The notes under the pieces were generated by a model. It was given only the letters and a program-made list of their open reading frames with translations, did no database searches and had not been told where the DNA came from. A stretch of DNA of 64,000 nucleotides from Pseudobdellovibrionaceae bacterium (GTDB lineage: Bacteria; Bdellovibrionota; Bdellovibrionia; Bdellovibrionales; UBA1609). The stretch's first letter is position 1; each line of letters begins with the position of its first letter. Positions 1 through 64,000 of the stretch are shown in pieces. The stretch is taken from positions 124,001 through 188,000 of the forward strand of contig CANEZP010000006.1 of assembly GCA_947444305.1 (NCBI GenBank), given 5' to 3'. The translations under genes were made by a program, and so were the position numbers.

Positions 1-662
1 GAACCCGACATCCAGAGCGAAGTAGTTAGGCCACCGAGCGGATCCCTGGGCGTGTGGCACTCGGCGCAGTGAAACAATCCTTCGACCAGGTAAGCGCCGC
101 GGTTCCACACTTTGCTTTTTAAAACGTCGGGTCTGAATGCGCCCTGCGCTTGCAATAGATCTTCACTAGCGTTGCCCATCGGCGCGCGGAAGAAGACGGC
201 TTGCCAAAAATAAAGCAGCCAGCGCTGGTCAAACGGGAATGAAATGGAGTGGCTTAAATTTCTTTTTTCGATCGCGGGAACGGAACGAAGATAATCCCAC
301 ATTTTGCGCAAATCGGAATCGGTAATGCGCGTGTACGATCGGTAAGGAAACGTAGGATAATAGAGTTGACCGTCGGGTGATACGCCTTCGCGCAACGCCT
401 TTTTAAAATTTTCGAACGTCCAAGATCCGATGCCCGTCTTTACGTCGGGCGTGATGTTCGGCGTGCGAAAAGTTCCGAAGGGCGAACCAAGCTCGAGCCC
501 GCCCGCGAATCGTTCATCTTGGCTCACGGAATGACAATCGGTGCAGCCCGCCGCGCGCACTAAGTAAGCGCCCTCGGACAGTTCATCGCCCGTCAGCGCA
601 GGGGCCGGCGCGGCGAAACATATTGAAATAGAGAATAGGAAAACCTTAAGGAAGTTTTGCAT
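1..662 (-). CDS. Di-heme c-type cytochrome, C-terminus cut by window edge
   Basis: My reverse-strand reading: MQNFLKVFLFSISICFA...GAYLVRAAGCTDCHS...GAYLVEGLFHCAECHTPRDPLGG; two CxxCH motifs; ATG at 662 overlaps the end of the upstream gene. Confidence 0.8.
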   Translation of the reverse strand, partial: MQNFLKVFLFSISICFAAPAPALTGDELSEGAYLVRAAGCTDCHSVSQDERFAGGLELGSPFGTFRTPNITPDVKTGIGSWTFENFKKALREGVSPDGQLYYPTFPYRSYTRITDSDLRKMWDYLRSVPAIEKRNLSHSISFPFDQRWLLYFWQAVFFRAPMGNASEDLLQAQGAFRPDVLKSKVWNRGAYLVEGLFHCAECHTPRDPLGGLTTSLWMSG

Positions 663-978
663 AGTAGCGCGCGAGATCGCGCATCTCTTTCTCGCTCAGC
701 ATTTTCGCCATCGGGGTCATCAACGGGTCGTAGCGTTGCCCATCGTGAAAGGCTTTGAGTTGTTTAAAAAGATATTCTTCTTTTTGTCCGGCTAGATTAG
801 GCCAAAGGTCGTTCGCGCTGACGCCCTCGGGGCCGTGGCAAGCCATGCACACCGAAGCTTTTTGTTTGCCGGCGTTTTCATCGGGCGTGGCGTAAGCCTG
901 CGACGCCACCAAGATCGGCATAAACATCGAAACAAGCGCCGAGAAAAACACAAACTTTGCGAAATCGAAACGAATCAT
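646..978 (-). CDS. Class I cytochrome c (c553-like), secreted
   Basis: Signal peptide, CMACHG heme motif, late Met (LMTPMAKMLSEKEMRDLARYYAKLP); start placed at MIRFDFAKF rather than the longer ORF start. Confidence 0.85.
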   Translation of the reverse strand: MIRFDFAKFVFFSALVSMFMPILVASQAYATPDENAGKQKASVCMACHGPEGVSANDLWPNLAGQKEEYLFKQLKAFHDGQRYDPLMTPMAKMLSEKEMRDLARYYAKLP

Positions 979-986
979 CACTACTC

Positions 987-2159
987 CTATAAACTTAACT
1001 GCAAAATGAGGAAGCTGGCGTTTTGCCCGGCCTCGCCCGTGCTGCCCGCTTCGCTCGGGTGCGTAGCCTGCGCCAACTCGGTGCGGGCCTGAACGACGAC
1101 GTTCGGACCGACCGACCACCAAAAACCGAACCCGTGCCGCTGGTAAAAATCGGAAGCAAACTTTTTATCGGGCGTTAGTAAATCGTATTTATATATGAGG
1201 CTGAAGCGCTCGCTGAGGCGGTAGTTCATCGACATGAGCCACCCCTCGGACCGCGAGGTCTTCAAGCTAGTTACGTAGGCAGGGTCTTTCGCGAAACCTT
1301 GGCCCAAGTTCGCGCCCCAATTTTTCGCGGTCACGTGCTCGAACCGGAATTCGGCGGGAATGCGGTCGTTGGTCCACCGGCCGACCGACAGCAAAGCGTA
1401 GAGCGAAGCGGCTTGCCGCGATTCACGGGCGGGTTCGTGATCATGGTAGCTGAAGCTTGTGCCGAGCATAACCGGGCCGGGCATGTAGCGTACGTTAAGC
1501 ACGGTGCCCCAACGGTTGGCCGCACCTTTATTTAAAGTTTGCCCGGTTTGATTCTCGCCGTTCACGACGGCAACGTCGTAATGGAGTTTGTCCGTGGGCG
1601 TCCCGGAAAGTAGCGCTCCGGTTTCGAAGGTGTACCATTCGGTCGCCGACTGCACGCGAACGTAGGTGCGGTGTTCGTCGGTGATAAGACCGAAAGGCAC
1701 GCGGAAGCGTCCGATCAAAACGGAATCGGCCCAGCGGGGTTTTGCGCCTTCGGGCCCTAGATTAAAAAGTGCGTACGTGTCCCGGTAAGGCGCCGCCGCG
1801 AAACCGCCGAAGTTGTGTTCAATCACGAGATGAATTCTTTTATCGGCGTCGAGCGGAGCGTGGCCCGCAACCGAAGCGGACATAATTCCCATCCCGTCGC
1901 GCGAAGCTTTTGCCCGATCGGGGAGGTAATAGAGCGCGCGGAAATCTGCGCTGACGTAATCCTGCGCGAGCACGGGATTGATCTTGTAGCCGTGGGCCCC
2001 GTAAAGCTTACCGTAAACGGTTCGTGGTCCTCCGCCGACGGGACTGATATGGCAGGCGGTGCATTTCATCACGTTAAGGCGGACGGCATATTCGGGGTAG
2101 GCCGAGGCAAATAGTGGCCAGAGACTGAGGAGTGTAAGAACGGTAAATCGCGCGATCAT
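987..2159 (-). CDS. Outer-membrane beta-barrel-like protein with N-terminal CxxCH heme motif
   Basis: Signal peptide then CTACHISPVGGGPRTVYGKLYGAHG, followed by ~300 aa of alternating barrel-like strands ending ...ASFLILQLSL. Confidence 0.65.
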   Translation of the reverse strand: MIARFTVLTLLSLWPLFASAYPEYAVRLNVMKCTACHISPVGGGPRTVYGKLYGAHGYKINPVLAQDYVSADFRALYYLPDRAKASRDGMGIMSASVAGHAPLDADKRIHLVIEHNFGGFAAAPYRDTYALFNLGPEGAKPRWADSVLIGRFRVPFGLITDEHRTYVRVQSATEWYTFETGALLSGTPTDKLHYDVAVVNGENQTGQTLNKGAANRWGTVLNVRYMPGPVMLGTSFSYHDHEPARESRQAASLYALLSVGRWTNDRIPAEFRFEHVTAKNWGANLGQGFAKDPAYVTSLKTSRSEGWLMSMNYRLSERFSLIYKYDLLTPDKKFASDFYQRHGFGFWWSVGPNVVVQARTELAQATHPSEAGSTGEAGQNASFLILQLSL

Positions 2160-2313
2160 TGGACCATGCAATTACCCCCGGGCCTTCTACATAGCAATAC
2201 GGATTGAAATAGGTTTCCGGTTGTCCAAAATGGGTCTTAAACTTCGCGTGTTTGGCGCACCGACATCGGCACATTAAGATCGGCACATTGACATCGATCT
2301 TCAGCCCGCTAGC

Positions 2314-3252
2314 ATGAGCTATGACGTTGAAATACGGATTGAAATCGTGAATCTTCATTCGCCGGTAGAAAGCAAATTGTGGGAGTTCTTGGATGGGCTG
2401 CGAATTCCCTGGCGCACCTCACTCGCCGAACTCGAACGGCTGTTCGGTCTTACGCACAAAAACCATTCGGAGTACGTGGCGTGGCCGGGCTCGCTCGATA
2501 TGCTTTCGGCCGATCCTAGTTCCGTCCAGGCCGAGGTCTGGAATAATCCACGCAAAGATCTCCCGCCCGAGCGTTGGGCGATCGCGTTTCTCACCGGCGA
2601 TGCGGGCAGAAGTTTTTCAAACCTTCGCGCACGAATCACGCAAGATTTGGGAATCGGCGAAGCAAGTGAGCTTTCGAACGCGAAAGAAGTAAACTGGGCA
2701 TACGGACGAGCGAGCGTAAGATTAATTTTTGGCTTCGACCACGGGTCCGGTCAACCACCCAGTCTCACGATGTACATAAGCGCGGGTTACATCCGACCGG
2801 CCACCGAGGAATTTGAAGAGACCATCGAATCCGCGTCGCTTACGGAGCTCGTGCCCGAAGCGGGCCTTAGATTATTTCCCGTTCTTAATGAGTCGGCCGT
2901 TTACGCGGTTGAGTTTCGGTATCTTTCACCGAATCCTTTTCCCGACGGCAAATACCTCATGGGCCTGAGTAAGGACCGAAAAGCACTCGTGTTGGCGCAC
3001 GAGTTCGTCGGCGCTTTGATTCCGGTGAGCCGGCTTGAATACCTTGCGACGGTCACGTCGGTTGAACGCGGTTTTTCGGAATATTACGTGTTCGGCCGAC
3101 TTGGCGGCGCGGATCAATCGGTGTATTCCAGAGATGGTCAAGTGCTGCTCGCGCGCGCGGAAGATCTGGAACTCGCGAGAAAAACGGCACTTCGTTTTTC
3201 GAAATTGACCGGTTTGAAAATTGTCGAAGAAATTCAGAATAACCAGTATTGA
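2314..3252 (+). CDS. Hypothetical cytoplasmic protein, 312 aa
   Basis: Long ORF with consistent codon usage; no signal peptide. Confidence 0.7.
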   Translation: MSYDVEIRIEIVNLHSPVESKLWEFLDGLRIPWRTSLAELERLFGLTHKNHSEYVAWPGSLDMLSADPSSVQAEVWNNPRKDLPPERWAIAFLTGDAGRSFSNLRARITQDLGIGEASELSNAKEVNWAYGRASVRLIFGFDHGSGQPPSLTMYISAGYIRPATEEFEETIESASLTELVPEAGLRLFPVLNESAVYAVEFRYLSPNPFPDGKYLMGLSKDRKALVLAHEFVGALIPVSRLEYLATVTSVERGFSEYYVFGRLGGADQSVYSRDGQVLLARAEDLELARKTALRFSKLTGLKIVEEIQNNQY

Positions 3253-3269
3253 ACGAAAGTGCGTAAGAC

Positions 3270-3590
3270 ATGAAATCGATTGAAGAACTCAGTGCCGACC
3301 ATCTCATGTCCCTCATCCCGGCCGAGATTCAAACTCACCTCGCCGATCCGTCGACCGGCGAGCTCGTGACCGGGGCTTCATCATTCACCGTGGTGAAAGG
3401 CGCCGACAATACCGTCGTTCAATTGCCCGGCCTCGTCCAATTGATGAACCCGTTCCTCGAAGCGGTGGCGCAATCTCAAGGAATAGCCCTCGCGGAGGCG
3501 GAGGAGCTCGATGTCCAAATGGGCCACTGGAAAGTACAGGCCGGCGGATTACTTTTAAATAACGTAATCATCGACTTCCGAAGAAGTTAA
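3270..3590 (+). CDS. Hypothetical protein, 106 aa, probably co-transcribed with the upstream gene
   Basis: ORF 17 bp downstream of previous stop. Confidence 0.6.
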   Translation: MKSIEELSADHLMSLIPAEIQTHLADPSTGELVTGASSFTVVKGADNTVVQLPGLVQLMNPFLEAVAQSQGIALAEAEELDVQMGHWKVQAGGLLLNNVIIDFRRS

Positions 3591-3665
3591 CTGAGCGCTC
3601 ATGCGCCACGAGTGGCGTACTGATTGCAAACTTTCCCGAATAAACTCACCGGCGGGATTGTGTTC

Positions 3666-4493
3666 ATGCTTTTCAGAAAATTCTTTGTGGCGAAAACTCT
3701 TGTTTACACGGTTGCGGCTTGGACTGCCCTAAGCATCGGGCCGGTCGCTCGCGCGGCCGCTCCCGGGCAAAAGCTCGTCGCGATCAATGAAGACGGCCTA
3801 ACTCTAGGCCAATTGTTAAATGAAATAATGGCGGACAACGGACTCTGGTCTTTAGATTCCGTAACGGGCAAGGTGGTCTTCAACGGACCCGTAATTTTAA
3901 ATCCGCGGCGACTTAAGCCATCCGAGCTTCACGAGTTGAAATCGTTGGTCGACGCCGGGACTTGGACGAACGAGGGCACGACCTACGATCTCGGGAAAAG
4001 TCCGCTCATTCTTAATGATAGGCGCAGCTATTTCGGTAATATTATCGAAGCTATGTTCATGAAAGAAGAAGAAACGCCCCAGCCTACGTCCCGCCGAACG
4101 GCAGCCCCCGATTCAACGCCGATGCAGATTTTAGAGAATTCGATCGCGCAGCTTTCCGGGAACGACTACTTTATCGACAATGCCACCAGTACGATCATCA
4201 TCACCGGTGCGTTAGCCCTGCCCGATTTTTTAAACGGCGATGCGGCCGAGAAAGTCTGGGAGATTCTTCTCTCGGAAGAACCGTGGCTATCTCCGGTCGG
4301 AGTTTACTTTGATTTTCGGAAATCGCCTTCCGTACAATTCGAGAAATCCCGACGTCAGCGAAAAGACCTTAGTGAAAATATCAGACAGCATCTGGCTACT
4401 TCGCCCCCCGAGGCTTATTCGGACAGACTCGAACCCGTTGACTTGATGAAACCCTTGTCAGGCTGTGCGAGAGTTCTTAATAAAAACCGGTGA
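3666..4493 (+). CDS. Secreted hypothetical protein
   Basis: Start at MLFRKFFVAKTLVYTVAAWTALSIGPVARA (signal peptide); ORF track extends upstream. Confidence 0.6.
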   Translation: MLFRKFFVAKTLVYTVAAWTALSIGPVARAAAPGQKLVAINEDGLTLGQLLNEIMADNGLWSLDSVTGKVVFNGPVILNPRRLKPSELHELKSLVDAGTWTNEGTTYDLGKSPLILNDRRSYFGNIIEAMFMKEEETPQPTSRRTAAPDSTPMQILENSIAQLSGNDYFIDNATSTIIITGALALPDFLNGDAAEKVWEILLSEEPWLSPVGVYFDFRKSPSVQFEKSRRQRKDLSENIRQHLATSPPEAYSDRLEPVDLMKPLSGCARVLNKNR

Positions 4494-4533
4494 TGGGTGA
4501 TGCTCACCCGATCTTTACCGCTTAGGAGTTCAG

Positions 4534-4824
4534 ATGACTGCTTGGACGTCGGCCCTCATACTTTTCGCCTCGCTATGTTTTTCGGGCAATGCTTTCGCCA
4601 TAGACTTCGCGCAGTCTTGCAATAGCTCGCAGATGGACGCCGGCTGCTACAACCGGAGCAACGGAGCTTACAACATCGGATGCACATGCCCCTTCCCGCG
4701 AGCGGCAAGGTCAGCCGTTAAAGCCAAGAAATATAAGGTGCGCTGTGATGACTCACAGATGGAGGCGGGTTGTTACAATGTGGGGAACGGTGCGTACTAT
4801 ACAGGATGTGTTTGCCCGTTTTAG
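4534..4824 (+). CDS. Small secreted Cys-rich protein with two internal repeats
   Basis: Signal peptide; repeats CNSSQMDAGCYNRSNGAYNIGCTCPF and CDDSQMEAGCYNVGNGAYYTGCVCPF. Confidence 0.7.
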   Translation: MTAWTSALILFASLCFSGNAFAIDFAQSCNSSQMDAGCYNRSNGAYNIGCTCPFPRAARSAVKAKKYKVRCDDSQMEAGCYNVGNGAYYTGCVCPF

Positions 4825-4896
4825 ATTTCTGGCTGGACCTGCGGTCTGCGCTCGAAAATGGAAAATCGAGAATAGAGGATTTTTGCTTTGCAAAAA

Positions 4897-4987
4897 TGGC
4901 GGAGAGGGTGAGATTCGAACTCACGAAACACTTTTGGTGTTTACTCGATTTCGAATCGAGCGCCTTCGGCCACTCGGCCACCTCTCC
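4897..4987 (-). tRNA. tRNA-Ser(CGA)
   Basis: GGAGAGGTGGCCGAGTGG...CTCGA-TTCGAAA-TCGAG...GTTCGAATCTCACCCTCTCCGCCA; long variable arm; encoded CCA. Confidence 0.95.
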
Positions 4988-5106
4988 GCATGAGTTTTGA
5001 GCGGATTTTCTAGATAACACTATTCTGCAGCCGGCGCCAAATCGTTTTGGTGCGCCCGGGGCGCAAAGTGCCTATCGACCCAGGGCGTCCAAGCTTAAGA
5101 AGCGCC

Positions 5107-5625
5107 TTAGCGGGCGATCGGCGTCGCTTTGAGTTTGAGAACGACTTTCTTGCCCGGTCTGACGGTGAGGTTGGGCGTGATGATTTTCATCTCGTCGCTT
5201 TGGGCGAGAACCTTATAGGACTTTTCGTTCAAGTCAGGAAAGGTGATCGCGAAGCCGTCGACTACCCCGTCACGCATTTCACCCTTTTCGGTCGAGCGCA
5301 CCATCACCTTGATCGAATCGCATGACCGCGCGGCCTTATCTCCCTTCACCCAAAGTTCGCAGCGGCCTTCGATAATCTGCGTGCGTGTCTTCGTTCGAAG
5401 CGCGGCCTCGGATTTATTATCGGTGACGGTGGTCGCGGTGTTCACGCCGCCGTCGAGCGGTATGGTCGGGTTCGATGGAGAGGGACAACCTTGCGAAGAG
5501 TCTTGGCTGGCCGGGCATTCCATCGCGACGGGAATTTGGCCGGCGCTTCCGTTTTTGCGGGAGGATCCGCAGGCCGGAAGAATCATCATGAACGATACCG
5601 AAAGTGAAACAATCCAAGTTTTCAT
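5107..5625 (-). CDS. Lipoprotein, hypothetical
   Basis: Start MKTWIVSLSVSFMMILPACGSS with lipobox. Confidence 0.65.
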   Translation of the reverse strand: MKTWIVSLSVSFMMILPACGSSRKNGSAGQIPVAMECPASQDSSQGCPSPSNPTIPLDGGVNTATTVTDNKSEAALRTKTRTQIIEGRCELWVKGDKAARSCDSIKVMVRSTEKGEMRDGVVDGFAITFPDLNEKSYKVLAQSDEMKIITPNLTVRPGKKVVLKLKATPIAR

Positions 5626-5719
5626 AAACTTGTCGTACCATCGAACAAGCTGCGTCGCCAATCTGAAAACTTGCGTCACCTTGCCAAAGGCACTACGAAC
5701 TACGCAGGGGATTTTGCTC

Positions 5720-6049
5720 ATGCGTTTGCTGTTTATCGCGCTCGTTTTATTTTCGGCCGGCTCGATCGTTGCCGCCGCTTACACTTCTAAAACTGTCGAG
5801 AATTATTTGGCCTACGCCAACGTTGAATCTCGCACCTACGCGCACGGCGATGCCGGCGATCCCTCGGGTTGGCGCGACTGTACCGAGATGGTGAACACCG
5901 GCAACGAAATCGGCCTGGTCTGCGAAGGTGTCCGCACCATCTTAGTCCACGGCGGCAAGAGCGTGGACGTGAATTACTTTGTGAATACCGCTTCGCGAAG
6001 CTCGACCCGTACAAATTTAAGGTCGAGATGGAAGTGTGTCAGTAGTTAA
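5720..6049 (+). CDS. Small secreted hypothetical protein; C-terminus probably frameshifted
   Basis: MRLLFIALVLFSAGSIVAAAYTSKTVENYLAYANVES...; see finding at 5978. Confidence 0.55.
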   Translation: MRLLFIALVLFSAGSIVAAAYTSKTVENYLAYANVESRTYAHGDAGDPSGWRDCTEMVNTGNEIGLVCEGVRTILVHGGKSVDVNYFVNTASRSSTRTNLRSRWKCVSS

Positions 6050-6050
6050 T

Positions 6051-7337
6051 CTACTTCATAACCGCGGGAGAAGAACTGTTCGCCGGCGTGGACAACGAGG
6101 CCGGCTGATCGGTCGGAATGCCCGCGATTTGATTCGCCTGAACTTTTTCGCCGACGCAACGGTAGATCTGACTATTGATCGTCGTTATAAGCTCCTGGGC
6201 CTTAGACACATGCAGCTTCTGTTCGGCCGTCAGCTTCATTGACGGCTGAAGAGTCATGATCGGGCTTCCGAGCAAATCCCGGTCAGGATTATAATTTGGA
6301 TTGGGCAACCGGTATCCTAGCGGCTTTTTCTTAGTCGGTTCAAATACGATATGGATGATCAAGTTTCCCGAAGTCTTCTTGGGTGCGATATCAACTTTCG
6401 CCGGATCGGCGTTGTCGGTAGAGACAATCATGTCCGTCGGAAGCCCCTGCGGGTTGAATTTCGCGATAACGTTAAACCAATTTGATATGGGTGTTGTTTT
6501 TCCATCTTTGGTCTCAACTTTACGAATACGCCCGCGATATTCTCGATCCTTCCCGTCACTATTCGTCGGGCAGGTCCAATCCTCAGGCTGATAATTAGCC
6601 AAAATATTACTGTTCGCCGCCCCGACTTGATTACTTACCGCATCCAGCGCGGGCGCATCTTTGTACATAGCCTCGTCCGCTTGTTTACGAAGCTCGGCGC
6701 ACGATGCCGAATACAATGGATCCCACTTACACCACGCCTCTTTCGTTACGTCCGAGGTAACGGCACCGATGACACCGGAGACGGCCATCAAAGCAATCGC
6801 GCCGACGGGAATCGCCATGACGATCGCTTCGGCTTCCGGAACAAATTGAAACCAGGCCGCCGTCTTTTTTTCTTTTAGCCCATTTTGCAGCTTCTCAAAT
6901 TGCGGGATAAGCGGCATGGCCGGGTCGTAAGTCCATTTCACGCCGTTTACTTCGAAATCAAATTTTCCGAGTTCTAAGTAACGTAATTCAACTTTTCTTA
7001 AGCCATCATCGACGATGAGCGAGTCGCCCACGCGCTTGAATGTCGGAAAATACTTTTGCTTAGCTAACTCTTGCACGATTGATTTACGATCAACCGACCT
7101 AAAATCCTTCAACATGACTTTTTCAAAATCGCGAATATTTTCGACGATCGCGGATTGGCTCACGACGTAATCAAACATGGTACGAACTAGCGCCGAGTCA
7201 CCCGCCTTCTTCTGCGCGGGCGTTAACTTCACCCCGCTCGCGAATAAGAGCGAAGGCATGAAAATGAATTGCAGACTGAGCACCACGGTCAGGACTGATC
7301 TTGTAAATGACATAACTCTATTTTTTCCTGTTTTCAT
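6051..7337 (-). CDS. Secreted/envelope hypothetical protein, 428 aa
   Basis: Long ORF, signal peptide (SVLTVVLSLQFIFMPSLLFAS), internal hydrophobic segment. Confidence 0.7.
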   Translation of the reverse strand: MKTGKNRVMSFTRSVLTVVLSLQFIFMPSLLFASGVKLTPAQKKAGDSALVRTMFDYVVSQSAIVENIRDFEKVMLKDFRSVDRKSIVQELAKQKYFPTFKRVGDSLIVDDGLRKVELRYLELGKFDFEVNGVKWTYDPAMPLIPQFEKLQNGLKEKKTAAWFQFVPEAEAIVMAIPVGAIALMAVSGVIGAVTSDVTKEAWCKWDPLYSASCAELRKQADEAMYKDAPALDAVSNQVGAANSNILANYQPEDWTCPTNSDGKDREYRGRIRKVETKDGKTTPISNWFNVIAKFNPQGLPTDMIVSTDNADPAKVDIAPKKTSGNLIIHIVFEPTKKKPLGYRLPNPNYNPDRDLLGSPIMTLQPSMKLTAEQKLHVSKAQELITTINSQIYRCVGEKVQANQIAGIPTDQPASLSTPANSSSPAVMK

Positions 7338-7471
7338 ACCGCACGGCCAGGCCAGAAATGTAAAAAACTTAGAGGTGCCGAGTGGTTAAACGCTACGGAG
7401 CCCGTCAACTCGGGTCTATCGGCCCTTGGTCTGGCACCCACAATGCAAAACAGGCATTCATATAAAAGGAA

Positions 7472-7843
7472 GTGGCTTTGATGATCGGGAGACTTTTTCT
7501 GATTTTGTGGGTGGGAATATGGACCGGGATGGCTGGCGCGGACACCGGTTCGTGCGCTCCCCTCTATAGGGACGCGTACATCGAATACATGAAGGCCGGT
7601 CAGAACAAAATGCCCGACGACGTCATGATTTACCTCGTGCATTTCGATCATTCGGCCGGATTAAGTATCGCGTACGACGAAGCCCGCCCCTTATTTGCCG
7701 CGCTAAACACGCCGGAAGAAAAACAAACGGCCGTACTTAATCAATTGTCCGAGAAAATGTTGAACGGCGAGCTATGCCCTGGGGCGGTCAAGCTTACACT
7801 GGAACAAGTTACGCAAACGCTACGCCCGGCGCTCAAGGATTAG
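7472..7843 (+). CDS. Small secreted hypothetical protein
   Basis: GTG start, signal peptide MIGRLFLILWVGIWTGMAGA. Confidence 0.6.
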   Translation: MALMIGRLFLILWVGIWTGMAGADTGSCAPLYRDAYIEYMKAGQNKMPDDVMIYLVHFDHSAGLSIAYDEARPLFAALNTPEEKQTAVLNQLSEKMLNGELCPGAVKLTLEQVTQTLRPALKD

Positions 7844-8356
7844 GATTTCGCGAGAGCGTGCTTTTTCCTGAACGTTTATGGTTCGCGCCGTTACGTACGC
7901 GGGCCATTTTAATAAAAATCCTTTTAACGTTTCGGCGTGCGTGAGTGGATTTAAAACAATCCGCTTCGCGACGAGATCATCTCCGCTACCCCACCGCTCT
8001 AATATCTTAACGATGTTATGGCCACCTACGCCCGCGATGACAATCACGCCCGCGAGTGGCCCGGGCAGGTCTTCGGCGCAAGACACCGTAAAGCTCGCGC
8101 CTTCATTCTCACCTAAACGTTCTTTTAAATTCGAGATGATGTGGGGAACGCGGTCCACGAAGTGAACCGTTCGGAAGCGGCCGCTCGCTAGGGCCGCTTC
8201 GCCGAGGTAGCCGTGATCGCAGCAGATATCCCAGAAGTCTTCGCCGTCGATGCCCTGCTCGAGCATCGTCTTTAATCGTGGCGGTAACTGAATCAATTGC
8301 CCGATCCGGTATTGCCGCTTTCGGAAATGCGCGCGGGTTCGGACTTCGTCCAGCAT
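7820..8356 (-). CDS. Class I SAM-dependent methyltransferase, TrmK-like
   Basis: LPPRLKTMLEQ...DICCDHGYLGEAAL (motif I), IVIAGVGGHNIVKIL, NPLTHAETLKGFL. Confidence 0.6.
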   Translation of the reverse strand: MLDEVRTRAHFRKRQYRIGQLIQLPPRLKTMLEQGIDGEDFWDICCDHGYLGEAALASGRFRTVHFVDRVPHIISNLKERLGENEGASFTVSCAEDLPGPLAGVIVIAGVGGHNIVKILERWGSGDDLVAKRIVLNPLTHAETLKGFLLKWPAYVTARTINVQEKARSREILILERRA

Positions 8357-9177
8357 ACTCCACGGCCGCTTTCGCCGCGGAGACCACCTGGAACACGACC
8401 GAAGAATGATTCGTAAGGGTAAGAAGCGTCACGCTCGTAAGACACGCGACCGTTCGTGCTGGGCTTCAAGTGCGCAATGTCGACGCCGCGCTTGCTGACT
8501 AAGCTCAAACCTTCTTCACCGAACGGCGGAAGGCCGGTCACTAAACGAACGTTCGTGTACTTATCCCATTTCTGCGGGAATCCGTGCTGAACCCAAACGG
8601 TTTTCGTCGCGGGATCAAACTTCAGATACGTCATGGGGAGACCGGTCGGCTCCCAACGGCAGTGCAATTCATCGGCGGGATCGAGTTCGAATTGCTGGCG
8701 CTCTTCAAGTTGCTCAACTTGCGCGGCTTCGACGCGGGGGCGCGGGCCGGGACGAGGACCGGCGCTGCGACGGCGGACTTGTCCGGGTGGGCAATCGGCT
8801 TGGATGATGACTTCTTCACGGGGGGCCGCGTGGCGAGGCCGTGCGCGGGGACGATTCAACTCACCGTCGTCGGCGATAATTTCGCGGCGGGGCGCGCGCA
8901 CGGGGCCCGAAGCGCTGCGAGTTTCACGCGAATCATCGAGGCGGGTGACCGCTTCGCCCGCGGCGGGCGGCGCGCTGACAACGACGGGTTCTTTAGCTGC
9001 GGGAGCCGACGGGCGGATTTCATCCGAGTTGTCTTCGAGCGGAGGTGCGACCGGCGCGCTTTGTAATCCCGCGGTGGGTACGGCGTTCTGGCGCGGAACC
9101 GTGCGCATCTTGGCTTTTTCACAGGCCGAAACCAATAGGCAAAGGCACATCACGGTGATGAGATTTAGATTACGCAT
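8293..9177 (-). CDS. Pro/Arg-rich lipoprotein
   Basis: MRNLNLITVMCLCLLVSACEKAK lipobox, low-complexity P/R/A-rich middle. Confidence 0.65.
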   Translation of the reverse strand: MRNLNLITVMCLCLLVSACEKAKMRTVPRQNAVPTAGLQSAPVAPPLEDNSDEIRPSAPAAKEPVVVSAPPAAGEAVTRLDDSRETRSASGPVRAPRREIIADDGELNRPRARPRHAAPREEVIIQADCPPGQVRRRSAGPRPGPRPRVEAAQVEQLEERQQFELDPADELHCRWEPTGLPMTYLKFDPATKTVWVQHGFPQKWDKYTNVRLVTGLPPFGEEGLSLVSKRGVDIAHLKPSTNGRVSYERDASYPYESFFGRVPGGLRGESGRGVCWTKSEPARISESGNTGSGN

Positions 9178-9291
9178 AGGATTTTTCCTCCAGTAAGGCA
9201 GAATTGCAATCGCGTGACCATGGCCGGGCGGGCGCCAAGTGCAATTTATCGCTTATGGATCGAATTTCTTGAGCAAAAGAGACAACTTACG

Positions 9292-9690
9292 TCAGTTCGC
9301 GCCCGGAAGCGGCCCGTAGGCACCATCGATGATCTTCGCGATAATCCCGGAAACTTCGGTGCCGGCTTCGGAAACTTTGATCTCGGCGACCAAACCATAT
9401 TCGTTGTCGCCGGGAAAGTAGCCCGCTTGGATGAATTGCCGGCCCGAAGGTTTATGCGAGAAATAGGTCAGGTAACCGTCGGCTTGTGAAAACTCTTTTA
9501 GTTTATCTTCGCCCGTGGAGCCCGGCTCCCCGCTCATCACCTTTTCGATTAATGTTTTCTCGAACGCTTCGAGGCCGCCCAAGCGCGCGGGCTTGCTTAA
9601 GCTAAAGGTCTCGCCCTTATAAAATTCGTGCTCTTCGCGGGGCGCTTCGAACTTTTCTTCTAGATCCCAAGTGCTGGTGCCGAAATCCAT
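9292..9690 (-). CDS. Hypothetical protein, 132 aa
   Basis: ORF immediately downstream of slyX-like gene on same strand. Confidence 0.55.
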   Translation of the reverse strand: MDFGTSTWDLEEKFEAPREEHEFYKGETFSLSKPARLGGLEAFEKTLIEKVMSGEPGSTGEDKLKEFSQADGYLTYFSHKPSGRQFIQAGYFPGDNEYGLVAEIKVSEAGTEVSGIIAKIIDGAYGPLPGAN

Positions 9691-9897
9691 TTAGTAATGC
9701 GGCGGTTTTTGATCCGCCGGTCCTATGGGTTGACCGTCGCCGTTGCGTTCGCGGTACTGGTTGAAGAACTTTTTTAGAGCCGCTTGCAATTGGTCGATCG
9801 TCTCTTGCTGGCGGGCGATCACCTGGTTCAATTCGCCGACCAAAACTTCTTGGTGAGCGATCTTAATTTCGATATCGATAAGACGTTGGTCATTCAT
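9691..9897 (-). CDS. slyX: SlyX family protein
   Basis: MNDQRLIDIEIKIAHQEVLVGELNQVIARQQETIDQLQAALKKFFNQYRE...PPHY; coiled coil and PPHY end. Confidence 0.8.
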   Translation of the reverse strand: MNDQRLIDIEIKIAHQEVLVGELNQVIARQQETIDQLQAALKKFFNQYRERNGDGQPIGPADQKPPHY

Positions 9898-9958
9898 GGG
9901 TGATGGTCTAGCAGGCACGTTCGCTAACGGCAAGCTCCCGCCGCCAATGCATCATCCG

Positions 9959-10615
9959 CTACTTGCGTTTTTCCCAACCGGGCCGCATCGGGCGGTGGGA
10001 TTCGACCTGCAGATCTTGCACGTGCGCATTGTTGATCAAAAATTCCTTTAACTCCGGCGCCGGCGTGCCGGCGGCGGTTAACCATTCGTGGCCATGGTCT
10101 TCGTCCAGGAAAACGGGACAACGGTCGTGCCCGACGTTCGAAACAAAAGGCGGGGGATGATGCGTGATAATCGCGAAGGAATGCAGCACTTCACCCGTCT
10201 CTTTATTGACCCACTCGTCCCAAACGCCGGCGGCGTAGATCAGGTTCCCTGACTTGGCGGAGAAAGCGACCATGTGCCCGGCGTACTCCCCTTCGTAAAT
10301 TGGCTCTATAAAATCGGTTAACATCGCGAGGCAATGCTTACGCCCGAATACCGAGCGCCACGTGGGCTTTTCGTCGATCGTATCCAGCCTTGCGTTGTGG
10401 GTCGCGAATTTGACCTTCGGTTCTTTTGACCAGCCCGGCACCATCGAAAATCGCATAATCGAAGTTTCAACGGCATCCCCGTTCGCGGTGAGCACGGGAG
10501 CTTTCGCGTAAGGTACGACCACCCGGTCAAAGTAATCACCGACGTCGATTCGGGCTTCGGTCAAAAGTTTGAACTGCCCCGGATGACGTTGCTTAATCAT
10601 GTATGAAGCGCACAT
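9959..10615 (-). CDS. SRAP (SOS response-associated peptidase / YedK-HMCES) family protein
   Basis: MCASY N-terminal Cys2, ATHNARLDTIDEKPTWRSVF, FIEP, NVGHDRCPVFLDED. Confidence 0.85.
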   Translation of the reverse strand: MCASYMIKQRHPGQFKLLTEARIDVGDYFDRVVVPYAKAPVLTANGDAVETSIMRFSMVPGWSKEPKVKFATHNARLDTIDEKPTWRSVFGRKHCLAMLTDFIEPIYEGEYAGHMVAFSAKSGNLIYAAGVWDEWVNKETGEVLHSFAIITHHPPPFVSNVGHDRCPVFLDEDHGHEWLTAAGTPAPELKEFLINNAHVQDLQVESHRPMRPGWEKRK

Positions 10616-10749
10616 GACTTAAGAATAATACCGCCGACGGCTTGAGGCAACGTGCACCGGCCCACGGGCCGGAATGGTGGTCCCCAGGTGACTCCGCCTT
10701 GGATTAGGAGAATAATTGATTCTTATTTGACCAACGCTCAGGAGGTCCC

Positions 10750-11259
10750 ATGTTTAGAACGATCGCTTTATCGGTAATGATGACTTTCGCTATGACCGCA
10801 CTCGCAGAAGGAAAATTTAAAATGCCCGCCAAAGATGAGTTGAAGAAAAAGCTAACTCCCATCCAATACAGCGTTACGCAAAACGACGACACCGAACCGC
10901 CGTTCAAAAATGAATACTGGGACAATAAAAAAGACGGTATTTACGTCGACGTCGTTTCCGGCGAACCATTGTTTAGCTCGAAGGACAAATACGATTCGGG
11001 CACGGGATGGCCGAGTTTCACTAAGCCGCTCAAAAAAGAAGCGGTCTTTGAAAAGGTCGACCGCAGCCTGATGGGCACGCGCACCGAAGTTCGAAGCAAA
11101 ACCGCGAACTCCCACCTCGGTCACGTGTTCGACGACGGACCGAAACCGACGGGCTTACGTTACTGCATGAACTCGGCCTCGCTCCATTTCGTCCCTAAAG
11201 AAAAACTAAAAGAAGCGGGCCTCGAGGAATACTTAAAAGAATTTGAAGCTAAAAAATAA
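10750..11259 (+). CDS. msrB: Peptide-methionine (R)-S-oxide reductase, exported
   Basis: [22 protein letters not shown]...[32 protein letters not shown]; signal peptide. Confidence 0.9.
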
Positions 11260-12054
11260 TTAAACGCCGGTGATCCGGCGGGCTTCTTCGCGGTCACGAA
11301 ACGAGAATTCGAAATCAAGCACCGCTTTTAAGTTTTCGCGATCCGTGACGGCAGCCTGCAACTGGGTCAAGGCTTTAAGCTTCTCATCGCTATGGTTGAA
11401 CTCGCGCAGCGCGGTCTTTAACTGTGCCGAGGTCATCGCGGGCCGTCCACCGACATTTGCGTAGGAGCTGACGTAGTCCGAGATCACCGCAAACTTTTGC
11501 TCGGCCCATGTTGCGCGGCGAAGGTTCGTCAGAAAAATCTCGGTGGTGACGGGTACGAAACGTTTGGTCAGCAACTGCCCTACGTTATAAACTTCAACCT
11601 GCGCGTTGTTCGGCAAATAAATTTGTACGCGCACGTAGCAACCGCCTTTCAGATCAGTGATCGCGCCGTTGCGGATCGAGATCGAGCACTCGTACGTTCC
11701 GTAGGTTTTCAAATTCAGCGTCGTGCCGGACAACTGCGGTTGCAATGATCCCCACGAAGCCGAATCTTTGAACACGCGATAAACTTTAAGCAGACCGGTG
11801 CCGGCCGGGAGGTCCGCGTACACGACTTCGACGTCACTGTTAAAACCCGACATGTTCACTTCGACCCGCTCGGCTCCGTTTAAGCTAAAGCCCGTATCAT
11901 CGACGCGCGGATTATAATTTGGGGGAACGGCGTCCCAGTTGACCCGGTTTGCGGGTACGGGTTTGCCTTGATCGCCCGTTTTCGAATTGTTGTCGGAGCC
12001 ACCGCCGCAGGCGGTTAGCGCGAACGTGAATATATAAATTGCGAGTTTCTTCAT
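11260..12054 (-). CDS. Lipoprotein, hypothetical
   Basis: MKKLAIYIFTFALTACGGGSDNNSK lipobox. Confidence 0.7.
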   Translation of the reverse strand: MKKLAIYIFTFALTACGGGSDNNSKTGDQGKPVPANRVNWDAVPPNYNPRVDDTGFSLNGAERVEVNMSGFNSDVEVVYADLPAGTGLLKVYRVFKDSASWGSLQPQLSGTTLNLKTYGTYECSISIRNGAITDLKGGCYVRVQIYLPNNAQVEVYNVGQLLTKRFVPVTTEIFLTNLRRATWAEQKFAVISDYVSSYANVGGRPAMTSAQLKTALREFNHSDEKLKALTQLQAAVTDRENLKAVLDFEFSFRDREEARRITGV

Positions 12055-12144
12055 TCTTCCTCCCGGTAGATTGGCGCAAGCGTAACGGGATTTAGGCGGC
12101 CGAACAAGACCGCACGCCCAATTGTAAATTGCCGGGAAGATGGG

Positions 12145-12582
12145 ATGGTGCTTAACTTGGTCCTATCGCTAAACTCATCAGATGGGGTCACTTTGAAATT
12201 GCTAATCGTGCTGACTTGCCTTGCCATAAATTCGGTTCACGCCGCGCCTCCACCACTCACCTACGAGCAGTGTAAAACCGCGGCCGGGTTGGATGATGCC
12301 AAATTGAAGGACTGCGACGCCAAAGAGATGAAGCGCGCCGAAGATGATTTGAACAAGCTGGTGCAAGAAACGCTAGACGCGGTCGACAGCAATCCGCGCC
12401 GCGAACTTCTGCGCAAAGCTCAGCGTAATTGGTTAGCCTTCCGTGAAGCCGAATGCGAATTCCGCGGCTCGGCGGTCGGCAACCGCCCGATCGCACCGCT
12501 GTTGAAGAGCAAGTGCATGATTGACCAAACCTCCTTGCGCGTCGACCAACTCAAATCCGCGGTGAAAACCGAGACATTTTAA
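12145..12582 (+). CDS. LprI/DUF1311-like secreted protein
   Basis: YEQCKTAA...LRKAQRNWLAFREAECEFRGS...KSKCMIDQTSLRVDQL pattern. Confidence 0.7.
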   Translation: MVLNLVLSLNSSDGVTLKLLIVLTCLAINSVHAAPPPLTYEQCKTAAGLDDAKLKDCDAKEMKRAEDDLNKLVQETLDAVDSNPRRELLRKAQRNWLAFREAECEFRGSAVGNRPIAPLLKSKCMIDQTSLRVDQLKSAVKTETF

Positions 12583-12586
12583 ACGA

Positions 12587-13333
12587 CTAGTAACTGTACG
12601 CGAGCCCCGTCATGTACGAGGAGTCCGTTGGCTTCACACCGGGCGCGGGTTCGCTATCGTGTTGCAGGTCGTATTCGATCGTTAAAGACAACGCACCCAC
12701 CAGCTTCACCTGAAGACCCGAATCAACCTGAATGCGGAAGTCCGCTTGGCTTTCAAAGGACGGTTGGTAGTAAGCGATCAGGGTGCCGGAAATATGTTCG
12801 CTGAACGATCTCACGAACGACAAATAAAGATTCCCGCGAACGGTTTGCTGACTTAGCACACCGTCTTTAAAGATTTCGTGTTCGTAAAACACGCCGGTTC
12901 CAAGATAGAGCGAATTCTTTTCGCCTTTGTCGAGTAAGGTGCGAAGACCCGCGCCGGCCAGATCACGCCGCTCTAAACGCCGGAATTCATCGAACTCACT
13001 CTGCACAAAGGTTTCGATCGCGTAAGGTGCCGCTAGGTACCGGGTGTAGCGGGCGTGCAAATTTCCTTCGTTTGCATCTTTGCGGTGGCGGCTTTCCCCG
13101 TAGCGGTACTTAGCCGCGCCTAAAAGTTCGTTGCGGTCCGTGCGTCGCATGGTGAGCGAGGAAAACTCGACCGCTTGCTTGTCGGCGTTGCCCGTTTGAC
13201 CGTTCACCTTAAGCCCAAGATTCCCCGACGTACCAGGCTTGGCCGCTTGCCGAATGGATTCGATATTCATGAAGGCCGATGCTTCAAAGCTAAAAACTAA
13301 AATCAACGGAATGAGAAGAGCGTGATAATGCAT
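12587..13333 (-). CDS. DUF481-like outer-membrane beta-barrel
   Basis: Signal peptide; GNLGLKVNGQTGNADKQAVEFSSLTMRRTDRNELLGAAKYRYGES...; terminal SYMTGLAYSY. Confidence 0.65.
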   Translation of the reverse strand: MHYHALLIPLILVFSFEASAFMNIESIRQAAKPGTSGNLGLKVNGQTGNADKQAVEFSSLTMRRTDRNELLGAAKYRYGESRHRKDANEGNLHARYTRYLAAPYAIETFVQSEFDEFRRLERRDLAGAGLRTLLDKGEKNSLYLGTGVFYEHEIFKDGVLSQQTVRGNLYLSFVRSFSEHISGTLIAYYQPSFESQADFRIQVDSGLQVKLVGALSLTIEYDLQHDSEPAPGVKPTDSSYMTGLAYSY

Positions 13334-13501
13334 TTAACCCATCTAACAAACTTCGCGCGGTCCGAAAACGTAAAATCTCACGAAGTGTAGCCGTTAGTTA
13401 AACGGTCTCGCGGGCTCTCGCATGATTGGCCCGGGTTCTGCATTTGGACGGCTCGTGGACATCCCGTGAGCCGATAATGGCGGATGCATTTCGAGTGAAA
13501 C

Positions 13502-14578
13502 GTGTTTAAAAAAATTCTTATCTGTTCGTCTTTGCTATTTCCCGCAACGCTTTTCGCGAGCACGCATGAGCAAATTCTTTCGGTCGTTGAAAAAGCGCTG
13601 ACCCCCGGGGCCCGGGATAAATTCCGGGCTTACGACACGCTTGAATCCATATCCAAAGTGGAACCGGAAACGATCGTTGCGGCCATGCGGGCACTCGTTT
13701 CCAATCAAGACCGGTGGAGCTTCGGTGATATTCGGAGCCACCTCTTTATCTTTTTATATTCGCGCGGCCAGAAATTAGAATTCGATCTTGGACAAAGCCG
13801 GCGGTTAACCCTCGCCCTTTCCAAAGTTTTAACTCTCGTGGCGAACCCGCGTGAAAATATCGCATTCGATTTAGCCGTCTATTGGAAAAGCGGTCTGATA
13901 CCGTGGAGCCCTAAAGAGTACCCTCTCATCTTCGACGTCATAAAGCATTCCGGCGTTGCTTCATTCGGCGCGAATATCGAGGCTATCGCGGCCGCGATGG
14001 GTTCGCGGCAACGGACCGCCTTAAGAAAAGCTTTAGTCAAAAGATCTAAGTACGAGACTGATGAATACTCCGTAGAGAGCGGTGCCCTCGTACTTTGTGA
14101 TCTCGCAACCGAAGATGACGTCGTCAACGTGCTTCGACGGACGGCCGGCTTATACCAAAACCTCGATTCGCAAATTGCGAGGCTTTACTTCCCCGCTTCG
14201 GCGTTTGTTCCCTCTTCGTTTTTGGGAATCGTTTTTAGCGGCCCCGAAGAAATTGAGTCCTACCTTGCGCAATGGGGCGAGAGGCATCCGGTTTTGCAAA
14301 AAACCGAGCTTACCGAGCGAACGTTGGAGCACATTCATCTGAAATTGAAGCGCGGGGATCCGATGTTTCTCAACGCGCTGGTGCGCGCTCGTGCAGACGG
14401 CCCGAAGTCTTCTTTCTCAAATCCGCAAGTTTACCAAGAGTTTTTGAATAGGTTAGTTGGAGCCGGCTTCACCATCGAAGGCCAACCGCCCCTAGAGGCC
14501 GCGCTGAAAGACGAAGGCGTTCTGCGTGTTGATTTTGTTAAGAGACGAATCGTTAGCTGCGAGGGAAGCTTGCGGTAA
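13502..14578 (+). CDS. Secreted helical-repeat-like hypothetical protein
   Basis: GTG start, signal peptide MFKKILICSSLLFPATLFAS. Confidence 0.6.
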   Translation: MFKKILICSSLLFPATLFASTHEQILSVVEKALTPGARDKFRAYDTLESISKVEPETIVAAMRALVSNQDRWSFGDIRSHLFIFLYSRGQKLEFDLGQSRRLTLALSKVLTLVANPRENIAFDLAVYWKSGLIPWSPKEYPLIFDVIKHSGVASFGANIEAIAAAMGSRQRTALRKALVKRSKYETDEYSVESGALVLCDLATEDDVVNVLRRTAGLYQNLDSQIARLYFPASAFVPSSFLGIVFSGPEEIESYLAQWGERHPVLQKTELTERTLEHIHLKLKRGDPMFLNALVRARADGPKSSFSNPQVYQEFLNRLVGAGFTIEGQPPLEAALKDEGVLRVDFVKRRIVSCEGSLR

Positions 14579-14655
14579 GCGTTGAAATAAATGATTGAAC
14601 AGCCCGTGGATCCTAGTCACTCTTAATAATTAGCTTTATTAAGCAGGAGATCACC

Positions 14656-16743
14656 ATGTTGAAATACGCCGCGACCTTCTTTTGTTTATGGGCCACGATA
14701 AGTCATGCCGCGGAAGAAAAAGCCGGCACGGTCACGATCCCCGTTTCCGAATACATCCAACTCCGAGACGCTAAGCAAGCGCCGGAATTGACGACCGTCG
14801 AATCCGTAACTTTTGACGGAACTTTCGGCAAGTCCTTGACCATGACGGTTAGCGGAAGTGCGAGCGGGGCCCCTAAGGCCGTCGACATCCTTGAACGCAA
14901 CGACGTCTTCGGCGTTAAAGACTGCGCGGGCAGCAACGCGATGTTAAGCGGCGACGGCTCACGCCTGAACGTCGTGCCCCTTCGTGCCGACCGCTTCAAG
15001 ATCACTTGCCAAATCTTCGTTAGGAATTGGGCGCAGGTTGAATTCACGGTCGACAACGCGCTTTACGCCGGCGCACGCTTAACCGGCGGCGAGGCTTTGG
15101 TACGCGTTTCGGGAACTTCGCACGTGATCACTCTCGTCAGGCCGAGTGCCCCGACCGAGGATTCAAAGGCCCCGCTGGCCGTGACCGCGCGTTACCGGGT
15201 TTCGGTGCAACCCGAAGAGTCTCGTTTTCAATATGAGTTCCAAATCAATAATCCGAATCGCACACTACGAAAAATGAAAATCACCAAGGCCAACGGTGAA
15301 ATCTTCAGTCAGATTCGCACCACGATCCAACATCAAGAAGCCACCGACGGTTTAAACCTTGAATTACAACCGGGCGAAAACGTGATTCGCACCGAGGGCC
15401 GCTTTTCAGGCAACTCGTTCGTCCCGCCCGTCGAAGGCCAAGCTTTCCTGCTGGTCGAGAATAGTCCTACGCTTCAACTCACCGTCGAATCCGTGAGCCG
15501 CCGCGTTTCACCGAAGGATGCCGGAATCTCGCCGCGTTATTCGGGCGCGCGCGCCTACTTGATCGCGAACGATCAAAAAGTATCTTGGGAAGCCCGCAAG
15601 CTGGAGGTTTTCGCGGCGCTGGGTTACTCGGTGAACAACGCCAACTATCTTTATTACGTTCCCCGCCGCGGGACCCCGATCGTCGAAGCCAATTTTGAAA
15701 TCAACAATCAAGGCATGCCCGAAGTTGCGCTCGATGTGCCGGGCCAAGTGACCTACCTCGAAGTCGGCGGTCAGCCCCAAGTTCTCTCACGGGATAAAGA
15801 CGGTAAATTATTATTGCAACTGCCGAGCGGCGTGCAGAACGTGCTCGTACAATACCTCAGCAAAACAGAGCAAGGCAGTTTGCTCGCGATGCCGCGCGAA
15901 GATTTAGCGAGACCGGCGGCCGTCCTCAGCAACGTGTCGCTGAACCTAAGTTTGGACCCGCGCTGGAGTCTGCCCTTCGGCCGCAGTCTTTTTGAAATTA
16001 AATCCGATCTTTCCCTCTCGGACTTTATCTGGGCGGCGCTGCTCGCGCTGTTCGTCGGCTGGCTTATTCGTGAAATTGGTTTAGGCCGCCGGGATCGAAT
16101 CGTATTTCCGCTCGCGGTATTCGTCGCCGCGGTTTCGGCGCCTTTCTTGTTCCCGTGGATCTTGCTCGCGGGTTTGCTCTATCTCGGAATCCGCCAGCGT
16201 GCGGAGATCCGAACGCAGTGGCCTAAGGGAAAAGTTGCGAGCTTATTCTCCGCGGTAGTCCTCGGAATCGCGGCGCTGATTCTGTTCATGAAACTCCAAG
16301 GCACTTCGCCCGACCAAGAAGCCTCGCGCTTCGCTTCCGAACAACTCTACAATAAAATGGACGCGATCGGCGGGATGAGCGATGCACGCGGCGGAAGTGG
16401 CGGCGGTGGCGGTAGAATGGCTAAAGGCCGCGGTGATCAGGCCGCGGCCCTTTCGGAAGCCCCTCCACCCCCGGGTTCGCTCAATCAAAGTATGGAGCTG
16501 GATCAGCAAGAGCCCGCACCCGCCGGTGGTGATTACCAAGGGATACCCGCGCGCTTGGCGATTCCCGAGGGGCGTTCGGTTCTCTTCAACCAAGGCATCA
16601 TCGACGCGAAGACTCCCGTGCGTATCGGCGCGCTGCTGATCAATCGTGGGGCCGGCGCCGTAGTCATGATCCTCGCACTCTTAGCCATGCTTCACATTAT
16701 TTATTATAACCGCCGCCGCTTCAAAGAAGGCGCGCGCTTATGA
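14656..16743 (+). CDS. Large envelope protein with C-terminal membrane region, hypothetical
   Basis: Signal peptide, beta-rich ectodomain, multiple hydrophobic segments, Gly-rich linker (ARGGSGGGGGRMAKGRG), final TM. Confidence 0.7.
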   Translation: MLKYAATFFCLWATISHAAEEKAGTVTIPVSEYIQLRDAKQAPELTTVESVTFDGTFGKSLTMTVSGSASGAPKAVDILERNDVFGVKDCAGSNAMLSGDGSRLNVVPLRADRFKITCQIFVRNWAQVEFTVDNALYAGARLTGGEALVRVSGTSHVITLVRPSAPTEDSKAPLAVTARYRVSVQPEESRFQYEFQINNPNRTLRKMKITKANGEIFSQIRTTIQHQEATDGLNLELQPGENVIRTEGRFSGNSFVPPVEGQAFLLVENSPTLQLTVESVSRRVSPKDAGISPRYSGARAYLIANDQKVSWEARKLEVFAALGYSVNNANYLYYVPRRGTPIVEANFEINNQGMPEVALDVPGQVTYLEVGGQPQVLSRDKDGKLLLQLPSGVQNVLVQYLSKTEQGSLLAMPREDLARPAAVLSNVSLNLSLDPRWSLPFGRSLFEIKSDLSLSDFIWAALLALFVGWLIREIGLGRRDRIVFPLAVFVAAVSAPFLFPWILLAGLLYLGIRQRAEIRTQWPKGKVASLFSAVVLGIAALILFMKLQGTSPDQEASRFASEQLYNKMDAIGGMSDARGGSGGGGGRMAKGRGDQAAALSEAPPPPGSLNQSMELDQQEPAPAGGDYQGIPARLAIPEGRSVLFNQGIIDAKTPVRIGALLINRGAGAVVMILALLAMLHIIYYNRRRFKEGARL

Positions 16744-17468
16744 ATCCGGGCTTGAAAAATGCTTTGCGCGCGCTGGAAGTATTCTCGCCCCGGCCGAAAG
16801 CTTTTTCGAAACGCTTTGATGCGTACCTTACAAAACACTGGCTCGTCCCGCCGAACTCACCGTTGCTGCTAAAAGGCTCTTCGTTAAACGCGGCCGACGA
16901 GCGAAAGCTTCTTGCATTCTTCAAAGCCCAGATCGGTAAACATAAGTTTGCGTCGAACGAACCTTACTTTTGTTCTGAGCGCAAAGCGGTCAAGGCGCCG
17001 GGCTGGTCGCTTTCGAATTCCTACCAAGTTTGCGAATGGAACAAGCGGCGGCTACCGGTTTTAAAGGCCGGCTTCAGCTACGTTTGCGGTGATTACTACG
17101 ATAAGAAGTTGGTCGCCGACTCCGAACGCGTTATGCAGGCGGCCTTCAAGACGCCCGCGGGCTTTTTCGAACGCGCGAATTCCACGATCACAACGATGAA
17201 GCCACGAACGAATTTAGTGGTTATTTACAGGCGCGGGAAACCGCTGGCGGCCGGCGCGGTGACTTGGAACAAATCGCACGCCCTCATGTTTAGCGGCTCG
17301 GTAATTCCCCGGCATCAAGGTTCGGGATTGTGGCGGGATCTTTTGGCGTTAAGGCAAGCGCTGACCCCACCGACCGTCGGGACGTGGATGATGACCACGG
17401 CCAATCCGCGCATTCGCTCAAAGGCCGATCGCCACTACGAGATTTCGGTTTTCAAACAGGATCCCTGA
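16740..17468 (+). CDS. GNAT-like acetyltransferase, predicted
   Basis: RGKPLAAGAVTWNKSHALMFSGSVIPRHQGSGLWRDLLALRQAL resembles GNAT motif A region; ATGA overlap with upstream gene. Confidence 0.5.
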   Translation: MNPGLKNALRALEVFSPRPKAFSKRFDAYLTKHWLVPPNSPLLLKGSSLNAADERKLLAFFKAQIGKHKFASNEPYFCSERKAVKAPGWSLSNSYQVCEWNKRRLPVLKAGFSYVCGDYYDKKLVADSERVMQAAFKTPAGFFERANSTITTMKPRTNLVVIYRRGKPLAAGAVTWNKSHALMFSGSVIPRHQGSGLWRDLLALRQALTPPTVGTWMMTTANPRIRSKADRHYEISVFKQDP

Positions 17469-17492
17469 GGACACGGCTCCCTGGAATACGTT

Positions 17493-18173
17493 TTGCTGAT
17501 CCTTCCGGTACAAATGTCCAAATCGAATAAGTGCGCGACCGCCCGGCCCTTGCGTGAAATGGTTGCAGCACTATTTATTAGTTTATCTATTCTGCTCAGC
17601 CTTTCGGCAGCGGGCGAGTCTTGCGATCAAAGCCTCTTGCCGAAGTACCAAACGGCCCGCATGGCTTGGCGTTACCACGGTGAGAATTTAGTCCCCCGGC
17701 CCGTGATGAAATGGCTGGGGAAGGATATCCAATACCTCGATAAAGCGGCGGCCGAAAAGCTCGAGGCGATGCACAACGGGCAAGGTTGGGTATACGCTTT
17801 AACCGGTGAGCCGGTACGTGTGCCGGGGGAAGAGCTTTACCTTATCGTCATGGATGCCTTCGGGCGAATCTACATCGGCCTCGAACAAGACGCCGACGGT
17901 CTTCATCATAGCTCAATCACGCGGGGCAGGCCGCTCGCCGCCGCCGGGGTCGTCGCCTTTGATTCGTCGGACAACATTCGTTTATTCACCGACGACACTG
18001 GTCACTATTACCGCTCGTTCAATAAAAAGCCCGGGCTTAATTGGACCAACTTATCGCGCGAACTCGAGTTCCGGGGAATTAACCCGGCAAACATCGTCAA
18101 CTTCACGCACTCCCGTAACCGAAGCCGGCTCAATCTTCGCGATCAAATCAGAATGCGTTTGATCGGCTGGTAG
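17493..18173 (+). CDS. Secreted hypothetical protein
   Basis: ORF with hydrophobic N-terminal segment ALFISLSILLSLSAAGES; exact start uncertain. Confidence 0.55.
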   Translation: MLILPVQMSKSNKCATARPLREMVAALFISLSILLSLSAAGESCDQSLLPKYQTARMAWRYHGENLVPRPVMKWLGKDIQYLDKAAAEKLEAMHNGQGWVYALTGEPVRVPGEELYLIVMDAFGRIYIGLEQDADGLHHSSITRGRPLAAAGVVAFDSSDNIRLFTDDTGHYYRSFNKKPGLNWTNLSRELEFRGINPANIVNFTHSRNRSRLNLRDQIRMRLIGW

Positions 18174-18319
18174 CGATCACTACTTATAGTGAATGAGGGC
18201 TCCGCCTTTAGCTAACGTCTCACATCAATACGTTACGAGCCTTTATTGAGACAAAAATCCCAAAAATCGACCTGCCCAATCTAGCCTTGAGACAGGGTAA
18301 TTATTTTTTGGGGGAAATC

Positions 18320-19573
18320 ATGGTTCAGAGATCCAGACGGGTTCGGATCGCTTCGTCTTTATTAATTCTAAGCACAACGCTAGGCCTTTTCCAAAACTGC
18401 GAAGAATTAAGCGCGGCAAAGGGCCAAACCGCGGCCCGGTCGACCGCCTCCGCTCAAGATACGAACGGTTCTTTCTATCCAAATTCGATAAGGCCCGCGA
18501 ATACAACCGGATCGCCATATCCCGGCTTAGACATCCGCGGCGTTAACGGCGTATCGACGATCCCGGTCGTTCCGACCGATGCACCTTACCCGGATATTTT
18601 TTCAAGCCTAAACGTACAGAACATTGTGACCGGAGCTACGCCGAAGCTTGAGAACTGGATGGTGAATCTCGGTATGTACACCGAAAATCAAGATCCCTCG
18701 GTAACTTCGGTGGGACAGTACATCGGAACCGCAATGGGTCCCGGTAGCGCCCGTCAGTGGACCTTCAACACAAACATGCTTCGCGGCGCCTCCGGCATCA
18801 AAGGCGAATACGGGAAACCAAATATGGTTCCGAAAGAACACGCTTCGATTAATTTCGAATTGGATTATTCAAACGCCGATCAAGATTGTTTTCAATTCCC
18901 GTGTTTCAACGTCGGTTTGTACATTCACAACCAGGGACTCTTTAAATCCAATAACGCCATTTTCTTAGACGCAACGAACTTCAACGGCGATAAGTCTAAA
19001 AAGATGTGGCACGAAGGCCTTACTATGTACGGCCCTAACTTGAACGATTACTCGGATATAAATCTCATCACCAACGCCGAACGTGGTCTTAAAGTTTCCG
19101 GAAACAAAATCTTCGGCATTGAAATCGATGCGTCCGCTAGAAACAACGCAATTTTTATTCACGATCCTCCGGCGAACGAATGGCCCGTCGGCGGGTCGGT
19201 CATCGCGGAGTCCCGAACGGCCTCCGCCGTTAGTGATATCTCTATACTCACTTCGTCCAACGTAGGTCTTTCGGTCGAGGGTACGCATCCGACGGCCGCG
19301 ATTCGTGATAGCTCACGAGCACCCGCCGCTATCTGGCTCAACGGCGAGTATTCGACCGCCGCGATCTCGACACTCAATTCGAAGATCTCTAACAACGTGG
19401 CCATGGTCGTTGCTGCCGGACAGCAGATTTGCTTCTCGGGCTTAAACAATTGCGTTTCGGTCGGCGCCGACGGCAAGATGATTTATTCGGTAAACAACAC
19501 GCAAGTGTTTACGGTCGATCAGCAAGGTAATGCCACCTTCAAAGGCACCGTTAAAGGAAGTAACATACCGTAG
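18320..19573 (+). CDS. Lipoprotein with fibre-like beta-rich C-terminus
   Basis: MVQRSRRVRIASSLLILSTTLGLFQNCEELSA; C-term GQQICFSGLNNCVSVGADGKMIYSVNNTQVFTVDQQGNATFKGTVKGS. Confidence 0.65.
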   Translation: MVQRSRRVRIASSLLILSTTLGLFQNCEELSAAKGQTAARSTASAQDTNGSFYPNSIRPANTTGSPYPGLDIRGVNGVSTIPVVPTDAPYPDIFSSLNVQNIVTGATPKLENWMVNLGMYTENQDPSVTSVGQYIGTAMGPGSARQWTFNTNMLRGASGIKGEYGKPNMVPKEHASINFELDYSNADQDCFQFPCFNVGLYIHNQGLFKSNNAIFLDATNFNGDKSKKMWHEGLTMYGPNLNDYSDINLITNAERGLKVSGNKIFGIEIDASARNNAIFIHDPPANEWPVGGSVIAESRTASAVSDISILTSSNVGLSVEGTHPTAAIRDSSRAPAAIWLNGEYSTAAISTLNSKISNNVAMVVAAGQQICFSGLNNCVSVGADGKMIYSVNNTQVFTVDQQGNATFKGTVKGSNIP

Positions 19574-19648
19574 GCGTGGGTTGTCGAGATCACATCGAAA
19601 AGTGAAAACCGAAGCGAAAACGAATCGCTTCGCCTCGGTCAATTGCCG

Positions 19649-20080
19649 TTAGTTTTTCAAAGTGTCGCGCATGATCTTTGCGGCTCTCGATTCGGGATCT
19701 TTCTGCAAAGATTTTTTTGACCAAACGCGAGCCTCGGCCATGCGTCCTAGCTCTTTGAGCGAAAAAGCGTACATGGCCATCATGTCGGCTTCGTCCCCGC
19801 CCAAAATAAAATATCGTTCAAAATTCTGGGCCGCTTCGGCGTGCTCGTTGCGCTCGGACTGCATTAGCGCCATCTCTTTGATCGTCGGCTTGGTCATGGT
19901 GTTCACGCCCGCGACGACCGGCGTAGGCACACTGTAAGACAAACCTTTCAGCGCGAGCAGCGGAACCACGACTAAACCGATGAACGTCGCGAGATAAATC
20001 GCCGGCCATTTTAATCGGTTTTTCTTTTCGGGGATAATTGCGTAACCGGGATATTTCGCTTCGAATTTGTTCTTTGCCAT
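19649..20080 (-). CDS. Single-TM protein with TPR-like C-terminus
   Basis: WPAIYLATFIGLVVVPLLALKGL then AEAAQNFERYFILGGDEADMMAMYAFSLKELGRMAEARVWSKKSLQKDP. Confidence 0.6.
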   Translation of the reverse strand: MAKNKFEAKYPGYAIIPEKKNRLKWPAIYLATFIGLVVVPLLALKGLSYSVPTPVVAGVNTMTKPTIKEMALMQSERNEHAEAAQNFERYFILGGDEADMMAMYAFSLKELGRMAEARVWSKKSLQKDPESRAAKIMRDTLKN

Positions 20081-20168
20081 GTGTCCTCTTTCGGACTCTT
20101 GTATCGCATCGAACGGGCAAAAAATAGAGGTGAGTAAAATTTGTTGAGTTGTCTAAACTCAGACGTCT

Positions 20169-20462
20169 CTACCGTTTCGAACCACGCACGACGTACCAAG
20201 TGCCCGGAAGCTTCATCGCCCGGTCATGCGGGCCTACTACGATAAAGTTTCGTGAGCTTAGAATCCAAGTGTCGGTGACGAGTTCTTCACCGGCTTCGAG
20301 CGTCGCGGGAGGTTTGACGCCGATCAATTCGGTCGGACCGTGCTTCGTCGACGCTAAGATCTCAACTTCACCGAGCGACACTCCATTCATCGAGCGGCTG
20401 GCGAGGATGATTCGTGCGGGTTTGCCGGTGGGCTTGCTGTCGGAAGGGTCGTCGTTTGTCAT
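20169..20462 (-). CDS. Hypothetical protein, 97 aa
   Basis: ORF with plausible codon usage. Confidence 0.45.
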   Translation of the reverse strand: MTNDDPSDSKPTGKPARIILASRSMNGVSLGEVEILASTKHGPTELIGVKPPATLEAGEELVTDTWILSSRNFIVVGPHDRAMKLPGTWYVVRGSKR

Positions 20463-20673
20463 TTTAGTTTCTTTCGGGAGGTTTGGGCGTTAGTAACGCG
20501 GCTTTTCTTTTCTGGGATTTAAACGGTGCGTGGTTTGGTGTCTCGGGGGAAAAGGGGACGAAAATCGAGAATCGAAAATTGAGGGCCAAATTTGCTTTTG
20601 GGCTTTGCTTTGGTCCCCGTTTTTCTGATTTTTGATTCTCTATATTCCATTTTCGAATTTGCGTGAGCAAATT

Positions 20674-20766
20674 TGGCGGAGAGGGGGGGATTCGAACCCC
20701 CGTTACAGGTGTTAGCCCGTAGACGGTTTAGCAAACCGTTGGTTTAAGCCACTCACCCACCTCTCC
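20674..20766 (-). tRNA. tRNA-Ser(GCT)
   Basis: GGAGAGGTGGGTGAGTGG...ACGGT-TTGCTAA-ACCGT...GGTTCGAATCCCCCCCTCTCCGCCA. Confidence 0.95.
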
Positions 20767-20899
20767 AGCGGGATATAAGACTATGAAAGATCGAAACTGC
20801 CACAGCGACTTATTAAATTCAAGTGTCCGGAACCCCTAAAGATACTTGCTTTCAATGCGGGTTGTGTCTAAAACCTCAAGTTCCCACAAGGGATAAGGT

Positions 20900-20976
20900 G
20901 CGCTCGTAGCTCAGTTGGATAGAGTACTTGACTACGAATCAAGTGGTCGGAGGTTCAAATCCTTCCGGGCGCGCCA
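20900..20976 (+). tRNA. tRNA-Arg(ACG)
   Basis: GCGCTCGTAGCTCAGTTGGATAGAGTACTTGA-CTACGAA-TCAAGTGGTCGGAGGTTCAAATCCTTCCGGGCGCGCCA. Confidence 0.95.
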
Positions 20977-21100
20977 ACTTTACTTTAAATTCCTAAAAAA
21001 AATTGATCTTCGAATATTAGCTGAAATGACTTCCGGAAAAGCCCGGAAGGATTTGAAGCGAGGGCGCAGGCGCGCCAACTTTCCATCGAATTCCGACGAC

Positions 21101-23806
21101 TTACGCCTTTACCCAGCGCCCGATCGTCTCGAGCAAAACCTTTTTCTTCAGCGGTTTGGCGAGGTAATCGTCCATCCCGGCATCCAGGCACTGTTGCCTG
21201 TCCCCTTCCATTGCGTTTGCGGTGATCGCGACGATGGGGGTATGCGTTCCGTTGGAATTTTCGTATTTGCGTATCAAACGCGCCGCTTCGAGGCCGCCCA
21301 TGACCGGCATCTGGCAATCCATGAGGATCAGATCGTACGCGTGCGCCTGGCATTTTTCGTAAGCCTGCACCCCGTTGACCGCGTAATCGACGTCGAAAGT
21401 TTGGCCGAATAGGAAGCTGGTCACCACGCGGCGATTCACGTCGTTGTCTTCCACCAGAAGAATGCGTTTTTTGAGATCTAAATTCGCCGGAGAATTCACC
21501 CCGGGATCCGCATCGCTCGACTTCACTTCGGGATCGGCGGCAGCGTCGAAAACCTCGATTTCTCCAACTCCGCACGGGATCTCGAACCAAAATTCGGAAC
21601 CTTTGCCCAGTTCGGAAGACATGCCGATCTTACCCTTCATCAATTCCACTAACTTTTTGGAAATAGCGAGGCCAAGACCGGTTCCGCCGTAGCGCTTTGT
21701 CGTTGAAGCATCGCCCTGGGTAAAGTTCCGGAACAGCAGTTCCTGAATTTCGGAAGAAATGCCGACCCCGCTATCTTTGACGGTGACGCGTACACCGCCG
21801 TAGCTTTGCCAATTCACCGAAACGTCGACGCCGCCCTTCTCGGTGAATTTCAAAGCGTTACCGATGAGATTATTGACGACCTGCTTGATGCGAAAAGCAT
21901 CCACGCTTACGAACGGAGGTATCTGACGGTCGATGTTGACGTTCAGGTGAACGTTGATCTGCTCGGCGTTCTTGCGGTGGGAATCGGCGGCTTCGTTCAT
22001 CAATTGCGCGAGATCGGTGGACTGCAAAACGGATTGAACTTCGCCCGCTTCGATTTTCGCTAAATCTAGAACGTTGTTGATCATACCGATCAACACTTCC
22101 GAGGAATGCAAAAGTACTTTCAGATATTCCCGTTGATCTTTATCGAGTTTTGTATTTTCGAGAATTTCGGCCATGCCGATGATGCCGTTGAGCGGCGTGC
22201 GGATTTCATGACTCATGTTCGCGAGAAATTCGCCCTTGAGACGCGACGATTCTAATGCCGCGGATTCACGCGCCATTAATTCAGATTGTGCCGCTTCGAA
22301 TTGTTTCATGCGGGTAAGGTCGTGACTAAGGCCGAGCACACCCGTCTGTTTACCCTGCTTGTCGTACAAAGGCGTCGTCACCGTCTGGAAATACGAATCG
22401 CCGATGTAGCCTTCGTACGTATCGTTCAGGCCGCGTAGCGAACGTCGAATCCCCTCGATGCAACGGGGGGCGTGCATGTACCGTTCGAAAATACTTTCGC
22501 CCACGATCGAAGGGCGACCTTGCGAGATGGCTTCGCGAGCCGCGCCGGCGGAATACGTGAACTCACCCGCCATGTTCACGCTGAACACGACAACGGGAGC
22601 GTTTTGCATGATGGTATCCATGCGTTGCTCGACGACGCGCAATTCTTCTTCGATCATCTTGTGATCTTGAATATCCGTCGCCGTCGCGAACCAGCGGTCG
22701 ACCTGACCTTGCTCATTATGCACGGGCGCCGCCCGGGCGAGTAGCCAACGGTAGTCCTCGGTACCTTGCCATTTCAGGCGGAATTGCACTTCGAGTAGTG
22801 AAGCATTGTGTTGGCAACGAATCCACTCGTTATGAATGTGCGCCCGATCATCGGGGTGCACGAGCTTGAGATTCAATTCTAGACCGCGCTTGGTTTGGAT
22901 TAAATAATTGGCAAAGCGGGCATTAGAGAAAAGAACCTGACCGTTGTCGTTCAAGGTGCAAACCATTTGCGGCATCGCTTCGGCCAAATGGCTCATCTCG
23001 GCGGCGAGTTTTTTCGCGACGGCATTGTGTTCCGAATCGGCGATCGCTTTTTTATGATCGGTGATGTCCTCGCAAAGTACGATCAAGTACTCGGGATTGT
23101 TGTTCGCATCGTATATCGGAATTTTATGCGTGCGAAGAGTGCGAAGCCCAAGGTGGTTCGTGATCGGCTCTTCGGGGATTTCTAAAATCTTCCCGCTCGC
23201 CAACGCTTCGAGATCTTTTTGCCGGAAAAATTTAGCTTCGTCGGGGCTGAACAAATCAAAATCCGTGCGGCCAAGCGCGTCCGTCGCTTTCACCCCGAAA
23301 AGTTCTTCGGCTTGTTTGTTCCAGATTGTGTACTCGAAGTTGGAACTGGCTTTTTTCGAAATGACCGACATCGGTAAGCCTTCGAGGATGGTCATCAAAC
23401 CACCGTCGTGACTTCGGGGTAAGCGCTGCGCGCTTTCGTTGCGCAAGAGTCCTTCGCTCACGTTGGCGAAGGATTTAATATTAGCGCGATTGGCGTCCGT
23501 AAAAGTCCGCCCGCCGGTGTCGTGCACGCTAAGGATACCGATGACCAAGCCCTCGCGGTCACGCAGAGGTACGCCGTAAAATGCGTGGTTGTCGTCGATC
23601 GATTCGAAAGCTTGGCTCGCGTTCAAAACTTTTTGCCAAAGTAGCGTCGGGGTAAGATCCGCGGAACCGTGCGCCCAGCGCGTGCTCAACCGGCCTTCTT
23701 TGATTAAGGTAATCCGCGCCGAGCGGCAGCCGACGCCGTCCACGACTAACTGCAAAAGGTCGGCAAAATGGGTATCCATAAACGTGCTCCCGGGGCTCTG
23801 GCCCAA
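21101..23806 (-). CDS. Hybrid sensor histidine kinase (GAF, multiple PAS, HisKA, HATPase, REC)
   Basis: FLANMSHEIRTPLNGIIGMAEIL; N-box/G-box GGTGLGLAISKKLVELM; REC ILLVEDNDVNRRVV...LILMDCQMPVMGG. Confidence 0.95.
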   Translation of the reverse strand: MGQSPGSTFMDTHFADLLQLVVDGVGCRSARITLIKEGRLSTRWAHGSADLTPTLLWQKVLNASQAFESIDDNHAFYGVPLRDREGLVIGILSVHDTGGRTFTDANRANIKSFANVSEGLLRNESAQRLPRSHDGGLMTILEGLPMSVISKKASSNFEYTIWNKQAEELFGVKATDALGRTDFDLFSPDEAKFFRQKDLEALASGKILEIPEEPITNHLGLRTLRTHKIPIYDANNNPEYLIVLCEDITDHKKAIADSEHNAVAKKLAAEMSHLAEAMPQMVCTLNDNGQVLFSNARFANYLIQTKRGLELNLKLVHPDDRAHIHNEWIRCQHNASLLEVQFRLKWQGTEDYRWLLARAAPVHNEQGQVDRWFATATDIQDHKMIEEELRVVEQRMDTIMQNAPVVVFSVNMAGEFTYSAGAAREAISQGRPSIVGESIFERYMHAPRCIEGIRRSLRGLNDTYEGYIGDSYFQTVTTPLYDKQGKQTGVLGLSHDLTRMKQFEAAQSELMARESAALESSRLKGEFLANMSHEIRTPLNGIIGMAEILENTKLDKDQREYLKVLLHSSEVLIGMINNVLDLAKIEAGEVQSVLQSTDLAQLMNEAADSHRKNAEQINVHLNVNIDRQIPPFVSVDAFRIKQVVNNLIGNALKFTEKGGVDVSVNWQSYGGVRVTVKDSGVGISSEIQELLFRNFTQGDASTTKRYGGTGLGLAISKKLVELMKGKIGMSSELGKGSEFWFEIPCGVGEIEVFDAAADPEVKSSDADPGVNSPANLDLKKRILLVEDNDVNRRVVTSFLFGQTFDVDYAVNGVQAYEKCQAHAYDLILMDCQMPVMGGLEAARLIRKYENSNGTHTPIVAITANAMEGDRQQCLDAGMDDYLAKPLKKKVLLETIGRWVKA

Positions 23807-23914
23807 GGACTTGTCGGTTACCTAAGTATCTGACTTAACTGCCATATCGAAACGAGCCGATCAAGATTACTTGATCCCCCTTGTCTAGTCCTAGGCCTTG
23901 GCCGATGAGGAGTT

Positions 23915-24289
23915 ATGGCAAATTCCGAGCGTTTTTTAGCGGCTGATTTGGGTGATCTTCTTGAACTCGAAAATACGGGTGCGACCGGCCTTATCGCCGA
24001 TCTGATCACCGACTTTCGCGGTCAACTCGATGAGTACCTAAATGGGATCGAAGACGCCCAAAAAGCGGCGAACTTCGCGTTGCTTAAACGTCACTCCCAT
24101 TCGTTAAAATCGAGCACGCGGGTCCTGGGCCTTCGTGCCTCGAGCTTGATCTGCGAAGAGATCGAAAAAATGGCCGACGCCGGCGCGATGGATCCGAAAA
24201 ATCTCGAAAAATTAAAGGGTGAGATTTACCCCGCACTCAATGAGCTCGCCGGCTTTGAAGAGAAGCGCAAAAAATCCTTAGTCGCCTAA
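23915..24289 (+). CDS. Hpt-domain phosphotransfer protein
   Basis: LLKRHSHSLKSSTRVLGLRASSLICEEIEKMA. Confidence 0.85.
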   Translation: MANSERFLAADLGDLLELENTGATGLIADLITDFRGQLDEYLNGIEDAQKAANFALLKRHSHSLKSSTRVLGLRASSLICEEIEKMADAGAMDPKNLEKLKGEIYPALNELAGFEEKRKKSLVA

Positions 24290-24331
24290 AAAGATTGACC
24301 TCGCGGGGCGCCTGCGCGACGTTCCGCCCCT

Positions 24332-25063
24332 ATGAAAAAGTTCTTCGCTTTGGTTTTGCTCCCGTGTTCGATCGTAGCCGTAGCGGCGGTAATGACCGAC
24401 TCCCCCAAGCCTGAATTTCGCGAATACCTGACGATCGCGGTCGATAAAATCCAAGTCGAAAACACCTCCGGCAAAATCACGATTACGCCCGTCACGATCA
24501 ACAAAGTTGAAATCTGGGCGACCAAACGCAAATTCTCCGAGTCCTGTGTTTTTTCAACCGAGAAATCCGACTACTCCGAAATTCTCGTAAAGGTTGCGCG
24601 CAACGCCGGCGACGAATGCGAAGTTGATCTAGAGCTAAAAGTCCCGAAGGAAGCCGCGCTCAACATCGTATCGGGTTCGGGCGACGTCAGCATCGACGGC
24701 AGCGAAGGCAAATTGAACTTTAACATCGGCAGCGGCTCTCTCGTCGCCAACGGCAAATTCAAAAAAGTCGACGGCAAATCCGGCAACGGTTCGGTTGAAA
24801 TCAACGGGCTTACGACGGGCGGTAATCTCAGCGTCGGCAGCGGCTCGGTTCAACTGCGCTACCTTGAATACCCCACCGGCCGCCTCGAAGTGAAAACCGG
24901 TGCCGGCAGCGCCGACATCGCTTTTCCGAAGGGCAGCAAAATCACCGCATCACTCGACACCGGCAGCGGAAAGATCGAGAATGAACTCGGTTCGAGCGGT
25001 TCCGCCGATTTCGGTTTGACCGTAAAAACGGGCAGCGGCGATTTAAAAGTAAAGGCGTATTGA
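24332..25063 (+). CDS. DUF4097-like beta-strand-repeat protein
   Basis: Signal peptide; GSGDVSIDGSEGKLNFNIGSGSLVANGKFKKVDGKSGNGSVEINGL... repeat ladder. Confidence 0.75.
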   Translation: MKKFFALVLLPCSIVAVAAVMTDSPKPEFREYLTIAVDKIQVENTSGKITITPVTINKVEIWATKRKFSESCVFSTEKSDYSEILVKVARNAGDECEVDLELKVPKEAALNIVSGSGDVSIDGSEGKLNFNIGSGSLVANGKFKKVDGKSGNGSVEINGLTTGGNLSVGSGSVQLRYLEYPTGRLEVKTGAGSADIAFPKGSKITASLDTGSGKIENELGSSGSADFGLTVKTGSGDLKVKAY

Positions 25064-25567
25064 TTGGGTCCGAAAGTAGGATTTTATTATTGGGTGCGCG
25101 TCGGCGTCATGATCCTCTCGCTCGTCGGCAGCATTATGCTGATGCGCAAACTGAATAAACCCGGCGCCCTTGGCGGCGGCGTCGCGGCTTCGGAAGACAT
25201 TGACCTCTGTCCCACCCGCGTTTCGTCCGTAAGCATGATTGGCCGCTTCGCCATCAAGCAAGACGGCATGGATTGGTTTCGCACCGGCGATGCCGCGGGC
25301 CGTACCGAACTCGATCCCGTCGCGGTTGAAAAATGGTTCGGCTCTTTTTGCCGCGTAAAAGCCGCGAAGCAAGAATCGAACGAAAACGCCACCCCGCTCG
25401 TCACCATAGCGTATGTCTCGGGCCTACCGATGACGCTCTTGATGAACCCAGACGGGGTCTTCTCCTTGAACGGCGCACATTTCCGCTCTTTAGAATTGGC
25501 GCAAGGAATCACCGCGCTCGAGACTCTCCCGGCCGTGACCAAACCGGGCGAAAACAAGAATCCATAG
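25064..25567 (+). CDS. Hypothetical protein with N-terminal TM
   Basis: TTG start directly after upstream stop; VRVGVMILSLVGSIMLMRKL. Confidence 0.6.
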   Translation: MGPKVGFYYWVRVGVMILSLVGSIMLMRKLNKPGALGGGVAASEDIDLCPTRVSSVSMIGRFAIKQDGMDWFRTGDAAGRTELDPVAVEKWFGSFCRVKAAKQESNENATPLVTIAYVSGLPMTLLMNPDGVFSLNGAHFRSLELAQGITALETLPAVTKPGENKNP

Positions 25568-25628
25568 CCCCCGGCCCGCCTAACGATTGACAACCAGTGC
25601 GGCGTTCTTTAATCATTATTGTTCATGT

Positions 25629-25704
25629 TCAGGCGTAGCTCAGTTGGTAGAGCAAGCGGCTGTTAACCGCTTTGTCGGGGGTTCGAGTCCCTCCGCCTGA
25701 GCCA
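25629..25704 (+). tRNA. tRNA-Asn(GTT)
   Basis: TCAGGCGTAGCTCAGTTGGTAGAGCAAGCGGCTGTTAACCGCTTTGTCGGGGGTTCGAGTCCCTCCGCCTGAGCCA. Confidence 0.95.
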
Positions 25705-25917
25705 GTCTCTACCAAAAAAGAAAATCCCCAAACTAACAAAATCAACTTAACGAGAAGATCTCCGCCAGGCGGAGGAACTCGAAGGAAAAACGCGTACCCA
25801 CGATGAATCCGACCAACGGGAGGATTTAGCGTGGGGCGTTCAGGCCTGGATGGCCTGACGAGCGTTTTTGCCGACAGCATGCACGGACACACTCCCGCTG
25901 GGGACAAGCGGCCGGAC
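25699..25917 (+). repeat. Copy A of ~220-bp imperfect direct repeat, starting at tRNA-Asn 3' end
   Basis: gagccagtctctacca...cccacgatgaatccgaccaacgggaggatttagcg...ggcgttcaggcctggatggcctgacgagcgtttttgccgaca... matches 27116-27337. Confidence 0.9.
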
Positions 25918-25925
25918 AAAGTCTT

Positions 25926-26849
25926 TTATTTGCTTTTCGTGATGTCTGACTTAATGGCGTGGTTCAAAACATCCGCTTCGATAAGGTCTAATTCTGTGAG
26001 CGTAAGCGCAGTAACTAAATCCACACCCACATTTGCATTTTCAAAATTAAATTTTCGGTAAGTTTTGTCGCGGGTCCCTAGTTCGGTAGCTTGCATCCCG
26101 ACATACCGGATCTCTCCGTCGTTATTCCTAACCAACAATGGGCTTCCGGATTGACCGGAGCTGGTCGCGCAATCGTTGAAGATGGTATCTACATAGTTTT
26201 CGCCGTGAAGCGACTCGTAGGCGGAACAAGTCAAATGTGCCCAAAGCTGAACCTTTCCGGACTCGTTTTCTTTTATGCCAGGGAAACCCGCGGTTATAAG
26301 CGAAGGATTTTTTAACTTTGAAAACGCTTCATCAAGCATTTTAAGAAAACCGACTTCTGCTCCCAAACAGCCTTTCTCATCTAATTTAACAATGACCCAA
26401 TCGCTTCCAATATGATCAAAATTGGGTCGTTTACGCCAGGTAATCGGTTTCCCAATGACCGTCCTATTCGCGGTAAATTCAATCGAAAAATCTGTTTGAT
26501 TTGGACTTTTGGAAAATCCGAAGACCGAATGATATACGGTCATGACTAAACAAGGTGAGATCAAAAATCCCGTACTCTGCAAAACTTCCGGCGAAAACCC
26601 ACCTTTTCCGTTCGGCCAAGGAACGGGTTGTAGATTTTTAATCATACCAATGGCGGAAAGTTCCTTTATTCCGGTAAGCTTCGTGACCCTTACTAAGGGA
26701 TCTTTCCCGGTCTTACTAAAAGTATTTACTTTATGAATCCGCGTTTCAAACGCGAGCTCTGGATCTAAACCGATGGCGCCTGCGTAAAGATTGATCGACA
26801 AGAGCAAAAACGCGACACCCAGGTAAATTACATTTTCAGAAGCGCGCAT
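25926..26849 (-). CDS. Trypsin-like serine protease, secreted
   Basis: STGFLISPCLVMTVYHSVF (His), GSDWVIVKLDEKG (Asp), NDCATSSGQSGSPLLVRN (Ser). Confidence 0.8.
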   Translation of the reverse strand: MRASENVIYLGVAFLLLSINLYAGAIGLDPELAFETRIHKVNTFSKTGKDPLVRVTKLTGIKELSAIGMIKNLQPVPWPNGKGGFSPEVLQSTGFLISPCLVMTVYHSVFGFSKSPNQTDFSIEFTANRTVIGKPITWRKRPNFDHIGSDWVIVKLDEKGCLGAEVGFLKMLDEAFSKLKNPSLITAGFPGIKENESGKVQLWAHLTCSAYESLHGENYVDTIFNDCATSSGQSGSPLLVRNNDGEIRYVGMQATELGTRDKTYRKFNFENANVGVDLVTALTLTELDLIEADVLNHAIKSDITKSK

Positions 26850-27115
26850 TATTATCCTTTAGCGCCCTATAACGTCACCGAGGCTTGAATCCGATTCGGT
26901 TCCAACGTCCCAATGAGCTTTGACGATCAATTCGTTGAGTCTCATTTATGTAAAGCAACGACAAGGCCAAAAGACCATTCTGCCCGCGGATCTACCTTTT
27001 TTGAGGTATACCTCCTGGAGGAAACTCTAAAATCGATACAGTGGTCTAACCTGAATATTTGATTCTATTGGGGCTTTGGGTAAGTTAAAAATAACAGCCT
27101 TGGTGCCCATTGGAG

Positions 27116-27337
27116 GAGCCAGTCTCTACCAGAAAAAGAAAGTCCACACTTATCACAAATTATCTTAACGAGAAGATCCCACAAGGCGGAGGGACTCGAA
27201 GGAAGAACGCATACCCACGATGAATCCGACCAACGGGAGGATTTAGCGGGGGCGTTCAGGCCTGGATGGCCTGACGAGCGTTTTTGCCGACAGGATGCAC
27301 GGACGCAAGATCTCCGCTGGGAACACGCGGCCCGGCG
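27116..27337 (+). repeat. Copy B of ~220-bp imperfect direct repeat
   Basis: Aligns end to end by eye with 25699-25917, including the leading gagccagtctctacca. Confidence 0.9.
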
Positions 27338-27789
27338 ATTAAGCGCTGAGGAGTATGCGAAAGCGGCCTCCTCTTAAATAAAAAACTGACGCCGCGATCG
27401 CTACTAAGAACCAAGATCAACTTCTGAAAATTTTAAATCCAAAGATCCTCCCGACCAGTGTTCATATACCTACTTTGAACAAATTCTTAAGTTCCGATTC
27501 GTCGTGAGAAATAGAAATTTAGAATCACGCGCAGCACGCTGAACTCATGATCATAATTTTCCCTATCGTGCGTGGTGAATGCAGGCCTGCTCGATATGTT
27601 CACCTCCATTTCACCCATCTCTTCCCCATCGAAAGCCGCTGATCGATCTTCGGGACAACGGGAAGATTTGGTACGAGAACGTGTCCAAATCGCTCTTAAC
27701 CTAGACTGAGCTATGAATGGTCGCTCGATGGCTTTGGCACGGCGCATGCTTTGTTCCTTGGAAACCGTAATAACAAAAGGAAATCGAAA

Positions 27790-28080
27790 ATGAACAAAGA
27801 TATTTCTGAAGGCAAATGGAAAGACTTTAAAGGCGAACTGCTCAACACTTGGGGCAAACTCACGAGCGATGATCTTGATCGCACGAAAGGGAACATCCTT
27901 TCCATCGGCGGCTTGATTCAAGAAAAATACGGTCACGCTAAAGAAGAAGTCATGGCGAAACTGAGCGAACTTGGCGAACGTTTCTCCTCAATCGTTGAGG
28001 ACAAAAAAGCCGAGACTTCGGGCACGGTCGTTGATGGTCTTGAAGACACGAAGCAAGACCTTCGCGACAGCAAAAATTAG
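27790..28080 (+). CDS. CsbD-like stress protein
   Basis: MNKDISEGKWKDFKGELLNTWGKLTSDDLDRTKGN. Confidence 0.85.
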   Translation: MNKDISEGKWKDFKGELLNTWGKLTSDDLDRTKGNILSIGGLIQEKYGHAKEEVMAKLSELGERFSSIVEDKKAETSGTVVDGLEDTKQDLRDSKN

Positions 28081-28097
28081 TTCTAAATTTAGATTCA

Positions 28098-28145
28098 AAG
28101 TGCGTCTTCGTATCCGCTGAGTTCAGCTCTTACGAAGACGCACTT
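28098..28145. terminator. Strong hairpin between convergent csbD-like and 28212 genes, no U-tract
   Basis: AAGTGCGTCTTCGTA/TACGAAGACGCACTT perfect 15-bp arms. Confidence 0.55.
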
Positions 28146-28211
28146 GTATTTGTGCAATGACCTGAATACCGCACTCGATTCGGTATTTGATCAAAATGAT
28201 TAATCAAAGAA

Positions 28212-28751
28212 TCACTTTCCAAAGAAGTACTGAAACGACAAACCCGCACTTAAGAAATTTTCCGCGTACGAAGAATCATTGTTCACGATCGCGATCGCGC
28301 CGGAATCAATGAGCACGACCTTGTAAAGCAATCGCCAATCCCCTCGGTACATCACTTGGCTCGACAACTCGACGCCCGCACGAATCCCCGTCTGTTCGTA
28401 ATAATCGGGATCGGGATATTTACCCGGGTTGCGTACGAAGTAATCGTCTTGGTTCAAAGCGTAGTTCAACGTGAGGCCGAGCGCGAACGGAACCAACGAG
28501 AGATCACCGAGCTCGAACGCATAAGGCACGTACCGGTAGCCAAAATTAATTTGGATTTCGTCGCGTCCCGCGAAGGGGAAGCGGCCTAAACCTAATTCTA
28601 CCTGGTGCGTCTGCGACCAATCGTAGGCCGCGGCCATCGAATAGGTTCCTTGAAAAGCCCCGGTGCCGAGAGCTAACCCCCACTGCCCGGCATAGGCAAA
28701 GGGAGCGATGAAGACTAACGCTGAAACAATGAAGGTTTGAAGCCGAGCCAT
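28212..28751 (-). CDS. Small outer-membrane beta-barrel-like protein
   Basis: Signal peptide; alternating strands; terminal AGLSFQYFFGK. Confidence 0.6.
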   Translation of the reverse strand: MARLQTFIVSALVFIAPFAYAGQWGLALGTGAFQGTYSMAAAYDWSQTHQVELGLGRFPFAGRDEIQINFGYRYVPYAFELGDLSLVPFALGLTLNYALNQDDYFVRNPGKYPDPDYYEQTGIRAGVELSSQVMYRGDWRLLYKVVLIDSGAIAIVNNDSSYAENFLSAGLSFQYFFGK

Positions 28752-38045: not shown

Positions 38046-41000
38046 CTAAACGTCCATGACCTTCGCGAGCTTTTCTTCTTGAACGTGCGGGACGACTTTT
38101 AGTTCGACCTTTTTGTTGGTCGTCACTTTGCCGCCGATACGGTTCGCCCATACGCGGAAGCGGTCGACGTAGGTGAAGATCGCCGGAATCACGATCAAAG
38201 TCAGAATAGTCGACAAGATCAAACCACCGATGATCGCCACGCCCATCGCCGTTCTTGATTTCGATGCGGGATTCAAACCGATTGCGACCGGCAACGTGCC
38301 CGCGATCAAAGCGAATGACGTCATAAGAATCGGGCGCAGACGGGTTTTGCCGGCCAAGATCAACGCTTCGGCCCGCGATAGACCTTCCGCCATCTTTTGA
38401 TTGGTGTAATCCACCAGCAAGATCCCGTTCTTACCCGCGACCCCGATCAGCATGAAAAATCCGAACACCGCGAAGAGAGAGATAACTTCGTTCGTGACGT
38501 AAAGGCCCACGAAAGCGCCGCTCAACGCGAGAGGTAAGGAAACCATGATCGTCACCGGCGTGATGAAGGATTCGTAGAGCGAAGCGAGGATCAAGTAGAT
38601 GAACATGATCGCGAAGCCTAAAGCCAAGAATACCGAACCCGTCAGCTCCTGCATGTTCTCGGCTTCACCACCGAAGGTGTAGCGCGTACCCGAGGGCAGC
38701 TTGTACTCGCCCTCGGCGAGCATCTTCTGAACGTCGGTGATCACGTCGCTTAGTCCCACGCCCGGTGCCGTTCCCGCGGTGATTTGGATGTAACGGCCAC
38801 GATCCATACGTTCGATCGATGAGGGACCCGAGCTCAAGTCACCGCCCGCAACATCGGACAAACGCACCAGCTTACGGTTTAAGTTCGGAACGTAAACTTC
38901 GTTGAAGGTCTTGCGCAAGTTACGTTGATCTTCGACCAAGCGAACACGAATGTCGTATTCACGGCCGCGTTCACGGAACTTTGCCGGGGTTAAGCCTTCA
39001 ACCTGGGCGCGTAATTCTTGGCCCATGGTTTTCGTGTTGATCCCGTAAGCTTTGGCCGCACCGTCTTTCAGGTGAACTTGCATTTCGGGTTTACCGCGGC
39101 GGTAGTTCGTATCCACGTCTTTCAACCGTGCGTCTTTTTTCAACGCTTCGTAAAGGCGCATACCGGTCGCTTCAAGCTCGGTAGGATCGGCCGAGATGAT
39201 GTTCAACATGAAAGGCTGTTGGCCCATCCCGCCCGATGCATCGTACTTCTTAACGACGATAACGGCTTGATCTTTGAAAGGTGCCAATTGATCACGCAGC
39301 AAATCGCGGAACTTCTCGGTCGTCGTGCCGCGTTTTTTACCGTCTAGTAAGCGCACGTAAAATTCGGCCTTGTTGGCTTCGCCGTTGCGGCTACCCACGA
39401 TCAAAGTTTCGTAATTAACCGTCTTGTTCGCGCGGATCACCTTCGTAACGTTTTCGGCCAGTTTGTTCGTGCCGTCGAGCGAGGTACCCGGGGGCAATTC
39501 CATCGTGACCGAAATTTCGCCGCTGTCGTCATCGCTGATAAACGTACCGGGAACTTTGGTGACCGTGTAAACGCTGATCAAAAAAACCATAAGCGTCGCG
39601 CCGATCGTCGTTAACGGATACTTAAGGGTTACGCGCAGGAATTTTTCGTACATGTTTTCGAGGCCGGTTTGCAAACGGTCAAACGCACGCAACAGGTAAC
39701 CGACCGTGTTGTCGTAGATTGGATTGGTTTTAGCCGCGTGACCGCCGCCGTGGCCTGAACCACCGAAGTAGGCCGTTAACATCGGGATGAGCGTCATCGC
39801 CACGAACCACGAGATCGCCATTGAGAAGACGACCGTGAAACCAAACTGTTTTAAGAACTGACCGATCGTGCCCGACATCATACCGACGGGTAAAAACACG
39901 GCCATGACCACGAGGGTAATCGCCAAGACGGCGACTTGGATCTCGGTCGTCCCGCGCTCGGCCGCGACTTCAGAATCTTCGCCTAGCTCGATGCGACGGA
40001 AGATGTTCTCGACAACCACGATCGCGTCATCGATCAAGAGGCCCACCGCTAACGTCAATGCGAGCATCGAAACGATGTTGATCGAAAAGCCGGCAAGTTT
40101 CATAAGCAAGAACGCGCCGATCAAAGAAATCGGGATGGAGAAGGCCGTAATGATCGTCGTACGTAGACTGCCCAAAAAGAAGAAAACGGTTAAAATCGTG
40201 AGCACGATCCCGATGATGATCGTCTCGTAAACGTCGTAAAGGTTATCGCGAATCTTCTGTGAAGCGTCGATGACTACTTTTACTTTAGGTGCGTCGGGCA
40301 TCTTTTCGATTTCGGGACGGGCATTTTCGAGCTGAGCTAAGATGTCGTCCACGACCTTTACCGTGTTCGATCCCGACTGGCGGTAAACCTGTAGGAAGAT
40401 CGCTTTATCATCGCCGGCGAAGGCGCGGGATTTTTCGTCTTCAAGCGTATCTTTGACGAGTCCGAGGTCGGCTACCCGCGTGGGTACTTCGTTACCGAAT
40501 AAGTTAACGACCGTGTCTTGAACTTCCGTAACGTTTTTGAATTCACCTAGTCCGCGGAACACGAGCTCTTGCCCGCCTTGATTAACCTTACCGCTCGGGA
40601 TATTTTCACCCATCGCGCCGACTTGACCGGCGACCTGGCTTACCGAGATTTCGCGTTGACGCAATTTTTTGCGGTCGAGCAACACGTGGATCTCACGCTT
40701 ACGGCCGCCCAGCAATTCGATCGCGCCCACGTTATTCACTTGCTCTAACCGCGGCTTCAAAACTTGATCGGCCAAATCGTAAAGCGCGGCGTCCCCCATC
40801 GTTGCGCTACTCAGCGACAACATGAGTACGGGCGTGTCCGACGGATCGAATTTGCGAATGACCGAATCGTCCACTTCTTCGGGCAGTTTGGCTTTTGCGA
40901 TGTTCACTTTATCGCGCACCTGTTGCTCGGCGTATTTCGGATCGACGGAGCTGACGAATTCGATCGTCACTTGGCTCAAACCTTCGATGCTTTTCGAAGT

Positions 41001-41240
41001 CATGCGCTTGATGCCTGCGATGGTGCTCAGTTCGTCCTCGATCGGACGACTGACTAGTGTTTCGATTTCTGCGGGACCGGCACCGCGGTAAACCGTTTGC
41101 ACGTTAATGACGGGCAATGAAACGTCGGGAAAAAGATCGACGCTCATGAACTGAAACGACGTCCATCCGACGACCACCAACGCGATGGTAATGCAAGTCA
41201 TGAAGATCGGCCGGCTGATGGAGAGTTTTGGTAAGCTCAT
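38046..41240 (-). CDS. RND efflux inner-membrane permease (AcrB/MexB-type)
   Basis: 1064 aa; SLPKLSISRPIFMTCITIALVVVGW..., LFPDVSLPVINVQTVYRGAGPAEIE, GLLIDDAIVVVENIFR. Confidence 0.95.
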   Translation of the reverse strand: MSLPKLSISRPIFMTCITIALVVVGWTSFQFMSVDLFPDVSLPVINVQTVYRGAGPAEIETLVSRPIEDELSTIAGIKRMTSKSIEGLSQVTIEFVSSVDPKYAEQQVRDKVNIAKAKLPEEVDDSVIRKFDPSDTPVLMLSLSSATMGDAALYDLADQVLKPRLEQVNNVGAIELLGGRKREIHVLLDRKKLRQREISVSQVAGQVGAMGENIPSGKVNQGGQELVFRGLGEFKNVTEVQDTVVNLFGNEVPTRVADLGLVKDTLEDEKSRAFAGDDKAIFLQVYRQSGSNTVKVVDDILAQLENARPEIEKMPDAPKVKVVIDASQKIRDNLYDVYETIIIGIVLTILTVFFFLGSLRTTIITAFSIPISLIGAFLLMKLAGFSINIVSMLALTLAVGLLIDDAIVVVENIFRRIELGEDSEVAAERGTTEIQVAVLAITLVVMAVFLPVGMMSGTIGQFLKQFGFTVVFSMAISWFVAMTLIPMLTAYFGGSGHGGGHAAKTNPIYDNTVGYLLRAFDRLQTGLENMYEKFLRVTLKYPLTTIGATLMVFLISVYTVTKVPGTFISDDDSGEISVTMELPPGTSLDGTNKLAENVTKVIRANKTVNYETLIVGSRNGEANKAEFYVRLLDGKKRGTTTEKFRDLLRDQLAPFKDQAVIVVKKYDASGGMGQQPFMLNIISADPTELEATGMRLYEALKKDARLKDVDTNYRRGKPEMQVHLKDGAAKAYGINTKTMGQELRAQVEGLTPAKFRERGREYDIRVRLVEDQRNLRKTFNEVYVPNLNRKLVRLSDVAGGDLSSGPSSIERMDRGRYIQITAGTAPGVGLSDVITDVQKMLAEGEYKLPSGTRYTFGGEAENMQELTGSVFLALGFAIMFIYLILASLYESFITPVTIMVSLPLALSGAFVGLYVTNEVISLFAVFGFFMLIGVAGKNGILLVDYTNQKMAEGLSRAEALILAGKTRLRPILMTSFALIAGTLPVAIGLNPASKSRTAMGVAIIGGLILSTILTLIVIPAIFTYVDRFRVWANRIGGKVTTNKKVELKVVPHVQEEKLAKVMDV

Positions 41241-41241
41241 C

Positions 41242-42708
41242 TTAATTTCCTTTTCCTTGGTCGCTGATTGCCGCTTGGTAATATTGAATTTGTGTTTTTA
41301 ATGAAAGCAGACCGGCCGCCGATTTTAATCTGGCCAGTGCCGCCTGCGAGTAATCTTGTTCGAATAATAAAACTTGATAAGTAGTGGTCCGGCCTTGGCG
41401 CAGACGCACGCGCTCGGCTTCAAGTTTTGCTTTCTGTGCGCTTTCTATCCGAGTTAATAGTCTCAAGTTATTGCGTAAATCGGTCAAATTTGAAGTGAGT
41501 TCCGTCCAGTCCTGTTCTTGCGAGTAGCGCGCGTTTTCGCGATTGAACTCGGCCGCGCGAAGGTTTTTTTGCGCACCCGCTTTTGCATCGGCTAAAGCAG
41601 AAAAGTTGAGCGGAACATTCAAACGTAGCCCGACAAAACTTGAATCGGTACGCGTATAACCCGTGCGGCTCAACGCTTCGGCGTAGTCTTTGTCGCGTCC
41701 GTTAAGCGCGTAGGATCCGTACACATCTAAGGTCGGGCGATTTCTTTGCGTAGCTAATTCCGCGGCGGCTTTCGCGGCACTCACTTGCGCAACGGTGCCG
41801 AGGACGTCGGGCCGATCACCGGGACGAACAGCGGGGATCTCAATGTTTTCCAAAGCCGAGTACTCGACCGGCTGAAGAGCCAGTATCGGCACTTCGGCCG
41901 CTCGATTCAGGAATCTGTTCGCCGCACGTAATGCTTCACGCTGCTCGTTCTTCGCAACTTGTAGTTCAAGCGTCCGCGCTTCAACCAACGCTTTGGCTTG
42001 CACAACGTCGGAATCTTCGCCGAGGTTCATTTTTTCTTTGCGGCTGACGTAACTCAAAATGTTATTTGCGGCCGCGGCGGCCTCTTCTTGGATCCGAACG
42101 ACATCGGCCCAGGCCGAGAGTTTCCAATACGCGCCCTCCGCCCGCGCGATCGTTTCTAAGCGCTGCGCTTCGTTTTGGTAGAAGCCGGCGTTGGCTTGTT
42201 GTCTTGTTACTTCTTGGCTCGCACGTGCCGAGGATCCGAAACCGCCGCCCCAAACGGGAAGGGTCAGTTCGATCTTTGGTGTTTGATCCCAATAATTAGG
42301 CGTCGGGATAAAAAGAGAATTCGCGTTTACAAATTCGGTATTGGCCGAACCGTAGGACAGTTTGCTTTCTAACCCGAAGCTGAATTGTTGGCTCAAACCC
42401 AAGGAGTAAGATTGCGATTCGATCCGGTCGGAAGTTCGGGGCGCGGTCTCTTTCCCGTCGTGGCCTACCCGTCCTTCGGCGAAGAACTTGGGCGTAAAAA
42501 CGAGATCGGCCTCGCGCGAGAGCAGCTTCGCGCCCACGGCCGCCTCATCGCTCGCCTTGTAGGCGGCGCTACCGGTCTTCACCGCCTCTATATATTCTTG
42601 CAGCGATAACGCCTGCGCCGGGGCCGCTAAGAACATAGCCACGATAGCGAAGGCCATGGTTAAGGCTTCTTTCAGCTGGGTTGAAGATGCGTTTTTCGGG
42701 GAGGTCAT
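41242..42708 (-). CDS. TolC family outer-membrane efflux protein
   Basis: Signal peptide; duplicated helical regions; NVPLNFSALADAKAGAQKNLRAAEF. Confidence 0.85.
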   Translation of the reverse strand: MTSPKNASSTQLKEALTMAFAIVAMFLAAPAQALSLQEYIEAVKTGSAAYKASDEAAVGAKLLSREADLVFTPKFFAEGRVGHDGKETAPRTSDRIESQSYSLGLSQQFSFGLESKLSYGSANTEFVNANSLFIPTPNYWDQTPKIELTLPVWGGGFGSSARASQEVTRQQANAGFYQNEAQRLETIARAEGAYWKLSAWADVVRIQEEAAAAANNILSYVSRKEKMNLGEDSDVVQAKALVEARTLELQVAKNEQREALRAANRFLNRAAEVPILALQPVEYSALENIEIPAVRPGDRPDVLGTVAQVSAAKAAAELATQRNRPTLDVYGSYALNGRDKDYAEALSRTGYTRTDSSFVGLRLNVPLNFSALADAKAGAQKNLRAAEFNRENARYSQEQDWTELTSNLTDLRNNLRLLTRIESAQKAKLEAERVRLRQGRTTTYQVLLFEQDYSQAALARLKSAAGLLSLKTQIQYYQAAISDQGKGN

Positions 42709-42737
42709 GTCTCAAAATCCTTCGTTAAACCGATTGT

Positions 42738-42802
42738 TAAGTAATTAATCGATTACTTACTTAGCTTATCGGCTGAGCTGTGAAGTAATCAAGTAATTAC
42801 TT
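42738..42802. promoter_or_regulatory. Putative TetR operators between TolC and tetR genes
   Basis: TAAGTAAT-N6-ATTACTTA (42738-42759) and AAGTAATTACTT (42791-42802). Confidence 0.65.
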
Positions 42803-42884
42803 ACTGGAATCTGCCGATAAGACGTTGTATGGTTGGCGAGTCCGGTGTTTTTGCGAACTTAGATTGAATAAGGAGCTTTTACTC

Positions 42885-43532
42885 ATGAAGGCGAAGTCCC
42901 AAAAAAAGAATTTCCCGGTAGCCGAGGCGACTCTTTCTAAACCAAAGAAAAGGGACCGGTCGGGCTCGGAGGCCCGCCTGCTGAAAGCCGGTGAAGAGAC
43001 ATTCGCCAAATATGGGTTCGCGGGCACGACCACCAAATTGATCGCGCAGAAAGCGAAACTGAACGAAGCCCTGATCGCCCGTTATTTCGGCGGTAAGATG
43101 GGACTGATGCTCGCCATTATCGAGGACCATATTAGCGAGAAGCACAAAGCACTCGCGTATGAACCTAAGGGCAGCCTTGAAGAAGAACTCACGTCATACA
43201 TTTTAGATAAGCTAGATATGCACTGCTCGCACGACGAATCATTTTTTCGAATCGTAATCTCGCAGGCGATGGTCGACCAAAAATTTGCGAAGAACATCCG
43301 GGCCGCGGCGCCACCTAGCCCCGACAAAAACTTAGTGGAGCGCCTCGAGAAATTAATGAAGGCGGGAAAGATGCGGCCGGGCCTAAATCTCCAAAGCTTT
43401 GTACAAGCACTCGAAATTCAGCTGCACGGCACTTTCGTTTTTGAACAGATCCTCATGGGCAGAAGTCGCGAGGAAATCAAAGTTCTCGTGTTGTACGCGC
43501 GTGATGTATTCACCTCTTTCGGGCAAAAATAG
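42885..43532 (+). CDS. TetR family regulator
   Basis: EARLLKAGEETFAKYGFAGTTTKLIAQKAKLNEALIARYFGGKMGLM. Confidence 0.9.
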   Translation: MKAKSQKKNFPVAEATLSKPKKRDRSGSEARLLKAGEETFAKYGFAGTTTKLIAQKAKLNEALIARYFGGKMGLMLAIIEDHISEKHKALAYEPKGSLEEELTSYILDKLDMHCSHDESFFRIVISQAMVDQKFAKNIRAAAPPSPDKNLVERLEKLMKAGKMRPGLNLQSFVQALEIQLHGTFVFEQILMGRSREEIKVLVLYARDVFTSFGQK

Positions 43533-43595
43533 GAAGCGTCCCGTATTGGGGCGATTCTCAAGCTTGCCCGGCAAAATTCCGAAAAGCAGAGAGTC

Positions 43596-44141
43596 ATGAA
43601 GTACCTGCTTGTCTCCACCATACTTAGCGCCGCGCTTATGTTTTATATTTCCGGCGGAAGTAAGGGGTTGTCTTCTTTGGTTCCGGCCGCACCCCGCGCC
43701 CCTAATTCCGAATCGCAAACCGAAGAAGCAAAATCGGCGACGACCGACGAAGCACAACTCGGAGCGGAGTCGGGGACGGAGCCCGAACCCGAAGCGGAGC
43801 AGCTCGTTCAAATTCAGGGCAAATGGCACAAGTACCGCGCCGACAACCGTTACGTGATCGACGGTATCCCCACGTTCCACATCGCTAAGAAACGTCCGGC
43901 GATTGAAGTCCGCAAACCCGCATCCGTCGCGCTGAATACCTCGGGCACCGCGAACGGCGGCGACGGAAGTCGCGATGATAAAAATATGGAAAAGTCCCGG
44001 CGGCTGATGAAGATTGTAAGCGACAACCCGCTCCAGGTTTACACGCCCGACGGCTTCGCCTCACTTAAAACCGGTCTAGATGCGCTAAAGAATTCGAACG
44101 CCGAACGTAAGAAAGTTCTCGAAGAAATATCCCGCGAGTGA
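43596..44141 (+). CDS. Hypothetical protein with N-terminal hydrophobic segment
   Basis: ORF; Glu/Pro-rich linker. Confidence 0.55.
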   Translation: MKYLLVSTILSAALMFYISGGSKGLSSLVPAAPRAPNSESQTEEAKSATTDEAQLGAESGTEPEPEAEQLVQIQGKWHKYRADNRYVIDGIPTFHIAKKRPAIEVRKPASVALNTSGTANGGDGSRDDKNMEKSRRLMKIVSDNPLQVYTPDGFASLKTGLDALKNSNAERKKVLEEISRE

Positions 44142-44274
44142 ATCGTCGTTTATTCTGGGTCACCGTCTGTGTCGATTTATTTAACAAATTTCGCGCATTA
44201 AGCACAAATAAAGGCATCCAAACCCGGCCGACGTTTTCGCTTGAGAAAGTCAGAATCCACGCCGAAAGTCTTGT

Positions 44275-45591
44275 ATGGATAAGAGACGGTTTTTTTGCAT
44301 CGTTTTGGTCACGACCTTACTGATTCCCTTTCAGAATTGTAGTCAGCCTCTTGCTTCACAACTTAAGGCTTTGTCCGAACTCGACGGCGGCGGCGGCGTC
44401 CCTGCACCTGAGCCCGAAAAGCCGTTGTCCAAAATATTTCCCATCGTAAATCTCACCACAACGGGCGCGGCGCCTATCACCTCGAAGGACGTCTACGTCA
44501 GCGGCCGCTTCGTCATTGATCCGAACGGAAGCCCCGGTGCGCTTCCATTCGACGCAACGATGAAGATCAAAGGGCGCGGCAACTCAACCTGGGATATGCC
44601 GAAAAAACCTTACAAAATAAAACTCGATTCCAAAGCTTCCGTATTGGGAATGCCCGCGGATAAGGAATGGGTTCTCCTCGCGAATTATTCCGACAAAACC
44701 TTGCTTCGCACTTACCTCGCGTTCGAAATGGGCCGGCGGCTCAACATTCCGTACGTGCCGCGCGCTCAGTTCGTGGAAGTAAATCTTAACGGTGAATTTC
44801 TAGGTAACTATCTACTGACCGAGCAAGTGAAGATTGCTCCCGATAGAGTTAACGTTACTCCCCTCGCTCCGTCCGACTTGACGGGCGATGCGGTCACCGG
44901 CGGATACCTTATTGAGTTGAATGAACGCTTAGATGAGCCCGTGTCCTGGCGTACCTCCCGCGGCGTAGCTTACACGGTAAAAGAGCCCGATCTCGTCGCC
45001 GGTCAAATCACCTGGCTAAAGAATTACGTGCAAGGATTAGAAGACAATCTTAATTCGCCCACATTTACCGACCCTCTTACGGGCTACGAAAAAGACATCA
45101 ATACGGACACGTTCATCAATTATTTTCTCGTGAATGAAGTATTCAAGAACGTCGACGCCGCGAACTTCAGCAGCATCTTTTTCTACAAGGAGCGCGGCCA
45201 GAAATTAGCGATGGGGCCGCTGTGGGACTTCGATCTCGCGGCAGGTAACGTCAATTATTCAGACGCGCAAACGCCCGAGGGTTGGTACCTCCGCACCGGC
45301 TCACCGTGGTTTAAGCGATTGTTTGAAGATCCGGTTTTTGCCGCACGGGTAAAGACTCGATGGAACGAGCTGAAAGTTTCAAAGCTAGATACATTGCTTC
45401 CGTTAATGGATAAGTATGCCGAGATGATGGAACCTTCGCAGACCCGCAACTTTACGAGGTGGCCGATCCTTGACGTCTACGTATGGCCGAATAAGGTCGT
45501 GACGGGTTCGTACCAAGGCGAAATTGATTACGCGAAAGACTTCCTCAGCAAACGCATCAAGTGGATGGATGAACAGTTCAATATACCGTAG
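44275..45591 (+). CDS. CotH-like lipoprotein
   Basis: FPIVNLTTTG...MKIKGRGNSTWDMPKKPYKIKLDSK...WVLLANYSDKTLLRTYLAFEMGR...GNYLLTEQVKI...GGYLIELNE; WDFDLAAGN. Confidence 0.85.
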   Translation: MDKRRFFCIVLVTTLLIPFQNCSQPLASQLKALSELDGGGGVPAPEPEKPLSKIFPIVNLTTTGAAPITSKDVYVSGRFVIDPNGSPGALPFDATMKIKGRGNSTWDMPKKPYKIKLDSKASVLGMPADKEWVLLANYSDKTLLRTYLAFEMGRRLNIPYVPRAQFVEVNLNGEFLGNYLLTEQVKIAPDRVNVTPLAPSDLTGDAVTGGYLIELNERLDEPVSWRTSRGVAYTVKEPDLVAGQITWLKNYVQGLEDNLNSPTFTDPLTGYEKDINTDTFINYFLVNEVFKNVDAANFSSIFFYKERGQKLAMGPLWDFDLAAGNVNYSDAQTPEGWYLRTGSPWFKRLFEDPVFAARVKTRWNELKVSKLDTLLPLMDKYAEMMEPSQTRNFTRWPILDVYVWPNKVVTGSYQGEIDYAKDFLSKRIKWMDEQFNIP

Positions 45592-45602
45592 GTAGGCTAC
45601 GC

Positions 45603-45767
45603 CTAGGGTTCAGCAACCGGGGGGTTGGCCATGGGCACCGCTTCGGTTTGCGCGTCTTCCGGATCGATCGTGAACTGCGCTGACGGAGCCGCCTGCGCAA
45701 GGTAGATGATGACCGTTAACATTAACAGGATGAGCGGCCCCGCGATTCGAAATAGAAATTTGAGCAT
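45603..45767 (-). CDS. Small single-TM protein, 54 aa (not in ORF track)
   Basis: MLKFLFRIAGPLILLMLTVIIYLAQAAPSAQFTIDPEDAQTEAVPMANPPVAEP*. Confidence 0.5.
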   Translation of the reverse strand: MLKFLFRIAGPLILLMLTVIIYLAQAAPSAQFTIDPEDAQTEAVPMANPPVAEP

Positions 45768-45877
45768 GTTCGTCTCCGGCTACGATAAGCGTATCGTAGG
45801 CAAAGCAACAACCACGCCCGCTCAAAAAGGATAACGTCGCCCTAGCCGAAGCGAACCGAAAAATATTTCCTGGTTGA

Positions 45878-46300
45878 TCAGCCCCTAGGCCGGCAGCTGA
45901 AATCAACGATCACTTCGTAGTCTTTGCCGGAGGTCGCCACGTAACCGACCGTGCCCGCAGTGCCCAAGAGCCCGCCCAGCGCGCGCGATTGGTCGGGGAC
46001 CATACCTACGCCTCCCACCATCATCGCCGCGGTTGAACCACGCCGGATCATGTTGCGCGTGGATTCGTCCATATCGCCGGTATATTTCGTGGCGTTGCTT
46101 GCGAACACGGCTTCGCTTCCCTTTTCCTTACAGTACTTTTGCGCCGCTTCGACCGCCGCTTCCTCGGCGTCTTCCCGGTTGATATCGCGCACGAGGGCGC
46201 GGTTCATTTTCTCGCCGGGCATCATCCGCACGCTGGCGGTCGAGCAACCGAAGGCGACAAAAGACATAGCAATTCCACTCAAGACAATACGCTTGTTCAT
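45878..46300 (-). CDS. Lipoprotein with glycine-zipper-like segment
   Basis: MNKRIVLSGIAMSFVAFGCSTAS; RALGGLLGTAGTVGYVATSG. Confidence 0.65.
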   Translation of the reverse strand: MNKRIVLSGIAMSFVAFGCSTASVRMMPGEKMNRALVRDINREDAEEAAVEAAQKYCKEKGSEAVFASNATKYTGDMDESTRNMIRRGSTAAMMVGGVGMVPDQSRALGGLLGTAGTVGYVATSGKDYEVIVDFSCRPRG

Positions 46301-46326
46301 AAAAATTCCTTTTCAATCTTTAATTG

Positions 46327-46986
46327 TTAAAAAAGCCAGGCCGCGCTTAAGCCTAATTGACTGTACTCCGAATCGGACGCGATCTTCCCGTAGCCGACCA
46401 AGCCGAATTGTTTGGCTAGTTGGAAGGTAGCTCCAACACCCACGAACGGTAGTGCTTTCGAAGATTTCGAAGACGAGGTAACGTCGTTACTGCCCGAGGC
46501 CGAGAATGTGCTTACTTTCTCTTCGCGGGTTTGGCTCAAAAGCATCAACCCGCCGGTGAGGCTAAGGCGGATAGGTAAATTATTTTCATTTAACGTGACC
46601 GGTGTAAAGACGGCCGCCACGGAACCTCCGAAAGAAGATATCTTCGTTTCTTTGTCTTCCGTACCGCTTGCCGAAAAAGATGAACTTGAGTTTTTGTCGT
46701 CTTCGCCCTGTAAGCTCAACAGATGAACCTGCAATCCGAACTTGCGCGAGATATTGAATTGTCCGCCCAGCGAAAGGCCGGTGCCCGAACTTGCGGGCAT
46801 AACGACCAAGCCAAGGTGAGCTTCAAACTTCGAAAATTCTTCGGTCTTATCGGGCAGAACGACGCCCTTTGGTTCAACCGAACCGGGCTTAGCCTCTTTC
46901 TTGAAAACGAAGTTGTAAGTGTCGCTTGATTCCTCGGCGCCGGCCGGGAGTGCAAACATTAACGTTAAAATCATCAGTAGCCGCAT
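46327..46986 (-). CDS. Outer-membrane beta-barrel-like protein
   Basis: Signal peptide; strand alternation; terminal YSQLGLSAAWLF. Confidence 0.65.
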   Translation of the reverse strand: MRLLMILTLMFALPAGAEESSDTYNFVFKKEAKPGSVEPKGVVLPDKTEEFSKFEAHLGLVVMPASSGTGLSLGGQFNISRKFGLQVHLLSLQGEDDKNSSSSFSASGTEDKETKISSFGGSVAAVFTPVTLNENNLPIRLSLTGGLMLLSQTREEKVSTFSASGSNDVTSSSKSSKALPFVGVGATFQLAKQFGLVGYGKIASDSEYSQLGLSAAWLF

Positions 46987-47104
46987 GGGGCCTCCTTAGT
47001 TATGAAACCTTCATTATCCAAAGTCCGCGCCACGATGCTTTGCTTGAAACTATTAAGGAAAATCCGGTCGGGCCGTGCCGGGCATGACATGAACGTCATA
47101 GCCC

Positions 47105-48859
47105 CTACGTCAGACCTTTCCCATTATCTTCGAGATACCTAAACAGCGTTCGCGGGGTCACTCCGAGAAGATGCGCGGCTTTGGTGCGATTGCCACCGGT
47201 ACGCTCTAATGCCCGATTGATCTTTTCCATAACAAACGACTGTTTTGCTTTTTCTAAGTTTTCGGCACCGAGCCATTCGAAGCCGGGCTGTACGCTCACC
47301 GGCGCTTGCATCTCGGATTCTTGCCCTAGCAAGAAATGCTTTAACTGTATTTCGGATGCGGAACTTAAAACGACCGCGCGCTTGATCACGCTTTTCAGTT
47401 CACGCGCGTTTCCGCGCCAGGGTTGAGCCATGAGCCACCGGCGGGCATCGTCCGCCAACGTTTTGTGCGGAGCTATTTCGTTCAACCAATTGGAAGCGAT
47501 CAACAAAATATCCGCCGGGCGTTCACGCAGCGGAGGGATCCACAAAGTCATCTCGGCAAGACGATAGTAAAGATCGTCACGGAATTGTTTTTCGGCAACC
47601 AACTCTTTTAGCGGTTTGTGCGTCGCCGTTAATATCCGGACGTTCACTTGCACCGCGCGATTAGAGCCCACGGGTTCAACCATTTTATCATTGAGCACTC
47701 TTAATAGTTTCGGTTGTAACGCCGGCGGCAGGTCGCCGATTTCGTCCAAGAATAATGTTCCGCCGTGGGCCGCCTGGATCTTTCCGACTTGATCGCTGTA
47801 GGCATGGGTGAAGGAACCTTTTTTGTGACCGAACAACAAACTTTCGAGCAGTTCGCCGGGGATCGCGCCGCAATTTACGGCGACGAAAGGTCCTGAAGCA
47901 CGATCGCTTTTGTCGTGTAGCCAACGCGCCATTACCTCTTTACCCGAACCGGTCTCACCCTGTACGAGAATCGATAGATCGGAATCGGCAACTTGCCGGG
48001 CAAGATCGCAAGTCTGCTTTAAATTCTTACTTTGTGTCTGAAACGGAGAATCTTCGCGGCGCGCGCGCAGCTGGTTAATCTCGCGTTTCAATGAAAGTTC
48101 GCGCAACCGCAAATTGCTCAGCATGCCCGCGAGGTTCACCAACGTGTTGATGCGCGCGGCGTCCGCGCCGTTTAGCCCGGCGTGCGGCCGACGGCTTCCG
48201 GTCACCAAAACTCCGAGGACATTCCCCTGCATAATCAATGGCCAGCTAAAGACCGACAGAAAGCCGGTGCTCACTAGGCTTTGGCTAGAATTGTAAGTGC
48301 TGCCGATCACGTTGTTCACGAACGTCGGCTTTTTGCTTTTTACACAATCTTGAATCAGATTTTCGCTGATCCACGATCGGTCGGTCGTTACGTTGTGGCC
48401 GAGTATCACTTCGAGCTCATTAGAAATATTATGACTAATAATCAGACCTTTTTCGTGCTGCGCGATTTTCATGATGCCGGTAAGCAATTGTGCCAAGGGT
48501 TTTTCGGAATCTTGCGCGCCGGCCATTTGCGCCAGAACTTCCTGGATGACGTCGCCGTCTGAACTCAACTCGGTTGCGCTTTTCGGTATCAACGCGATGG
48601 TTAAGTCGTCCACTTGGTAGGATTCATTAATCTTCAGAACCTGTGGTTGTCGCTTCGAACCTCGCAAAGGATGAATGGCCAGGCCCCCCGCCTGCTTGGC
48701 TAAAATAAGATAGTCACCATCGTGCTTAAGCTGATCGAGCACGATCCCCCCGCCACCGGGCCCGCCCACCGGGGTCAACCCGTTCGTCGCGACGCTTGCC
48801 ACCGCGCCACCCGAGATCGCAAGTATTTCGAAATCCATTCTTGCGCTTGGAGTTTTCAC
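47105..48859 (-). CDS. FHA-like + GAF + AAA+ NtrC-type regulator with Fis-type HTH
   Basis: VQGETGSGKEVMARWLHDKSDR, LFGHKKGSFTHAYSDQ, GTLFLDEIGDLPPALQPKLLRVL, GGNRTKAAHLLGVTPRTLFRYLED. Confidence 0.9.
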   Translation of the reverse strand: MKTPSARMDFEILAISGGAVASVATNGLTPVGGPGGGGIVLDQLKHDGDYLILAKQAGGLAIHPLRGSKRQPQVLKINESYQVDDLTIALIPKSATELSSDGDVIQEVLAQMAGAQDSEKPLAQLLTGIMKIAQHEKGLIISHNISNELEVILGHNVTTDRSWISENLIQDCVKSKKPTFVNNVIGSTYNSSQSLVSTGFLSVFSWPLIMQGNVLGVLVTGSRRPHAGLNGADAARINTLVNLAGMLSNLRLRELSLKREINQLRARREDSPFQTQSKNLKQTCDLARQVADSDLSILVQGETGSGKEVMARWLHDKSDRASGPFVAVNCGAIPGELLESLLFGHKKGSFTHAYSDQVGKIQAAHGGTLFLDEIGDLPPALQPKLLRVLNDKMVEPVGSNRAVQVNVRILTATHKPLKELVAEKQFRDDLYYRLAEMTLWIPPLRERPADILLIASNWLNEIAPHKTLADDARRWLMAQPWRGNARELKSVIKRAVVLSSASEIQLKHFLLGQESEMQAPVSVQPGFEWLGAENLEKAKQSFVMEKINRALERTGGNRTKAAHLLGVTPRTLFRYLEDNGKGLT

Positions 48860-50364
48860 GGGGCCTCCGTCTTGGCGTTGACGATCGTGATTTTCGCGGG
48901 TTTTACGGTGATGATCTGTTCGATCGCCTGATAACCCGGCTTCTCTAAAACCAAAGTGTAACGACCGGGGCGGATTTTGTAGTTCGCTAATTGCGAGCTT
49001 GAAATGCGGCGGCCGTCGACGAATGCGCTTACACCTTCATCGATCAGTAAGCGAAGTGTTCCCACGGACGGTCTGGGCGATAGCTTGGCGGAAATTGCCA
49101 CCGGTTTTTCTACATCAAGCGCCGGGGGATTCGCCATCATAACCGCTTCCGTGCGCGAGTCGTCTTCACTCGCTGAATTCACGGGAGTACTCGATTCAAC
49201 GGGCACACCCGCTTTATAATGATTCATCAAAGCGACGGACGCCCAGATTCCCAAGACGAGCCCGACGAGCGTTAGCAAGAACCGAACTTTGACTTTGGAG
49301 GCCCCGGTTTTTTTAGCCCCCGTGATCTCCGACATCATAGTCTCGAGAGCCGGATCATCCGGGAACAACGCGTGGAACTGATTCACCTTCGCTAGAAGAA
49401 TCGCCCGTTCGGTTCCGCGCGCTAACTCGACCCGGATATCGTTCTTCAAGATAGAATGCTTTAAAGACAGCGCCGCCGAAAAAAGCTCGGGGTCTCCGGT
49501 TCGCATCCACTCCTTCACGCGCATAAGCTGCCCGGACATTTGCAGGAAGTCCATGAGACCGGCCTCAACTAACCAAATTGAGTTGGGGCGATCATTGCGG
49601 TCGAGCCGTAAGCAGTCTTCGATCAGCCGCGCGATTTTTAAAGGGACGCGCGGATTGATCTGGACGATCGGCGCAAACCGAGCGGCCAGCAAATCATTCA
49701 TCAAGATCTGACCGCTATCGTCCATGAATGGATGCTTCCCACACAACAACTCGTAAGCAACGACACCGAACGAAAAGATGTCCGAAGCATACGTTGCGGG
49801 CTGGCCATCGATCGTCTCGGGCGCCATGTACGCGAGCGATCCAACGATCGATCCGGTTTGCGTAAGCTGCCGGCGGAAAAACTCGGAGCGCGCCAAACCA
49901 AAATCGGTAAGTTTGGCCACGCCCTCCGGTGAGACCAGGATGTTGTCGGGCTTCAAATCCCGATGCAAAATCTGTTGTTCATGAACGGCACCGAGAGCGC
50001 GCGCGACTTGCGCTAGAATGTAAAGATGAGGCTCAATCCACACGGGTTCATTTTGCGTGGTCCACGCTTTTAGCGTTCGCCCTTCGACCAACTCCAATTC
50101 GAGGAAAAACTGCGAACCGGTCGACCAAGGCCGAATCAACTGCACGATATTAGGGTGCTTCAAAAGCGCGAGCGCTTCGGCCTCCCGCTGCAAACGCTCA
50201 TTGAACGCGAGGTCATTGACCAGGGCCGGATGAAACACTTTGAGCGCGACGACGCGGGCATCGTCGGTGTTGACCGCTTCGTATACCGTCGCCGAAGCGC
50301 CCGTGGCGATTTGGCTCTTGAGTACGAAAGGCCCGGCTATTTGTGGCAACTGATCCGAGGGCAT
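48856..50364 (-). CDS. Ser/Thr protein kinase with TM and C-terminal PEGA-like domain
   Basis: HRDLKPDNILVSPEGVAKLTDFGLAR; YMAPE; GTLRLLIDEGVSAFVDGRRISSSQLANYKIRPGRYTLVLEKPGY. Confidence 0.92.
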   Translation of the reverse strand: MPSDQLPQIAGPFVLKSQIATGASATVYEAVNTDDARVVALKVFHPALVNDLAFNERLQREAEALALLKHPNIVQLIRPWSTGSQFFLELELVEGRTLKAWTTQNEPVWIEPHLYILAQVARALGAVHEQQILHRDLKPDNILVSPEGVAKLTDFGLARSEFFRRQLTQTGSIVGSLAYMAPETIDGQPATYASDIFSFGVVAYELLCGKHPFMDDSGQILMNDLLAARFAPIVQINPRVPLKIARLIEDCLRLDRNDRPNSIWLVEAGLMDFLQMSGQLMRVKEWMRTGDPELFSAALSLKHSILKNDIRVELARGTERAILLAKVNQFHALFPDDPALETMMSEITGAKKTGASKVKVRFLLTLVGLVLGIWASVALMNHYKAGVPVESSTPVNSASEDDSRTEAVMMANPPALDVEKPVAISAKLSPRPSVGTLRLLIDEGVSAFVDGRRISSSQLANYKIRPGRYTLVLEKPGYQAIEQIITVKPAKITIVNAKTEAP

Positions 50365-50493
50365 GAGCGTCCTTAGCTATGACAGAAGTGTCTTAGCTAA
50401 AGCAACAAGCAAGCCCGTCTAAACGGCTTTGGATGGTTTTGGGCGATGACGTATGAAAATAAATTCCCGATCGCCTAAGCCACGATGACCGAA

Positions 50494-51225
50494 CTAAGCT
50501 TTCCCGGCTTCGCGCTCTGAGATGGCTTTAAGCTCAGTTTCCATGAAGGAAGAAACCGCCGTATGGCGCCGGCGAATATTTTTGATCACTTTTTTGGCGT
50601 CCTCCAATTGATTCGCGCCGACCAGGTATTTTACGTAGTTCTGGACGACCGTGATTTGAACCACATCCGGTTTGGCCGAGAGTACGTAATCAAAATGTTT
50701 TACCGCCTCGGCGATCTGGCCGGTTTCACCTAATGCTTTTGCGTAAAGGTAATTCACTTCTATGTCGCCGCCACCGGCGGCAAAGAACTGGCGGAAGCTA
50801 TCGGCGGCCTCTTTGAATTTGCGTTGCTGCAACTGGAATTTACCGAGGCGCGCGAGCTGCTTAGAATCACCGCGCGCGAGTTCTGCGTACAACTTTTCGG
50901 TGCAATCGAACTTTTTAAGCTCCAAGCACACGGCGGCCATCTTTTCTACGGCCGCGGGCGAATTGCCTCCGATGAGTTCACCGGCTTTGAAGCCGATCAC
51001 TTGTAGGCTCGCGCCGCCCCACGAAGCGATATGCACGAAGCCCGCGATCATCAACACCGCGCTCGCGATCGTCGTGACGAGGAACACTTTCTCCAAGCGT
51101 GCCTCACTGGCTTTCTGGGTGGGAGATAAAACGCAACCGCACGAATTGCAGACGACGGGCGCGCCGAGCAACCGGCTATTGTGAATTTCTTGAAGGCAGC
51201 GTGGGCAATTTGAGTGTCCGGTCAT
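50494..51225 (-). CDS. Zinc-ribbon + TM + TPR-like protein
   Basis: CPRCLQEIHNSRLLGAPVVCNSCGCVL; TPR-like repeats. Confidence 0.7.
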   Translation of the reverse strand: MTGHSNCPRCLQEIHNSRLLGAPVVCNSCGCVLSPTQKASEARLEKVFLVTTIASAVLMIAGFVHIASWGGASLQVIGFKAGELIGGNSPAAVEKMAAVCLELKKFDCTEKLYAELARGDSKQLARLGKFQLQQRKFKEAADSFRQFFAAGGGDIEVNYLYAKALGETGQIAEAVKHFDYVLSAKPDVVQITVVQNYVKYLVGANQLEDAKKVIKNIRRRHTAVSSFMETELKAISEREAGKA

Positions 51226-51439
51226 CGTGGTCCCCCTGGGATGTAGATAAGCAAACGCCCCGCCAGCTAGGCTCGAATACACGGCGGCCTTCCCGGCTAC
51301 ATCTTCGACCCTGCCTTTAATTTCGACGCCTCAAAATAGAACAGCTAAGTGAAAGCGAAGTGCGACGCCGGACTGAAATATTTCCCGCTTCATGAAATGC
51401 GATTGAAGGCTTTCACGAAGGCCGATACTTCTCATCGCA

Positions 51440-52885
51440 ATGATATACATTTTAGTTTCCCTGCTGTGTTCGACCGCGTCGTTTGCCGAATCGCCGGCCT
51501 CATCCCCCATCCGCGAAGGCTTGGGCTTCCAAAGCGTGACCGCTCCGCAATTCGACGACGCACAATTATTAAGCTCCATCCAGACCGCGGTCGAAGAGTC
51601 CAAAGTCTCCGCCGTCACGCGGATTCAGGTCGACGCCGGCGGCAGCAAAGTCGGCATCGTCGTGGTCGGCGACAAAGACCAGGTCCGTCCGTTCGTCTTC
51701 CGTATCGAAAACGGCAAACCGGTCGGCCAACCCGGCACGATGACCGACTTCGTTACCCACAAAGTGGAAATCCCTTTTGGCACTTTAAAGATGTACGGCT
51801 TCGAACAAAAGCCCGGCTACGATTACGCAGGCACCGCGGGCTGGCTTGCGGTCGGCGTAGTCGGTCTTTACGCGGCTAAAAAAGTATTGAACAAAGTTAC
51901 GATCGGGCGCTACAGCGTGGGCGACGCTCACGGCGAAGACTCAATGTTTCCCACGGATCCCGAAATGCGTGAAGAGATGCTCACAAACCGCGAGTTGTTC
52001 GCGCACGCCGTGGTGAAGGCCGAGGAAGTGATCGACGGCCAACTGCACAACATCGTTAAACCCTTAGCGATCGCCGCGGCCTGCGGTCACGATCACGGGA
52101 TAGGCCTAAAAAAGCCGACGCCATCGAAATTTGTTTGCGAAGGCATAGACGAACCGCAAGCTCAGGCCGCCCGTCAAACTTTGCTCAAGGTCGTTCCTAA
52201 TTTCGCGGTCCGCTTAGGCAAAGATTTTTATAACGAGTTGATCTCGCCCATCGTTGAGCTGGTCAAAGCGGTTAGTGATAAAGACAAGCGCCGTCAGACC
52301 TGGAATTTCTTCGACTTAATATCAAGACGGATGCTTAAAGAGCGCGGCGTTCCCATGGCCATAGCGACCGGCGTTTTCGTCGGCGTCGGGCAAGTCGTAA
52401 TCGAAACTCTCGAGTCCGTCGCTCTGCCCGCCGGAATGCATATGTTCTGTCAGGTAGGAAACGCCTTTGTCCTCGCGGTGGCGGCGAAAGCGTACACGAC
52501 TTATTTCTGCATGCTGCAAAACGAAGAGTTCAAGGGTAAGACCATCGCCGATCGTTGGCGCACGGCCCAGCAGATCGCGCGCATGGCGAAGGTCACGGCC
52601 GAGCCCGGATCCGAGCCCGACAAAATTAATCATGCGTTGAACCTACTCTTCCGTATGGTCGAACGTGATTTACGCCACTCCCGTAATTTAAAAGATATCG
52701 AGAAAGAACCTTCGCGCGATCTCGCGTGGAAGTTAGGCTCCCTTCGCAAAGAACTAACCATCCTGCAAATTCGCATCGTGCAAAAGACGGTTAAGGATGC
52801 CGACATCCTCAGTTGGCTGAAACGGATGTACGAAGTGCAGTCTATTATACAAGACTGTTCAGCCGACTTAGAATCCGCGGCTTAA
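51440..52885 (+). CDS. Secreted hypothetical protein, 481 aa
   Basis: Signal peptide MIYILVSLLCSTASFAES; long ORF. Confidence 0.65.
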   Translation: MIYILVSLLCSTASFAESPASSPIREGLGFQSVTAPQFDDAQLLSSIQTAVEESKVSAVTRIQVDAGGSKVGIVVVGDKDQVRPFVFRIENGKPVGQPGTMTDFVTHKVEIPFGTLKMYGFEQKPGYDYAGTAGWLAVGVVGLYAAKKVLNKVTIGRYSVGDAHGEDSMFPTDPEMREEMLTNRELFAHAVVKAEEVIDGQLHNIVKPLAIAAACGHDHGIGLKKPTPSKFVCEGIDEPQAQAARQTLLKVVPNFAVRLGKDFYNELISPIVELVKAVSDKDKRRQTWNFFDLISRRMLKERGVPMAIATGVFVGVGQVVIETLESVALPAGMHMFCQVGNAFVLAVAAKAYTTYFCMLQNEEFKGKTIADRWRTAQQIARMAKVTAEPGSEPDKINHALNLLFRMVERDLRHSRNLKDIEKEPSRDLAWKLGSLRKELTILQIRIVQKTVKDADILSWLKRMYEVQSIIQDCSADLESAA

Positions 52886-53022
52886 ATCTGCCGTTTTACG
52901 GCACGCCCTAAAAACAATTCATTGAAACGCGCGCCAAAGTTATTAGGGCGCGCTTAGGTTGCGGCACGGATCTTCCTATAGAGGTTTCCCGTATCTAACC
53001 TAACCGTCATGGAGGACGAACA

Positions 53023-53535
53023 ATGAACATTAGAACCTTAACCACACTTACTCTCACGGCCACGGTGGCCCTCGTGCTATCGGCTTGTGACAGAGGAAAG
53101 TCGCGCACCCAAACTGCGGCGACTCCCGGCGCGAGCAAGCCGGCCCCGCAACAGCTTGACGAGTGCCCGTCTGCAGACGGCATTTGGGAAATGAACGGCG
53201 GAACGTCCGTCGAGTTCGGTCGCAAAGAAGGCTTCTTAACTTTGAAGCAAGTTGAATTGACCGAGCCAGTCGTTATGGACGGCAAAACCCACAAGATCAA
53301 AGAAATCTCTTCGGGTCTTGAAATTGAAGTGACCGGTTCATGCAAAGACCGTTTGGTTCAAATCACACAAAAACAAGGTAAAGTTTCGATCTCACAAATC
53401 TGGTACATCGCAGTTAACGACGGTTCGCTCTGGCTTGACGAAACCGACGGCGAAAACACGACGCAAATGACCGGTAAGCGTCAAGCGCCCCGTCAGGTTG
53501 AAGCGCAAGCTTCGCAATCTCCCGACGGCGTATAG
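53023..53535 (+). CDS. Lipoprotein, hypothetical
   Basis: LTATVALVLSACDRGKS. Confidence 0.7.
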   Translation: MNIRTLTTLTLTATVALVLSACDRGKSRTQTAATPGASKPAPQQLDECPSADGIWEMNGGTSVEFGRKEGFLTLKQVELTEPVVMDGKTHKIKEISSGLEIEVTGSCKDRLVQITQKQGKVSISQIWYIAVNDGSLWLDETDGENTTQMTGKRQAPRQVEAQASQSPDGV

Positions 53536-53576
53536 ACCATCTTGATTTTGCGCGGGAGGATGCCTATCCTCCCGCG

Positions 53577-54050
53577 ATGCTTTCCCTCTCCGTACTTCAG
53601 CAAATTCTAGCCGCGACCGGTAACTACACGGGCGAAGGCATCAATCACGACAATCAAAGATTCAACGCGCAATTTTCGATCGAGCCCCTGCTCGGTGGAA
53701 TAGCCGCTTGCCTACGTTTCAAAGCGACGGGTCACGACGGACTCATTTACCACGAAGAAATAAGCACCATCGCGACCGCAACGGACGGTAAACTTAGCTT
53801 ATATAATCTAAATAGTAATTTACCCGGCATGACCGCGCACGTTTTTACGAAGCGGCAGGCGGAGCTCGGGGCTAAAGAAGGCTTCGTCTTCAATCACAAC
53901 GATATCGATGACCGCAGCGTTTTCCGTGAGGAGATTTGCTTGTCACTTTACTCCAACGCAGACCTCGGCTACCGCTACTCGTGGGGTATGCCCGGGGGAG
54001 AATTCGGTTTTCGCTCGAGCGTACGCCTTAAGCCTGCGGCACCGGTTTAA
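53577..54050 (+). CDS. Hypothetical protein, 157 aa
   Basis: ORF; GNYTGEGINHDNQRFNAQFSIEPLLGG... Confidence 0.6.
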   Translation: MLSLSVLQQILAATGNYTGEGINHDNQRFNAQFSIEPLLGGIAACLRFKATGHDGLIYHEEISTIATATDGKLSLYNLNSNLPGMTAHVFTKRQAELGAKEGFVFNHNDIDDRSVFREEICLSLYSNADLGYRYSWGMPGGEFGFRSSVRLKPAAPV

Positions 54051-54429
54051 TCGACAGCGTAAACGAGCAACCGCCGCAGCGCTGAACCTTCGGCCACTCT
54101 TCCGCCTCGCGTACAAAAAGATTTAGGTGTTTGCAATTGGGGCAGGCGATCTCGCCGCTTAAGACTTCGGAAGTCTCGAGCCAAGTGGTCGTACCCAGTA
54201 CGGTCGCGGCCAACCAAAACAACGGCGGCAAAATAAAATGCAGCAAGGGTACGACGATGGTTCCGATCCCGATAAAAAATAAAATGCCGAAAATTTTGGC
54301 CGCGCGGGCGATCCGCTCGGCGGAAGAATACTCGCGGCGAAGCGCAAACCCTTCGGTCGTTACGCCGTCGACTTCGCAAGTCAGGATGATTCGTTGTGAG
54401 GCCGGACCCGCGGCGGTGACTGATTCCAC
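54028..54429 (-). CDS. Membrane protein with C-terminal zinc ribbon
   Basis: TM pair; IACPNCKHLNLF...VQRCGGCSFTL. Confidence 0.6.
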   Translation of the reverse strand: MESVTAAGPASQRIILTCEVDGVTTEGFALRREYSSAERIARAAKIFGILFFIGIGTIVVPLLHFILPPLFWLAATVLGTTTWLETSEVLSGEIACPNCKHLNLFVREAEEWPKVQRCGGCSFTLSIKPVPQA

Positions 54430-54461
54430 GAGTGAATCATAGCCGCAGATCGTGCGGAGGA

Positions 54462-54899
54462 CTAGTTGCTGGCGAGATTTTTCGGTTTTTTAGGTTCGAA
54501 CTTCTCACCGTAGGTGCGCTCAAAGGTTTCGAGAGACTTTTGCAGCGTCATCGCCTTATCAAGCTGTTGCTGAACCAGATCTTTTTGGGTCAGGTACAAA
54601 CCCTTTTTCGCGTCGATCGCCAATGTTCGCGTGACGGCGCTGACGTACTCGGCCAGTTTTTCTTTCGCGCTTTGTCGGTCGTCCCGGCTGAGCGAGTTCC
54701 AGTCGAATTTTTTCTGGCCTTCGTCTAACGAGATTTTGAATTGCGCGGTAAGGGCGCTCTGGGCCGAGCCGGCCACTTGCAATTGCTGATTGCCTTCACT
54801 GACCTGCGCGGAACGTTTATCGGTTTTGGAGGTGCACGCGATGAGAGCGGCCGTGCCTAAAATAAAGACAGAAGTGACAAAAAAGCGCCCGAATTTCAT
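54462..54899 (-). CDS. Lipoprotein, hypothetical
   Basis: VFILGTAALIACTSKTDKRS. Confidence 0.65.
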   Translation of the reverse strand: MKFGRFFVTSVFILGTAALIACTSKTDKRSAQVSEGNQQLQVAGSAQSALTAQFKISLDEGQKKFDWNSLSRDDRQSAKEKLAEYVSAVTRTLAIDAKKGLYLTQKDLVQQQLDKAMTLQKSLETFERTYGEKFEPKKPKNLASN

Positions 54900-54965
54900 G
54901 CTTTAAGCTCCCCTACCGGCATCCGCCGAGACTACACCTTCAGGGAGCAAATTGCATTCCCGCAA

Positions 54966-55812
54966 CTAAACGGTTTCGTAATAATCCAGATCCTTACCCT
55001 AAGTTTCGCGCAAGAAATAAAGCGCGATGAAAGCCATAGACGAAACGACCAGGCCGACGGTTAAGACCGCGTTCATCGTGTCCATTCGAAAGTTCGGGCG
55101 CAAACGTCACGAGTACGCCGATGCAAAACCAAACCGGTACGCCGATCAAGATACAGCATAGGTAACGCTTCGCCCGTTCACCGCTTAAGAATAATTTATG
55201 GAAGCGCCCGCGACCGACTTCTGTTTTCGTCATCGAATTGAACATTCCCGATTCGACGAGACCCGCGCGAAGGCCGAGCAGGCACAAGCCCATCCCGCCG
55301 CCCACGAGGTAGGCGGTCTTCCAGCTAAAATAATCACCGATCAACGACGCCAGCACGGCGCCGAGAATCCCGACGGAGGCGATGACCGTAGTGCCGAGCC
55401 CACGGGTTTCTTTCTTCATGACTTCGGCGACTAAACAAATTGCGGCGCCCAGCTCACCGGCCAGGCCGATGCCCGCCGCTAATCGCAACCAGGCGTACAC
55501 TTCCGGATTGGGGACGAAGGCGTTGGCGATGTTCGCCAGGGAATAAAGAAGGATTGATCCGAACAGAACACTTTTACGGCCTAAGATGTCGCCGAGCACG
55601 CCCCAAAGAATTCCTCCGAGGAGCATCCCGGCCATCTGGAAGTTGAGCAGGCGTACACCCACCGTCATCATTTCATCTTCGGGAACGCCGAGATCGCGAA
55701 GTGAGGGCATGCGAACGATCCCGAAAAGAAGTAGGTCGTAGATATCGACAAAGTATCCGAGCGCGGAGACGAGCACCGTTAGGACTATGGCTTTGTCGGA
55801 ATCACTCTTCAC
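54966..55812 (-). pseudogene. MFS transporter remnant (internal deletion, frameshift, in-frame stop)
   Basis: Intact N-terminal half; C-terminal TM found in another frame as MDTMNAVLTVGLVVSSMAFIALYFLRET-stop-GKDLDYYETV-stop. Confidence 0.65.
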
Positions 55813-55901
55813 GAGAAGAGTATAGCCACGTATGTCCCCGCGGTAAAAGCCACGAACGCGCAAAAAATCATCAACATGGTAAAGCTCAAAGCACGGGTCA
55901 T
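55809..55901 (-). CDS. Possible 30-aa hydrophobic small protein overlapping MFS start
   Basis: MTRALSFTMLMIFCAFVAFTAGTYVAILFS*, GTGA overlap. Confidence 0.35.
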   Translation of the reverse strand: MTRALSFTMLMIFCAFVAFTAGTYVAILFS

Positions 55902-56283
55902 GCGAAATCCTCCATCGTGCGACCGTCATCGCAAATCTTGCGCCGCGCTAAACTCACCTGGCCCGTCGCCATAACAAAATTCGTCACCAGTAAGGAATTT
56001 ATTTCAAAAATGTCGAAGAGATCGATAGTTTGCCGTAAAGAATAGCGCCGCTCGACGTCAAATCCTAGAAGCCTCTCCTACTGGCGTATTTAGCTCCTCA
56101 GCCGCCCGACATAAACGAAATTTATCGAGCCTAAAACAAGCGACTACTTTCCCAACACAACGCTAAAATTGTAATAAGTGCTTTTATCGCTGCATTTTTA
56201 TGAATATTTCTCCCAGCGAAACGGCGGTGCTAATCCTTGGGAAACAGTCGTCGTACAGACGGCACAATTAGAGGGGGAATCTA

Positions 56284-56601
56284 ATGAAATACGCAATCCT
56301 TTTGGCCGGTCTTCTTTCGATGAGCATGTTCGCGCAAGCCGATACCGGTGATTCGCGTGATCGTGACCAAATCAATGCCGTTTCGACCGGTCGCTCGTAC
56401 AACGGCAACAACGGCGCCGACTACGGATCCTACGAAACGGCAGCTAAAGGTGGATCGCCCGTTTGGTTGGTTCGCACCGCGGCCGGTTGCTCGAACGCCG
56501 GTGACCAAGTCGCTCGTCCCGTTTACCGCGTGAAAAAAGGCCGTTTGGTCTTCGCCGGTTACGAGTGCGTTCAAGACAATCGCGGCGGCAACGGCGGATA
56601 A
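56284..56601 (+). CDS. Small secreted hypothetical protein
   Basis: MKYAILLAGLLSMSMFAQADTGDSRD; RBS-like gaggggg upstream. Confidence 0.65.
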   Translation: MKYAILLAGLLSMSMFAQADTGDSRDRDQINAVSTGRSYNGNNGADYGSYETAAKGGSPVWLVRTAAGCSNAGDQVARPVYRVKKGRLVFAGYECVQDNRGGNGG

Positions 56602-56729
56602 TTTCTGTTTACGTTACGCTACTAGTGCGCGGGCCGTGAATACGGTCCGGCGCTCTTTCGCTTAAAGTCCGTACGATCGCGAATTCTTTATGTATTGGGC
56701 AAAAGCGGCTCTTGCTCTATAACATCCGG

Positions 56730-64000: not shown

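Follow-up and report, generated by a model that had tools for sequence, protein, structure and literature searches.

Since the late 1970s, the repeats of 178 bp at the tyrT locus of E. coli have stood alone as a curiosity. They make up RtT RNA (RF00391, tyrT/tyrV), the units of which lie in tandem behind a tRNA gene. In E. coli K-12, an antisense of the T-arm, GGGGAAGGATGAGAA, is found 59 nt behind tRNA-Tyr; it is accompanied by a structured core, and the unit ends in a direct copy of the tRNA from A58 on, its last 19 nt. The Rfam model closes on a stem between this antisense and this copy. The present comparison covers RtT at tRNA-Tyr; in Salmonella, the copy number of the rtT RNA varies, and the repeat is listed as a 175-bp VNTR (PMC2658671). 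Two other systems invite comparison. One is the integron cassette array, in which repeated structured sites (attC) are separated by foreign genes, those of the antitoxin or addiction type included, and which is anchored at attI-intI. The other is the tRNA-targeting integrative element (tyrosine integrase, T-loop class), where the tRNA 3' end is duplicated from the T-loop and the tRNA is restored.

The tRNA-Asn locus

The window, by which we mean the whole stretch of 64,000 nt analysed here from a Pseudobdellovibrionaceae genome (G000), contains a tRNA-Asn gene with two repeat copies behind it and a protease gene between them. The features of the locus are as follows.

25629–25704, + strand: tRNA-Asn(GTT), the anchor gene (ARAGORN; Rfam tRNA, 68.9 bits)
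25705–25765, + strand: linker of copy A (from the sequence; relatives have a hairpin or terminator at the linker)
25766–25783, + strand: antisense arm of copy A, CAGGCGGAGGAACTCGAA, reverse complement of tRNA-Asn 25682–25699 with 1 mismatch (repeat search)
25784–25872, + strand: three-way junction core (P1, P2, P3) of copy A (covariance model R1, 89.3 bits, E 9e-21; covariation)
25873–25911, + strand: second domain (P4 region) of copy A, interrupted by the cargo (comparison with other copies)
25912–27115, no strand: cargo between the two units (43.9% G+C)
25926–26849, − strand: trypsin-like serine protease gene, 307 aa (Pfam PF00089, E 9.8e-6; PF13365, E 3.7e-5)
27116–27121, + strand: GAGCCA, remnant of the duplicated tRNA-Asn 3' end, which opens copy B (from the sequence)
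27122–27183, + strand: linker of copy B (from the sequence)
27184–27200, + strand: antisense arm of copy B, AGGCGGAGGGACTCGAA, 17-nt reverse complement of tRNA-Asn 25682–25698 (repeat search, 100%)
27201–27288, + strand: three-way junction core of copy B (covariance model R1, 80.8 bits, E 2e-18)
27289–27336, + strand: second domain (P4 region) of copy B (comparison with other copies)
27337–27354, + strand: probable decayed direct copy of the tRNA-Asn 3' end, GCGCTGAGGAG against CCGCCTGAGCCAG (by inspection; weak)

A preliminary description of this DNA had reported a collinear repeat of about 220 bp running from the tRNA-Asn 3' end, and the repeat proved real: the copies, from 25699 and 27116, align in four ungapped collinear blocks of 74–97% identity at a spacing of 1416–1418, and a genome search gave 89% identity over 217 bp (E 5e-70). 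Both contain the hairpin TCAGGCC-TGGAT-GGCCTGA that it had pointed out, together with CGAGCGTTTTT and the motif ATGAATCCGACCAACGGGAGGATTTAGCG. That description had overlooked the reverse complement of the tRNA 3' end in both copies, and the presence of the element behind other tRNAs. The sequence copied by the element is the T-loop (TTCGAGT) and 3' strand of tRNA-Asn; the antisense arm of copy A stops exactly at T54, and the duplicated tRNA 3' end survives at this locus only as remnants (27116–27121 and near 27337–27354).

What was said of the DNA between the copies was also borne out. It was described as AT-richer, and in 314 other stretches of 1204 bp taken from the 64 kb the G+C content never falls as low (minimum 44.1%, mean 52.7%); the single protease gene was recovered, with the H/D/S residues seen by inspection; and no integrase lies between the direct repeats, where the trypsin-like ORF is the only one of 80 aa or more, apart from what looks like a spurious tRNA ORF. 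The latter is a 96-aa minus-strand frame at 25629–25919 (GGGTRTPDKAVNSRLLYQLSYA), which crosses tRNA-Asn and the unit. The protease looks like foreign cargo.

A third, decayed element lies behind another tRNA gene of the window.

20900–20976, + strand: tRNA-Arg(ACG), its anchor (ARAGORN)
21041–21057, + strand: antisense arm GCCCGGAAGGATTTGAA to tRNA-Arg(ACG) (12/12 match, unique best among 35 tRNA kinds)
21058–21082, + strand: collapsed core GCGAGGGCGCA, then a direct copy of the tRNA-Arg 3' end, GGCGCGCCAACTTT (sequence comparison)

The explanation offered at first for the tRNA-Asn locus was an att duplication. Its tie to the tRNA 3' end stands, as do the insertion polymorphism (see below) and the foreign-looking cargo; the 220 bp are nevertheless not the att core of one island but two copies of an independent structured element, and the true tRNA duplication comprises the 3' end from C56/R57 onward. 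When the genome was searched with the unit, two further sites came up, behind tRNA-Pro and tRNA-Val; a tRNA-Leu site came from a relative. Covariance model R1 detects 11 copies in this genome, at tRNA genes for Asn, Val, Pro, Arg, Leu, Ala, Met, and Ser. Because these 11 structured copies sit at many tRNAs and are mostly free of cargo, a simple att duplication is rejected as a complete account. Low-GC, foreign DNA between repeats that begin in a tRNA 3' end would suit a single island flanked by attL and attR whose integrase was lost; the cargo-free units behind many other tRNAs, each with an antisense to its own tRNA and a conserved fold, make such an island highly improbable.

Anatomy and distribution of the family

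At the Asn, Pro, Val, and Leu sites, the antisense matches the tRNA directly upstream. Ten of the 38 tRNA genes of the genome have, 60–320 nt downstream, 17–24 nt antisense to their own 3' end; this antisense always terminates exactly at T54 of the T-loop and is mostly followed by a related core. Its minimum is about 12 nt (T54–65), with a range across the family of 10–24 nt and 26 nt in G002, a genome of the same genus; a copy associated with tmRNA has a 12-nt match to the tmRNA T-arm. When T54–65 is scored against 35 tRNA kinds, the best match is the own tRNA for 11/11 elements of the genome (a unique best in 10), and it is best or tied in 9/12 elements of genome G004. Complementarity to the own tRNA is 86–99% at positions 57–62, 75–89% at 63–65, and about 40–45% at 71–75, positions 54–56 being fixed through case selection. 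In three elements of genus g38 (L074, L076, and L084), as in E. coli RtT (L213), the antisense ends in the variant ...GAGAA, not ...TCGAA.

This profile recalls a guide with a T-arm seed beside a scaffold (core and P4), through which a nuclease or transposase would home to tRNA genes. The stretch lies directly 5' of the structured scaffold, its match is 94–99% at most core-side positions and about 40% at the far end, and the insertion boundary adjoins the seed end. It always matches the adjacent gene, however, no nuclease gene is linked to the elements (123 flanking ORFs), and Rfam has no family that scores above its cut-off with them, which leaves a guide-RNA-like element quite unlikely.

The 11 cores of the genome align as a three-way junction, with compensatory changes in 24 of 26 pairs. 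Among 86 distinct sequences, compensatory (double) changes occur in 26/26 pairs, paired cells amount to 89.3% (against 31–40% when slid), and the covariation score reaches 0.745 (compared with 0.245 after shuffling and at most 0.14 after sliding); the counts for the 86 sequences lean toward the model because that alignment was fitted to it, whereas the 11-core alignment was not. G-U cells number 125 and A-C cells 19, an excess which points to an RNA read in the direction of the tRNA or to a folded single strand with that polarity. In most copies, a second hairpin, P4, follows the core. A search of the element cores against Rfam gave no family at its cut-off; sX4 was rejected as an identity (25.8 bits for a cut-off of 70), since the match overlaps tRNA-Ser itself and better matches in the genome lie at class II tRNA loci.

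In complete copies, the tRNA is followed by a hairpin or an intrinsic terminator, and then come the antisense, the three-way junction, and P4; the tRNA 3' end, copied directly, stands last, at times with a second unit after it. The element itself is non-coding, structured, and about 200 bp in size. Among the 79 elements that lie 20–400 nt behind a tRNA or tmRNA, 57 have the direct copy of the 3' end, usually about 44 nt past the junction, and its boundary is nearly fixed, with a start at position 56–58 in 46 of the 57. Tandem units were found at L063, L097, L100, L109, L196, L202, and L203; at L142, L199, L202, L203, and L204, two or three units lie about 200–460 bp apart. In the nearly pristine unit of tRNA-Leu(TAG) in G002, the antisense is perfect over 26 nt and the 3' end is duplicated together with the terminator; this unit folds with a closing stem, P0, of about 20 bp (−115.8 kcal/mol). 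In the type A copies of G000, those of the window included, P0 is impossible because the downstream tRNA copy has decayed, and yet the antisense is intact.

In the units of G002, G029, and G004, the tRNA 3' end, the terminator, and the antisense form one nearly continuous palindrome, and the antisense halts exactly at T54. A snap-back origin would account for both: a pre-tRNA self-primed from the terminator hairpin would be copied back to the T-loop, and the core would be joined by a template switch of a reverse transcriptase or polymerase. G000, however, has 11 copies and no RVT_1 gene, and the presence of a reverse transcriptase shows no association with the element (30/72 positive against 101/297 negative genomes, 369 in all), so such a retro-copy appears very improbable.

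Two other kinds of sequence were seen behind tRNA genes. One is a second non-coding module, unrelated in sequence to the element reported here, with a hairpin and then CTTGCTGCCTCCCC .. TTTGCTATTGTGTTGTTCGCC..GGCGAACTGTTCGCGTGAACGCTCAC; it occurs in the genome of the window (L010 1577–1780, L042, L043, L034, L023, L025, and L041) and behind tRNA-Asn of G029 (L158), and several copies also precede a direct copy of the tRNA 3' end. The other is GGTCCATACCGGAGACATGGGTTACACTTTATACTGGACACATGGGTAACACTT, a repeat resembling the ends of insertion sequences, which follows many tRNA genes of G004 (L166, L170, L173, L177, L178, L183, and L190) and the tmRNA of G240 (L218) at a distance of a few to some tens of nt; several contigs end there.

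With model R2 (E ≤ 1e-5), the element was detected in 72 of the 369 Bdellovibrionota genomes and in 47 of the 182 genera; besides tRNAs, tmRNA is a host gene, and the target tRNAs vary between genomes. A strict pattern applied to the GTDB species collection gave 24 stretches. Two of these, L150 and L152 (labelled Acidobacteria and Deltaproteobacteria), are chance matches with no tRNA and no significant R2 match, and by the strict pattern alone this collection yielded no genuine element outside Bdellovibrionota; viral contigs gave no match to it. Open-licence papers contained no account of such elements in Bdellovibrionota. We conclude that this is a widespread, previously undescribed Bdellovibrionota family of small, folded, RNA-like elements behind tRNA genes.

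A proposed insertion at the T-loop, or a possible trailer RNA

Within the genus of the window, presence is patchy: G000 has many copies, G002 has one, and G001 and G003 have none. The preliminary description had proposed a comparison of relatives at tRNA-Asn, and G003 indeed provides an empty site, with an identical tRNA-Asn and syntenic upstream genes, yet with neither the element nor the protease. Likewise, G000 is without a unit at tRNA-Leu(TAG), the site occupied in G002, and, at the tmRNA locus, the element is present in G230 and absent in G231, synteny being retained up to the tmRNA 3' end.

We tentatively favour, as far from assured, the reading that the repeats are non-autonomous structured elements which a putative recombinase, acting in trans, placed at the T-loop of their tRNA or tmRNA host genes, possibly in an attC-like manner. 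In its favour we count, besides these empty sites, the 11 copies at different tRNAs, the fit of each antisense to its own tRNA, the covarying pairs with their G-U excess, the 3'-end copies with their nearly fixed start, the G002 unit, and, as described below, the grouping of cores by genome and the cargo between units at four loci. The unit runs from the tRNA 3' end (from R57) through the linker hairpin or terminator, the T-arm antisense (from T54), and the three-way junction to the P4 hairpin. Insertion at the T-loop would duplicate the tRNA 3' end, and the tRNA would therefore stay intact. As the closing stem P0, the antisense arm would pair with the tRNA copy downstream and enclose the core, re-creating the T-arm sequence as a double-stranded site on one folded strand, and a putative recombinase acting in trans would join this folded site to a tRNA gene at C56|R57, by a logic like that of attC × attI. 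Tandem units could arise by repeated insertion or by recombination between tRNA copies, and foreign genes, here the trypsin-like protease, could become trapped between units, perhaps as a regular process.

Cores group by genome across different tRNAs (42 label changes against 66 shuffled), in a clustering with many forks unresolved because the columns are few. This grouping implies that copies spread, or were converted, within genomes, with the antisense refitted each time. Gene conversion (concerted evolution) could mimic spread within a genome and counts against insertion, and how the antisense is refitted to each new tRNA is unexplained by insertion. Also counted against it is the lack of a consistently linked recombinase gene: among 123 flanking ORFs, no recombinase, nuclease, or other partner protein was consistently linked to the element, integrases being present in only 3–4 cases and of generic phage type.

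The alternative that the element is a regulatory RNA in the trailer of tRNA and tmRNA genes is possible, if less probable. Co-transcribed with its host, it would pair through the antisense with the upstream T-arm or the downstream copy, and so switch the folding or maturation of the pre-tRNA, or it would act on the tRNA after release; its copies would come from tandem duplication or gene conversion, and the cargo would be incidental. The strand-specific G-U pairs agree with this and, in pointing to RNA, are counted against insertion too, though a folded DNA strand would tolerate G-T too. The conserved complementarity of T54–65, with the acceptor part falling off, is also in keeping with a trailer RNA, and the antisense kept in G000 while the downstream copy decays, where P0 cannot form, again speaks against insertion. 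In genus g38 (mostly near-complete genomes of 3.5–4 Mb), the element is retained at tRNA-Gln and its core diverges by compensatory change; this vertical retention in several genomes, with the structure preserved, argues for a host function and against insertion. The antisense persists at these tRNA-Gln loci even though the downstream copy decays, which also favours a trailer RNA. For the tyrT operon of E. coli, Bosl and Kersten reportedly described an RNA product in 1991, and we count this in favour of a trailer RNA. On the other side, the presence of the element is patchy and polymorphic within genera, a terminator-like hairpin often separates it from the tRNA, and the target tRNAs are not the same between genomes.

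Two of the g38 tRNA-Gln loci, L068 and L071, have nearly identical linkers and P4 and strongly different three-way junctions in which pairing is kept, as if the core had been swapped or were fast-evolving.

Most units are without cargo. Foreign genes lie between copies at four loci (tRNA-Asn and tRNA-Met of G000, tRNA-Trp and C4 of G321) and encode trypsin- and papain-like proteases and antitoxins. At tRNA-Met, they have a remnant of an element on one side and a full element on the other. At tRNA-Trp, two units are followed by genes for a papain-like protease, the BrnA antitoxin, and DUF4160, and then by another unit, 100% identical to the first over 215 bp; further genes past this last unit include a Gp49 and HI1420-type addiction pair. 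At C4, two genes lie between units, with a repeat of 188 bp at 99% identity. Such arrangements resemble cassette arrays. As the cargo junction has CCTGGCCTGCCA, which is the tRNA 3' tail, it is just as possible that the cargo was inserted later, into the tRNA end already duplicated. The element may offer foreign genes a route, unlinked to an integrase, by which to settle behind tRNA genes.

Comparison with integrative elements, integrons, and RtT

Like the tRNA-targeting integrative elements, the new family shows a tRNA 3' end that is repeated from the T-loop onward and a tRNA that is restored; it differs from these in being about 200 bp and non-coding, in having an inverted copy of the T-arm, and in using many tRNAs for one family.

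It recalls integron arrays in part: at four loci, repeated structured sites are separated by foreign genes, and its inverted arms could fold one strand into a double-stranded recombination site, as in attC. Its anchor, however, is a tRNA or tmRNA gene, and the scanned flanks contain no integron integrase. The attC junction is G|TTRRRY, whereas that of the new family is C|RANTCC of the tRNA T-loop; by inspection, the T-loop GTTCRA has C at position 4 and departs there from the attC R box GTTRRRY. Cargo, moreover, is the exception here. A gene-capture system distinct from integrons, with T-loops as attI-like anchors, the element as an attC-like site, cassettes behind tRNA genes, and RtT as a relict of a similar process, seems to us rather unlikely; were it true, proteases and antitoxin or addiction-type cassettes would accumulate behind the tRNA genes of Bdellovibrionota.

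In design, the new family equals RtT. No similarity in sequence or by covariance model was found between RtT and the new family in either direction: RF00391 gives at best 17.2 bits on the genome of the window (E 2.1, not at an element; threshold 45), against 133–138 bits for the E. coli copies. Both nonetheless have tandem units behind a tRNA gene, a T-arm antisense, a direct copy of the 3' end, and a structured core, which in the new family is its own three-way junction; the stem on which the RtT model closes has its counterpart in P0 of the G002 unit. In contrast to RtT, the new family is found at many tRNAs and at tmRNA, with an antisense for each tRNA and cargo between copies. We class it as like RtT in architecture and not as a member of RtT. 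With a phylum-wide family that has the anatomy of RtT, strong covariation, tRNA and tmRNA hosts, and an antisense particular to each tRNA, RtT ceases to be a curiosity and becomes part of a class open to comparison and testing.
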